Assembly (NCBI RefSeq): GCF_026151205.1
Contig: NC_087080.1
Location: forward strand, 443,812-507,811
Direction of reading: 5' to 3'
Source of the DNA: Bolinopsis microptera
Lineage: Eukaryota; Ctenophora; Tentaculata; Lobata; Bolinopsidae
DNA: 64,000 nucleotides
Position 1 is the stretch's first letter; each line of letters opens with the position of its first letter. The translations under genes were made by a program, and so were the position numbers. The notes below the pieces were generated by a model. It searched no databases, was not told where the DNA came from, and saw only the letters and a program-made list of their open reading frames with translations. This document shows positions 1-64,000 of this stretch, in pieces.

Positions 1-488
1 TGCTATGTGTTCAGTCAGTGTTACATTTCATTGGATTTATCTTAGGTCAAGATAAATATTTTGTTATGTGATAAAAACTGACTTTCAAAGAGCACTCCCT
101 GTGACGGTCTGTGACCACGGGCATCCTAATTCTCTAATTTAATATGGAATTAGATCTATTTTGGTCGAAAATAATATTTGCCACCGTAGAGTCCTGTTTT
201 TTCACACCCCCACGCCGTAGAGTCCCAGTTTGTACGACACCGCCGTAGAGTCTTACGCCATAGAGTCCGGACCCCATTCCTACAGTAACGTGTTGCTATG
301 GTAACGTGTTTCTACAGTAACTTGTTGCTACATCCGTGTTGCTATGGTAACGTGTTGCTAATATGTCTGATAACTAATATTTATCTCAGTTAGGGGTCAC
401 TGTTTGTATTAGCAATATCTAATGAAATACTGTTTGTATTTCATTAGTCCACCTAATCACTGTAGAGCGTGCTGTATTGTGTATTATT
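1..488. other. Non-coding, short dispersed repeats
   Basis: I see no gene here. Between about 180 and 270 there are four copies of a CCGTAGAGTCC-like motif (one reads CCATAGAGTCC), separated by short unlike sequence. From 285 to 365 there are short copies of CTACAGTAACGTGTTGCTAT type sequence, the same GTAAC/GTTGC vocabulary that builds the larger arrays downstream. Confidence 0.5.
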
Positions 489-1053
489 CTTCTGTTACCA
501 GGTTACCATGTATGGGGCCAGGTTGTCAGGTATGTGACCAGGTTGCCAGGTATGTGACCAGGTTGCCAGGTATGTGACCAGGTTGCCAGGTATGTGACCA
601 GGTTGCCATGTATGTGACCAGGTTGCCAGGCATGTGACCAGGTTGCCAGGTATGTAACCAGGTTGCCAGGTATGTGACCAGGTTACCATGTATGTGACCA
701 GGTTGCCAGGTATGTGACCAGGTTGCCAGGTATGTGACCAGGTTGCCAGGTATCAGTAGTCAATGACTAGACAGGGTTATTGAAAATTACAAAGAATAAA
801 ATGGCGTCTGGACTTGGGACCAGCTCAAAGTACATTTCATTAATGCCCTCTGAAAACCATTCTGCTAGCTCAAATTATTTGTTATATAGTAGTGTTGAAA
901 GTATTAAAAAGTTAAAAAAGGTATGGGACCAGGTTGCCAGGTATGTGACCAGGTTTCCAGGTTTGTGACCATGTTGCTAGGTATGTGACCAGGTTGCCAG
1001 GTATGGGACCAGGTTGCCAGGTATGTGACCAGATTGCCAGGTATGTGACTTAT
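489..1053. repeat. 20-bp minisatellite with donor-like core
   Basis: The unit is CCAGGTTGCCAGGTATGTGA, about 13 copies at 492-753 and about 7 more at 919-1050. The two blocks are separated by about 165 bp of unique AT-rich sequence. Each unit carries CAG/GTATGT, a perfect match to a metazoan 5' splice site. Open frames on either strand here are translated repeat. Whether the block lies in an upstream intron of the kringle gene cannot be told. Confidence 0.9.
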
Positions 1054-1149
1054 ATTTGCGTACGGACAGTGTAATATGTTTCTGCTTGTAAGTAAATTAC
1101 AGTTAATTGATACACTGGTAATTGTTTAATTAGCAGGTCAGTGTTCAAT

Positions 1150-2150
1150 CGTTAGCACCGTGACTAGTGTTGTGCAGTTACCATAGCAACTAGTATTGTG
1201 CAGTTACCATAGCAGAAAGCATTGTGCAGTTACCATAGCAACAAGCATTGTGCAGTTACCATAGCAACAAGCATCGTGCAGTTACCATAGCAACAAGCAT
1301 TGTGCAGTTACCATCTAGCATTGTGCAGTTACCATAGCAGCAAGCATTGTGCAATGTGCAGTTACCATAGCAACAAGCATTGTGCAGTTACCATAGCAAC
1401 AAGCATTGTGCAGTTACCATAGCAACAAGCATCGTGCAGTTACCATAGCAACAAGCATTGTGCAGTTACCATCTAGCATTGTGCAGTTACCATAGCAGCA
1501 AGCATTGTGCAATGTGCAGTTACCATAGCAACAAGCATTGTGCAGTTCCCATAGCAACAAGCTTTGTGCATTAACCATAGCAACTAGCATTGTGCAGTTA
1601 CCATAGCAGCAAGCATTGTGCAGTTACCATGGCAACAAGCATTGTGCAGTTACCATGGTAACAAGCATTGTGCATTTACCATGGCAACAAGCATTGTGCA
1701 GTTACCATGGTAACAAGCATTGTGCATTTACCATAGCAACAAGCTTTGTGCAGTTACCATAGCAACTAGCATTGTGCATTTACCATAGCAACAAGCATTG
1801 TGCAGTTCCCATAGCAACAAGCTTTGTGCATTAACCATAGCAACTAGCATTGTGCAGTTACCATAGCAGCAAGCATTGTGCAGTTACCATGGCAACAAGC
1901 ATTGTGCAGTTACCATGGTAACAAGCATTGTGCATTTACCATGGCAACAAGCATTGTGCAGTTACCATGGTAACAAGCATTGTGCATTTACCATAGCAAC
2001 AAGCTTTGTGCAGTTACCATAGCAACTAGCATTGTGCATTTACCATAGCAACAAGCATTGTGCAGTTACCATAGCAACAAGCTTTGTGCAGTTACCATGG
2101 TAACAAGCATTGTGCAGTTACCATAGCAACCAGCTTTGTGCAGGTGTTCT
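1150..2150. repeat. 26-bp minisatellite built on an X-box-like palindrome
   Basis: The unit reads ACAAGCATTGTGCAG followed by TTACCATAGCA, about 37 copies. Across unit joins most copies contain GTTACCATAGCAAC or GTTACCATGGTAAC, 14-bp matches to the RFX X-box consensus GTNRCC(N)RGYAAC. There is a higher-order duplication: the block starting with GTGCAGTTCCCATAGC near 1540 recurs near 1802, about 260 bp or ten units later. Confidence 0.9.
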
Positions 2151-2234
2151 ACTTTATGTTTTGATAAACTTTTGTCTTATTCTGTCAAGTAGAGAAATTA
2201 CAGCGGAGGTTTATCTGCGTGTTTTAAATACCAG

Positions 2235-4290
2235 TAACCCTAACAACACCAACCGTGTAACGTTACCCTATAACCGTGTAACGTTACTCTCTAGTAACCG
2301 TGTACCGTTAACCTAGTAACCGTTAATTGTTAACCTATTTACCATGTTACGTTACCCCTAGTAACTGTGTAACGTTAACCTATAGACTGTGTAACGTTAA
2401 CCTAGTAACCGTGTACGTTAACCTAGTAACCGTGTAACGTTAACCATAGATTTCAGAAACGTTTAACCTATTTACCATTTACATTACCCTAGTAACCGTT
2501 AAACGTTAACCTAGTAATCGTGTAAACGTTAACCTAGTAACCCGTGTAACGTTAACTTATTACCGTGTAAACGTTACCCTAGTAACCGTGAACGTTACTC
2601 TAGTAACCGTGTAACGTTAACCAGTAACCGAGTAATGTTAACCTATTTACCATGTTACGTTACCCTAGTAACTGTGTAACGTTTACCTAATAACTGTGTA
2701 ACGTTAACCAGGAACCGTTGTAACGTTAACCTAGTACCGTGTAACGTTAACCTAGTAATCCGAGTAACGTTAACCTATTTACCAAGTTACATTACCCTAG
2801 TAACCGTGTAAAGATAAACCTAGTAATCGTGTAAAACGATTTAACCTAGTAACCGTGGTAACGTTAACTTAGTAACCGGTGTAACGTTTAACCCTTAGAA
2901 TACCGTGTAAAACGTTACTCTAGTAACCGAGTGAACGTAACCTAGTAACCGTTGTAATGTTTAACCTATTTACCAATGTTACTTACCCTAGTAACTGTGT
3001 AACGTTAACCTCATAACTGTGTAACGTTTAAACCTATTAACCGTGTAACGTAACCTAGTAACCGTGTAACGTTACCTAGTAATCTGTGTAACGTTAACCT
3101 ATTTACCATGTATACATTACCCTAGTACCCGTGTAAACGTTAACCTAGTAATCGTGTAACGTTAACCTAGTAACCAGGTGTAACGTTTAACTTAGTAACC
3201 GTGTAAACGTTACCCTAGTAACACGTGGGTAACGTTACTCTAGTTACCGGTAACGTCTAAACCCTAGTAAACCGTGTAATGGTAACCTATTTACCATGTT
3301 ACGTTACCCTAGTAACTGGTGTAACGTTAAACCTAATAACTGTGGTAACTTAACCTAGTAACTCGTTTAACGTTAACCTAGAAACCGAGTAACCGTTAAA
3401 CCTAGTAATCGTGTAAACGTTTAACCATTTTACCATGTTACATTACCCTAGTAACCGTGAACGTTAACCGTAGTAATCGGTGTAACGATTAACCTAGTAA
3501 CCGTTAACGTTAAACATAGTAACCGTGTAACGTTACCCGCAAGTAACCGTGTAACGTTACTCTAGTAACCGTGATAACGTTAACTAGTAACCGTGTATGT
3601 TAACACTATTTACCATGTATTACTTTACCCTAGTAACTGTGTAACGTTAACCTAAAACTGTGTAACGTTAACCCTAGTAACCGTGTAACGTTAACCTAGT
3701 AACCGTGTAAACGGTAACCCTAGTAATGCTGTAACTTAACCAATTTACCCATGTTACATATTACCCTAGTAAACGTGTACGATAACCCTAGTAATCGTGT
3801 AACGTTAACCTAGTACCGTGTAACGTTAACAACTTAGTAACCGTGTAAACGTTTTACCCAGTAACCGAGAAACGTTACTCTAGTAACCGTGTAACGTTAA
3901 CCTAGTATCCCGTGTAATGTTTACCTATTTACCATGTTACGTTACCCTATAAACTGTGTAACTTAACCTAATAACTGTGCAACGTTCACCTAGTAACCGT
4001 GTAACGTTTAACCTAGTAACCGTGTAACTTTAACCTAGTATCGTGTAACGTTAACCTATTTACCATGTACATTACCCTAGTAACCGTGTAACGTACCTAG
4101 AATCGGTGAAAAGTTTAACCTAGTAACCGTGTAATCGTTAACTTAGTAACCGAGTAACGAAACCCTAGTAACCGTGTAACGTTTACTCTAGTACCCCGTG
4201 TAAACGTTAACCTAGTAACCGTGTTAATGTTTAACCTATTTTACCTATGTTACGAGATACGCCTAGTTAACTGTGTAACTTAACCTAATA
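2235..4290. repeat. 22-bp minisatellite with a ~320-bp higher-order repeat
   Basis: The monomer is CTAGTAACCGTGTAACGTTA plus AC. Copies differ mainly by single-base insertions and deletions. A distinctive variant, TATTTACCATGTTACGTTAC, recurs at about 2335, 2642, 2965, 3285, 3604, 3926 and 4237, so the array is organised in units of 307-323 bp. A second variant ending in ACATTACC lies between each pair. The array runs directly into the first recognised exon of the kringle gene. Confidence 0.9.
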
Positions 4291-4303
4291 ACTGTGAACG
4301 GAG

Positions 4304-4485
4304 AGTGGAGCTGCTGAGTGTTCAGAGTGTGGAGGGGGGAGTGTTGCTGGGGAGGATGGGCTCGCTCAGTGCACTCAGTGTACTCCGGGTTATTACTCTG
4401 TGGAGAGGACTTTGTGTGCTCCTTGTGCTCCTGGCTCCTTTAACAATATTACCGGGGCCAGCCAGTGTCAACTGTGTGGTGTGGG
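4304..4485 (+). CDS. Exon 1 (first recognised) of the kringle gene
   Basis: It encodes about 60 residues with two GCC2/GCC3-type modules, including CTQCTPGYYSVERTLCAPC and a following CAPGSFNNITGASQCQLC segment. The donor is GGG/GTGAGT at 4486, phase 2. The 5' limit is uncertain. An in-frame TGA lies just upstream of 4298, and the sequence before the exon is the end of the 22-bp array with no pyrimidine tract. An AG at 4302-4303 is only a default acceptor. Confidence 0.75.
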
Positions 4486-7400
4486 GTGAGTGAGGGTATA
4501 TTTTTTGACTGGTTCAAATTCTTTGATGGCCTTCAAATCAGTACGAAATAATAAAAAATTGGCCAAGGAATAAGAATTTTAGTGCCAAAAATGTGGACCC
4601 CCAAGTGGTATCAAAACTCGAATTAAAAAGGTAATAATTATTTTAGTCTCTGACTCTCTTGAGTCATGACACCACTTTAGGGTTAGAAAAGGGTTCCTGC
4701 TAGTAAAATTGTAAAACCCCTTCCTTTATCCCGGTATCCAACTAGTTAACATCACTTAATGTGTGTGTAGTGTGTGTTATGTAGCTTACGTTACTTAATC
4801 ATTTAATTTAACACCAGGTACGACGCCCCCCAGAACGCGAGTCTTGCTTGTGACATGTGTGAGCCAGGCGCCTTCTCCGACAACACCGGCACACCTGAGT
4901 GCAGTCTCTGTTCTCCGGGTCATGTTGTGGATATCTCCGGAGCTGAGGGATGTGATGCTTGTCCTCAGGGGTACGAACAGGTATTATAAGGGGTGTGATG
5001 CTTGTCCTCAGGGATACGAACAGGTATTATAAGGGGTGTGATGCTTGTACTCAGGGATACGAACAGGTATTATAAGGGGTGTGATGCTTGTCCTCAGGGA
5101 TACGAACAGGTAATATAAGGGGTGTGATGCTTGTCCTCAGGGATACGAACAGGTATTATAAGGGGTGTGATGCTTGTGCTCAGGGGTACGAACAGGTATT
5201 ATAAGGGGTGTGATGCTTGTCCTCAGGGATACGAACAGGTATTATAAGGGGTGTGATGCTTGTACTCAGGGGTACGAACAGGTATTATAAGGGGTGTGGT
5301 GCTTGTCCTCAGGGATACGAACAGGTATTATAAGGGGTGTGATGCTTGTCCTCAGGGATACGAACAGGTATTATAAGGGGTGTGATGCTTGTCCTCAGGG
5401 ATACGAACAGGTATTATAAGGGGTGTGATGCTTGTCCTCAGGGATACGAACAGGTATTATAAGGGGTGTGGTACTTGTCCTCAGGGATACGAACAGGTAT
5501 TATAAGGGGTGTGATGCTTGTCCTCAGGGATACGAACAGGTATTATAAGGGGTGTGATGCTTGTCCTCAGGGATACGAACAGGTATTATAAGGGGTGTGA
5601 TGCTTGTCCTCAGCGATACGAACAGGTATTATAAGGGGTGTGAAGCTTGTCCTCAGGGGTACAAACAGGTATTATAAGGGGTGTGATGCTTGTCCTCAGC
5701 GATACGAACAGGTATTATAAGGAGTGTGATGCTTGTCCTCAGGGATACGAACAGGTATTATAAGGAGTGTGATGCTTGTACTCAGGGATACGAACAGGTA
5801 TTATAAGGGGTGTGATGCTTGTCCTCAGGGATACGAACAGGTATTATAAGGGGTGTGATGCTTGTCCTCAGGGGTACGAACAGGTATTATAAGGGGTGTG
5901 GTGCTTGTCCTCAGGGGTACGAACAGGTATTATAAGGGGTGTAGTGCTTGTCCTCAGGGATACGAACAGGTATTATAAGGGGTGTGAAGCTTGTCCTCAG
6001 GGATACGAACAGGTATTATAAGGGGTGTGATGCTTGTCCTCAGGGATACGAACAGGTATTATAAGGGGTGTGATGCTTGTCCTCAGGGATATGAACAGGT
6101 ATTATAAGGGGTGTGATGCTTGTACTCAGGGATACGAACAGGTATTATAAGGGGTGTGATGCTTGTCCTCAGGGATACGAACAGGTATTATAAGGGGTGT
6201 GATGCTTGTCCTCAGGGATACGAACAGGTATTATAAGGGGTGTGAAGCTTGTCCTCAGGGATACGAACAGGTATTATAAGGGGTGTGATGCTTGTCCTCA
6301 GGGATACGAACAGGTATTATAAGGGGTGTGATGCTTGTCCTCAGGGATATGAACAGGTATTATAAGGGGTGTGATGCTTGTCCTCAGGGATACGAACAGG
6401 TATTATAAGGGGTGTGATGCTTGTCCTCAGGGATACGAACAGGTATTATAAGGGGTGTGATGCTTGTACTCAGGGATACGAACAGGTATTATAAGGGGTG
6501 TGGTGCTTGTTCTCAGGGATACGAACAGGTATTATAAGGGGTGTGATGCTTGTCCTCAGGGATACGAACAGGTATTATAAGGGGTGTGGTGCTTGTCCTC
6601 AGGGATACGAACAGGTATTATAAGGGGTGTGATGCTTGTCCTCAGGGATACGAACAGGTATTATAAGGGGTGTGATGCTTGTCCTCAGGGATATGAACAG
6701 GTATTATAAGGGGTGTGATGCTTGTCCTCAGGGATACGAACAGGTATTATAAGGGGTGTGATGCTTGTCCTCAGGGATACGAACAGGTATTATAAGGGGT
6801 GTGATGCTTGTACTCAGGGATACGAACAGGTATTATAAGGGGTGTGGTGCTTGTTCTCAGGGATACGAACAGGTATTATAAGGGGTGTGATGCTTGTCCT
6901 CAGGGATACGAACAGGTATTATAAGGGGTGTGGTGCTTGTCCTCAGGGATACGAACAGGTATTATAAGGGGTGTGATGCTTGTCCTCAGGGATACGAACA
7001 GGTATTATAAGGGGTGTGATGCTTGTCCTCAGGGATACGAACAGGTATTATAAGGGGTGTGATGCTTGTACTCAGGGGTACGAACAGGTATTATAAGGGG
7101 TGTGATGCTTGTCCTCAGGGATACGAACAGGTATTATAAGGGGTGTGATGCTTGTCCTCAGGGATACGAACAGGTAATATAAGGGGTGTGATGCTTGTAC
7201 TCAGGGATACGAACAGGTATTATAAGGGGTGTGATGCTTGTCCTCAGGGATACGAACAGGTAATATAAGGGGTGTGATGCTTGTCCTCAGGGATACGAAC
7301 AGGTATTATAAGGGGTGTGATGCTTGTCCTCAGGGGTACGAACAGGTATTATAAGGGGTGTGATGCTTGTCCTCAGGGATACGAACAGGTATTATAAGGG

Positions 7401-10400
7401 GTGTGGTGCTTGTCCTCAGGGATACGAACAGGTATTATAAGGGGTGTGGTGCTTGTCCTCAGGGATACGAACAGGTATTATAAGGGGTGTGATGCTTGTC
7501 CTCAGGGATACGAACAGGTAATATAAGGGGTGTGATGCTTGTCCTCAGGGGTACGAACAGGTATTATAAGGGGTGTGATACTTGTCCTCAGGGATACGAA
7601 CAGGTATTATAAGGGGTGTGATGCTTGTCCTCAGGGGTACGAACAGGTATTATAAGGGGTGTGATGCTTGTCCTCAGGGATACGAACAGGTATTATAAGG
7701 GGTGTGATGCTTGTCCTCAGGGATACGAACACGTATTATAAGGGGTGTGGTGCTTGTCCTCAGGGATACGAACACGTATTATAAGGGGTGTGATGCTTGT
7801 ACTCAGGGGTACGAACACGTATTATAAGGGGTGTGATGCTTGTCCTCAGGGGTACGAACAGGTATTATAAGGGGTGTGGTGCTTGTCCTCAGGGGTACGA
7901 ACAGGTATTATAAGGGGTGTGATGCTTGTCCTCAGGGATACGAACAGGTATTATAAGGGGTGTGATGCTTGTCCTCAGGGATACGAACACGTATTATAAG
8001 GGGTGTGATGCTTGTACTCAGGGGTACGAACACGTATTATAAGGGGTGTAATGCTTGTCCTCAGGGATACGAACAGGTATTATAATTGGTGTAATGCTTG
8101 TCCTCAGGGATACGAACAGGTATTATAAGGGGTGTGATGCTTGTCCTCAGGGATACGAACACGTATTATAAGGGGTGTGGTGCTTGTCCTCAGGGATACG
8201 AACACGTATTATAAGGGGTGTGATGCTTGTACTCAGGGGTACGAACACGTATTATAAGGGGTGTGATGCTTGTCCTCAGGGGTACGAACAGGTAATATAA
8301 GGGGTGTGATGCTTGTCCTCAGGGGTACGAACAGGTATTATAAGGGGTGTGATGCTTGTCCTCAGGGATACGAACAGGTATTATAAGGGGTGTGATGCTT
8401 GTCCTCAGGGATACGAACACGTATTATAAGGGGTGTGATGCTTGTACTCAGGGGTACGAACACGTATTATAAGGGGTGTAATGCTTGTCCTCAGGGATAC
8501 GAACAGGTATTATAATTGGTGTAATGCTTGTCCTCAGGGATACGAACAGGTATTATAAGGGGTGTGATGCTTGTACTCAGGGATACGAACACGTATTCTT
8601 AGTACTAACTACCAGTGTTTGTTAGACAGGAGGTCTATCGCTATATCCCAGCTATATAATATGATTTCAGCCTAAAGCAGGAGCGACCCAGTGTAAGATT
8701 TGCCCAGAGGGAACCTACACTGACTCAGAAGGAAGTGATAACTGTGTGTCCTGTCCGAGAGGAACGTACCAAAATAAGCAGGGTTAGTAACCTAGTAACC
8801 AGCTAGTTACCTAGTAACCAGCAAGTAACCAGCTAGTAACCAGCTAGTAACCAGCTAGTAACCAGCTAGTAAATGTGTGTCCTGCCCGAGTGGAACGTAC
8901 CAAAATAAGCAGGGTTTGTTTATGAAAAAGTAAAAAGAAGACCTGATTTAACCATAAAACGTTAGTTTATAAACTTGTATAACCACTGATTTATATCAGC
9001 GGTAACCATGGTAACTATATCAGGAGGTAACACCTGCTCTCCTTGTCCTGATGGGAAGACTACATCAGCTGAAGGAACGACCGGAATAGAAAAGTGTTAT
9101 TGTAAGTATTGAATGTAACCCCCCCCCCCTCCCCCTCCCCCAGTGTTATTGTTAGTATTGAATGAAGCACCCCCTCCCCCTTCCTTTTATGAGGGATTTT
9201 ATTAGACTCCAATTTTGCACAGCGAGAACTGTTTGTTTTTCAACTTAGTTAAAGTTTAGCTTAACTTTAAATTTTTATACATTTTTACAAAATAGTGTGA
9301 CCCCACTTTTGCAGGGGAGCAGTGTCCCATCGGTTACCATAGAAACTCGGATACTAATGATTGTGACGAGTGTTCTCAGGGAAGCTTTACAGACACTGTA
9401 GAGTCTCCTGAGTGTACGCCCTGTGCTATGGTGGGTAATACAACAACAACGTGTTACGCCACTGTAACACACCAGTGTTACGCCACTGTAACACACACAA
9501 CACACCAGTGTTACGCCACTGTAACACACACAACACACCAGTGTTACGCCACTGTAACACACAACACACCAGTGTTACGCCACTGTAACACACACAACAC
9601 ACCAGTGTTACGCCACTGTAACACACACAACACACCAGTGTTACGCCACTGTAACACACACAACACACCAGTGTTACGCCACTGTAACACACTCAACACA
9701 CCAGTGTTACGCCACTGTAACACACTCAACACACCAGTGTTACGCCACTGTAACACACACAACACACCAGTTTTACGCCACTGTAACACACACAACACAC
9801 CAGTGTTACACCACTGTAACACACTCAACACAGATTCACAGACACTCAACACAGATTTAAAAAGTTTTAAACTACATTTTGTATTGTTCAGATCTTCAGA
9901 TTAAATAATATTGTCTCCAGGGCTTCTTCAACCCGATCAGAAGACAAAGAAAGTGTCTTCAGTGCCCTGTAAAACACTGGACCAGATCTACTGGCTCCAT
10001 TCACCCCACCGACTGTATCGGTAAGTAACCTAGTAACCAGATAGTAACCTAGTAACCATATAGTAACCTAGTAACCAGATAGTAACCTAGTAACCAGATA
10101 GTAACCTAGTTACCAGATAGTAACCTAGTAACCAGATAGTAAACTAGTTACGAGATAGTAACCTAGTAACCAGATAGTAACCTAGTAACTTGATGATAAC
10201 CTGGTAACCAGATAGTAACCTAGTTACCATATAGTAACCTAGTAACTTGATAGTAACCTAGTTACGAGATATTAAACTAGTAACCAGCTAGGAACCTAGT
10301 AACCATATAGTAACCTAGTAACCAGATAGAAACCTATTAACCAGCTAGGAACCTAGTTACCAGATAGTAACCTAGTAATCAGATAGTAACCTATTAACCA

Positions 10401-13400
10401 GATAGTAACCTATTAACCAGATAGTAACCTAGTAACCAGCTAGGAACCAAGTAACCAGCTAGGAACCTAGTTACCAGATAGTAACCTAGTAACCAGATAG
10501 TAACCTATTAACCAGATAGTAACCTAGTAACCAGATAGTAACCTAGTAACCAGCTAGTAACCTAGTTACTAGATAGTAAGACCAAACCAACTATATTTAC
10601 CTCAATTCTCTAGTCTTTTCAGACGCAGAATCTTCTACACTCTCTGACTTCTTCTGATGTCTGGGACTTACGACCCCAGATGTAGCTTTCAACGACGTTT
10701 TAAGGGCCCAACGTTCAGCTGTTCATCAGGGTTAAACTGGGCAGGGTCTTTCAGCCAGCTGCCAGTTGTCACTCCAGGTCTTGTTGTAGCGACTAAGCCA
10801 GATAGTGTAGGAACCTTTCAGGGACACCACCGCTGTTGTGTTAAGTGCCCTCTTCTTCTTTGCCCGGGTGATGTTAAGGAAGTTGAAAATTCGGGGTAAT
10901 GTGTGGTGGTAGAATCCACGACATCCAACTTCTACTGTAAAGAGATATCCTTCCCAGCCTGCGGTCTCGATCTCCACCATTAGCTCTTCGTATCTCTTCT
11001 CTTTCCGGGATCTCTGGTCCTCAAAGTTCTCCTCGTTTCCACAGGTCAGCTCTATCAGGATGACTTTCCTGAGTGTGTTAGAGTATATTACCACATCAGG
11101 TCTGAGAGCTGTGTTGACAATATGTTGGGGGAATTGTCTTGTCCTTTCGTCCTCATCAAACACTAGTTTCCAGTCGTTACCTTCGTCTAGAAGATGAGGT
11201 TCTTCTGTAAGCCGTACTTCGGGTTTCCTGTAGGTTCCTTTTCCGGATACGAACTTCCTCCACTCTCTCTTTACTTCTGTCTTTGGGGTAGCACTGTTTA
11301 TCTCCCTCAGCTTCTCTGCAATTGGTTGCACGATTACCCTGAGCACCTGATCATGTCTCCAATTATACCTTCCTTGTTTAAGCGACACTGGGCAACACGT
11401 TAGAATGTGCTTTAGGTTGCACTGCTGACGCCCACAAAGGGGACAGTTGTTCGTGGAGCTGTAGTTCCAAAGCTGGAGGTTGCTAGGTGTACTTGCAACG
11501 TCGTGGATGGCATTTAGGTGGAACTTTGTCAGCTCGGGGCTCAAGGTATACAGCAGGCTTTGCCAGCCAGTGTCTAGCTGCATGGTGTTCTCCCAGGTTA
11601 GAAACTTTCCTTGGACTCTCTTATCGTAGAGAGTTTGAAGGAGCTCCTCTTCTTTCAGAGACTTAATTATCTCCACCAGTTGCTCCTTTTTGTTCTTCTT
11701 CCTCCTCTGATCACCGAATCCAATACCGGCTCCTTCCCTGGTCTGCACGTAGCCAATCAGTTCTTTGAAGTAGAGGTCTCTCTCCCTATTAGTCAGCTCC
11801 TTGGTGTAGTCCCATCTCTTCTTGTCTCTGTTGGTGTTTTCTCTGTACTCGAAAACCTCCCTCACTTTGGGGTCAACCGATGTCTTCAGCATATAGGCCT
11901 TGGACACCTGTAGACATTTGTACAGGTTGGAGATCTGCTTTAACGATAGTCCAAAGTGGTCTTTTGATCTGTACAGCACACTATTCGATATGGAAGTAGT
12001 AACTCCAAGCCATTTCTTCAAGTATCTGGTACAAAGAGCCTCTAGTGTCTGGATGAATGATACTGGGAGGTTGTATATCATAATATTCCACTGTACTTTG
12101 CTAGTTAGCATGTGGTTGTAGATCCAGCACTTGCTTGGTCCAGAGAGCTCCGCCATGTCTACTTTTTCCAGCTGGCCTGAAAGTTGAGTGGTGATTAGCT
12201 CTCTCGTCTCATCTTGGCCCAGGTTGACGTAAATCCAGTGACCAAGGAACTTTATCGGTGTGTCACCAAGGTACGCTACTTTCTCGTTTGCAATGATGAT
12301 CTCAGGGTCAAACGATCTGTAGGTATTGTCCACTACCTTCATTCCGAGAGCAATACACTTGCTGGGTTTAGCTCTCATCGTCCTTGTCCATGCTAAGAAT
12401 TCCTCCATTTGCCCGACCAGCCTCTTCATTTTGTCGAGTCTGTCAGACAGCAGGGTGAGATCATCTGCAAAAGCTCTGTTTGTAGTTGGCTCAGAGCTGA
12501 ACGACGGCTTGTATCCCAGTGTTCTGTCGACCTGAAGTAAATCCAAGAGTAGGTTGAATGCTATTAAGAATAGCACGACAGAAAGCGGGTCCCCTTGAAA
12601 CAACCCAATTAGGTAGTAGAACCACTCACTCTTCCACTTCTTCGTCTTCACCCGTACTACCAGTTCGTCGTAGTACTTGACAATATATTGGACCACTTCT
12701 TCTGGGAACTTGTAGTGCCGAAGCGCAAACACTATCAGCTCATGGGGTACTCTCCCATAAGCATTCATAAGATCCACCCATACTGCATACACCTGTCTTC
12801 TCTTACTCTTTGCATCCCGCAGTTCCTCCATGAGCGCTTGTGTGTGTTCTATGCATCCTGGCATCTTGCGCAGGAAGCCTTTTTGCACAGAGGTATCGAT
12901 GTACTTATTGGTGGTCATGTAGTCGAGCATTTTATCAGCTAGCATACCCATTGCCACTTTCCCACTGGTGTTAGTCATAGTGATGTTCCTAAACTTGCCA
13001 GGGTCACTAAGGTCCGTGGTCTTGGGAAGTAGGATGCTTTCTCCAATTCTCCACTGCAAGGGGACACTGTTTGATAACCAGAGTTTACTAATACACGCAT
13101 ACAATAGTTCTCTCAGCCTGGCACACCTTTTGTAAACTATGTATGGCACTCCGTTGGGCCCTGGTGAAGATACTTACTAGATAGTAACCTAGTAACCAGC
13201 TAATAACCTAGTAACCAGATAGTAACCTAGTAACCAGCTAGTAACTGTAACTCTATCAGGACCTATAATGACAATGTGTGATGGCACTAATATGACGGGT
13301 AACTGTACGACTTACTACGATGTAGAGCTATCAGTACCCTTCACCGCTCAGTCCCTTGAAGTAAAGGCCGGCAAGTTCAAGGTCTGTTCAGGCAAGAAAA

Positions 13401-16400
13401 TGTACCTGAAATGTGAGATGATCTCCTACCCGTTCAGGGCTGATGACGTCACTGATGACGTCACCAGACAGCTCTCTTTCAGTCCGCTCAGTTTAGAGTC
13501 TGACAGTGAGTTAACAGTGTTTAGTGTGTCTTGTTAAACTTATAATTATCAAAAAACATTGTTACATATTATGTCTGATTAAACATTGTTAAATATTATG
13601 TCTGATTGATATAAGAATATAATTTGGTATGAGAGAATCTTCTCCTTGATTTGATGATATCACATGTAAAATCCTTTACTTTAACAGTAACAAAGTCAGT
13701 GTAACTATAATAGTTACAAAGACAGTGTTACTATGGTAACTTTACCACTCCCCCTTTCTCCTCTCAGTTGACGACTCGTTCTGCTACGAAAACAGAGGAG
13801 AAGAGTTCGCTCCCACACGTTTCTACAACGCCACGGTCAACGGACACGGGTAAGTGGCTTTTTATAGCTGTGAGTTGATTCACGATGTCAATCCTTCGCA
13901 GCTCGGTGAGGCACAGTGGTGCATCTCGCCGATCTACCGAAGGTTGCGACTTGCGAGAAGCATTATTGGATGCGCGCGCGCGACCCAGTAGTGCATCGCG
14001 CTACAAAGCTGTGAGGGATCTCTCAGACACTTAATACTTTAGTTACTATAGCAATTATAATCCATGCTCTATAATACTCTTGTTGCTATAGCTACTATAA
14101 TCCATACTCTATGCTCTTGTTGCTATAGCTACTATAATCCATACTCTATAATACTCTTGTTGCTATAGTAATTATAATCCATACTCTATGCTCTAGTTGC
14201 TATAGCAACTATAATCCATACTCTATAATACTCTTGTTGCTATAGCAACTATAATCCATACTCTATGCTCTAGTTGCTATAGCAACTATAATCCATACTC
14301 TATAATACTCTTGTTGCTATAGCAATTATAATCCATATGCTCTATAATACTCTTGTTGCTATAGCAACTATAATCCATACTATATAATAATCTTGTTGCT
14401 ATAGCAACTATAATCCATACTCTATGCTTTAGTTGCTATAGCAATTATAATCCATACTCTATGCTCTAGTTGCTATAGCAACTATAATCCATACTCTATA
14501 ATACTCTTGTTGCTATAGCAATTATAATCCATACTCTATGCTCTAGTTGCTATAGCAACTATAATCCATACTCTATAATACTCTTGTTGCTATAGCAATT
14601 ATAATCCATGCTCTATAATACTCTTGTTGCTATAGCAACTATAATCCATACTATATAATACTCTTGTTGCTATAGCAACTATAATCCATACTCTATGCTT
14701 TAGTTGCTATAGCAATTATAATCCATACTCTATGCTCTAGTTGCTATAGCAACTATAATCCATACTATATAATACTCTTGTTGCTATAGCAACTATAATC
14801 CATACTCTATGCTCTAGTTGCTATAGCAATTATAATCCATACTCTATGCTCTAGTTGCTATAGCAACTATAATCCATACTCTATAATACTCTTGTTGCTA
14901 TAGCAATTATAATCCATACTCTATGCTCTAGTTGCTATAGCTACTATAATCCATACTCTATGCTCTAGTTGCTATAGCAATTATAATCCATACTCTATGC
15001 TCTAGTTGCTATAGCTACTATAATCCATACTCTATGCTCTAGTTGCTATAGCAACTATAACCCATACTCTATGCTCTAGTTGCTATAGCAACTATAACCC
15101 ATACTCTATACTCTAGTTGCTATAGCAACTATAATCCATACTCTATGCTCTAGTTGCTATAGCAACTATAATCCATACTCTATAATACTCTTGTTGCTAT
15201 AGCAATTATAATCCATACTCTATGCTTTAGTTGCTATAGCAATTATAACCCATACTCTATGCTCTAGTTGCTATAGCAACTATAACCCATACTCTATGGT
15301 CTAGTTGCTATAGCAACTATAACCCCATGTAATCTCACTTCCACTGCAGGTGTAAGAACTGGATATAGCAACTATAACCCCATGTAATCTCACTTCCACT
15401 GCAGGTGTAAGAACTGGATATAGCAACTATAACCCATGTAATCTCACTTCCACTGCAGGTGTAAGAACTGGATATAGCAACTATAACCCAATGTAATCTC
15501 ACTTCCACTGCAGGTGTAAGAACTGGATGGACACTCAGCACCCGGAAGCGGGAGATAACACGTACTGCGCTAATCCTGACCCTAAACAGAAGAACGAGCC
15601 GTGGTGCTACACCCACGACCCTGCCGTGGAATGGGAATACTGCTCTGTTCCTAAGTGTGGTCAGTAGTGTTACTATTATCTAATACTGTTCAGTTCCTAA
15701 GTGTGGTCAGTAGTGTTACTATTATCTAATACTGCTCTGTTCCTAAGTGTGGTCAGTTTTACTTTATATAGTCACTAATATTATCTAATACTGCTCTGTT
15801 CCTAAGTGTGGTCAGTAGTGTTACTATTATCTAACACTGTTCAGTTCCTAAGTGTGGTCAGTAGTGTTACTATTATCTAATACTGCTCTGTTCCTAAGTG
15901 TGGTCAGTTTTACTTTATATAGTCACTAATATTATCTAATACTGCTCTGTTCCTAAGTGTGGTCAGTAGTGTTACTATTATCTAATACTGCTCTGTTCCT
16001 AAGTGTGGTCAGTTTTACTTTATATAGTCACTAATATTATCTAATACTGCTCTGTTCCTAAGTGTGGTCAGTTTTACTTTATATAATAGTGTTACTATGG
16101 TTACATTACCTTATATGGTAGTTTGCAGACAATTAACCACCTTGATCCTCCCTCAGTATGGGACTTTGAGTGCTACACTGGTACCGGGTTTGAGTACAGG
16201 GGTACTCTAGCTCGCACGGAACAAGGCTACACTTGCCAGAACTGGCAGAGCGACTGGCCCCATCCTCATGTTAGTTTAATACTTTATTTGTTATTTGCTA
16301 AACTTTATTTAGGAGGAGAACTTAATACGAGACTAAGCGGCTCCTTCATAAAATAACGAAATGTTTATCTGCAGAGTTATCACCGTGGTAACGGGGCAGG

Positions 16401-17074
16401 AGACCATAACTACGGCAGAAACCCGGGTAACAACGAGCGAGCCCCGTGGTGCTTCACAACCAACCTTTTCAAAAGATGGGACTACGTTAACCCTGGACGA
16501 TGCAGTGAGTAATTTCATTATTAGTGCTCCATCTCCTTATATGGGCATCACGTAGGGAGAGCTTCATCTCCTTATATGGGCATCACGTGGGGAGAGCTTC
16601 ATCTCCTTATATGGGCATCACGGAGGGGGGGAGCTACTTTTAAAGCTAGTGTAGATTGGTAATGAACTAAGAACATTCATAAAGTTCTTCCCACTACTTC
16701 GTAGCAACTAGCAATTTATTGTATTTGAGATAATGTGAGGTTAATAGCGAGTTAATGGTGAGTGGGGGGGGGGGGGTGCAATTAACGGTGGATATTTTTG
16801 GCCCAATCTCCAGTTACTGAGCTTTTGTAGAACACGATCTAATTTTAACGTCATACAGCTCTCTAACAGCCTGCAGTCCGCGGTTGTGTAGCAATAGACT
16901 GACGGGTGCATTATAAAGCGTTATCTGGTATTAAACTATAGAAACTGGGTTATATTAGTGTTACTATACATCACTATGGTGACTGCATACATTACTATGG
17001 TAACTATATAATATGTGCTTATATATTATGTTGTTTTTTCAGGTCGTGACAAGTTCCCATTCTACAAAGAATAG
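4304..17074 (+). CDS. Partial gene: secreted GCC2/GCC3, crystallin-like, double-kringle protein
   Basis: This is a twelve-exon 3' gene portion. Coding pieces are 4304-4485, 4818-4980, 8671-8782, 9024-9101, 9315-9430, 9921-10020, 13260-13505, 13768-13849, 15514-15659, 16157-16269, 16375-16504 and 17043-17074, together 1500 nt. Every junction keeps phase, giving 499 residues and a TAG stop. Residues 1-250 are cysteine-rich repeats of the CxxCxxGxF type (GCC2/GCC3 or ephrin-receptor-like family). Residues 251-332 resemble a beta/gamma-crystallin fold. Residues 338-408 and 413-488 are two kringles. The start codon and signal peptide are not visible; an upstream part is expected but no exon was recognised before 4304. 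By its families the protein should be extracellular or the ectodomain of a receptor, although it ends 10 residues after kringle 2 with no membrane segment. No specific function can be assigned. Confidence 0.88.
4486..4817 (+). other. Intron 1
   Basis: A 332-bp GT-AG intron starting GTGAGT and ending ACACCAG. It is AT-rich and has no tandem array, in contrast to most other introns of this gene. Confidence 0.75.
4818..4980 (+). CDS. Exon 2 of the kringle gene
   Basis: It encodes residues 61-115, two further cysteine-rich modules with CDMCEPGAFSDNTGTPEC and CSLCSPGHVV, then CDACPQGYEQ. It starts after ACACCAG and ends at GAACAG/GTATTATAAGG, phase 0. The last 30 nt of this exon plus 13 nt of intron form the unit of the array that fills the next intron. 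Confidence 0.88.
4981..8596 (+). repeat. 43-bp minisatellite copied from the exon 2 / intron 2 boundary
   Basis: About 84 tandem copies of a 43-bp unit. Thirteen bases (GTATTATAAGGGG) are the start of intron 2. The other 30 (beginning TGTGATGCTTGTCC, ending TACGAACAG) match the 3' end of exon 2 apart from one G/A difference. Each copy therefore regenerates an exon end and a 5' splice site. Most copies are nearly identical, and copies from about 7730 onward often read AACACGTATT, which damages the donor. The unit is not a multiple of three, and read-through meets TAA at once, so it behaves as intron. Confidence 0.95.
8671..8782 (+). CDS. Exon 3 of the kringle gene
   Basis: Encodes residues 116-152, a GCC2/GCC3 module with CKICPEGTYTDSEGSDNC followed by VSCPRGTYQNKQG. 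The acceptor is ATGATTTCAG and the donor G/GTTAGT, phase 1. A diverged copy of its last 43 nt lies at 8871-8913. Confidence 0.9.
8783..8870. repeat. 11-bp AGCTAGTAACC array starting at the exon 3 donor
   Basis: About seven copies of AGCTAGTAACC and close variants. The repeat begins within the donor itself (GTTAGTAACC), so array and splice site are continuous. The same CTAGTAACCAG vocabulary starts intron 6. Confidence 0.8.
8871..8913 (+). pseudogene. Extra copy of the exon 3 end
   Basis: Forty-three bases repeat the end of exon 3 with a few substitutions (CCGAGTGGAACG for CCGAGAGGAACG) and end in a potential donor G/GTTTGT. No acceptor precedes it, so it is probably not an exon. It is a single-copy example of the boundary duplication seen at exons 2 and 9. 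Confidence 0.8.
9024..9101 (+). CDS. Exon 4 of the kringle gene
   Basis: Encodes GGNTCSPCPDGKTTSAEG and the following TTGIEKCY. Acceptor TATATCAG, donor T/GTAAGT, phase 1 to phase 1. It is a short cysteine module continuing the GCC2/GCC3 region. Confidence 0.88.
9315..9430 (+). CDS. Exon 5 of the kringle gene
   Basis: Encodes residues 179-217 with CPIGYHRNSDTNDCDEC and CSQGSF modules. Acceptor TTTTGCAG; donor ATG/GTGGGT, phase 0. The tandem array of intron 5 begins about 30 bp after this donor. Confidence 0.88.
9448..9835. repeat. 33-bp minisatellite in intron 5
   Basis: The unit is CAGTGTTACGCCACTGTAAC followed by ACACACAACACAC, about 11 copies. TGTTAC and GTAACA in each unit are inverted and could pair. 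The long open frames on both strands here are translated repeat. The core GTTACGCCACTG recurs in the unrelated array at 28145-28310. Confidence 0.92.
9921..10020 (+). CDS. Exon 6 of the kringle gene
   Basis: Encodes GFFNPIRRQRKCLQCPVKH and a further 14 residues ending TDCIG, a basic stretch closing the cysteine-rich region. Acceptor TTGTCTCCAG; donor ATCG/GTAAGT, phase 1. Confidence 0.87.
10021..10579. repeat. 19-bp minisatellite in intron 6, left part
   Basis: Units of AGTAACCTAGTAACCAGAT, about 28 copies with variants (CAGCTAGGAACC, TTACGAGAT). It starts inside the exon 6 donor, GTAAGTAACC. The array was split by a retrotransposon and resumes at 13174-13250. Confidence 0.92.
10580..13173 (-). 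mobile_element. 5'-truncated non-LTR retrotransposon with restriction-like endonuclease
   Basis: A minus-strand insertion flanked by the 14-bp direct repeat TTACTAGATAGTAA (10566-10579 and 13174-13187). This array variant occurs on both sides, so it is a convincing target-site duplication. The element is 2594 bp. Its 3' end has about 150 bp of untranslated sequence after the stop and no poly-A tail. The 5' end is cut inside the reverse transcriptase. It lies antisense to the host gene inside intron 6. Confidence 0.93.
10732..13173 (-). CDS. Reverse transcriptase plus restriction-like endonuclease, 5'-truncated
   Basis: The open frame runs from the truncation point (VSSPGPNGVPYIVYKRC) to the stop, about 813 codons without interruption. 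Numbering from the GTG at 13149: RT motifs include WVDLMNAYGRVP (about 124-135), GLFQGDPLS (182-190) and the catalytic FADD (227-230). A CCHC zinc motif, CPLCGRQQCNLKHILTCC, is at 569-586 and is followed by GRYNWRHD. A restriction-like PD-(D/E)xK region follows, with RPDVVIYS (683-690), E700 in VILIELT, and VGCRGF near 741. This order identifies the R2/R4/Hero group of non-LTR elements; the exact clade is not certain. The missing N-terminus means it cannot be autonomous, but the rest looks undamaged and so recent. Confidence 0.93.
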   Translation of the reverse strand, partial: VSSPGPNGVPYIVYKRCARLRELLYACISKLWLSNSVPLQWRIGESILLPKTTDLSDPGKFRNITMTNTSGKVAMGMLADKMLDYMTTNKYIDTSVQKGFLRKMPGCIEHTQALMEELRDAKSKRRQVYAVWVDLMNAYGRVPHELIVFALRHYKFPEEVVQYIVKYYDELVVRVKTKKWKSEWFYYLIGLFQGDPLSVVLFLIAFNLLLDLLQVDRTLGYKPSFSSEPTTNRAFADDLTLLSDRLDKMKRLVGQMEEFLAWTRTMRAKPSKCIALGMKVVDNTYRSFDPEIIIANEKVAYLGDTPIKFLGHWIYVNLGQDETRELITTQLSGQLEKVDMAELSGPSKCWIYNHMLTSKVQWNIMIYNLPVSFIQTLEALCTRYLKKWLGVTTSISNSVLYRSKDHFGLSLKQISNLYKCLQVSKAYMLKTSVDPKVREVFEYRENTNRDKKRWDYTKELTNRERDLYFKELIGYVQTREGAGIGFGDQRRKKNKKEQLVEIIKSLKEEELLQTLYDKRVQGKFLTWENTMQLDTGWQSLLYTLSPELTKFHLNAIHDVASTPSNLQLWNYSSTNNCPLCGRQQCNLKHILTCCPVSLKQGRYNWRHDQVLRVIVQPIAEKLREINSATPKTEVKREWRKFVSGKGTYRKPEVRLTEEPHLLDEGNDWKLVFDEDERTRQFPQHIVNTALRPDVVIYSNTLRKVILIELTCGNEENFEDQRSRKEKRYEELMVEIETAGWEGYLFTVEVGCRGFYHHTLPRIFNFLNITRAKKKRALNTTAVVSLKGSYTIWLSRYNKTWSDNWQLAERPCPV
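13174..13250. repeat. 19-bp minisatellite in intron 6, right part
   Basis: Continuation of the AGTAACCTAGTAACCAGAT array after the retrotransposon. It ends about 10 bp before the acceptor of exon 7. Confidence 0.9.
13260..13505 (+). CDS. Exon 7 of the kringle gene, beta/gamma-crystallin-like module
   Basis: Encodes residues 251-332. The stretch MCDGTNMTGNCTTYYDVELS, then TAQSLEVKAGKFKVCSGKKM, has the G-NC, S-L-V-G pattern of a beta/gamma-crystallin or related I36-type fold. I infer this by eye only. Acceptor CTCTATCAG, donor A/GTGAGT, phase 1. The exon also contains a duplicated GATGACGTCAC (DDVTDDVT). Confidence 0.85.
13506..13767 (+). other. Intron 7
   Basis: A 262-bp GT-AG intron with no array. 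It ends in a strong pyrimidine tract, CTCCCCCTTTCTCCTCTCAG. Confidence 0.8.
13768..13849 (+). CDS. Exon 8 of the kringle gene, start of kringle 1
   Basis: Encodes residues 333-359: SFCYENRGEEFAPTRFYN and following residues, the N-terminal part of a kringle with its first cysteine. Donor GG/GTAAGT, phase 2. Confidence 0.92.
14040..15334. repeat. 37/40-bp minisatellite in intron 8
   Basis: About 34 units of GTTGCTATAGCAACTATAAT followed by CCATACTCTATGCTCTA or CCATACTCTATAATACTCTT. The two length classes alternate in blocks. Each unit starts with the perfect 14-bp palindrome GTTGCTATAGCAAC. Confidence 0.93.
15335..15513 (+). repeat. 55-bp repeat copied from the intron 8 / exon 9 boundary
   Basis: Three extra copies of the intron 8 acceptor (CTCACTTCCACTGCAG) and the first bases of exon 9 (GTGTAAGAACTGGAT), each preceded by TAGCAACTATAACCC from the intron array. 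The copy at 15514 is taken as the true exon because only it continues into kringle sequence. The others run back into intron repeat after 16 exon-like bases. Confidence 0.93.
15514..15659 (+). CDS. Exon 9 of the kringle gene, rest of kringle 1
   Basis: Encodes residues 360-408: GCKNWMDTQHPEAGDNTYC, then CANPDPKQKNEPWCYTHDP and WEYCSVPKC. With exon 8 this gives all six kringle cysteines in the standard order. Donor G/GTCAGT, phase 1. Confidence 0.94.
15660..16085 (+). repeat. 46/59-bp repeat copied from the exon 9 / intron 9 boundary
   Basis: Eight copies of the exon 9 end (CTGTTCCTAAGTGTG) with its donor GTCAGT follow the true exon end, in two length forms. The 46-bp form continues AGTGTTACTATTATCTAATA; the 59-bp form has TTTTACTTTATATAGTCACT before it rejoins. 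All are in direct orientation. Confidence 0.94.
16157..16269 (+). CDS. Exon 10 of the kringle gene, start of kringle 2
   Basis: Encodes residues 409-446: VWDFECYTGTGFEYRGTLA, then QGYTCQNWQSDWPHPH. The acceptor is CCTCCCTCAG and the donor CAT/GTTAGT, phase 0. Confidence 0.92.
16375..16504 (+). CDS. Exon 11 of the kringle gene, rest of kringle 2
   Basis: Encodes residues 447-489: HNYGRNPGNNERAPWCFTTN and RWDYVNPGRC. Compared with the family pattern HNYCRNP...WEYC, the third cysteine is Gly and the fifth is Val. These two residues normally pair with each other. Acceptor TTTATCTGCAG, donor A/GTGAGT. Confidence 0.92.
16540..16640. repeat. Three 35-bp repeats with CArG box in intron 11
   Basis: Three copies of CATCTCCTTATATGGGCATC and flanking bases. 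Each contains CCTTATATGG, the SRF-type CArG sequence. The 15-mer CTCCTTATATGGGCA is shared with the 48-bp array at 23370-25605. Confidence 0.85.
16641..17042 (+). other. Rest of intron 11
   Basis: Unique AT-rich sequence with a G run near 16765. It ends in TTGTTTTTTCAG before exon 12. Confidence 0.7.
17043..17074 (+). CDS. Exon 12 of the kringle gene with stop
   Basis: Encodes SRDKFPFYKE and the TAG stop, 10 residues after kringle 2. There is no membrane anchor or GPI-like tail. Confidence 0.88.
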
Positions 17075-17128
17075 TAATAATATCAAGATATCCTTTGGTT
17101 ACCATGGAAACTATCAAGATATTCCTGC

Positions 17129-17134
17129 AATAAA
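17129..17134 (+). terminator. Polyadenylation signal AATAAA
   Basis: AATAAA lies 55 bp after the stop codon of the kringle gene, a normal distance for a short 3' untranslated region. Confidence 0.6.
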
Positions 17135-17560
17135 CGTGATTTTAATTTTAAGTATTGTTTGTTCTATAGAGTAAAATATAACAGACTGTGTTTCAATTGG
17201 TTTATAAAGTAATTATAAATTGATACACAAAAATCACTTCTTGTACTGAAAGTAGAAGGACTATTGAGTTGTTGAAACATATTTAATAACAAAATTTGTA
17301 GCTATTTTTATGCATATTCTCATTCAAATAGTGAAATTCAAAAATTAATTAAACTCAAAGTTGTTCAATTAATTTTGTTGTAAAAATGGGGGATGAAAAT
17401 TAGCTTAACTTAGAATTAAAAACAAAAACTTTGCCAAAGCATAAAGTGAGGTTCACGTGTAAAATGTAAAATGAAAAGCCGCGCGCGAACCATCATTTAA
17501 TTTTGATTTCTTGGAGCAGTTCAAAGAAATTCACTTCCACTTTACTTAGTCAGTCTTAAT
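17135..17560. other. Intergenic, unique AT-rich sequence
   Basis: No gene or array seen. It separates the end of the kringle gene from the next minisatellite. Confidence 0.6.
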
Positions 17561-18515
17561 TTGGTTACTTAGTCAGTGTTACTATGGTTACTTAGTCAGT
17601 GCTACTATAGTTTCTTAGTTAGCGTTACTATGGACATGGTTACTTAGTCAGTGCTTCTATGGTTACTATAGTTACTATGGTTACTATAGTTACTATAGTT
17701 ACTATGGTTACTGTGGCTACTGTTGTTACTATGGTTACTATAGTTACTATAGTTACTGTGGTTACTGTGGTTACTATAGTTACTATAGTTACTATAGTTA
17801 CTGTGTTTACTGTGGTTACTATGGCTACTGTTGTAAGTTGTTACTATGGTTACTCTGGTTACTGCGGTTACTATGGTTACTATAGTTACTATGGTTACTA
17901 TAGTTACTAGAGTTACTTTGGTTACTGTGGCTACTGTTGTTACTATGGTTACTATAGTTACTATGGTTACTATAGTTACTATGGTTACTATAGTTACTAT
18001 GGTTACTATAGTTACTATAGTTACTATGGTTACTATAGTTACTATGGTTACTATAGTTACTATGGTTACTATAGTTACTATAGTTACTATGGTTACTGTG
18101 GCTACTGTTGTTACTATGGTTACTATAGTTACTATAATTACTATAGTTACTGTGGTTACTGTGGTTACTATAGTTACTATAGTTACTATAGTTACTGTGG
18201 TTACTGTGGTTACTATGGCTACTGTTGTTACTATGGTTACTATAGTTACTATGGTTACTATAGTTACTATGGTTACTATAGTTACTATGGTTACTATAGT
18301 TACTATGGTTACTATAGTTACTATAGTTACTATGGTTACTATAGTTACTATGGTTACTATAGTTACTATGGTTACTATAGTTACTATGGTTACTATAGTT
18401 ACTATGGTTACTATAGTTACTATGGTTACTATAGTTACTATAGTTACTGTGGTTACTATGGTTACTATAGTTACTGTGGTTACTGTGGCTACTGATGTTA
18501 CTAGGGTTACTATGT
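17561..18515. repeat. 9-bp minisatellite GTTACTATR/GTTACTGTG
   Basis: About 100 copies of GTTACTATG, GTTACTATA and GTTACTGTG. Nine is a multiple of three, so five frames stay open and give long Thr-Ile-Val or Ser-Asn-His translations that are not genes. A short cluster of GGTTACTAT recurs at 18767-18820. Confidence 0.95.
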
Positions 18516-19421
18516 TGATATGAGAACAATGTCGGCAGTGCTGCAAGACAAAGTGCTATGATAAGAATTAATCCCCTGCAAGCTCTACATGCCACGAGCC
18601 CACTAAGACGGCTACTGAAAGCTAATTAATCTAGCGGATAAGACTCTCTGGCCACGTGTTTAATGTTTTGCGATTAGAATGACACGTGTTTTACAACATA
18701 TCTAGTTTTGTGAGTGTGTGTTGTGTGGTGTTTTATGTGTTACACGTAGTAAGCAGGTTCCAGTTTGTTACTATGGTTACTATGGTTACTATGGTTACTA
18801 TGGTTACTATGGTTACTACAGGAAAATACCTGGATTACAGATCTGAACTGACAGAGTAAAGGTGTTACTAGTAATGACAAATATATTACATAATATTGTA
18901 TCTTTTCATTTATTGCAAGATATCTATCATGGTCTATCATGGTTACCATGGAAACTATCCAACTCGAATCTTCGCGTTTTCCTCCCATCTTTGCAATTAA
19001 TCACTTCTAACGTTTATAAATCTGGGTAAAATAATTTTGCTGAATATTCTTTCAACTCTTTTAATGTGAAATATGGTTTGCAAGACACTTGACAGTACTA
19101 TTTATTTGCAATACTCGCATGTTTAGTACGCATTTTTAGTGTAACTGCACTATACTCCTACTACTACTTTGTCTTGGGCGGCCTTGTTGTGCTCTATCTT
19201 TCTTGAGCATTTGTAGGTAGGATGGTAGTGTGGATGTGAGATGGTGGGCCGGTATATGTAGTGTAGTGCTGTCACCTAACTAGGACTGAGTGCAGTAGGG
19301 CGGTAGTGTGGAAGTAAGTATGTAAGTGTACACTATGTCTATACTACTATAGATGCAGATTATTCGTAAAATTGGGGTGAGGGTAAAAATATAAATAAAA
19401 TAAAGGAAAATAACAAAAATA
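18516..19421. other. Intergenic sequence
   Basis: No gene recognised. It contains the short GGTTACTAT cluster (18767-18820) and AT-rich unique DNA up to the foldback element. Confidence 0.6.
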
Positions 19422-22400
19422 GGCACTATCCGTCGCGGAGTCGAGTCCGCGGCGGAGCCGCCGGACTCCGAGCGGACTCCGAGCGGACTCCGGCGGAGCC
19501 GCCGGACTCCGAGCGGACTCCGGCGGTGCTCCGCCAAAATGTATTTACAGTGGACTCGAGTACATTTTGGCGGACTCCGAGCGGAGCCGAGCGGACTCCG
19601 AGCGGACTTTAAAGTCCGCCGCGGAATCCGAGCGGCTCCGCGGCGGCTCGGCGGAGTGTCCGCCGCGGACTAAGCCACTAGGCGGACTCCGGTCCGCCGC
19701 GGACTCCGGCGGAGTGCTTGGCGGACTCCGCCGGACCTCTCCGCCAGACTTGAATCCGGCGGAGTCCGGCGGAGCTTGGCGGACTCCGCCAGCTCGGCGG
19801 ACTCCGCTCGGAGTCCGCCGGACTCCAACAGAGTCCACTGACTTCCGACCTCCGTCTTCCGACCCTCGGCTAAATTTGTCACGTGACATACAACATAGCA
19901 TTTTGCAATATTGTGGTCAGATGAAAAGGTCGCTAGTGATAAACTTTAACCATTACCCTCACAATGTCAATAGTGTACAACTCTAGTCCTAACTTTGACC
20001 CTATATTGTATAAACGTTGACCCTAACCCTCCACCAAACCGTCCGCAGCGAAATATCAATGTCATTGACTGGTCACGTGACCAACACAATTTTTGTCATA
20101 TTATCTCATATGGGGAAGCGTTTTTAGTTTTACATTTTACCCTACACGTTGCATGTGGCGTCATTCGGCCGGATCCCAGCAAGCAAAAATACGTTGACCA
20201 TCACAGGACGACGCCAGCCAGCACTCTCTACGCTCTTCGAGCTCCGATCGTCCTGTGACGAAGTAAGGACGAAGCCTGAGGTCCTCAGGTAACATCGACC
20301 ACCGATTGAAAATTCAAAGATTTTTTGACATAAAGGTCAAATGTAAAGCTAAAATCTTGATGCTGATTGATTGACGACGTCAATTTTTGAGCACAGCGCG
20401 AGCGCATGCGGAAAAGGACCGCGTAGCTAGTCAAGATGTTGATAAATATTTGGCTTGTGGCGCGATGTGTTGCTCTAACTCCCAGAAAACCTTACCGCCT
20501 GCTGGGCTTGCTAGAGGTGATAGATTTTCAACAGCACGTTTGGCGTCGCGCGTCACATCGAGTTTACCTTTCACACGCTGCATTTAGTTTAGTAGTCATG
20601 ACAACGACATGACTTTGCAAAGTTTAAAAGCTGCAATCTTCAATTTAGCCAAATATCAAACTTTTCGGTTTAATTCAGAATCTAAGTTGTCCCCAATTGT
20701 GCTCCTGGGGAGCCTCCTTTAAATTTACGAGACGGACATTTTGTTGAAAACCGGAAGGTTCTATCTATTTTACTTTTGGAGATATTGCCCGGCCGGTAGG
20801 GTTTGCTGGGCTATAGCCCTCTCGCTTGCAGTAGGGCGCGACCGCCGGAAATGACTTGTGGAACAAGCGCGCCCGCAGCGGCGCGAAAGCACCTGGTTAG
20901 CTAAATGAACGCGATGTGCCTTGCATTCTAGGATGAAATCCTACTAGCTGACGCCACTCGCAGCTGTGATGTTCGCTGTACGTCAGCGATCGAAATTTAT
21001 ACGCGTATCACCCGTTAAGATGTGCCACCCGACGCGCCACGCAATTTTTCTCGTTGCTCGTCGCACGTCGACGAACAACGAAGCTCGTTGCGACGCGCAA
21101 TGAGCTGCCAGGCTAGGACATCGTCCTGGTCCAAAAATTTAATGAGGGCGCCGACTTCCACTCTGGCTAGGTTTCTTCTGGCAAAATTTGTTGGACCAGG
21201 ACGATGTCCTAGCCTGGCAGCTCATTGCGCGGCGCGTCGCAACGAGCTTCGTTGTTCGTCGACGTGCGACGAGCAACGAGAAAAATTGTGTGGCGCGTCG
21301 AGTGGCACATCTTAACGGGGGATACGCGTATAAATTTCGATCGCTGACGTACAGCGAGCAGCACAGCTGCGAATGGCGTCAGCTAGTAGGATTTCATCCT
21401 ACAAGGCACATCGCGTTTACCTAGCTAACCAGGTCATTTCCGCCTCCGGCAGTCGCGCGCTACTGCAAGCGAGAGGGCTATAGTTAGAGCAACACATCGC
21501 GCCACAAGCCAAATATTTATCAACATCTTGACTAGCTACGCGGTCCTTTTCCGCATGCGCTCGCGCTGTGCTCAAAAATTGACGTCGTCAATCAATCAGC
21601 ATCAAGATTTTAGTTTTACATTTGACCTTTATGTCAAAAAATCTTTGAATTTTCAATCGGTGGTCGATGTTACCTGAGGACCTCAGGCTTCGTCCTTACT
21701 TCGTCACAGGACGATCGGAGCTCGAAGAGCGTAGAGAGTGCTGGCTGGCGTCGTCCTGTGATGGTCGACGTATTTTTGCTTGCTAAAAACGCTTCCCCAT
21801 ATGAGATAATATGACAAAAATTGTTTTGGTCACGTGACCAGTCAATGACATTGATATTTCGCTGCGGACGGTTTGGTGGAGGGTTAGGGTCAACGTTTAT
21901 ACATTATAGGGTCAAAGTTAGGACTAGAGTTGTACACTATTGACATTGTGAGGGTAATGGTTAAAGTTTGTCACTAGCGACCTTTTCATCTGACCACAAT
22001 ATTGCAAAATGCTATGTTGTATGTCACGTGACAAATTTAGCCGAGGGTCGGAAGACGGAGGTCGGAAGTCAGTGGACTCTGTTGGAGTCCGGCGGACTCC
22101 GAGCGGAGTCCGCCGAGCTGGCGGAGTCCGCCAAGCTCCGCCGGACTCCGCCGGATTCAAGTCTGGCGGAGAGGTCCGGCGGAGTCCGCCAAGCACTCCG
22201 CCGGAGTCCGCGGCGGACCGGAGTCCACCTAGTGGCTTAGTCCGCGGCGGACACTCCGCCGAGCCGCCGCGGAGCCGCTCGGAGTCCGCGGCGGACTTTA
22301 AAGTCCGCTCGGAGTCCGCTCGGCTCCGCTCGGAGTCCGCCAAAATGTACTCGAGTCCACTGTAAATACATTTTGGCGGAGCACCGCCGGAGTCCGCTCG

Positions 22401-22488
22401 GAGTCCGGCGGCTCCGCCGGAGTCCGCTCGGAGTCCGCTCGGAGTCCGGCGGCTCCGCCGCGGACTCGACTCCGCGACGGATAGTGCC
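19422..22488. mobile_element. 3.07-kb foldback element with 8-bp target duplication
   Basis: The element starts GGCACTATCCGTCGCGG and ends with its exact reverse complement. CAAAAATA flanks it on both sides (19414-19421 and 22489-22496). The two arms pair over about 1.3 kb and leave a loop of about 58 bp (21134-21191). The outer 430 bp of each arm is GC-rich and built of GGCGGACTCCGAGCGG-like subrepeats. No transposase is present. The 8-bp duplication fits hAT- or P-like mobilisation, which is inference. Long open frames in the arms are mirror images and not genes. Confidence 0.93.
20481..20810. mobile_element. Nested 330-bp MITE-like insertion
   Basis: Present only in the left arm. The right arm gives the empty site, GCTCTAACTATAG read on the reverse strand. 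The insertion begins CCCAGAAAACCTTACCG and ends in the near-inverse CGGTAGGGTTTGCTGGG, so it has imperfect terminal inverted repeats of about 17 bp. A CT dinucleotide is duplicated at the ends. It has no coding capacity. Confidence 0.85.
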
Positions 22489-22496
22489 CAAAAATA

Positions 22497-23369
22497 AGGT
22501 TTACCGTAACTGTTGTTTTGTTGAGTAACATCTAGGTTAACTTGTTGATTGGTTACTATGGTTACTTTTGAAAGTAACTGTTTTGAGGGCAGGTGTGCAT
22601 GGTTACTATGATTACCGCTGTAGAGTGCGAACAAAGCTGCTATTTTGATAGCGCCCTTGCTGGCTCTAACAAAGCAGCACTGTATTATAGTGAGTTATCG
22701 TATCATCCTCACGTCAACCCTTTGTAACCATAGTAACCTTTGTGGGCAGAGAAGATTACACTACAACAAAATGTCTTGCAAATAGTATTGACACTAGTGG
22801 CTACAAGTGGTTACTATGGTTACTATGCACACTATCGCTCCGGCCTTGAAATGGTGCACGTTTATCTGCTGACGAGATTTATTTGCTTTTTGACGTCAGT
22901 ACGCTTAGTTATCACTTTCAGTAACCATAGTTACCACTGTCAGTAACCATAGTTACCACTGGTTTCATACAGTCATTTCTGTAATAACTAATAACACATT
23001 TTCTTTGCATTTCGATTTCTAGTTTTGTTGTAGGCCCTTTTCGTACTTTATCAGCCCGTTTAGTGCCAAGAAGATAAATATGTTTCTATGGTTACTGTGG
23101 TTACTATGGTAACTACATATTATTAAAGTACCAAAAGGATAGGTATGTTTGTTTCTGTTAGAGAAACTGTTCTTAACTGATATTCTGAATATACTACTAC
23201 TACTTCTAAATGGTTACTATGGTTATTATATGGTTACTGTGGTAACTATTCTGTGTTCTATAGTTCCCAACATAAGTTTAGAATTTACTTTAATTTTGTT
23301 AATCAAGTTTTTAAAATGGTAATGAATATTACTTATTATTTTAAAGATAAACAAGTAAACTCTACATTT
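22497..23369. other. Intergenic with dispersed GTTACTATGG motifs
   Basis: No gene recognised. Scattered GGTTACTATGGTTAC and GTAACCATAGTTAC motifs occur singly or in pairs. Confidence 0.6.
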
Positions 23370-25605
23370 GGCCTAAGGAACCATTACAACTCCTTATATG
23401 GGCAACAGGTGAGTGGTGACACAGAATCATACGAACCATTACAACTCTTTATATGGGCAACAGGTGACACAGACTCATACGAACCATTACAACTCTTTAT
23501 ATGGGCAACAGGTGACACAGACTCATAGGAACCATTACAACTACTTATATGGGCAACAGGTGACACAGGATCATAGGAACCATTACAACTCCTTATATGG
23601 GCAACAGGTGACACAGGATCATAGGAACCATTACAACTCCTTATATGGGCAACAAGTGACACAGGATCATAGGAACCATTACAACTCCTTATATGGGCAA
23701 CAGGTGACACAGGATCATAGGAACCATTACAACTCCTTATATGGGCAACAGGTAACACAGGATCATAGGAACCATTACAACTCCTTATATGGGCAACAGG
23801 TGACACAGAATCAAAGGAACCATTACAACTCCTTATATGGGCAACAGGTGACACAGGATCATAGGAACCATTACAACTCCTTATATGGGCAACAGGTGAC
23901 ACAGGATCATAGGAACCATTACAACTCCTTATATGGGCAACAGGTGACACAGGATCATAGGAACCATTACAACTCCTTATATGGGCAACAGGTGACACAG
24001 GATCATAGGAACCATTACAACTCCTTATATGGGCAACAGGTGACACAGGATCATAGGAACCATTACAACTCCTTATATGGGCAACAGGTGACACAGGATC
24101 ATAGGAACCATTACCACTCCTTATATGGGCAACATGTGACACAGGATCATAGGAAACATTACAACTCCTTATATGTTCAACAGGTGACACAGAATCATAG
24201 GAAACATTACAACTCCTTATATGGGCAACAGGTGACACAGGATCATAGGAACCATTACAACTCCTTATATGGGCAACAGGTGACACAGGATCATAGGAAA
24301 TATTACAACTCCTTATATGGGCAACATGTGACACAGAATCATAGGAACCATTACAACTCCTTATATGGGCAACAGGTGACACAGGATCATAGGAACCATC
24401 ACAACTCCTTATATGGGCAACAGGTGACACAGGATCATAGGAACCATTACAACTCCTTATATGGGCAACAGGTGACACAGGATCATAGGAACCATTACAA
24501 CTCCTTATATGGGCAACAGTAGACACAGGATCATAGGAACCATAACAACTCCTTATATGGACAACAGGTGACACAGGATCATAGGAACCATTACAACTCC
24601 TTATATGGGCAACATTGACACAGAATCATAGGAACCATTACAACTCCTTATATGGGCAACATTGACACAGAATCATAGGAACCATTACAACTCCTAATAT
24701 GGGCAACAGGTGACACAGGATCATAGGAACCATTACAACTCCTTATATGGGCAACAGGTGACACAGGATCATAGGAACCATTACAACTCCTTATATGGGC
24801 AACAGGTGACACAGAATCATAGGAACCATTACAACTCCTTATATGGGCAACAGGTGACACAGGATCATAGGAACCATTACAACTCCTTATATGGGCAACA
24901 GGTGACACAGGATCATAGGAAACATTACAACTCCTTATATGGGCAACAAGTGACACAGGATCATAGGAAACATTACAACTCCTTAAATGGGCAACAGGTG
25001 ACACAGGATCATAGAAAACATTACAACTCCTTATATGGGCAACAGGTGACACAGAATCATAGGAACCATTACAACTCCTTATATGGGCAACAGGTGACAC
25101 AGGATCATAGGAACCATTACAACTCCTTAAATGGGCAACAGGTGACACAGGATCATAGGAACCATTACAACTCCTTATATGGGCAACAGGTAACACAGGA
25201 TCATAGGAACCATTACAACTCCTTATATGGGCAACAGGTGACACAGGATCATAGGAACCATTACAACTCCTTATATGGGCAACAGGTGACACAGGATCAT
25301 AGGAACCATCACAACTCCTTATATGGGCAACAGGTGACACAGAATCATAGGAACCATTACAACTCCTTATATGGGCAACAGGTGACACAGGATCATAGGA
25401 ACCATTACAACTCCTTATATGGGCAACAGGTGACACAGGATCATAGGAACTATTACAACTCCTTATATGGGCAACAGGTGACACAGACTCATAGGAACCA
25501 TTACAATTCCTTATATGGGCAACAGGTGACACAGGATCATAGGAACCATTACAACTCCTTATATGGGCAACAGGTGACACAGAATCATAGGAACCATCAC
25601 AACCT
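23370..25605. repeat. 48-bp minisatellite with CArG boxes
   Basis: About 46 copies of a 48-bp unit: CAGGTGACACAGGATCATAG followed by GAACCATTACAACTCCTTAT and ATGGGCAA. Each unit holds CCTTATATGG and CAG/GTGACA. The unit is a multiple of three with no stops in some frames, which explains open frames of over 300 codons on both strands. Copies differ by a few substitutions (GATCAT/AATCAT, AACCATT/AAACATT). Confidence 0.96.
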
Positions 25606-25654
25606 TAGATTACGAGATTATTATTGAACATACGGCATAAAGATAGCTGCTACT

Positions 25655-26290
25655 AGCCATCGTTATGACATGGTTATGACATGGTTGTGACATGGTTGTG
25701 ACATGGTTATGACATGGCTATGACATGACCATGTCAAACTTGCCCCCCTCCCCCCCCCCTGGACGTGAGCAGCTAACTTGCCCCACTGGATGTGAGCAGG
25801 AACACAGAATAGTTACCACAGTAACCATATAATAACCATAGTAACCATGTAGAAGTAGTATATTCAGAATATCAGTTAATATGGAATGGTTATGACATGG
25901 TTATGACATGGCTATGACATGGTTATGACATGGTTATGACATGGTTATGACATGGTTATTGGTTATGACATTGTTATGACATGGTTATTGGTTATGACAT
26001 GGTTATGACATGGTTATTGGTTATGACATTGTTATGACATGGTTATTGGTTATGACATTGTTATGACATGGTTATGACATGGTTATGACATTGTTATGAC
26101 ATGGTTATTGGTTATGACATTGTTATGACATGGTTATGACATGGTTATGACAAGGTTATGACATGGTTATTGGTTATGACATTGTTATGACATGGTTATG
26201 ACATGGTTATGACAAGGTTATGACATGGTTATTGGTTATGACATTGTTATGACATGGTTATGACATTGTTATGACAAGGTTATGACATGG
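25655..26290. repeat. 11-bp GGTTATGACAT array
   Basis: Tandem GGTTATGACAT with a longer form containing GGTTATTGGTTATGACATTG. A unique segment with C-runs and GTAACCATAG motifs interrupts it at about 25725-25885. Confidence 0.9.
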
Positions 26291-27180
26291 ATGTGAGCAG
26301 GAAACTGCCCCCCCTGGATTTGCACAGGAAACTTGTCCCTCTGGATTTGCACAGGAAACTTGTCCCCCCTGGTCGTGAGCAGGAAACTTGCCCCCCCCCC
26401 TGGTTGTGAGCAGGAAACTTGCCCCCCCTGGTTGTGAGCAGGAAACTTGCCCCCCCCCCTGGTTGTGAGCAGGAAACCTGCCCCTCCCCCTGGTTGTGAG
26501 CAGGAAACTTGTCCCCCCTGGTCGTGAGCAGGAAACTTGCCCCCCCCCTGGTTGTGAGCAGGAAACTTGCCCCCCCTGGTTGTGAGCAGGAAACTTGCCC
26601 CCCCCCCTGGTTGTGAGCAGGAAACCTGCCCCTCCCCCCCTGGTTGTGAGCAGGAAACTTGCCCCCCCTGGTCGTGAGCAGGAAACTTGCCCCCTCCCTG
26701 GTTGTGAGCAGGAAACTTGCCCCCCCTGGTTGTGAGCAGGAAACTTGCCCCCCCCCCCCTGGTTGTGAGCAGGAAACCTGCCCCTCCCCCTGGTTGTGAG
26801 CAGGAAACTTGTCCCTCTGGATTTGAACAGGAATCTTGCCCCCCCTGGTTGTGAGCAGGAAACTTCCCCCCCCCCTGGTTGTGAGCAGGAAACTTGCCCC
26901 CCCCCCCCTGGTTGTGAGCATAATACTTGCCCCCCCCCCCCCCCTGGTTGTGAGCAGAATACTTGCCCCCCCCCCCCCTGGATGTGAGCAGGAAACTGCC
27001 CCCCCCCCCCCCCCTTGGTTGTGAGCATAATACTTGCCCCCCCCCCCCTGGTTGTGAGCATAATACTTGCCCCCCCCCCCCCCTGGATGTGAGCAGGAAA
27101 CTGCCCCCCCCCCCCCCCCCTTGGTTGTGAGCATAATACTTGCCCCCCCCCCCCCTGGTTGTGAGCAGAATACTTGCTGC
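26291..27180. repeat. ~31-bp minisatellite with variable C-runs
   Basis: Units of CTGGTTGTGAGCAGGAAACT plus TGC and a run of 6 to 19 C. About 29 copies. The variable C-run shifts frame between copies, so the Gly-rich open frames on the minus strand are artefacts of the repeat. C-run lengths are prone to sequencing error. Confidence 0.95.
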
Positions 27181-28140
27181 ATAATGATAAGACTCGTCAT
27201 GTAACACTTTATTAAAACTTTCTTCGTGCTAAAAATAGACACAGAGTTATTATTATCTTGCTTGTCATCCGTAAATCATGTAAATTGTTCTTAATTCAGT
27301 TTGATTTATTGGAGTACTAATCATATCTTTATTAAGTAGGTACTGATGATGAAAGAAATTATTTTACCAATATTATAAAGATTTGGAACTTTAACACTCA
27401 TCCGTTGTATGATATTGAGAAAAACAGCTGCAGTCACGTGACGCTGATTGCGGTAATAATCCCTGATTATAATTACTTTGCTTTACCTTGCTTTATCGTG
27501 TCGAGTGTGAAGTCAAATGCTTAGTGTCTGAGTGCAGTGAACGTACAATTAATATATAAAGGAGCATATTAAGCGCCACGTTTGCTTGACCCCTATGTTT
27601 ATTATTAGCCGAATTGAAAAGTTTTAAAATTTAATGATAGTAATTGCAGCAGTCTTATAGCAGTATTATTATTGTAATAGGTAAGTAATTAAGTAATCAA
27701 ATAATGAGAAAATGTTGCACCTAGACAGTAGAAACTTATTCTATCCCCGGCCCCCCTCCCCTTAAGAGATTTAAATATTCTTTTATTTTTAACTACTATT
27801 GTAGAAACTTATTCTCGGTGGATCAGGATTCGGGGTGAACCGATTACGCCTCAAATAATTAATTTCGTTTTTATAACCGAGAAAAACATTGTATCGCATG
27901 GTATGACGCCACGTGTAATGACGTCACACCACGTGGTATGACGGCACACCACGTGGTATGACGTGGCACATGGTATGCTGCCACATGAGGGGGAGGAGCT
28001 CTAGATGACTCTAGTAAAGGCCGGCTCCAAAATATATGGCCGACATATGTAATCTTATTTCAGCACTAGAGCAATAGTTAACTAGTTGCACTAGAGCAAT
28101 AGTTAACGTGAGTTCTGTTCTGATCAGTTTGCTCGTTTTG
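27181..28140. other. Intergenic unique sequence
   Basis: No gene recognised. GAAAAACAGCTGCAGTCACG at about 27419 continues TGACG and recurs at about 29458. CACGTGGTATGACG repeats occur near 27905-27970. Confidence 0.55.
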
Positions 28141-28144
28141 AAGT

Positions 28145-28315
28145 GATGTTTGTTGTAATGTTACGCCACTACAACAAACCAGTCGCGTAATGTTACGCCA
28201 CTGCAACAAACCAGTGGCATAACGTTACGCCACTGCAACAAACCAGTGGCGTAACGTTATGCCACTACAACAAACCAGTGGCGTAACGTTATGCCACTGG
28301 TTTGTTGTTTTATGC
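28145..28315. repeat. ~32-bp hairpin-forming repeat
   Basis: About five units of GTTACGCCACTG, CAACAAAC, CAGTGGCGTAAC. The 12-bp arms are perfect inverted repeats, so each unit could fold into a hairpin. Confidence 0.88.
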
Positions 28316-28379
28316 GGCAAGTCTTGTTCGGCCGCAAAAGCGTATAAGTCAGGTGATGATTTGGGGCGTGTATAATAAT

Positions 28380-29075
28380 ACGAGCTAGTGTAATACTGTA
28401 CTACTACTGTAATACTGTAGTACTACTGTAATACTGTAGTACTACTGTAATACTGTAGTACTACTGTAATACTGTAGTACTACTGTAATACTGTAGTACT
28501 ACTGTAATACTGTAGTACTACTGTAATACTGTAGTACTACTGTAATACTGTACTACTACTGTAATACTGTACTACTACTGTAATACTGTACTACTACTGT
28601 AATACTGTACTACTACTGTAATACTGTACTACTACTGTAATACTGTACTACTACTGTAATACTGTACTACTACTGTAATACTGTACTACTACTGTAATAC
28701 TGTACTACTACTGTAATACTGTACTACTACTGTAATACTGTACTACTACTGTAATACTGTAGTACTACTGTAATACTGTAGTACTACTGTAATACTGTAC
28801 TACTACTGTAATACTGTACTACTACTGTAATACTGTACTACTACTGTAATACTGTACTACTACTGTAATACTGTAGTACTACTGTAATACTGTAGTACTA
28901 CTGTAATACTGTACTACTACTGTAATACTGTACTACTACTGTAATACTGTACTACTACTGTAATACTGTAGTACTACTGTAATACTGTACTACTACTGTA
29001 ATACTGTACTACTACTGTAATACTGTACTACTACTGTAATACTGTAGTACTACTGTAATACTGTAGTACTACGAG
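28380..29075. repeat. 19-bp minisatellite
   Basis: About 36 copies of GTAATACTGTACTACTACT or the G-variant GTAATACTGTAGTACTACT. The variants are grouped in blocks, which suggests amplification of multi-unit segments. Confidence 0.95.
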
Positions 29076-29457
29076 CCCGTATTCGGAACGTGTGCAACAT
29101 TTATCTAGCAGAGTACGATAGATTACATAGATTTATAATTTATTTAAATTTATTTCTCGTTTTACCTAACATATTCATTTATTTAGCTAGCCTGATGGTA
29201 ATCAGAGAGAATTACTATTAATGTAATGTACTGCAAGCTGGTATCAAGTCCAGACGCCATCATTTCATTTCCATTACAATAACCCTGTGCAGTAGTTATT
29301 GAAAATGTCATCGTACTATAATATTAAGTGGAACTACTTTTCAGTTTTTAAGTTTTGATATTGAACTTAGTCCCGACTTAAGTTAAGCGTCCCCAGCTGC
29401 CCCAGTTACAACTCGTGCAGGTATTGTACTCCGACATGCCCAGAACTCCCTGTTTTT
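29076..29457. other. Intergenic unique sequence
   Basis: AT-rich sequence with no recognisable gene, leading into the CCAAT/E-box segment. Confidence 0.5.
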
Positions 29458-29640
29458 AGAAAAACAGCTGCAGTCACGTGACGGCTAGCCCTGCTCTGAT
29501 TGGCCGAGAGCCAGAGTCACGTGACAGGAGTCCTGGCCTCTGATTGGCTGTCGAGCGGGAAAGTTACGTGTGATTGGTGGGTGAGTAGGGGAGGTGGCGC
29601 GGAGCATCGCGGGGCTACATAATGTGATCTGGGGTTTGAA
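29458..29640 (+). promoter_or_regulatory. Promoter-like CCAAT / E-box cluster
   Basis: Three TGATTGG (inverted CCAAT) boxes at 29498, 29541 and 29571 and two TCACGTGA-type E-boxes at 29475 and 29518 lie within about 110 bp of GC-richer sequence without a TATA box. This resembles a housekeeping-type promoter. Neither direction leads to a recognised gene: to the right is the 44-bp array. Confidence 0.45.
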
Positions 29641-29696
29641 GTCCGGTAATGCTAATAGTAACTGGCTCATCACACGTTATTCGCTCTCTTAGTAGC

Positions 29697-32600
29697 TCGT
29701 ATTTATCTGCTGCTCACCTAGCACTACCGTTTCTAGTGCGAGTAGTGCAACTACTGCTCACCTAGCACTACCGTTTCTAGTGCGAGTAGTGCGACTACTG
29801 CTCACCTAGCACTACCGTTTCTAGTGCGAGTAGTGCGACTACTGCTCACCTAGCCTAGCACTACTGTTTCTAGTGCGACTACTGCTCACCTAGCACTACC
29901 GTGTCTAGTGCGACTACTGCTCACCTAGCACTACCGTTTCTAGTGCAAGTAGTGCGACTACTGCTCACCTAGCACTACCGTTTCTAGTGCAAGTAGTGCG
30001 ACTACTGCTCACCTAGCACTACCGTTTCTAGTGCGAGTAGTGCAACTACTGCTCACCTAGCACTACCGTTTCTAGTGCGAGTAGTGCGACTACTGCTCAC
30101 CTAGCCTAGCACTACTGTTTCTAGTGCGACTACTGCTCACCTAGCACTACCGTGTCTAGTGCGACTACTGCTCACCTAGCACTACCGTTTCTAGTGCAAG
30201 TAGTGCGACTACTGCTCACCTAGCACTACCGTTTCTAGTGTGAGTAGTGCGACTACTGCTCACCTAGCACTACCGTTTCTAGTGCGACTACTGCTCACCT
30301 AGCACTACCGTGTCTAGTGCGACTACTGCTCACCTAGCACTACCGTTTCTAGTGCGAGTAGTGCGACTACTGCTCACCTAGCACTACCGTTTCTAGTGCA
30401 AGTAGTGCGACTACTGCTCACCTAGCACTACCGTTTCTAGTGCGAGTAGTGCGACTACTGCTCACCTAGCACTACCGTTTCTAGTGCGACTACTGCTCAC
30501 CTAGCACTACCGTGTCTAGTGCGACTACTGCTCACCTAGCACTACCGTTTCTAGTGCGAGTAGTGCGACTACTGCTCACCTAGCACTACCGTTTCTAGTG
30601 CGAGTAGTGCGACTACTGCTCACCTAGCACTACCGTTTCTAGTGCGAGTAGTGCGACTACTGCTCACCTAGCACTACCGTTTCTAGTGCTCAACTAGCAC
30701 TACTGTTTCTAGTGCGAGTAGTGCTACTACTGCTCACCTAGCACTACCGTTTCTAGTGCGAGTAGTGCGACTACTGCTCACCTAGCACTACCGTTTCTAG
30801 TGCTCACCTAGCACTACCGTTTCTAGTGCGAGTAGTGCGACTACTGCTCACCTAGCACTACCGTTTCTAATGCGAGTAGTGCGACTACTGCTCACCTAGC
30901 ACTACCGTTTCTAGTGCGAGTAGTGCGACTACTGCTCACCTAGCCTAGCACTACTGTTTCTAGTGCGACTACTGCTCACCTAGCACTACCGTGTCTAGTG
31001 CGACTACTGCTCACCTAGCACTACCGTTTCTAGTGCAAGTAGTGCGACTACTGCTCACCTAGCACTACCGTTTCTAGTGCGAGTAGTGCGACTACTGCTC
31101 ACCTAGCACTACCGTTTCTAGTGCGACTACTGCTCACCTAGCACTACCGTGTCTAGTGCGACTACTGCTCACCTAGCACTACCGTTTCTAGTGCGAGTAG
31201 TGCGACTACTGCTCACCTAGCACTACCGTTTCTAGTGCGAGTAGTGCGACTACTGCTCACCTAGCACTACCGTTTCTAGTGCGAGTAGTGCGACTACTGC
31301 TCACCTAGCACTACCGTTTCTAGTGCGACTACTGCTCACCTAGCACTACCGTGTCTAGTGCGACTACTGCTCACCTAGCACTACCGTTTCTAGTGCGAGT
31401 AGTGCGACTACTGCTCACCTAGCACTACTGTTTCTAGTGTGAGTAGTGCGACTACTGCTCACCTAGCACTACCGTTTCTAGTGCGAGTAGTGCGACTACT
31501 GCTCACCTAGCACTACTGTTTCTAGTGCGAGTAGTGCGACTACTGCTCACCTAGCACTACCGTTTCTAGTGCGAGTAGTGCGACTACTGCTCACCTAGCA
31601 CTACCGTTTCTAGTGCGAGTAGTGCGACTACTGCTCACCTAGCAATACCGTTTCTAGTGTGAGTAATGCGACTACTGCTCACCTAGAACTACCGTTACTA
31701 GTGCAAGTAGTGCAACTACTGCTCACCTAGCACTACCGTTTCTAGTGCGAGTAGTGCGACTACTGCTCACCTAGCACTACCGTTTCTAGTGCGAGTAGTG
31801 CGACTACTGCTCACCTAGCACTACCGTTTCTAGTGCGAGTAGTGCGACTACTGCTCACCTAGCACTACCGTTTCTAGTGCGAGTAGTGCGACTACTGCTC
31901 ACCTAGCACTACCGTTTCTAGTGCGAGTAGTGCGACTACTGCTCACCTAGCACTACTGTTTCTAGTGCGAGTAGTGCGACTACTGCTCACCTAGCACTAC
32001 CGTTTCTAGTGCGAGTAGTGCGACTACTGCTCACCTAGCACTACCGTTTCTAGTGCGAGTAGTGCGACTACTGCTCACCTAGCAATACCGTTTCTAGTGT
32101 GAGTAATGCGACTACTGCTCACCTAGAACTACCGTTACTAGTGCAAGTAGTGCAACTACTGCTCACCTAGCACTACCGTTTCTAGTGCGAGTAGTGCGAC
32201 TACTGCTCACCTAGCACTACCGTTTCTAGTGCGAGTAGTGCGACTACTGCTCACCTAGCACTACCGTTTTTAGTGCGAGTAGTGCGACTACTGCTCACCT
32301 AGCACTACCGTTTCTAGTGCGAGTAGTGCGACTACTGCTCACCTAGCACTACCGTTTCTAGTGCGAGTAGAGCGACTACTGCTCACCTAGCACTACTGTT
32401 TCTAGTGCGAGTAGTGCGACTACTGCTCACCTAGCACTACTGTTTCTAGTGTGAGTAATGCGACTACTGCTCACCTAGAACTACCGTTACTAGTGCAAGT
32501 AGTGCGACTACTGCTCACCTAGCACTACCGTTTCTAGTGCGACTACTGCTCACATAGCACTACTGTTTCTAGCGCGAGTAGTGCGACTACTGCTCACCTA

Positions 32601-33305
32601 GCACTACCGTTTCTAGTGCGAGTAGTGCGACTACTGCTCACCTAGCACTACCGTTTCTAGTGCGAGTAGTGCGACAACTGCTCACCTGGCACTACCGTTT
32701 CTAGTGCGAGTAGTGCGACTACTGCTCACCTAGCACTACCGTTTCTAGTGTGAGTAATGCGACTACTGCTCACCTAGAACTACCGTTACTAGTGTGAGTA
32801 GTGCGACTACTGCTCACCTAGCACTACCGTTTCTTGTGCGAGTAGTGCGACTACTGCTCACATAGCACTACTGTTTCTAGCGCGAGTAGTGCGACTACTG
32901 CTCACCTAGCACTACCGTTTCTAGTGCGAGTAGTGCGACTACTGCTCACCTAGCACTACCGTTTCTAGTGCGAGTAGTGCGACTACTGCTCACCTAGCAC
33001 TACCGTTTCTAGTGCGAGTAGTGCGACTACTGCTCACCTAGCACTACCGTTTCTAGTGCGAGTAGTGCGACTACTGATCACCTAGCACTACCGTTTCTAG
33101 TGTGAGTAATGCGACTACTGCTCACCTAGAACTACCGTTACTAGTGCGAGTAGTGCGACTACTGCTCACCTAGCACTACCGTTTCTAGTGCGAGTAGTGC
33201 GACTACTGCTCACCTAGCACTACCGTTTCTAGTGCGAGTAGTGCGACTACTGCTCACCTAGCACTACCGTTTCTAGTGCGAGTAGTGCGACTACTGCTCA
33301 CCTAT
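29697..33305. repeat. 3.6-kb array of 44-bp units
   Basis: Around 80 units of CTGCTCACCTAGCACTACCG followed by TTTCTAGTGCGAGTAGTGCG and ACTA. A shorter form lacks the second GTGCGAGTA step. A multi-unit pattern with GTGTCTAGTGC and CACCTAGCCTAGCACTACTG recurs at about 29850, 30095 and 30945, so there is higher-order structure. GCACTA and TAGTGC are inverted within every unit. Confidence 0.96.
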
Positions 33306-34483
33306 CACTTTCGTTTCCGTAAGATAAAATACGCCATCATGTATCACGGATCGGGAAATTGAGCGGCCATCCACAAAAGAAAAGCATTTCTTGTTGAACA
33401 GTGCAGAACCCGTCCTTTTGTTATTTAGTAGTGCAAATAGTGCAAAACCTGTTCTTCTATTATCTATGGTAAAAATCACCTGTTCTAATAATGCAAATTA
33501 TACTTTATCAGCACGTGTCAGGGTCGGAAGCCGTGACAACTTATTTGTGAGCCTATCCTTACCGGAGATTAGATAGATGAAATCTTAAGAGCCTAATTAC
33601 TCTATAGTAGCAGAGTGTAGTTACTACACACACAGCGCCCACGTGACACACACAGCGCCCACGTGACACACACAGCAGTCCCTCATTGGTACAAGCCGTG
33701 CCCTGAGGGGTGCTCTTATCTCTTGATATACAGATAATGTTGTAGGAGATGGTGATATACAGATAACGGAGGATGTAAATATGTTACACGGCGTCTCCCT
33801 TCGTTTAAATGATGTGAGATTGCGCTTATCTTTTTAACCAAGAATGTCAGTTTATAGGGGTGATAACTCCCACTACTCGAGTCACGTAGTACAAAACTGG
33901 CCTAGTGACGGTAATTTGGTGATCGTGGGTCTTTTGGCCTGGGAGAAAACAATTTATGTCACTTAAGCACTTTTGTGAAAACGGGCCCGTTTTCTCACAA
34001 AAGTGCATAAGTGCCATTATACGTTTAATTAAATGTTGATACTGCCAACTGAAACTATATAATCGGTACTAACAAATCTAAATTTTCACGGCGGATCGAT
34101 TGGTGATGGTCATACACTTCAGAAACGCTAGCTTCGCCGTCAAAATTGCCGATTTGTCAATGCAGAAAATTTCAAAATATACGTCATAATTTGCTTTAAA
34201 TTTTTTATTCTCTTATAAGTTGAGACTGCATAATTTTAACTTGCCTGACCTAAATTGAAGTAAATTTTTGATTGGTTTTTGTCTCCGATTCAGAAAATAA
34301 TAAAATCCGTAATAAAAACCAATGTTTGTTGTGTATCATATTGTTAGCGAATTGTCCGCTATTCCTTGACTTTCAGTTATTATGGTATTATTGCATATCC
34401 AGATTTCCAACACATTATTCCATATATGGGAGATAATTTACTTTCAATCATAACCAGTATGGTGTAAAAGGAATTAAACATAG
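33306..34483. other. Intergenic, includes palindrome and repeated CACGTGAC
   Basis: No gene recognised. AGCGCCCACGTGACACACAC occurs twice near 33635-33670. A long palindrome lies at 33960-34013. The rest is AT-rich unique DNA. Confidence 0.55.
33960..34013. repeat. 54-bp near-perfect palindrome
   Basis: CACTTAAGCACTTTTGTG, then AAAACGGGCCCGTTTT, then its inverse CTCACAAAAGTGCATAAGTG. The arms differ by one substitution and a 2-base indel. The arm sequence TTAAGCACTTTTGT recurs three or four times at 45159-45755. Confidence 0.85.
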
Positions 34484-35603
34484 TGTAAGCAGTCATCACT
34501 TGCTTCAGATTCGTAGATTATTTGTAGTAATTTAGGTTACGAACAACAAAAACGAAAGTAATAATTATGGTAAAAAAGGGTAAGAAACAAAATGATTAAC
34601 AATCCAATTACCACAAAATACACTTCCTAATTACTCTGACTTATAACGCCCTACATCTACTGTAAAACACACGTCCTTACTCTACCCTTACTTATCACCC
34701 TCGTTAACCGTCTCTAACGGAGTCTTACCCTTAAACTACACTTACATAACACTGCACTTTTAGCCCTCGCTGACCGTCCTTATATCAGGCCCAAATCCAC
34801 TATAGTTCATTCTCGCTCTACCTGAGCCCGATTGTTGTTGACACGAACCCACTCGTGTTGGATTAACCCGTGTTAACCCTGGCTACAACACAGCCTATTC
34901 CTGCTCTCCTGAGTTAACCAATGTTGACTCTCCCAATGTTGACTCTCCCTACGACTCTCCCTATGCTCATTTCCTCCGCACAGTTCCACTAACTACAGTC
35001 CACGATAATGCTCTCTCCAGGATCCTAACGTAACAGGTCCTGGCTCCAAACTCCAAAGTGTCCTACATCAATGGCCCTCGATTCGGGCAAACTCAATCTC
35101 CTCTTCTGACCTTTCCACCGGACCTTATATAATGTCCTGTCCGTGGTTTTTCACCCGACCTCTCTAACCAGACTCACGTGCCCTTACTCACACCTTTGGC
35201 AGCTGGTCTTATCTCCCACTAAAGCTTCATTGTCCCGAGTCCAGGTGTTACGACTATTCATCTTTTTACCAAAGCTTCCTGTCTGATGACCTCTGAATCC
35301 ATAGTTTGTTAGAGCTCACATCTATCTTTGACTCTCTATCTACACAAAGGGTTTACGTCTGAGTTCTCCTAGAACCATTGTCTCTCCTCCAGAGTGACAT
35401 ATTTCTCGTCCGTCCAGGTGAGGTCCAACCCACAATCTCCATTGTATTCTCTTTCTCTAACTTTCCCTAACCACAGACCAGAACTGGATGTTCCACTTCC
35501 ACTGCCTTATTACACAATACTGCCTTATTACACAATACTGCCTTATTACACAATACTATCTAAAATCTATCAAATAATCTAGATCAAATAATCACGGCAT
35601 ACA
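34484..35603 (-). repeat. LTR (left; 3' LTR on the minus strand)
   Basis: A 1120-bp copy. Near its right end is a triple CTGCCTTATTACACAATA repeat. Aligned by eye over several long stretches it is identical to the right copy, so the insertion is recent. A diverged duplicate of its inner end plus adjacent interior sequence lies at about 35715-35815. Confidence 0.92.
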
Positions 35604-36609
35604 CAACTTTACAAAATATGATCTTTTTTAGAACTTTACTATAATATGTAGTATAATAATTTAATAGAACATCTCGTACTACAGACTATATTCCATGCCT
35701 GCTCCTAATCACTCAATATTCACGGCTTACACAACTTTACAAAATCTGAGCTTTTTTAGAACTTTACTATGATAGTGCATATAATAACTTTATAGAAAAT
35801 CTCGTACTACAGACTATCGTTCCAAGACTATCTTTAACTCACTTTTCAAAATTCTTACTCTACCAAACTCATTACTCTGTCCCAGAACCAAATAAAATTG
35901 TTCCTTTTTTCGAACCCTATTGTGGTTCATCTTCCTATTATGTTCCCTCATGTCTATAGATAATGCTTGACTTACTTCAATCCGTCTTAATTATGTCTGA
36001 CTCTATACATCATGACGAAATCAGTTCTTCTGACGATCCCTCTGCTCCTCCTCCTCGTGTCACTTTTGAGTAGTACTTTGCGTCGGGTACTTCTCCCCAC
36101 TCCACTTGTTGCCTCCGACTCCAAGTCTTCCTATCCAAAATGATATGGCGAGAAGCTCCTCTCCGGATGATTAGATTCGCTCCCTATCTTCATTTCCAGG
36201 TATGTATTGATCAGCTTTTCTCCACCGCCCCTGGGGGATGATAATCCCCCATAGTTATTCAATCCAGTCTAAGTTTACTTTATAAATTCATTACTCTTCC
36301 ACATCTATCAAATCTTTTCGTTTTTAGGTTGGAAGAATAGCGTAAAACTTTTTGGAATCAACTGCTCCTACTAGAATGTATTTACAACCTGGTAAGTCTC
36401 CAAGTCTCCGAGTCTCCTCCCAACATCTTTCCATTGTTTCTTTTACTGTGTATCTCTCTTGTTCCACTGGTGTTCCTCTTAATTATCAACCTCTTTGCGT
36501 CTCTCTCTTCTTCTCACACCATGTCTCCGTCTTCCACTCGTTTTCCAACATTTTGGACAGTCCCCTGTATTATCGTACTGTTCTTCCCTCCAGCTTTCCA
36601 TATCTGTGT

Positions 36610-37330
36610 CTTCTTCTAATGTTTCACGTGTCTCCTTCTAATGTTTCACGTGTCTCTTCCCAATGTCTCCATGTGTCTACATCCAATGTCTACATGTGTC
36701 TTCTTCCAATGTGTTCACAATTCACATGTCTCCTTCACAAGTCTCCACGTGTTTCCTCCCAATGTTTTCATATGTCTCTTTCCAATGCCATGTGTCTTCT
36801 TCCAATTTCTCCATGTGTCTTCTTCCAATGTGTTCACGTGTCTCCTTCCAATGTCCGCATGTGTCTTTTTCCAATGTCTTCATGTGTCTTCTTCCAACAT
36901 GTTCACGTGTCTCCTTCACAGGTCTCCACGTGTCTCCTCCCAATGTTTTCATATGTGTCTTCCCAATGCCATGTGTCTTCTTCCAATGTCTTCACGTGTC
37001 TTCTTCCAATGTGCGCACGTGTCTCTTTCACAGGTCTCCATGTGTCTTCTTCCAATGTGCTTACGTGTCTCTTTCACAGGTCTCCATGTGTCTTCTTCGT
37101 GACCTCCAATTCATCTGTCATCCAATCAGTCTCCGATCCATGTTTCTATGTGACCTACAATCCATGTGTCCTCCAATCTGTCTCCGATCCATGCTTCTAT
37201 GTGACCTCCAATCCATGTGTCCTCCAATCTGTGTCCGATCCATTTTTCTATGTGACCTCCAGTCTATCTGTCATCCAATCTGTCTCCGATCCAATGCCTC
37301 CGATCCAATGTCTCCTTGTGTCTCCTTCAA
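36610..37330. repeat. Imperfect minisatellite in the LTR-element interior
   Basis: Repeats of CTTCCAATGT, CTCCATGTGTCT and CTCCTTCACAGG type, about 23-25 bp, then ATCCATGTGTCCTCCAATCT units. They produce long Ser/Cys/Val-rich open frames on the plus strand and a short Lys/Glu-rich one on the minus strand. None looks like a real protein. Confidence 0.85.
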
Positions 37331-37674
37331 ATGTTTCTCCTTCTAGATTTACCCTGGAATAATGGTTAATGCTTTGTCACCACTCGCCATGCTCCTATAG
37401 TATTTCCACTATTTGCCACTAGTATTGCCACTGCAATGCCAATATCTCCAAATGGATTTACGTGTCTCCCTCCAATATCAGTACTCACCACGGTCCAACA
37501 GCACCTTTATAATTACCACTAGTATCGCCAGCGTAATATCTCCTAGTGCCTCGACGTGTCTATTTCTAATACAACCTCTCACACGTCACCAATCACCATG
37601 CTTCAATAGTATTCCCACTATTTATCACCTCTTACCATGTTCCAATAGTAATTCCACTATTTATCACATCCTGT

Positions 37675-38390
37675 GTTCCAATAGTAATTCCACTAGTCAC
37701 CATTAGTACCACCACCTCCAATAGTAATTCCACTAGTCACCATTAGTACCACCACCTCCAATAGTAATTCCACTAGTCACCACTAGTACCACCACCTCCA
37801 ATAGTAATTCCACTAGTCACCACTAGTACCACCACCTCCAATACTAATTCCACTAGTCACCACTAGTACCATCACCTCCAATAGTAATTCCACTAGTCAC
37901 CACTAGTACCACCACCTCCAATAGTAATTCCACTAGTCACCACTAGTACCACCACCTTCAATAGTAATTCCACTAGTCACCACTAGTACCACCACCTCCA
38001 ATAGTAATTCTACTAGTCACCACTAGTACCACCACCTCCAATAGTAATTCCACTAGTCACCACTAGTACCACCACCTCCAATAGTAATTCCACTAGTCAC
38101 CACTAGTACCATCACCTCCAATAGTAATTCCACTAGTCACAATTAGTACCACCACCTCCAATAGTAATTCCACTAGTCACCATTAGTACCACCACCTCCA
38201 ATAGTAATTCCACTAGTCACCATTAGTACCACCACCTCCAATAGTAATTCCACTAGTCACCACTAGTACCACCACCTCCAATAGTAATTCCACTAGTCAC
38301 CACTAGTACCACCACCTCCAATACTAATTCCACTAGTCACCACTAGTACCATCACCTCCAATAGTAATTACACTAGTCACCACTAGTATC
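37675..38390. repeat. 40-bp minisatellite in the LTR-element interior
   Basis: About 17 units of CACCTCCAATAGTAATTCCA followed by CTAGTCACCACTAGTACCAC. Copies are very similar, and a multi-unit block (variant with AATACTAATTCC) is duplicated. Confidence 0.93.
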
Positions 38391-39657
38391 AAATTGGAAC
38401 TATTCGCAAAACAAGCAACTGAGCAAACAACCGCTATCTTGTTTAATAGAGGAAACTGAATACTTTTAAAAACTCGCAAACTATAACTAAACATTTAACG
38501 ACAGCCACTCTATATCTTAGATCATGGCTCAGCCCCAGGTGCTCTTATTATATTAAACACCCAGCTCAGACGTAAAACGATATTATTCTTCAACCTTATA
38601 TAAATGTTTCAAGTGCACACCAATACAAGTACAACCATAACTTTCTATCTTGCACTTCACTCACTCAATACAATACTCACCTGTCCGTTACATTTCTCAG
38701 CCCTGTATTTCTCGACTTTCACTATCATTATTAAACCAGTGTCTCACACAGTCACTCCTTGACTTTAATTACAAAACTGCTTTCGTATCATCATATTCGA
38801 GTATTCGACCTGCTAATTCATCACATTCTTCACATAAAAAGCAGTACTATAACTATAACTAGTTTCTTTCATCATAGAAAATACCATACCCTGGCACCCC
38901 CCAAAACATAAAACGCACTCAAAACAAACCACGTTTTCAAACCAATACACTGCTTAAATTCACTAGTGACGTCACATCTCTCCGAATAACCTCCCTCTCC
39001 CTCTCCCTATCCAATGCTAGCCTCACCCGGGTCTCATTTATATAAATTTCATCTGTCGACTCTCTCCCCATACCTCTCTCGCCCACTCCAAACTCCTCCT
39101 CTCCAAACTCCCCCTCTCGCTATCTTCCATAATATAAACAATCGTAGCGCTACAAAAAGAAAACAAGTCTGACACACAACAGAACGATTCAGCAGGCAGC
39201 CACTCCCACTGAGGCTCTGGTGGCTGAACGTATGTCAAGTCTGCCGTCTTAAAACTTAAAATAAGAAACAGTAAACCATGAACTCCTCACGTACCACCCT
39301 CGATAATAATCATAACACTCTCTCGATAAAATCTCTCAACGGACTGACATTTATTCCTCGAAATATCTCCTCAGCCCCTCCTAACCAGTGCCCCTCCGGT
39401 ATCTAACCTCCCTTCCCCTCCATGATGAAAGAAACCCAAAAATATCATTTAAACTTCACACTTAACCGTGCCTTCATTTACTGCTCTTGCGCTGCACTAA
39501 TCTGACAACGGTACCTGGCAACACTGTTACAACGTAACGTAACTATACTCCTCACCTGTCAATTCACTCTTGAATAATAAGTAATCTCCTCCCTACCTTA
39601 ATTAAACTACAAACAATCTATCCTATAATAAAATAGGATCCTACCGTTCGCGCCATT

Positions 39658-40777
39658 TGTAAGCAGTCATCACTTGCTTCAGATTCGTAGATTATTTGTA
39701 GTAATTTAGGTTACGAACAACAAAAACGAAAGTAATAATTATGGTAAAAAAGGGTAAGAAACAAAATGATTAACAATCCAATTACCACAAAATACACTTC
39801 CTAATTACTCTGACTTATAACGCCCTACATCTACTGTAAAACACACGTCCTTACTCTACCCTTACTTATCACCCTCGTTAACCGTCTCTAACGGAGTCTT
39901 ACCCTTAAACTACACTTACATAACACTGCACTTTTAGCCCTCGCTGACCGTCCTTATATCAGGCCCAAATCCACTATAGTTCATTCTCGCTCTACCTGAG
40001 CCCGATTGTTGTTGACACGAACCCACTCGTGTTGGATTAACCCGTGTTAACCCTGGCTACAACACAGCCTATTCCTGCTCTCCTGAGTTAACCAATGTTG
40101 ACTCTCCCAATGTTGACTCTCCCTACGACTCTCCCTATGCTCATTTCCTCCGCACAGTTCCACTAACTACAGTCCACGATAATGCTCTCTCCAGGATCCT
40201 AACGTAACAGGTCCTGGCTCCAAACTCCAAAGTGTCCTACATCAATGGCCCTCGATTCGGGCAAACTCAATCTCCTCTTCTGACCTTTCCACCGGACCTT
40301 ATATAATGTCCTGTCCGTGGTTTTTCACCCGACCTCTCTAACCAGACTCACGTGCCCTTACTCACACCTTTGGCAGCTGGTCTTATCTCCCACTAAAGCT
40401 TCATTGTCCCGAGTCCAGGTGTTACGACTATTCATCTTTTTACCAAAGCTTCCTGTCTGATGACCTCTGAATCCATAGTTTGTTAGAGCTCACATCTATC
40501 TTTGACTCTCTATCTACACAAAGGGTTTACGTCTGAGTTCTCCTAGAACCATTGTCTCTCCTCCAGAGTGACATATTTCTCGTCCGTCCAGGTGAGGTCC
40601 AACCCACAATCTCCATTGTATTCTCTTTCTCTAACTTTCCCTAACCACAGACCAGAACTGGATGTTCCACTTCCACTGCCTTATTACACAATACTGCCTT
40701 ATTACACAATACTGCCTTATTACACAATACTATCTAAAATCTATCAAATAATCTAGATCAAATAATCACGGCATACA
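39658..40777 (-). repeat. LTR (right; 5' LTR on the minus strand)
   Basis: Same 1120-bp sequence as 34484-35603. It is followed by the ATAG target duplication at 40778-40781. Confidence 0.92.
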
Positions 40778-40781
40778 ATAG

Positions 40782-41077
40782 TTTCATCGCAAAGTAAACA
40801 ACCGACTTCCGGGGTCAGTAAAAGTGCACTTAAAGGTATACTAACACTTATTTTCATTTTCCATCCTGGCCTCAACTCAGACGTAATGTTTTCTGCACGT
40901 CCAGGCTGCCAAAAGGATGACCCTTAAACCGGGCTGGGGACCCGAGATATAAAGTAGGGGGTACGGTCCCCCTGCGGGAGCTATGCCCAAATATTAAATT
41001 CAAGTAGTGACAGTAGTGAAAATTAGCTAAAACCGGCTATAGAATAAAAAATACATATAAAATATTATTCAAAAGTA
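40782..41077. other. Intergenic unique sequence
   Basis: No gene recognised. It includes TAAAAGTGCACTTAAAGG, loosely like the inverse of the 45159 motif, but not enough to call an inverted terminus. Confidence 0.45.
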
Positions 41078-41454
<377 letters not shown>

Positions 41455-41521
41455 AGATTCTTGAGTGCTAATATTCTCATATTATTGTAATATCTTACAA
41501 CTTGACGTAGACTTTCCTGGT

Positions 41522-41830
41522 ATGGAAAAGACCCTCTGTTCCAGCTGCTCTAAGGTTTCTGAAGATAATGCAGAGGGACCAGGACAAGAAGAAGGAGAAC
41601 CAGAAGAAGAGGTGGATAAAATAACAACCGACGAAGATACGGGTGCTACTACGGACTCGGAGCCCGATTGGGATTCTGAACAGTTTTCATTAAGGCACCT
41701 AAATTGGTGGCAGGCCAGATTTGAAGTTGATAGAGAGGAGAGGGTTGGCTGCCCCCTTGCACCAGACCTTGCAGTCCTGATTTCCGAAGGTTCAATTCAA
41801 AACATCGATGAAGAAGAAAATACTGAATGA
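41522..41830 (+). CDS. Hypothetical acidic protein or exon
   Basis: The frame starts at ATG 41522 (MEKTLCSSCSKVSEDNAEG) and has 102 codons to TGA. It begins with a CSSC cysteine pair, has a strongly acidic middle (EEGEPEEEVDKITTDEDTG) and a more ordered end with LRHLNWWQARFEVDREE. Its composition is unlike repeat translation, so it may be a real gene or a terminal exon; GACGTAG just upstream could be an acceptor. It is close to, and in the same direction as, the transposon-derived gene at 42084. The family is not recognised. Confidence 0.45.
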   Translation: MEKTLCSSCSKVSEDNAEGPGQEEGEPEEEVDKITTDEDTGATTDSEPDWDSEQFSLRHLNWWQARFEVDREERVGCPLAPDLAVLISEGSIQNIDEEENTE

Positions 41831-42083
41831 GTGAAATATAACTATTTACTTATTAATATTAACATTAATTGGTTTTTTAATTTGTGTAAAACTGTCTTAT
41901 TTCATTTTTCGATAGATTTTCCGATTATCATTTGGTATCGTCATATTGAACGTTTTTTTTTTGCTAGGAAATTTATACCTGCATGGCTTCATTTGTTGTA
42001 CAGTGTATCACTACCGTGCATGATGTGCACAATTTGAGGCGATTCTGATCCAGCATAACATAACATTCTCTAGCTAAAACAAT

Positions 42084-44788
42084 ATGTCACAGTTAGTCGA
42101 GTACTCGGAATCTTCCCCCAGTGACCACTTGTCAGTAAGTTACCAAATTAATGTGTTAATGATAAGATTAAGATTTAAATATTACTCTGTACCTTTATTT
42201 GATATAACCATTGCAATTCCTAATGATTAACGTGAACAGTTAAAGTTGTCGCACCATTGAAAGATGTAAGGGTTGCTTTTCATTTTCTGCAAATTTAATG
42301 ACATTGCCGTTCACAGTCACAGAACTGTCATCCGGATGACGATCAACCCTACCGTGTTATTCCAGCCCTTCCTGCTCGGTTGATAACAATCTCGTCATCC
42401 TCGTCTTTGTCTCCCGTAAGACCGCATTTTCACTTTATTATCTTTTCTAAATTTAACCTTTACAAAATTGAGTTTGTAGTCCTTGTCAAAAACTATTTAC
42501 TGGCTATCTTGCTTATACTCGGTCACTGTATGTTAACCTAATGATTTATCTAGGACCTTATCACTCTCAATCGGAGGAAGAAACAGAAAAGCAACAGAAA
42601 AAAAAGACGGGATTGCAGGAATCCCACCAGAGAAACTGCTGGAGCTGCCCGCAGTAAGCAGAAGGAAAAGCACCCGATGAGGACAGTTACAAAATGCTGT
42701 TCAAGCAACTGTTTTGAGGTATTATCGAAAGACAGAATTGAAGAACTCCACACCTTATACTGGAGTCTCTCTAGAAGAAAGGTAAATTCATAAGTAACTT
42801 ATTTTAGGTGTTTGTCAATCCTTAACATTCCAAGTAAATAAACTTGCTTATTTGAACATATTATCCTATATGATTGTACGTGACTGCTAGTGCTATAAAA
42901 TAAATTAACAGGCTGCTGCTTGGATGTCGAACTTGCTGATTTCTAAGCCCGTCTCTCGGCGTAGAAAAAATCAGAGTCACAGTAAGACACGAACGGTTAC
43001 CATCGAGTACAATATCACTACCGAGGGTGGTGATAGTGTTGCTGTGTGCCAGTCATTTTTTATGCAGGTACTTCAGTAAATTATATTTATTTTATGCAAT
43101 GACGACTTTCGTGGCAAATAGCAAAACTTTTTGTATACAATTTTTCTAACATTCCAACTTGTCATAAATAGTTCACATGTCAGGTTTTTAGTCTACGTTC
43201 ACAAAGACCTGAAGACCAATCAAAACGGCTATCGAGACAAAGAGAGCGATGAGCAAGAGCAAGAGAACAGTTATCTGGGCTGTTCCAAAGGAGACGAAAA
43301 AGCTTATCGTCAAACATGTTTACTCTTACCAGCCATCAATCAGCCATTACAGGCGTGAACATGCCCCCAATAGGTAAAAATGACTTAAATAACTTAAATA
43401 CTTGGATTTCCGTTCTTGATTTTAGTTCTTATTTAAATTTCTTATATTTATTCCTATCAATATTTGTCTTTTGACCTACCAAGTAAATGATAACATTTTT
43501 AGGCTCTACCTTCCATGTGAGCTGACAGTAAAGGAGATGCACAAGAGATACGTGGAAGAGAACCCAGCAAACAGTGTGTCATACAGCACTTATTGGCGAT
43601 TGGTGAAGGATCTAGGAATAAGTTTCACCAAGCTCGGCAATGAGCAGTGCAGTACGTGCGATGGGTACCACCAGCACAAAGCTGATGAAGTCTGTGGAGG
43701 TAAACAATTTCTTATTAGTGATTAGTTATTGATTTATTGAACAACATTCGGTTTGAAATAGTATTTGTAAAACACAGCTCTCTGTATCTTATTAAGTAAA
43801 AATAGTACCATACTTTTCACTGCAGGTATTGTTGACTGCCGAACGTGCTTGAACTATGCAGTCCACAAGCGGGAGTACAGAGAAGCACGACAGCATTATG
43901 AAAAGGACCGGGGGGAGAATCCTCAATGTTCATTCTCAGTGGACATGGAGAAAGTCTTGCTACTACCTCACATGCCACAGTATAAAGAGGCTATATTCAC
44001 TCGGAGGCTGGTGACATTTAATGAAACATTTGCTAGACTGGGGTCTGATAGCGCCCCATTAGCGATAATATGGCACGAAGCTATTGCTGGGAGAAAAGAT
44101 GAGAACGTTTCTTCAACCTGGGTGAAAGCTATAAGGCATTTTGCTGAAGGGAGGATTGGTGAAAGCCGGGAAATCATTCTGTGGGCAGATAATTGTTCCG
44201 CGCAGAACAAATGCTGGACACTTTACACCGCATTATGTTCACTCATAAACAGCCCTGACCTCGAGCTTGATAAAATAACTGTAAAATATCTGGAGCCAGG
44301 CCATACATTCATGAGCGCTGACTCATTTCACCACAAAGTGGAACTGTCCATCAAACAGTGTGGACAGCTTCATAACTATGAGGACTTTGTTGATGCAGTA
44401 GCAAAGGTCGGTACTGCTGTGTCTATGGCCTGTTCTGACTTCCATTCGTGGCCTAGGTCATATGGGACGAGCAACCGCTGCAAAACTGAACGACCACTGC
44501 TCGAGATGGTGAAGGTCGTTAGGTTTCAGCGTGGCTCGGTGGAAATGGAGTGGAAATCGGAGCATAACGAGGTTTCTTTCCGTTCTGCTCCATTTCTGCG
44601 GCAGAAAGAAGAGCGGTTTAGGTAATATTATAGCTTTCCCACAAGATCAACCGCGGGGTATAGCAAGTGCTAAAAAGAAAGACATAGTTCAAAAACTTTG
44701 TAAACTTATGAGCCCCCGCAGTAGAGTATTTTGGGTTGATCTTCACAGCTCTGACCATGCAGCAGATCTCAATAGAGTATTTGATTAA
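42084..44788 (+). pseudogene. Transposon-derived DDE-type gene (DUF7869-like), two frameshifts
   Basis: Exons at 42084-42134 (MSQLVEYSESSPSDHLS), 42323-42415, 42554-42781, 42912-43067, 43184-43373, 43503-43699 and 43826-44625, joined by GT-AG introns of about 95-190 bp. Features in order are a basic KKQKSNRKKRRDCR stretch, SISHYRREHAPNRLYLP, a CSTCDGYHQH and CRTCLNYA zinc-like region, then an RNase-H-like domain with CSFSVDMEKVLLLP, WADNCSAQNK and EPGHTFMSADSFHHKVE. This matches a family common in cnidarian and arthropod genomes that I recall as DUF7869 and take to be transposon-derived. Exon 5 needs one more base to keep frame. After RQKEERFR the natural continuation (GNIIAFPQDQPRGIASAKKK to NRVFD) is in another frame, ending at 44788. 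It is either a decayed element or has assembly indels. Confidence 0.75.
43826..44625 (+). CDS. Main RNase-H-like exon of the transposon-derived gene
   Basis: About 266 codons, G+GT phase join to the previous exon. Candidate catalytic acids are D in VDM and D in ADN, with later Glu or His residues in the SADSFHHKVE region. The frame closes at TAA 44623-44625, while homologous-looking sequence continues in the next frame. Confidence 0.8.
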
Positions 44789-45158
44789 TATTTATTAAAT
44801 ATTAATGTGTATTTTCATTTACCATTTATTTATGTACAGTGTTACTTACAATTATGTTACATTTTTATACCCTTGTTTTTCTTTGCCTCGCGTTACGATA
44901 TCAATAATTCGCAAATCATTGGTCTTTATGAAGAAAGCCTCATCTGAGTTCTTAATTTAATTTCTAAAGAAAGAAAATTATTTATTATTATCCCGTACTT
45001 TCACCAATCAACTCTTCGTTGAAATGCTGGTAGAATTCCGACTATTTTTTAATCCGCTGGGAGAAGGGAGTGTTTTCGTGTTCCTAAACCACCACCAATC
45101 AATTTGTCGTAAAATTTTAGGTCAGAATGATCGCAGATAAAGTTTCCACTAATGTGGC
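44789..45158. other. Intergenic, AT-rich
   Basis: No feature recognised. It may include the 3' end of the transposon-derived unit; no terminal inverted repeats were found. Confidence 0.5.
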
Positions 45159-45755
45159 TGTACTTAAGCACTTTTCTCAGAAAACGAAATTTTCAAATTT
45201 TCTATTTCAGCGTGTCCCCTTTTTATAACCAATGTTTCATCACAACTGTTTAAGGCTAATTTTTCGTTTTACTTTCGATGACCAATGGTTTGAACGGGTC
45301 ATTTTCATCGGAACATGGAGCTTTTGCCGATGCGGCTGTACTTAAGCACTTTTGTCAGAAAACGAAATTTCAAATTTTCTATTTCAGCGTGTCACCTATT
45401 TACAACCAATGTTTCATCACAACAGTTTAAGGCTAATTTTTGTTTTACTTTCGATGACCAATGGTTTGAACGGGTCATTTTCATCAGAACATGTAGTATT
45501 TGCCGATGTGACTGTACTTAAGCACTTTTCTAAGAAATTGAAACTGTAATTTGTGATTTTGAGGCACTTTCCGAGAAGTTAGGATGATGAAACCTTGTCA
45601 TAAGTCTCAAAAGTCGACAAAGTACCTTAGAAACATAGTGGGTGCAGTTTAAATTGGACAGTAGCTAGCCCAGAGCAATTACAGAATTGAAATCTTTAAA
45701 GTCAATTTGCACAAAATGAACCTTGTGTTACTTAAGCACTTTTGTCAGAAAACGG
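45159..45755. repeat. ~175-bp tandem repeat, about 2.5 copies
   Basis: Each copy starts CTGTACTTAAGCACTTTTGT, continues AGAAAACGAAATTT, and has AACCAATGTTTCATCACAAC in the middle. Starts are at about 45159, 45337 and 45515, with an isolated copy of the first 24 bases at 45729. Confidence 0.85.
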
Positions 45756-45764
45756 CAGTACTAT

Positions 45765-46332
45765 ACTAGTAGTTACTATAGTAACACTACTAGAAAGACT
45801 CGTATGAGTCGTCGCGGCTCGTCTGTTTCACCCTTATAAACATTCTCTTTCACTATTAGTACTAATAGTAATAATAAACAGATTCCTAAGTAATGTTACC
45901 TTATAGTAACACTACTAGGAATGTAGTTACTATACTCTATAGTAACACTACTAGGAATGTAGTTACCATAGTAACACTACTAGGAATGTAGTTACCATAG
46001 TAACACTACTAGGAATGTAGTTACCATAGTAACAATACTAGGAATGTAGTTACCATAGTAACACTACTAGGAATGTAGTTACCATAGTAACACTACTAGG
46101 AATGTAGTTACTATAGTAACACTACTAGGAATGTAGTTACCATAGTAACACTACTAGGAATGTAGTTACCATAGTAACACTACTAGGAATGTAGTTACCA
46201 TAGTAACACTACTAGGAATGTAGTTACCATAGTAACACTACTAGGAATGTAGTTACCATAGTAACACTACTAAGAATGTAGTTACCATAGTAACACTACT
46301 AGGAATGTAGTTACTATAGTAACACTACTAGG
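45765..46332. repeat. 29-bp minisatellite with X-box-like palindrome
   Basis: About 16 units of ACTACTAGGAATGTA followed by GTTACCATAGTAAC. The last 14 bases match the X-box consensus. Confidence 0.93.
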
Positions 46333-46427
46333 AAGCTGATTGATTCTCCCACACGTATACTGCGAGTGTAATTATATTAGATTCCCTTTTTCTAATTATT
46401 TCTTCTCCCCTTATGCTACAGTAGTCG

Positions 46428-47000
46428 CTGTAGTCCCCTTATACCTTGTAATTTGTTTTAACTTTGTGTTAACTTCTCGTCTTATACCGTGTAATTTGTT
46501 TTAACTTTGTGTTAACTTCTCGTCTTATACCTTGTAATTTGTTTTAACTTTGTGTTAAAACTTCTCGTCTTATACCTTGTAATTTGTTTTAACTTTGTGT
46601 TAACTTCTCGTCTTATACCTTGTAATTTGTTTTAACTTTGTGTTAACTTCTCGTCTTATACCTTGTAATTTGTTTTAACTTTGTGTTAACTTCTCGTCTT
46701 ATACCGTGTAATTTGTTTTAACTTTGTGTTAACTTCTCGTCTTATACCGTGTAATTTGTTTTAACTTTGTGTTAACTTCTCGTCTTATACCTTGTAATTT
46801 GTTTTAACTTTGTGTTAACTTCTCGTCTTATACCTTGTAATTTGTTTTAACTTTGTGTTAACTTCTCGTCTTATACCTTGTAATTTGTTTTAACTTTGTG
46901 TTAACTTCTCGTCTTATACCTTGTAATTTGTTTTAACTTTGTGTTAACTTCTCGTCTTATACCTGGTAATTTATTTTAACTTTGTCTTAACTTCTCGTAT
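46428..47000. repeat. 43-bp minisatellite
   Basis: Thirteen units of CTTATACCTTGTAATTTGTT followed by TTAACTTTGTGTTAACTTCT and CGT. Variants are ACCGTG for ACCTTG and one copy with an extra AA. Confidence 0.95.
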
Positions 47001-47391
47001 TTTTTGTGAACGAGTAATACTACCAAGAAGGGGTATCCTAGGAAGTTACTTGAACTTATAACAGTTATAACAGGTACCCCTTATTACACCCCTATAATAC
47101 CCCTCCTCAATTAACCCTCCATCAAGTTTCCTATAATTCGGCTGAGTCAAGTCTCCTGAGCCTATAGTATCCAAGAATTCAAATATTTCGGCCACACACA
47201 TGACAAATACAACCGCATTTTGAATATTTTAGCGTGAAAATTTACAACAAAAAGACCAAACAAATTTCTAAATTTGTATTGCGTGTATGTTGTAAGCAAA
47301 ATAACTAATTTAGCCAACATCTCTAGAAACAAGCATTTGAGGGCGTATTATGATTCATAAGTTGTATAATATTCATATATATTATATATAT
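47001..47391. other. Intergenic, AT-rich
   Basis: No gene or array recognised. Confidence 0.5.
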
Positions 47392-47452
47392 AACTTTCCT
47401 AATGTTCGCAAAGACACATATAATATGTGTCTTTGCGAACATTAGGAAAGTT
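47392..47452. repeat. 61-bp perfect palindrome
   Basis: Two 30-bp arms, from AACTTTCCTAATGTTCGCAA onward, are exact inverse copies around a single central A. It is not part of a tandem array. Confidence 0.9.
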
Positions 47453-49523
47453 GTTACTATAGTAACACTACTACTAGTTACTATAGTATCTACCAGCTAC
47501 CTAGTTGCTAGGTAACAGTAACTCTACGACATTCCACTTTTGAGATAAGCCAAAAAACAGCTGTTCTTCAATATCTTAAAAGCCCAATTAATACAAAAAT
47601 CCCAAATTTGCAACTTATATCATATTATATTAGGGGTATTTTAATATTTTGCCCCGTAAGATTTAGGACTAGCGACACAGATTGAGCAATTGGGTACCTA
47701 GATAATTTTGACATAACAAACGACCCGTACACACTCAATACAACACTCAATACAACTACACTACACTATTAGATTACTTAGTATCATGTACGTTCAGAGA
47801 TCTCTTGCGCTCACAATTAATAATTATCAATTATTGCCGCTCAAATAGGGTCCTCAACGAGCGAGTGTATAAGGTTAAAAATAGTTTGCGCAGTGTTCAA
47901 CTTGAATACTACACTGACAGGGGTTCTATTCCGTATCGTGACAATCTGCACCTTCTACAGTTACACACGCTGCAAACGCATTACACGTGATCAGTTTCCT
48001 GAGCCCTGATTGGCTGCACCAGCGCGCGCGTGAGTGTGCACGTGCCTGCGCGCGCGTGTCGACCTTGTCATTTCTTAGAGCTAGATTATCTGCTTTGTTT
48101 GCCCATTTCCTTTGTTGTAGCCTGTTAACTGGTTTGGTGGTTGTACCATTATTAGCTTGTTAATTGTAATCTTCTCTCTCTATTGCCGCTTTTACTAAAC
48201 AGCTTGATATTTAGTGATGTTGTTATCTTCTACAATTAGCCAACATCTCTAATTCTTACTTCACTATAACTAGTACTGGTAGTGTAACCACGGTAACTGT
48301 AGCCATGGTAACTGTTTCCACTGCTATTTCACAATGTTCCACATTCTCGGTAATCTAATTTATCCCCTGTCACCATGACAACACATGTTTTTCTATTGTC
48401 ACTGGACACTGACCTTTTTTGCGTTGTACAGGCTTATTCCCCAGTATACATATAATTTACCTTCAGGTTACTTCATCTGGCTATACGTGTATTACTAGAA
48501 AAACCACTTGTCCTTAGCTCTATTTTTATTTATTTCCCCAGAGAGCATGTTTTTGACTGGGAGTGTTTCCCCAGAGAGCATGTTTTTGACTGGGAGTACA
48601 CCCTGCTACTGGGAGTGTTTCTTTTAATTTCCTAACAGTTCCCTGCTATTGTGAGATCTGTTTATCAGAATAGCAAAGTGTCATTGTTCCTGCCTGATGT
48701 TGCTATGGTTACTTGCCTGATGTATTGTAACAGTGTCACGTGTATTGTAACAGTGTCACGTGTATTGGTTATCACTAGTATTTTCGCTATTTCAGTCTTC
48801 TTATCCATAGTTAATGATGAGACTGCATATTTTCATATTCCTTCTCCAGCTTCAGTTACACTACTACTTGTCTTACCTTCAGTTACACTACTACTACTAC
48901 TTGTCTTACCTTCAGTTACACTACTAGTTACTACTACTTGGTATTCGCTTCAGTTACAGCTCAATTATAAGACGTCAACTCCTCTCACTCTCATTTGCTG
49001 GTCAGGATGTTGCTATGGTTACTGTTGCTATGGTTACATGTCTGCAATACTCTTATTCTCCTCATTCTACTTATCCGCAACTCATCAACTAATTAAACCA
49101 ATTATATTGCTGCTTTATAAGTTTATAGTGTAGTCTTCAGTTAGCGCTGTTATTTCTTCTTGTACTTGTATTGATAGATAATGCTATTATTGTCATAGTT
49201 TCCACTCTTATTAAGTATAAATAGACATGCCCCCTATCCTAGCAGCATGTCCCCTTGTATTCTATTAGGGGGGTGTATTGCTATCCTAGCAGCATGTCCC
49301 CTTGTATTCTATTAGGTGGGTGTATTGCTATCATAGCTCACCAGTCTGTCTCCATTTAGACTGTTATTGTATTACTCCTTTATAATATATACTTATACTT
49401 ACTGTTACTTGTTACAGTCCTATTTAGACTGCTTAATTAGATATTGTCGTCATTACATCCCTGCAGGTTTCTCATTAGCGTTCAAGCTTATACAACAAAG
49501 GTAACAATATTAATTACATAGCG
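47453..49523. other. Intergenic, includes a CCAAT/E-box segment at 47980-48050
   Basis: CACGTG at 47984 and 48039 and TGATTGG at 48007 lie next to CG-rich GCGCGCGCG runs, similar to the 29458 segment. CCCCAGAGAGCATGTTTTTG is tandemly duplicated near 48540-48595, and a segment with TAGCAGCATGTCCCCTTGTA is duplicated near 49235-49310. No gene recognised. Confidence 0.5.
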
Positions 49524-49890
49524 TTACCCTGGCAACAGTGTCACGTGATACCCGCGTTACCCTGGCAACAGTGTTACGTGATACCTGTGTTACCCTGGCA
49601 ACAGTGTCACGTTATACATGCGTTACCCTGGTAACAGTGTCACGTTATACATGCGTTACCCTGGCAACAGTGTCACGCGATACCTGCGTTACCCTGTCAA
49701 CAGTGTCACGTGATACCTGTGTTACCCTGGCAACAGTGTCACGTTATACATGCGTTACCCTGGTAACAGTGTCACGTTATACATGCGTTACCCTGGCAAC
49801 AGTGTCACGCGATACCTGCGTTACCCTGTCAACAGTGTCACGTGATACCTGCGTTACCCTGGCAACATTGTCACGTGATACCTGCGTGTA
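49524..49890. repeat. 33-bp minisatellite with X-box and E-box
   Basis: About 11 units of GTTACCCTGGCAACAGTGTC followed by ACGTGATACCTGC. Each starts with GTTACCCTGGCAAC, an X-box match, and many contain TCACGTGA. A block of five units is duplicated. Confidence 0.93.
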
Positions 49891-49904
49891 ACTTTGGGCA
49901 CAGT

Positions 49905-50636
49905 CGGGGGGGGGGGGGGGGGGGGGGGGTACTAACTGTGTTCCAAAACACAGTTAGTAATTTCGTACTAAACAAATGTAAATGGTGGGTCTATGAGCTC
50001 ATTTCCCAGAAAAAACAGTTAGTACATGGTACCAAGGGGGTGTCCAACCCCAAAAAATCCATTTTACCCCAAATTTCAATTTTGGGAATGGGTATTTTGG
50101 GTTTTGAGGGTTTTTTAGTTTTTTTTTGGTTCTTTAAAATATTTTTGTAACTTTTTATCTAATTCGACTACATTGAAAACAGAACCCCTACTAAATAGTG
50201 CTATAGTGGGTATAATTTGCCCATTTCCCAAAAACAGTTAGTAAATGGTACTAAATAGTGGGTTTTAGGTCTAATTTGCCCAAAAACAGTTAGTAAATTA
50301 AGATGTTATTAATCATTAAACAGAATGTGATTGATCTTTTGTATAATCTTAAAAAGTGGCCTTCGTTGACTTTTCCACTTGAGAAGGTGCAGCCGTGCAG
50401 CTACTAGTAGTTAGTACTGGTAGTGTAACCATGGTAACTAGTACTGGTTCTTGGATAATGTGTCATGTTTCAGTACATCACCACCAATATAATGACCTTT
50501 TGAAAGGTTGGGTGTCTTAATTATTATCCGAAAAAACAGTTAGTACAGTGGGTGGGTCTTTTGTAAAATTCCAAAATTACACTTAGTCGACGTCACGTAC
50601 AGAACTAAGTACTCGAACCCCCCCCCCCCCCCCCCG
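49905..50636. other. Segment bounded by poly-G and poly-C runs
   Basis: It begins with about 24 G (49906-49929) and ends with about 17 C (50619-50635). AACAGTTAGTAAATGGTAC-like motifs recur five or more times inside. No coding sequence recognised. Confidence 0.65.
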
Positions 50637-50644
50637 GCACAGTG

Positions 50645-51205
50645 TTACGTATAATGTTCGTGTGTAATGTTTGTGTGTAATGTTTGTGTGTAATGTTTGT
50701 TGTAATGTTTGTGTGTAATGTTTGTGTGTAATGTCTGTGTGTAATGTTTGTGTGTAATGTTTGTGTGTTTTGTTTGTGTGTAATGTTTGTGTGTAATGTT
50801 TTTGTGTAATATTCGTGTGTAATGTTTGTGTGTAATGTTTGTGTGTAATGTTTGTGTGTAATGTTCGTGTGTAATGTTTGTGTGTAATGTTTGTGTGTAA
50901 TGTTTGTGTGTAATGTTTGTGTGTAATGTTTGTGTGTAATGTTAGTGTCTAATGTTAGTGTGTAATGTTTGTGTGTAATGTTCGTGTGTAATGTTTGTGT
51001 GTAATGTTTGTGTGTAATGTTTGTGTGTAATGTTTGTGTGTAATGTTTGTGTGTAATGTTTGTGTGTAATGTTTGTGTGTAATGTTCGTGTGTAATGTTT
51101 GTGTGTAATGTTTGTGTGTAATGTTTGTGTGTAATGTTTGTGTGTAATGTTCGTGTGTAATGTTTGTGTGTAATGTTTGTGTGTAATGTTTGTGTGTAAT
51201 GTTTT
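50645..51205. repeat. 13-bp AATGTTTGTGTGT array
   Basis: About 43 copies with point variants (TTCGTG, TTAGTG). It starts directly after the poly-C run. Confidence 0.95.
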
Positions 51206-52350
51206 AAAACAGTAAGATGACTTATAAAATGTTATTGGTAAGAAGTGATTAGTTGTAATTCTCCCAGGGTGTATGATTTATGTTTAATTTCTATTCAACA
51301 ATTCCTCGATCTCCTGCATTCTTCTAAAATAATTACTATAGTTACTATAGTAACGTAGTTTCCATGGTTTCTGCATTCTTCTTCTCAGGGACTGTTCACT
51401 CTTATAATTCAAATTTCAAACATATTTTGAATTTTTCATTCCTTAATCTCATCCCTGTTTTCATTGTGTTATAGTTGTAACGGGTTTGTAGGTGTGTGTA
51501 TCTCTCATCTCGCTAGCTCTGTGTAGTTTGTAGCAGTTAGTGTAACAACTTATTAATCTGGTGTGTGTAATTAAGTAATTAGTTAGTTAGTGTAACTTAC
51601 CCAATGAATATTATACGGGGCTTTACGGTAGGCATTACGTAAGTAGGTTACCTAGCATAGCTATTAGCTCTAAAGTACCCAGCCCTCATCACATTAGAGA
51701 ATCAATGTTTTGTTCAGTATCAGTATCAGTGATTCTGTATCAGTAGTATGTGTGTAGTATGTATAATATTGGTTTTATGTTGCTTTATTCACTGTGTGTG
51801 GCTGGAACTAAAAGAAGCAGTTAATGAAACACTCTTCAGTAACTACTAACTACAATGGTAATTTGGTAACTATGGTAACTAATATACTACGGTTGGTTAC
51901 TAGGTTAACTAAGTAACTATGGTAACTATGGTAACTGAATAACTTGGTTACTTAGTATCTATGGTCACTATGATAACTGTAGCAATTAGATAACTATGGT
52001 TACTAAGTAACTATTTTAACTAAGTAGTAAGTAACTATTTTAACTAAGTAGTAAGTAACTATTTTAACTAAGTTAACATGTTAACTGTGGTAACTGTGGT
52101 AACTGTGGTAACTATGGTAACTATGGTAACTAGGGTAACTTAGTAACGTAGTAACTATGGTAACTTAGTAACTATGATTACTCAAATATGTACTGTATAA
52201 GCCTGAAAATTAACCAAAAAGCAATTATTTTGATAGAAAAACACGAGTCATTAGTCTAATGGTAACTATGGTAACTTTAATTACTCATCAGTCTATGTAA
52301 TCAGTCTATTTAATGAGAAGTTTGCAAACAATCAGGTGAAACTTAATCCT
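51206..52350. other. Intergenic with GGTAACTAT clusters
   Basis: Between about 51840 and 52180 there are many loosely tandem GGTAACTAT and AAGTAACTATTTTAACT motifs. No gene recognised. Confidence 0.6.
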
Positions 52351-52352
52351 TT

Positions 52353-52682
52353 GTGAAAACTATTTCAGTAGCAGTAGTAGTAGGGCTATTTAGAGCACGG
52401 GTTAGGACTGGAGAACATAGGGTCAAATATTATAAACTTTTAAATGGTGATAAGGTAGATGAAACAAGTGATGAATATAGTTTGGGTTTACATTTGTTGG
52501 ATCATGGTTTTAGACAAAGGGAAGATTTTAACAAAATTTTTAATGTGTCAATTATTGATAATTCTAGTCCTAAAACTTTGGATGTCCGTGAACATAAATA
52601 TATTCAACTACTCAAGACTTTAAAACCTTTGGGAATTAACACTATAAATCCTTTTGGCCTTCCATTACTCCTAACATCTTAA
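52353..52682 (+). pseudogene. Fragment resembling a GIY-YIG C-terminal region
   Basis: The frame ends VREHKYIQLLKTLKPLGINT and INPFGLPLL. The RE-x-YI-x-L-x-TL-x-P-x-GIN pattern is what I recall from the end of GIY-YIG-type endonuclease modules in metazoan mobile elements. Only about 100 codons remain and no GIY or YIG core is visible, so it is probably a relic. AGTAGTAGGGCTATTTAGAG, near its start, is repeated at about 52903. Confidence 0.4.
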
Positions 52683-54165
52683 TTTTAACTTTATAACCGT
52701 TTTAAGAGTGTTCAGATTTTTAAAGGAATTTTGGGTTTTACTAATTTTTTACAATTTCTAGGGCTTATGTCACTGAAGATAACGCCTTGCAACATGTTTG
52801 ACGATAGCCTGTAGATTGATAGTTTGATCTCAGTATTTACAACAATTCATCTAGTTTGATTGATTCAAAGGGAAACAAATTCCTCTAGAGCACACTATTT
52901 CAGTAGTAGTAGGGCTATTTAGAGCACAAGATGAATGTTACGCTATTTCAGGGGCTGATATATGGGTGCTTCTTGCTTTTTCAGTGTTTTATCTCAGTAA
53001 CTATGGTAACTATGGTAACTTAGTTACTTAGCGACCAAGTTACTTAGTTCAGTGTTTATCGACCTTTACAGATACTTCTTTTTCTTATCTTCTTCGTTTC
53101 TCCTATGAAGAAATTTTGTATGGGTGGGTAATTATTATACCCACAAACCCTGAGTAACCATAGTAACAGTCACAAACCCAGAGTAACATAGTAACAGTCA
53201 CAAATCCTTAGTAACTATAGTTACTATAGTTACGAAGTTACTATGGCTACTTGGTTTCCATAGTTACTATAATTACTCAGTTCCCATAGTTACTTAATTC
53301 TGCTTATTATTCCACGTAAACTATTGCTATTACAACAGAAATACGACGTAAGATCGTAAAACATCTTAAGAATGTGAGTTAGTTAAAACTAGAACTAATT
53401 AACTGGTAAATTTCCTTGTGACAATTTGCTTGCGTTAATGCACATAATATAATATATTATTATATAATATTAATGCTCATATTATTCAGGTAGTAAGGTG
53501 GGTATCTCTGAAATTTTAAAATATTTGAAATTAGTTTAAATTGTTTAGTTTAAATTGTGATCTTTAACTGTGCTAAAAGCGTGATGATGCAATATTCGCC
53601 CTATGTTACCATGGTTACGCCCTATGTTCCAGTAACTACTGCTAATCCTGTTTTGGGAAGAATTTCTTTACTGGGCACCCCGCATTCGCGTCATCACTCC
53701 GCAAGCATTCGCGTCATTTCCCGTACATTTCGACATCCTTGACAAGAAAAGTGTCAAACATTTCTCCATATATTAGCCTAGATATCGTTACCACTAGTTA
53801 CACACTGTAACCATGGTATTTCTCGATATATTAGCCTAGATATCGTTTTTGGCATTCAGCTTGAATTTTTCGGGTTTTTATCCTGTCAGAATGTTGAATA
53901 TTTCACAAAGCTCACACTTCTTCAAAAGGGCAAAACATTTTAGTTTTCAGAATCTGCCAGATGAGTTCCTGGTAGTGTTAGTTAGCTTTAGCTACTAACT
54001 ATTTACTGTTCAGTGTAAATACTTGCTCTGTTAGGGTTGCTTGCGGAGCATGCTTGACAACATGTGCCCTACTTCAAACAATAAGTGCCCCTCAACTGCT
54101 CCTTCATAAACAATTGTCCTTGTCAGTAGCAGGTTTTGCGGGTGCTATGTGTACTGCTCGTGTTA
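52683..54165. other. Intergenic with short GTTACTATAG clusters
   Basis: Between about 52990 and 53290 there are groups of GTAACTATGG, AGTAACCATAG and AGTTACTATAG motifs. AATATATTAGCCTAGATATCG-like sequence is duplicated near 53770 and 53830. No gene recognised. Confidence 0.5.
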
Positions 54166-55300
54166 CCACTACACCATTGCTACATAATGCTACACCCGAC
54201 TACATAATGCTACACCCGGCTACATAATGCTACACCCGGCTACATAATGCTACACCCGGCTACATAATGCTACACCACTGCTACATATTAATGCTACACC
54301 ATTGCTACATAATGCTACATAATGCTACATAATGCAACACCATTGCTACATAATGCAACACCACTGCTACATATTAATGCTACACCATTGCTACATAATG
54401 CAACACCATTGCTACACCATTGCTACATAATGCTACACCATTGCTAAATAATGCTACACCGCTGCTACATAATGCTACACCATTGCTACATAATGCTACA
54501 CCACTGCTACATAATGCTACACCATTGATACATAATGCTACACCGCTGCTACATAATGCTACACCATTGCTACATAATGCTACACCACTGCTACATAATG
54601 CTACACCATTGCTACATAATGCTACACCACTGCTACATATTAATGCTACACCATTGCTACATAATGCTACACCACTGCTACATATTAATGCAACACCATT
54701 GCTAAATAATGCTACAACCGGCTAAATAATGCTACACCGCTGCTACATAATGCTACATAATGCTACATAATGCAACACCATTGCTACATAATGCAACACC
54801 ACTGCTACATATTAATGCTACACCATTGCTACATAATGCAACACCATTGCTACATAATGCTACACCACTGCTACATAATGCTACACCATTGCTACATAAT
54901 GCTACACCATTGCTACATAATGCTACACCCGGCTACATAATGCTACATAATGCAACACCATTGCTACATAATGCAACACCACTGCTACATATTAATGCTA
55001 CACCATTGCTACATAATGCAACACCATTGCTACATAATGCTACACCATTGCTACATAATGTTACACCACTGCTACATAATGCTACACCATTGCTACATAA
55101 TGCTACACCATTGCTACATAATGCTACACCCGGCTACATAATGCTACACCATTGCTAAATAATGCTACACCGCTGCTACATAATGCTACACCATTGCTAC
55201 ATAATGCTACACCACTGCTACATAATGCTACACCATTGATACATAATGCTACACCATTGCTACATAATGCTACACCCGGCCACATAACGCTACAATGTTA
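54166..55300. repeat. 21-bp minisatellite
   Basis: About 50 units of TGCTACATAATGCTACACCA plus T, with variants ending CCACTG, CCCGGC or containing ACATATTAATGC. Multi-unit blocks are repeated, for example near 54330, 54760 and 54945. Confidence 0.94.
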
Positions 55301-55344
55301 CTTGTAGCTTTGATTAAGGGATGAAAACCACTTATGTCACCCCC

Positions 55345-55378
55345 CCTTAATTCAGCCCCCCCCCCCCCCCCCCCCCCT
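55345..55378. repeat. Poly-C tract
   Basis: Two C-runs, the longer about 20 bases, immediately after the 21-bp array. Similar tracts border the arrays at 26291, 49524 and 50645. Confidence 0.8.
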
Positions 55379-55507
55379 TTGATATACCTATATAATGTAT
55401 AATATATACTATTATTAGTGTATTTCACTTTTGTAAGTTAATGTACAAGATTAGTGTAGCTTTTTGCAAGCAGCTTTAATTAGTGACACATAATTACCAT
55501 GGTTACA

Positions 55508-55760
55508 GTGTGTAACTAGTGGTAACCATTAGTTACTGCTTTACTCTGCTGGTGTACCTTTACCACTAGTTACTGCTTTACTCTGCTGTTGTACCTTTAC
55601 CACTAGTTACTGCTTTACTCCGCTAGTGTTCCCTTAATTACTACTAGTTACTGCTTTACTCTGCTGGTGTACCTTTACCACTAGTTACTGCTTTACTCTG
55701 CTGTTGTACCTTTACCACTAGTTACTGCTTTACTCCGCTAGTACCCTTAATTACTACTAG
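55508..55760. repeat. 37-bp minisatellite
   Basis: About six units of GGTGTACCTTTACCACTAGT followed by TACTGCTTTACTCTGCT. It is followed by GTTACCATGGTTACAGTGTT repeats to about 55835. Confidence 0.9.
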
Positions 55761-55835
55761 TTACCATGGTTACAGTGTTTGCTACCATGGTTACAGTGTT
55801 TGTTACCATGGTTACAGCGTTTGTTACCATGGTTA

Positions 55836-56463
55836 CTGCTAGTTATCTGTCACTTGTTTCGATTTTCACTACTCTTTTTATAGGATGGAATTATTTTATT
55901 CATCTTTGGTCCGTCGGTAAAGACATTTTATTCTTTTGGATGATGTTTTGGGTTTTCTTTTGTAAGATATCTCATTTTTTCATCAGTCATTATTTTCCAT
56001 TGTTGCTTTAATTCGCATTCTTTGTTACCACGGTTACAGCAGGGTATATCCACTGATCAGTCCAGTGTCTTTTTGCTTTTAGTGCTCTTGCTATATTACG
56101 TGCTATGTAAGTTTTCATCGGTTATATTTCTATTGTTAGTGCTTTTGTAACCGATTGTATATAATATATATATATTATTATATATGCAAGTGGTATGATG
56201 GAGTAAACACGTACTATGGAGTATGGATCAATCAACACTACTGCAACCACGTACTGGTTACATAAATTAGTGTGTGGCAGTAATGTGTTAACATTGGCAC
56301 AATTAAAACATCACAACAGGGTAAGAAAAGATTAAATTCGTCACAAAACAAATTATAACTGTATTTGCTCCTTGTTGGCAGAATAACAAATTTATCGACA
56401 TAGGTACGATGATAAAGTAACCTACATAGACGTAGGTACGATGATAAAGTAACCTACATAGTA
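55836..56463. other. Intergenic unique sequence
   Basis: No gene recognised. ACGATGATAAAGTAACCTAC is tandemly duplicated near 56405-56460. Confidence 0.5.
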
Positions 56464-57973
56464 CAGGGTGGCCCAAAAGTGACTACCCACACGCAACTTC
56501 TTAATAACTCACGTAATTCGTCTCCAAATTGCACCAAAATTTCAGAGATTATAGATATGGGTCAAACTTAGATTTCCTAAAAGTTTCGTAAGCCACGCCC
56601 AATTACAGTGGGCGTGGCGTGACACCCCCTATTTTTCACTATTGTCTTCATAAAATGAGAACGCTTTAAGCTAAGAACTCCAAATTTTTTTGCACACATT
56701 TGGCTTGATAATTTAAAACCGTTCCCGAAGTTTCAAGTTCATTTTTCAAAATTTGGCTGAGTTATGACCATTTCAAAATTCATCGGATACGTGATCCGAG
56801 CACTCAGTCAGTGATCTCTGCACTCAATCAGTGATCTCGTCACCCAATCTGATCAAGAGTAAGGCGTTAGCGTGTATTGATGAGGTTCATTAGGCTTTAC
56901 CAAACATACTGAGGAGATGACGACCTGATCATGATTGATTGGATACCGATAATGACTTTGCTAGACAGGAAAACACCAAATTCTTCGTAAAAGTAAGGTC
57001 CTAGGATTCCACGAGAACTGATGGCGCACCAGATCGTGACCTTTTCACCTTTTGTTGGCAAAATCTATCCTCGATTGGAAATCACGGTCTAAAAGTTGGT
57101 GTTTCTTTGTGATCCGATAGGCCCGGTTAGAAAGATCTCGCTTTAGGATTCGTTGAAGGGATGTTCTGCTGAGGTCTAAGGCAGGAGCTCGTTTTCGGGT
57201 GCCAATTTTAGGTGTGTCCATCACGTCACCAACAACCATGGTGATGTTTTCTTCGGTCCTCGCAGTTCGTCTTCTGCCGACTCTTCGCCGATCGTATGCA
57301 GAAAAAGTGAACTTGATCTTGTGATGCATATCAAAGCAGCTTTTCCGGCAAGGGGATGGTCGGTTGAATTTCATTTGAAATTGTCGTTTAAGCTGAGGGA
57401 AGAACTCCCCATTCTCTTTGTTCAGGTTGAGGTAGACAAACAATCGTTGTTCCGCAGTATAGGGAGGATAGTGAACCATTTTCGATAATTCAATGGATAG
57501 TTCATTCCTTTTTATCGATTGTAAGGAACGAACCTGTGACTAGCAGGGCTAACAAGCCCTGCAACCAATCAAGCGGTGCATGTGAGCCAAACAGGCCATT
57601 AACCAAGTGCAGAGATCACTGACTGAGTGCTCGGATCACGTATCCGATGAATTTTGAAATGGTCATAACTCAGCCAAATTTTTAAAAATGAACTTGAAAC
57701 TTCGGGAAACAGGAAAGGTTTTAAATTATCAAGCCAAATGTGTGCAAAAAAATTTGGAGTTCTTAGCTTAAAGCGTTCTCATTTTATGAAGACAATAGTG
57801 AAAAAGAGGGAGTGTCACGCCACGCCCACTGTAATTGGGCGTGGCTTACGAAACTTTCAGGAAATCTAAGTTTGACCCATAACTATAATCTCTAAAATTT
57901 TGGTGCAATTTGGAGACGAATTACGTGAGTTATTAAGAGGTTGCGTGTGGGTAGTCACTTTTGGGCCACCCTG
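56464..57973 (-). mobile_element. Mariner-like element with long inverted termini, internally deleted
   Basis: It starts CAGGGTGGCCCAAAAGTGAC and ends with the inverse (GTCACTTTTGGGCCACCCTG), bounded by TA on both sides. The terminal inverted repeats extend about 370 bp each. The interior has a partial minus-strand transposase. The 1.5-kb length, TA target and CAGGGTGGCCCAAAAGT end are typical of IS630-Tc1-mariner elements. Confidence 0.92.
56975..57479 (-). pseudogene. Partial mariner-type transposase
   Basis: The N-terminal helix-turn-helix part, MVHYPPYTAEQRLFVYLNLN to RDFQSRIDFANKR (144 codons from 57479), is followed without a gap by KVTIWCAISSRGILGPYFYE in another frame. In intact members these blocks are separated by the first catalytic Asp region, so a deletion has removed it and shifted the frame. 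The second catalytic region is also gone. It cannot encode an active transposase. Confidence 0.85.
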
Positions 57974-57975
57974 TA

Positions 57976-58730
57976 CATACGTATTAGATAAAGTAACATT
58001 ATATTAAAATCGAGGTATGCTTCTTCAAAGCAGAGGTAGAAAATGTTAATTTCGTCACATCAGCCAATGTCACATCACAACAGTTCCTTTTGTTTTATAA
58101 CAGTTGATTAACACACGGAATGTAGTAGTATATGCGTATTTTTACACATAAGTTGATATTGATGTTATGCACGTAATAATAATATGTTAATCAACGACTA
58201 TTTCATTCTTTTATCGCTGTTTTTAAAATTTGACCTATGTACGATTTCTTATCATTTTTATGACGATGTTAACTTCAATCGCCCTTAACTTGGATCAACT
58301 ATATCGTCCTTATATAGAGTTTTTAGCCTTTCGAACCAAAATCGGATACAAATGATTTCAGCGATTCACTAAAAATTTCAAAAAATGTGACAGAATTAAT
58401 TTTCAGAACTTGCGAACCTTTTCGATAACTAATAGATGACTAATGTCAAGAACGCTATTTTTAGTGAGCCACCCCCCCCCCCCCCCAGGCTACGTACCTG
58501 GTTACCATGGCTACGTGCCTGAGTACCTCCTCAGTGTACCTTATTGAGAATATCCTCAACTTCAAATAGGCATGTCCTTATAAGTAAAGCTCTTTAAATA
58601 GTCTATTGAATTGTAGTTTCTATTTGTTAGGTGCCTGGTAACCATGGTTACCTGACATCATTTCTACCTTGAAAACTTGTCCTGAATTTAAATCAACTAT
58701 AACAGGGTGCAATTATAATTGCGCTTGGGA
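57976..58730. other. Intergenic
   Basis: AT-rich with a C-run near 58470 and a GGTTACCATGGCTACG motif near 58500. No gene recognised. Confidence 0.5.
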
Positions 58731-59825
58731 TCAGGACCTGGTTACCATGGTTACGCTAATTCTGTTTAATTGACCATCAATTAAAGAGTTAGCAGTGTAC
58801 CCGGATACTGCGTTGCCATGGTTACAGCTTGTCAGATTTTTCTCGCCATACACCACATAACTTGCAATACCGGTTTCTAACTTACAGTTAACACCTTCTC
58901 TGTTACCATGGTTACCACTATTAGTGGTTATCTTATCTGCAGTAGTGATTGCTGAATGATTGTCAATTAAATCTCCGTTTGTAACTGTTTGGCTCCCAGT
59001 AGGGGTACACATGATTACACATGATTACCACTCAATAGACACGTGGGGGGGGGGACACATGGGGGTGGGGCCGGGGGGGGGGGGGGGGGGGGGGGGGGGT
59101 GGACACGTCGTGTTCTATAGGCGCGCGCGTATGAAAAAGTTTACATAAAAGATATTGTTAAGTGTTAATACTGCAGTAGTGGGTACTAACTACTAATAGT
59201 ACTAAGTAAGTGGTGTAAGTTGTTCTTGCTAAGTCCACCCTTTTTTAAACTCAGACGTTTCTTTGGGGAACTTCTTTTTCCCAAAGTTTGCGGTAAATCG
59301 GGGTTTTACTGTATAATATTTAATAAGTCATTTCTTGTTTGTAGAATATTTGCGCTTGAAAAGGCGGCAGAAATCATGAAGTCAGAGATTGTTCTATGAT
59401 ATTTCAATCATTAGTGTATAAAGTATAAACGTTGTTTCAGAGCTATGCTACATAAATCTGTGTTCATAGTAGGAACACAGATTATATCTGACTGAGATAT
59501 ACAGCACTCTTTGTTGTTTTGTATCTGTAATTTGTGTGAACTGGATCTGCTGTGTGGTACATAATACTAATGCACTGGGTTAGTAGTAATACTAATGTCA
59601 GCTCAGCTATGATTTTACGGACCGATTTTTAGACTTCCACGCAGGATTTGATAATTGATTTATTGTCCAGCTAAATTGCGTGATAATACGAGCACTGAGC
59701 ACTTGTTTTTGACAGTGCCCAGTGGTAGTGTCCAGTAGTAGTGTCCAGTACGGTGCGTTCTGTACGCGGCGGACTATCCTGGACATTATAATTAGCCTGT
59801 CCACCTACGCATCATTGATTAAGGA
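58731..59825. other. Intergenic with dispersed GTTACCATGGTTAC motifs and a poly-G tract
   Basis: GTTACCATGGTTAC-like motifs lie near 58740, 58815 and 58905. A long G-run is at 59070-59098. A small hairpin, ATCTGTGTTC and GAACACAGAT around 7 bases, lies at about 59456-59482. No gene recognised. Confidence 0.5.
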
Positions 59826-60040
59826 ATGGGTCGCAGCAGTGCACTATTTGTATTTCTGATGCTTACTTTGGTACCGTTTCAATTGTGCGACGAAACGAGC
59901 AGTCGAACACATCAAGTTAACAATATATTGGCCGTCAGGGGATTAGCAGGTGTATATAATAATGTGAGGTCTACAAAGCTGTGGTCTGTCAACAGGAGTA
60001 CACGTACGAGACCAGCCCACTCATTACACGGTACTAGGGA
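59826..60040 (+). CDS. Possible first exon of a secreted protein
   Basis: ATG at 59826 opens with MGRSSALFVFLMLTLVPFQL followed by CDETSSRTHQ, a good signal-peptide profile: short polar start, about 14 hydrophobic residues, small or polar residues at the likely cleavage. The next 35 residues look like ordinary protein. The frame then runs into GCTACCATGGTTACGAGGGA repeats near 60040, so the true end is probably a donor before that. No downstream exon was recognised. Confidence 0.4.
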
Positions 60041-60344
60041 GTGCTACCATGGTTACGAGGGAGTGCTACCATGGTTACGAGTGCCGCGCTCCTCCGATCT
60101 CGCACATTCCTCACTCCTCGCCTAGCATTTACACCTTTACACTGTGTTTACACACATGTTACAGTTTTACACGCGCTCTACACCGGTCCTGCTGCTCTAG
60201 TACTTACTCCAAAACTACTAGTTCCCTGAAATATGTGCTCAGACTGGTGTGTTAACGTTCCGTAAATTATATTAGAAATTCCTGTGTCGTGTCAGCACTT
60301 GCATTTAGCTCATTTTTCCTGTTCGTTCCCTATTGCATAATCAA

Positions 60345-60525
60345 ACTACCCTCCATCCCTCCCTCTCTCCCTCCCTCCCTCTATCCCTCCCTCCCTCCCT
60401 CCCTCCCTCCCTCCCTCCCTTCCTCCCTCCCTCCCTCTATCCCTCCCTCCCTCCCTCCCTCCCTCCCTCCCTCCCTCCCTCCCTCACTCCCTCCCTCCCT
60501 CCCTCCCTCCCTCCCTCCCTCACCA
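60345..60525. repeat. (CCCT)n microsatellite
   Basis: About 45 copies of CCCT with a few interruptions (CTATCC, TTCC, CACT). Ser-Leu-Pro-Pro open frames here are the repeat. Confidence 0.95.
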
Positions 60526-60984
60526 ACCTCTCTATCATGTGTTTACTATTGGTTACTAGTGGTTACCATGGTGACTTCTCTATCTCACTCCCTTCCCTTT
60601 TTCCTGCTTTCTCTTGTCTTCTCATTTGTCAGCGTTTCAATTCACAAAGAATGATATTAACTCTTCAAGACTTTTAATTGAACTGGGACGTATGTATTGT
60701 TGAGATTGCTATTACACAGTTTCAAATTGCACTCCCTCCATTTTCATTGGTTTCTCGTGTGTTCTAGTTTGTCGATGTTTCAAATCACAAAGAACAATAT
60801 TAACTCTTTATTACTTTTTAATTGATCTAAAAGACATGTATTGTTGAATATTATTGCAGTTCCCGTATCAATATCTTCCCCGCTTGAGCATTTGGTTCTC
60901 CTGGCATTTTTTTCCTGGAATCACCTAATTGTGTGTAATGATGTAAACATAGTGTTTTAACACCAATCACATAACTCAATGGTA
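60526..60984. other. Intergenic
   Basis: A segment with TCAATTCACAAAGAATGATA and ATTAACTCTTCAAGACTTTT is repeated in diverged form about 150 bp later (near 60780). No gene recognised. Confidence 0.5.
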
Positions 60985-61350
60985 CCGCGACAATTGACCC
61001 CCGACAATTGACCCCCTATGTAATTACACTGGGGTCAATTGTCGCGAAATCTAGGGCTTAGTACGACAATTGACCCCCGACAATTGCCCCCATGTAATTA
61101 AACTGGGGTCAATTGATCGGGTCAGGGTCAGGGTCAGGGTCAGGGTCAGGGTCAGGGTCAGGGTCAGGGTCAGGGTCAGGGTCAGGGTCAGGGTCAGGGT
61201 CAGGGTCAGGGTCAGGGTCAGGGTCAGGGTCAGGGTCAGGGTCAGGGTCAGGGTCAGGGTCAGGGTCAGGGTCAGGGTCAGGGTCAGGGTCAGGGTCAGG
61301 GTTAATGTGGGGGGGGGGGGTCAATTGTCGAATGTCGGGGGGTCAATTGT
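60985..61350. repeat. (GGGTCA)n inside a CGACAATTGACCCC inverted repeat
   Basis: CGACAATTGACCCCC occurs in tandem and inverted copies at 60987-61117 and again, inverted, at 61318-61350. Between them are about 31 copies of GGGTCA (61118-61300), then a G-run. The hexamer appears to have grown from the GGGGTCAATTG arm. Asp-Pro and Arg-Val frames here are repeat. Confidence 0.92.
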
Positions 61351-61976
61351 CACCCACCCCAATACAAGACGTTTTTAACTGTACAATATGTAACGACATC
61401 GGGCCAAAATAAACGGTGAACATTGAAATCAACTAAATAAACACCGCAACTTGGAACTTTGTCATGTACTGTGATCCACAGTCCGCACATTATAGTTCCC
61501 CTTTCCCATTGCTTGATTAGATCTGGTCTTCTTGGGTTTCCAGAGCGCAAGGCTAGGAAAACCAAATATAATTACGACTAACGTTGGAGTATCTTTTTCG
61601 TTCTCGGTGGTGTTGAGATTTACGAAAATCGCTCACGGAGCGCCCGAGAAAACACAGCATTCCTAAGAATTGGGGCCCGTAGAGTGATCTATAATAATGT
61701 TTCAAGAGAGCCGGCACTGTATATGAAACACTGTGTCACATTCAAACTTCTCGGAGAGATGTATCAGATGATCAACTTACTTGAAAATTTTGACAGCGAG
61801 CGGAATTTACTAAATTTTCGACCGAATGGTTTTTGATTTGTTATTAGACCAAGCCATTTTGGTCTTCCCCATATTGGTCTTCGGTGGCCATGATATTGAT
61901 CAATATTGCACGAGCTATTACTCCATTTCTAACAAGGTTGCGGTTCAAAATTCGAATGTGTATCACCTTTTGCTCT
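61351..61976. other. Intergenic
   Basis: No gene or array recognised. Confidence 0.5.
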
Positions 61977-63530
61977 GATTCAGATCCTCCTGATTCAGAT
62001 CCTCCTGATTCGGATCCTCCTGATTCAGATCCTCCTGATTCAGATCCTCCTGATTCAGATCCTCCCGATTCAGATCCTCCTGATTCAGATCCTCCTGATT
62101 CAGATCCTCCTGTTTCAGATCCTCCTGATTCAGATCCTCCTGATTCAGATCCTCCTGATTCAGATCCTCCTGATTCAGATCCTCCTGATTCAGATCCTCC
62201 TGATTCAGAATTCAGATCCTCCTGATTCAGATCCTCCTGATTCAGATCCTCCCGATTCAGATCCTCCTGATTCAGATCCTCCTGATTCAGATCCTCCTGA
62301 TTCAGATCCTCCTGATTCAGATCCTCCTGATTCAGATCCTCCTGATTCAGATCCTCCTGATTCGGATCCTCCTGATTCGGATCCTCCTGATTCAGATCCT
62401 CCTGATTCAGATCCTCCTGATTCAGATCCTCCTGATTCAGATCCTCCTGATTCAGAATTCAGATCCTCCTGATTCAGATCCTCCTGATTCAGATCCTCCT
62501 GATTCAGATCCTCCTGATTCAGATCCTCCTGATTCAGATCCTCCTGATTCAGATCCTCCTGATTCAGATCCTCCTGATTCAGATCCTCCCGATTCAGATC
62601 CTCCCGATTCAGATCCTCCTGATTCAGATCCTCCTGATTCAGATCCTCCTGATTCAGATCCTCCTGATTCAGATCCTCCTGATTCAGATCCTCCTGATTC
62701 AGATCCTCCTGATTCAGATCCTCCTGATTCAGATCCTCCTGATTCAGATCCTCCTGATTCAGATCCTCCTGATTCAGGTCCCCCTGATTCAGATCCTCCT
62801 GATTCAGATCCTCCTGATTCAGATCCTCCTGATTCAGATCCTCCTGATTCAGATCCTCCTGATTCAGATCCTCCTGATTCAGATCCTCCTGATTCAGATC
62901 CTCCTGATTCAGATCCTCCTGATTCAGATCCTCCTGATTCAGATCCTCCTGATTCAGATCCTCCTGATTCAGATCCTCCTGATTCAGATCCTCCTGATTC
63001 AGATCCTCCTGATTCAGATCCTCCTGATTCAGATCCTCCTGATTCAGATCCTCCTGATTCAGATCCTCCTGATTCAGATCCTCCTGATTCAGATCCTCCT
63101 GATTCAGATCCTCCCGATTCAGATCCTCCCGATTCAGATCCTCCTGGTTCAGATCCTCCTGGTTCAGATCCTCCTGATTCAGATCCTCCTGATTCAGATC
63201 CTCCTGATTCAGATCCTCCTGATTCAGATCCTCCTGATTCAGATCCTCCTGATTCAGATCCTACTGATTCAGATCCTCCTGATTCAGATCCTCCTGATTC
63301 AGATCCTCCTGATTCAGATCCTCCTGATTCAGATCCTCCTGATTCAGATCCTCCTGATTCAGATCCTCCTGATTCAGATCCCCCTGATTCAGATCCTCCT
63401 GATTCAGATCCTCCTGATTCAGATCCTCCTGATTCAGATCCTCCTGATTCAGATCCTCCTGATTCAGATCCTCCTGATTCAGATCCTCCTGATTCAGATC
63501 CTCCTGATTCGGATCCTCCTGATTTAAATA
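61977..63530. repeat. 15-bp minisatellite GATTCAGATCCTCCT
   Basis: About 103 units, interrupted twice by GATTCAGAATTCAGATCC (near 62205 and 62450), each adding 7 bases. These two breaks are about 245 bp apart, indicating a duplicated block. The unit codes for Asp-Ser-Asp-Pro-Pro on the plus strand and Gly-Gly-Ser-Glu-Ser on the minus strand. Open frames reach about 400 codons on the minus strand. Confidence 0.96.
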
Positions 63531-64000
63531 CCGTGAGTAAGCTTAATTGTGACGTATGCCTCGCAGTGGAAATTAAGAACAATGAGTTCAACTTATCACT
63601 AGCAATTTCGGTAGTAGTTACCATAGTTGCACAACTAGTTGCCATAGCAACTTCAGTATTGTCAAATTAAGCGGGCTCTCAGCTCTGCTGTTAACCTATC
63701 AGCTTACAGCTGTCATGAGTAAAAACAAAGTTGCACTGACTAGGAAAAAATACAGAATATTAGGTAGTTACTAGTCACTAGTGACAAGCTGACGTTACAG
63801 AATATTAGGTAGTTACTAGTTACCAGCTAACGTCGACTCGTCGTTAATCATAAGTTATTAATTAAGAGCTGCTTACAAACTCCCTTACTTAGTTACTAGT
63901 TACCAGTAGTTACCATAGTTACTAGTTTCCAGCTTACTAACTGTACTGATCTCTATTATAGACAAATTGGGCGGACCAAAAGATGTGTTAAAAACCGCCT
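63531..64000. other. Flank of the 15-bp array and end of window
   Basis: The plus-strand repeat frame continues through DLNTVSKLNCDVCLAVEIKN and a hydrophobic stretch to TAA at 63666-63668. Beyond that, CAGAATATTAGGTAGTTACTAG is duplicated near 63750 and 63798. No recognised gene. Confidence 0.5.

Follow-up and report, generated by a model that had tools for sequence, protein, structure and literature searches.

Tandemly copied exon-intron borders in a plasminogen-like gene of a ctenophore resemble lancelet 'mirages'

In the ctenophore Bolinopsis microptera, a plasminogen-like gene carries tandem copies of its own exon-intron borders, which in the window (i.e. the whole stretch of 64,000 nucleotides that was analysed) occupy the introns adjoining five of the 22 modelled borders. 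We regard these arrays, with a probability of about 0.78, as 'mirages' of the lancelet type: duplications that straddled borders by chance and were tolerated since they are spliced out. Direct support comes from their anatomy, their presence in two gene copies, the differences in copy number between these, the stop codons that follow misuse of a copied site, and similar loci elsewhere. Correct splicing in vivo we infer from the sequence, and the seeding of the arrays would have been random.

Anatomy of the border copies

The second gene copy lies 102 kb upstream of the window copy. Both were modelled with 12 exons, 11 introns and 22 borders, with GT-AG introns throughout and an open reading frame, and 1469 of 1505 exon bases are identical between them. 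P0001, a database protein named 'plasminogen-like [Bolinopsis microptera]', is the product of the second copy; as judged by tblastn, its model leaves out every extra junction copy. Intron 6 of the window copy houses a reverse transcriptase ORF (10732..13173, minus strand; domain matches to RVT_1 and zf-RVT); that of the second copy measures only 387 bp.

The same five borders are affected in both gene copies, and both border types are involved (the donors of exons 2, 4 and 9, the acceptor of exon 9, and also the end of exon 3). In the order exon 2 donor, exon 3 end, exon 4 donor, exon 9 acceptor and exon 9 donor, there are 84, 1, 1, 3 and 8 copies in the window, and 43, 1, 1, 63 and 16 in the second gene copy. 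Borders were matched with a 24-nt window (12 + 12 nt across each border, at most 5 mismatches), which recovered four of the 22 borders in the window copy (exon 2 donor with 83 units beyond the first, exon 4 donor with 1, exon 9 acceptor with 3 and exon 9 donor with 8) and the same four in the second copy (43, 1, 63 and 16); the exon 3 duplicate, present in both gene copies, fails this window and was counted by eye. When the 11 introns were shuffled by mononucleotide in 20 replicates, the donor windows gave 0 chance matches. Array length is unstable (43 units in the second copy vs 83 in the window, 63 vs 3, and 16 vs 8), and each gene copy has its own set of unit variants.

Along the plus strand of the window, exon 2 (4818..4980, placed by tblastn of P0001 and the gene model) ends at its true donor (GTATTA at 4981), where an array of 84 units of 43 bp begins (4981..8597; TRF and unit alignment), each unit joining 8 nt of intron head to 35 nt of exon tail. 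Downstream of exon 3 (8671..8782, gene model), an 11-bp intronic minisatellite (8792..8872, plus strand, TRF) separates the original exon 3 end from its duplicate, which (~8874..8916, plus strand, by eye; tblastn match 8865-8915) comprises ~40 exon nt and ~3 intron nt. Exon 4 (9024..9101, plus strand, gene model) is followed by a single donor copy of ~9 exon nt and ~14 intron nt (~9142..9164, plus strand, 24-nt window). Exon 9 (kringle 1; 15514..15659, plus strand), placed with its true acceptor and donor by tblastn of P0001 and the gene model, is flanked on both sides: upstream by 3 extra 55-bp units, each of 41 nt intron tail and 14 nt exon head (15309..15473, plus strand; 63 extra in the second copy), and downstream by 8 extra donor copies spaced at 46 and 59 bp (15660..16085, plus strand; 16 in the second copy), both arrays being delimited by TRF and the 24-nt window.

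All four borders that the initial annotation had listed as amplified are real, but the list was incomplete (the exon 4 donor copy had been overlooked), and the exonic share of the unit, put there at 15-43 bases, ranges from ~9 nt (exon 4) to ~40 nt (exon 3). Its suggestion that junction copies are tolerated because they are spliced out agrees well with the anatomy: all extra copies sit on the intronic side of their border, the reading frame is preserved by the outermost site, and most of the copied sites remain intact.

Consequences of using a copied site

Intact splice cores were present in 68/84, 36/41, 2/2, 63/63, 8/8 and 16/16 of the copies found. If reading continued beyond the true donor of exon 2, 3, 4 or 9, it would run into a stop codon that begins 3-9 nt into the intron, and for each of the decoy acceptors (3 in the window, 63 in the second copy) a stop follows the junction by 17 nt; whichever copied site were used, a stop codon would follow within 17 bases. 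Coding of additional protein repeats by the arrays was considered and rejected, since any inner site in use would lead to a stop.

We reason that each array would have been seeded when a short tandem duplication happened to fall across an exon-intron border. Its additional copy would land on the intron side, so that the outermost border (the first donor or the last acceptor) could still join the intact exon, and the junction copies would leave with the intron on splicing. Free of coding constraint, the array might then expand and contract like any minisatellite. That one gene holds several mirages is attributed to its short introns and to a neighbourhood very rich in minisatellites.

Relation to known systems

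The initial annotation had held that no system of this kind was described, which is mistaken: lancelet 'mirages' are the same thing (PMC3087553, PMC3902484), the lancelet genes concerned being Adh3, the globins BflGb6 and BflGb9, troponin C and PGBD5. As in the lancelet, the tandem repeats span the exon-intron border, carry splice signals, touch both 5' and 3' borders and vary in length; unlike there, they sit in a ctenophore (i.e. another phylum), at five borders of one gene, with up to 84 units (vs 3-6 in lancelet BflGb6) and with splicing predicted from the sequence. The original Adh report is cited as Canestro 2002.

Two further systems come close. The minisatellite of human 6-16/IFI6 is outlined in the literature as supplying multiple splice donor sites (Turri 1995, cited in PMC2572611; PMC4526556), its downstream units being alternative donors; in the ctenophore gene, use of any inner donor would lead into an in-frame stop that begins 3-9 nt beyond the true border, so the arrangement appears to be of another type. 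In the Rogers model of intron gain, as presented with the potato RdRp case (PMC4974935), a tandem duplication across an intron-exon border duplicates the splice signals and a new intron arises, whereas here the copies lie inside existing introns of a complete 12-exon model, in which no new intron is apparent and no further exon or intron is needed.

The occurrence of mirages in a ctenophore, probably in several genes, indicates that they are not restricted to cephalochordates. Natural experiments may be found in the arrays of exons 2 and 9, where dozens of near-identical splice sites compete and only the outermost would give protein; the two gene copies, with their different copy numbers, permit a dose comparison, and the arrays might also supply the material from which new introns and exons arise.

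Tolerated or favoured junctions

That splice junctions preferentially seed tandem duplications in this genome had also been proposed at the outset. We consider such a preference, which would concern donors most and might arise from transcription- or splicing-linked breaks or from base composition, unlikely. Within the gene, 5 of 15 seeds (hand-listed, three of them present in one gene copy only) span a border, where a requirement of 3-4 nt per side predicts 3.7-4.0 (P 0.30-0.36); an alternative count, with four borders at 12 nt per side as in the 24-nt window, gave P 0.10. The border-spanning arrays are thus about as numerous as random seeding in short introns predicts, without a clear excess over uniform seeding. 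Among 161 array unit families (314 kb), 16 hold a donor-like site, vs 14.5 in dinucleotide shuffles, which again shows no excess; the 16 do exceed unmasked single-copy DNA (mean 5.8, maximum 13). A local nine-letter-word test favoured the proposal: 5 of 33 donor-like loci were in tandem, where 300 permuted sets averaged 0.74 and reached 5 in 6 cases. This result was discounted, since three of the tandem loci seem to belong to a single generic array. In a villin-like control gene (C1), where few were expected, 0 of 24 predicted borders matched; these borders came from a supervised gene finder, and the last predicted exon is of low complexity and doubtful.

Genome-wide, the evidence is mixed. 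The strong donor word CAGGTAAGT stands in tandem 497 times and its reversed word never, which hints that donors are preferred; the comparison rests on this one control word (single occurrences: 2462 for CAGGTAAGT, 1212 for the reversed word), and the arrays in the examined sequence are rich in GGTAA-like letters. One hundred listed places of the 497 tandems correspond to 13 distinct loci, six of which start where a plausible coding exon ends; in four of the six the unit includes exon tail. These four look, from their sequence, like mirages in other genes, and therefore mirages are probably a habit of this genome.

A further donor array, at C1:6658906, has its edge outside the sequence examined and was counted neither way.

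Taken together, tolerance of the junction copies is better supported than their being favoured as seeds. It is rather doubtful that splice donors are true hot spots of minisatellite birth, through which mirages would recur across this ctenophore's genes; if this were so, the spliceosome would routinely single out the correct site, from dozens of identical copies of full strength, solely by its outermost position, and the genome would offer natural arrays from which the rule of splice-site choice could be learned.

Function and assembly

A functional role, in which tandem decoys or recursive (ratchet) sites would adjust splicing or the amount of transcript, seems very improbable. The exon 9 unit reads CAG/GTGTAAG (an acceptor, then directly a weak donor), and variants per site are fewer in the core than elsewhere in the exon 9 arrays (0 vs 0.0143 for the acceptor of the second copy, 0 vs 0.0298 and 0 vs 0.0119 for the donor of the window and second copy, respectively) and, for the second copy, in the exon 2 array as well (0.0163 vs 0.0325). 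The exon 9 contrasts, however, depend on few variable sites in homogenised arrays, the exon 2 core in the window is as variable as the rest (0.0225 vs 0.0245, with 16 of 84 cores changed), and the two gene copies have widely different numbers of units.

The window copy starts inside exon 1 (4299..4485, plus strand, 5'-truncated by gene model and breakpoint; homology to the second copy from ~4301, mid-exon), at the joint with a duplicated segment of ~90-100 kb. Two collinear segments of ~90-100 kb follow each other head to tail, with aligned pieces at 80-99% identity (filtered at 80%) and their joint inside exon 1; the window copy is either a truncated duplicate or a joined haplotype, and its relation to the second gene copy may be allelic rather than paralogous. 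Long reads should be able to span arrays of this size (up to 3.6 kb). That the arrays reflect an assembly artefact (arrays of wrong length, or end-to-end joining of a haplotype) is the least probable reading, as they occur in both gene copies, each with its own unit variants, and arrays at exon ends are found on other contigs too.

Border-spanning minisatellites in a plasminogen-like gene

The window (on contig C9 of the 264.65-Mb assembly) carries a plasminogen-like gene, for which tblastn of the database protein 'plasminogen-like [Bolinopsis microptera]' (P0001) and manual modelling gave a 12-exon model in which every border is GT-AG and the reading frame stays open. Its coding pieces matched P0001 in a protein database search (97% match over 97%), and Pfam recognised four Ephrin_rec_like stretches and two kringles in the joined exons 2-10. 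The gene is present twice in a 264-kb block (C9:303812-567811), the copies being ~102 kb apart; the upstream one (hereafter copy A) showed a 100% match to five exon segments of P0001 and shares 1469 of 1505 exon bases with the window copy.

By searching 12 exon and 12 intron bases from each of the 22 borders in the neighbouring intron (<= 5 mismatches), we found that four borders recur in the window copy and the same four in copy A. The extra copies numbered 83 and 43 (window and copy A, respectively) for the donor of exon 2, 1 and 1 for the donor of exon 4, 3 and 63 for the acceptor of exon 9, and 8 and 16 for the donor of exon 9, while mononucleotide-shuffled introns yielded no donor-window matches. 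One further copy of the exon 3 end, made up almost entirely of exon and present in both gene copies, adds a fifth border. Thus, the four copied boundaries of the initial annotation (exon 2 donor, exon 3 end, exon 9 acceptor and donor) are all present, and the donor of exon 4, which it had overlooked, brings the total to five. The repeated unit comprises 43 bp at the exon 2 donor (35 exon + 8 intron) and 55 bp at the exon 9 acceptor (41 intron + 14 exon); in the window the exon 9 donor copies mostly lie 46 or 59 bp from each other, and copy A shows additional spacings.

Contrary to the initial view that no such system had been described, minisatellites of the same kind, spanning an exon-intron border with the extra units in the intron, are known from lancelets as mirages (PMC3087553, PMC3902484). 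We therefore file the arrays as mirages in a new phylum, and as unusually large ones. Passages of PMC3902484 place mirages also in PGBD5 and troponin C, and the human 6-16/IFI6 gene is cited, in passages of PMC2572611 and PMC4526556, as harbouring a minisatellite with several splice donors. A limited literature search recovered only PMC3087553 and PMC3902484 on lancelet mirages. Judged by titles and the opening lines of abstracts, the papers listed included nothing else on minisatellites that cross an exon-intron border and no ctenophore report of them (the ctenophore-minisatellite papers dealt, by title, with mink mitochondria and Merlin transposons), and none of the papers listed named Bolinopsis microptera.

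Genomic setting of the two copies

The surroundings of the gene form two collinear segments of ~90-100 kb, arranged head to tail, whose aligned pieces (>= 200 bp, 80% identity filter) are 80-99% identical; this layout of C9:303812-567811 may stem either from a segmental duplication in tandem or from a haplotype left unpurged. The segments join at about window position 4301, upstream of which copy A carries the remaining part of exon 1 together with additional open stretches that share its repeat type (no near-identical counterpart of these was found elsewhere in the 264-kb block), whereas the window sequence runs into a 22-bp minisatellite. Since the joint falls within exon 1, the window gene is either a duplicate truncated at its 5' end or a second haplotype that the assembler attached.

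Intron 6 measures 3239 bp in the window copy versus 387 bp in copy A, and in the window it holds a reverse transcriptase ORF (10732-13173, minus strand; open for 813 codons from one stop to the next, with RVT_1 and zf-RVT matches) flanked on both sides by 19-bp repeats. Four loci in the same genome (C8:1501796-1503100, C8:1506081-1507382, C8:1510879-1512180 and C11:17098334-17099635) hold relatives of the gene with 33-36% identity, each matching residues 2-425 of the query within a single open frame; these relatives apparently lack introns across the matched region, in contrast to the C9 copies, both split into 12 exons.

State of the decoy splice sites

Beyond the true donors of exons 2, 3, 4 and 9, the reading frame runs into a stop that begins at intron base 7, 3, 9 and 6, respectively (alike in both copies), and splicing to any of the exon 9 decoy acceptors (3 in the window and 63 in copy A) would lead to a stop 17 bases downstream of the junction. 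The predicted protein is thus obtained only from the outermost sites. Intact units accounted for 68 of the 84 exon 2 donor units found in the window and 36 of the 41 found in copy A, for both of the exon 9 acceptor units that the scan picked up in the window (out of three present) and all 63 in copy A, and for every exon 9 donor unit (8/8 and 16/16). Variants per site in the splice core versus outside it amounted to 0.0225 vs 0.0245 (window) and 0.0163 vs 0.0325 (copy A) for exon 2, 0 vs 0.0143 for the exon 9 acceptor of copy A, and 0 vs 0.0298 (window) and 0 vs 0.0119 (copy A) for the exon 9 donor. From this intactness and these rates, the exon 2 and exon 9 arrays show no sign of decoy destruction; the clean exon 9 cores, with few variable sites, lean weakly towards being kept.

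Most likely, short tandem duplications would provide the seeds, those spanning a border would survive because the extra copy lies in the intron, the arrays would grow by the usual minisatellite turnover, and the spliceosome would pick the outermost site (as the reading frames and P0001 suggest).

Are splice junctions favoured seeds?

As a null model, we let tandem duplications arise uniformly wherever the extra copy ends up intronic; since the introns are short (11 introns, ~2.1 kb summed with arrays collapsed), many seeds would straddle a border even so. The hand-made list of 15 seeds (excluding a 12-bp exon 7 repeat, a secondary 19-bp stretch of intron 6, same-period multiples and arrays upstream of exon 1) held 5 at borders and 10 intron-internal, 3 of the latter in one gene copy only. 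Requiring >= 3 nt per side, the 5 border-spanning seeds compare with 3.9-4.0 expected (P 0.34-0.36); at 8 nt, 4 were observed vs 2.8-2.85 (P 0.30-0.31; 0.12-0.13 if all five are counted). At 12 nt, where the exon 2, 3 and 4 units fail, only 2 remain by unit make-up vs 1.9 expected, with P 0.10 when counting the four that pass the 24-nt matching window and 0.02 for all five. Hence, there is no clear excess over uniform seeding in this gene. None of 24 borders matched in a villin-like gene on C1 (predicted exons, longer introns), where 4-8% of seeds are expected at borders.

Tandem arrays occupy 53% of the 264-kb C9 block vs 19% of a 50-kb C1 sample, and the combined 314 kb contain 161 distinct unit families. 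Donor-like sites (scoring no worse than the lower quartile for the donors of this gene) occurred in 16 of these, against 14.5 in dinucleotide shuffles (maximum 20 in 20) and 5.8 in unmasked single-copy DNA (maximum 13 in 20), i.e. with no excess over composition, yet with one over single-copy DNA; acceptor-like sites numbered 2, vs 1.5 and 1.9, respectively. In a local word test, 5 of 33 donor-like loci lay in tandem, whereas permuted sets averaged 0.74 (5 was reached in 6 of 300); three of the tandem loci, however, resemble one single array.

Candidates across the genome

Genome-wide, the donor word CAGGTAAGT occurs 2462 times and its reverse 1212 times; tandem pairs 20-50 bases apart numbered 497 and 0, respectively. 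This contrast, from a single control word and with copies outnumbering loci, hints at favoured seeding.

The 100 places listed of the 497 fall into 13 loci on C1-C10 (L035-L047), at each of which 501 bases were examined. Three of them (L039, L043, L047) and, less surely, L044 resemble mirages: the first donor is preceded by a plausible exon with an open coding frame, and the end of that exon recurs in the unit (22, 29 and 24 nt, respectively; for L044, 6 nt by script and 14 with two mismatches by eye). Mirages therefore probably occur in other genes as well. The L043 exon resembles WD40 (E 1.7e-5 and 0.0014 against WD40 models, both below curated cut-offs) and matched the PDB chains nvWRAP-T (E 1.9e-10) and PkwA (E 6e-10), the latter a WD40 protein. 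Pfam returned nothing for the exons of L039 and L047, which, like that of L044, rest on the reading frame and an acceptor judged by eye. At L037 and L038 the array starts precisely at a plausible exon's donor (weak F5/8-type C match for L037, E 0.12), with only ~4 exon bases in the unit. Four loci (L040, L041, L045, L046) show no exon upstream within the fetched bases, and at L035, L036 and L042 the array edge is ambiguous or beyond the fetched bases. The 37-bp array of L045 (C8:7268500-7269000), whose unit consists of a pyrimidine-rich stretch followed by CAG|GTAAGT, resembles a row of recursive splice sites.
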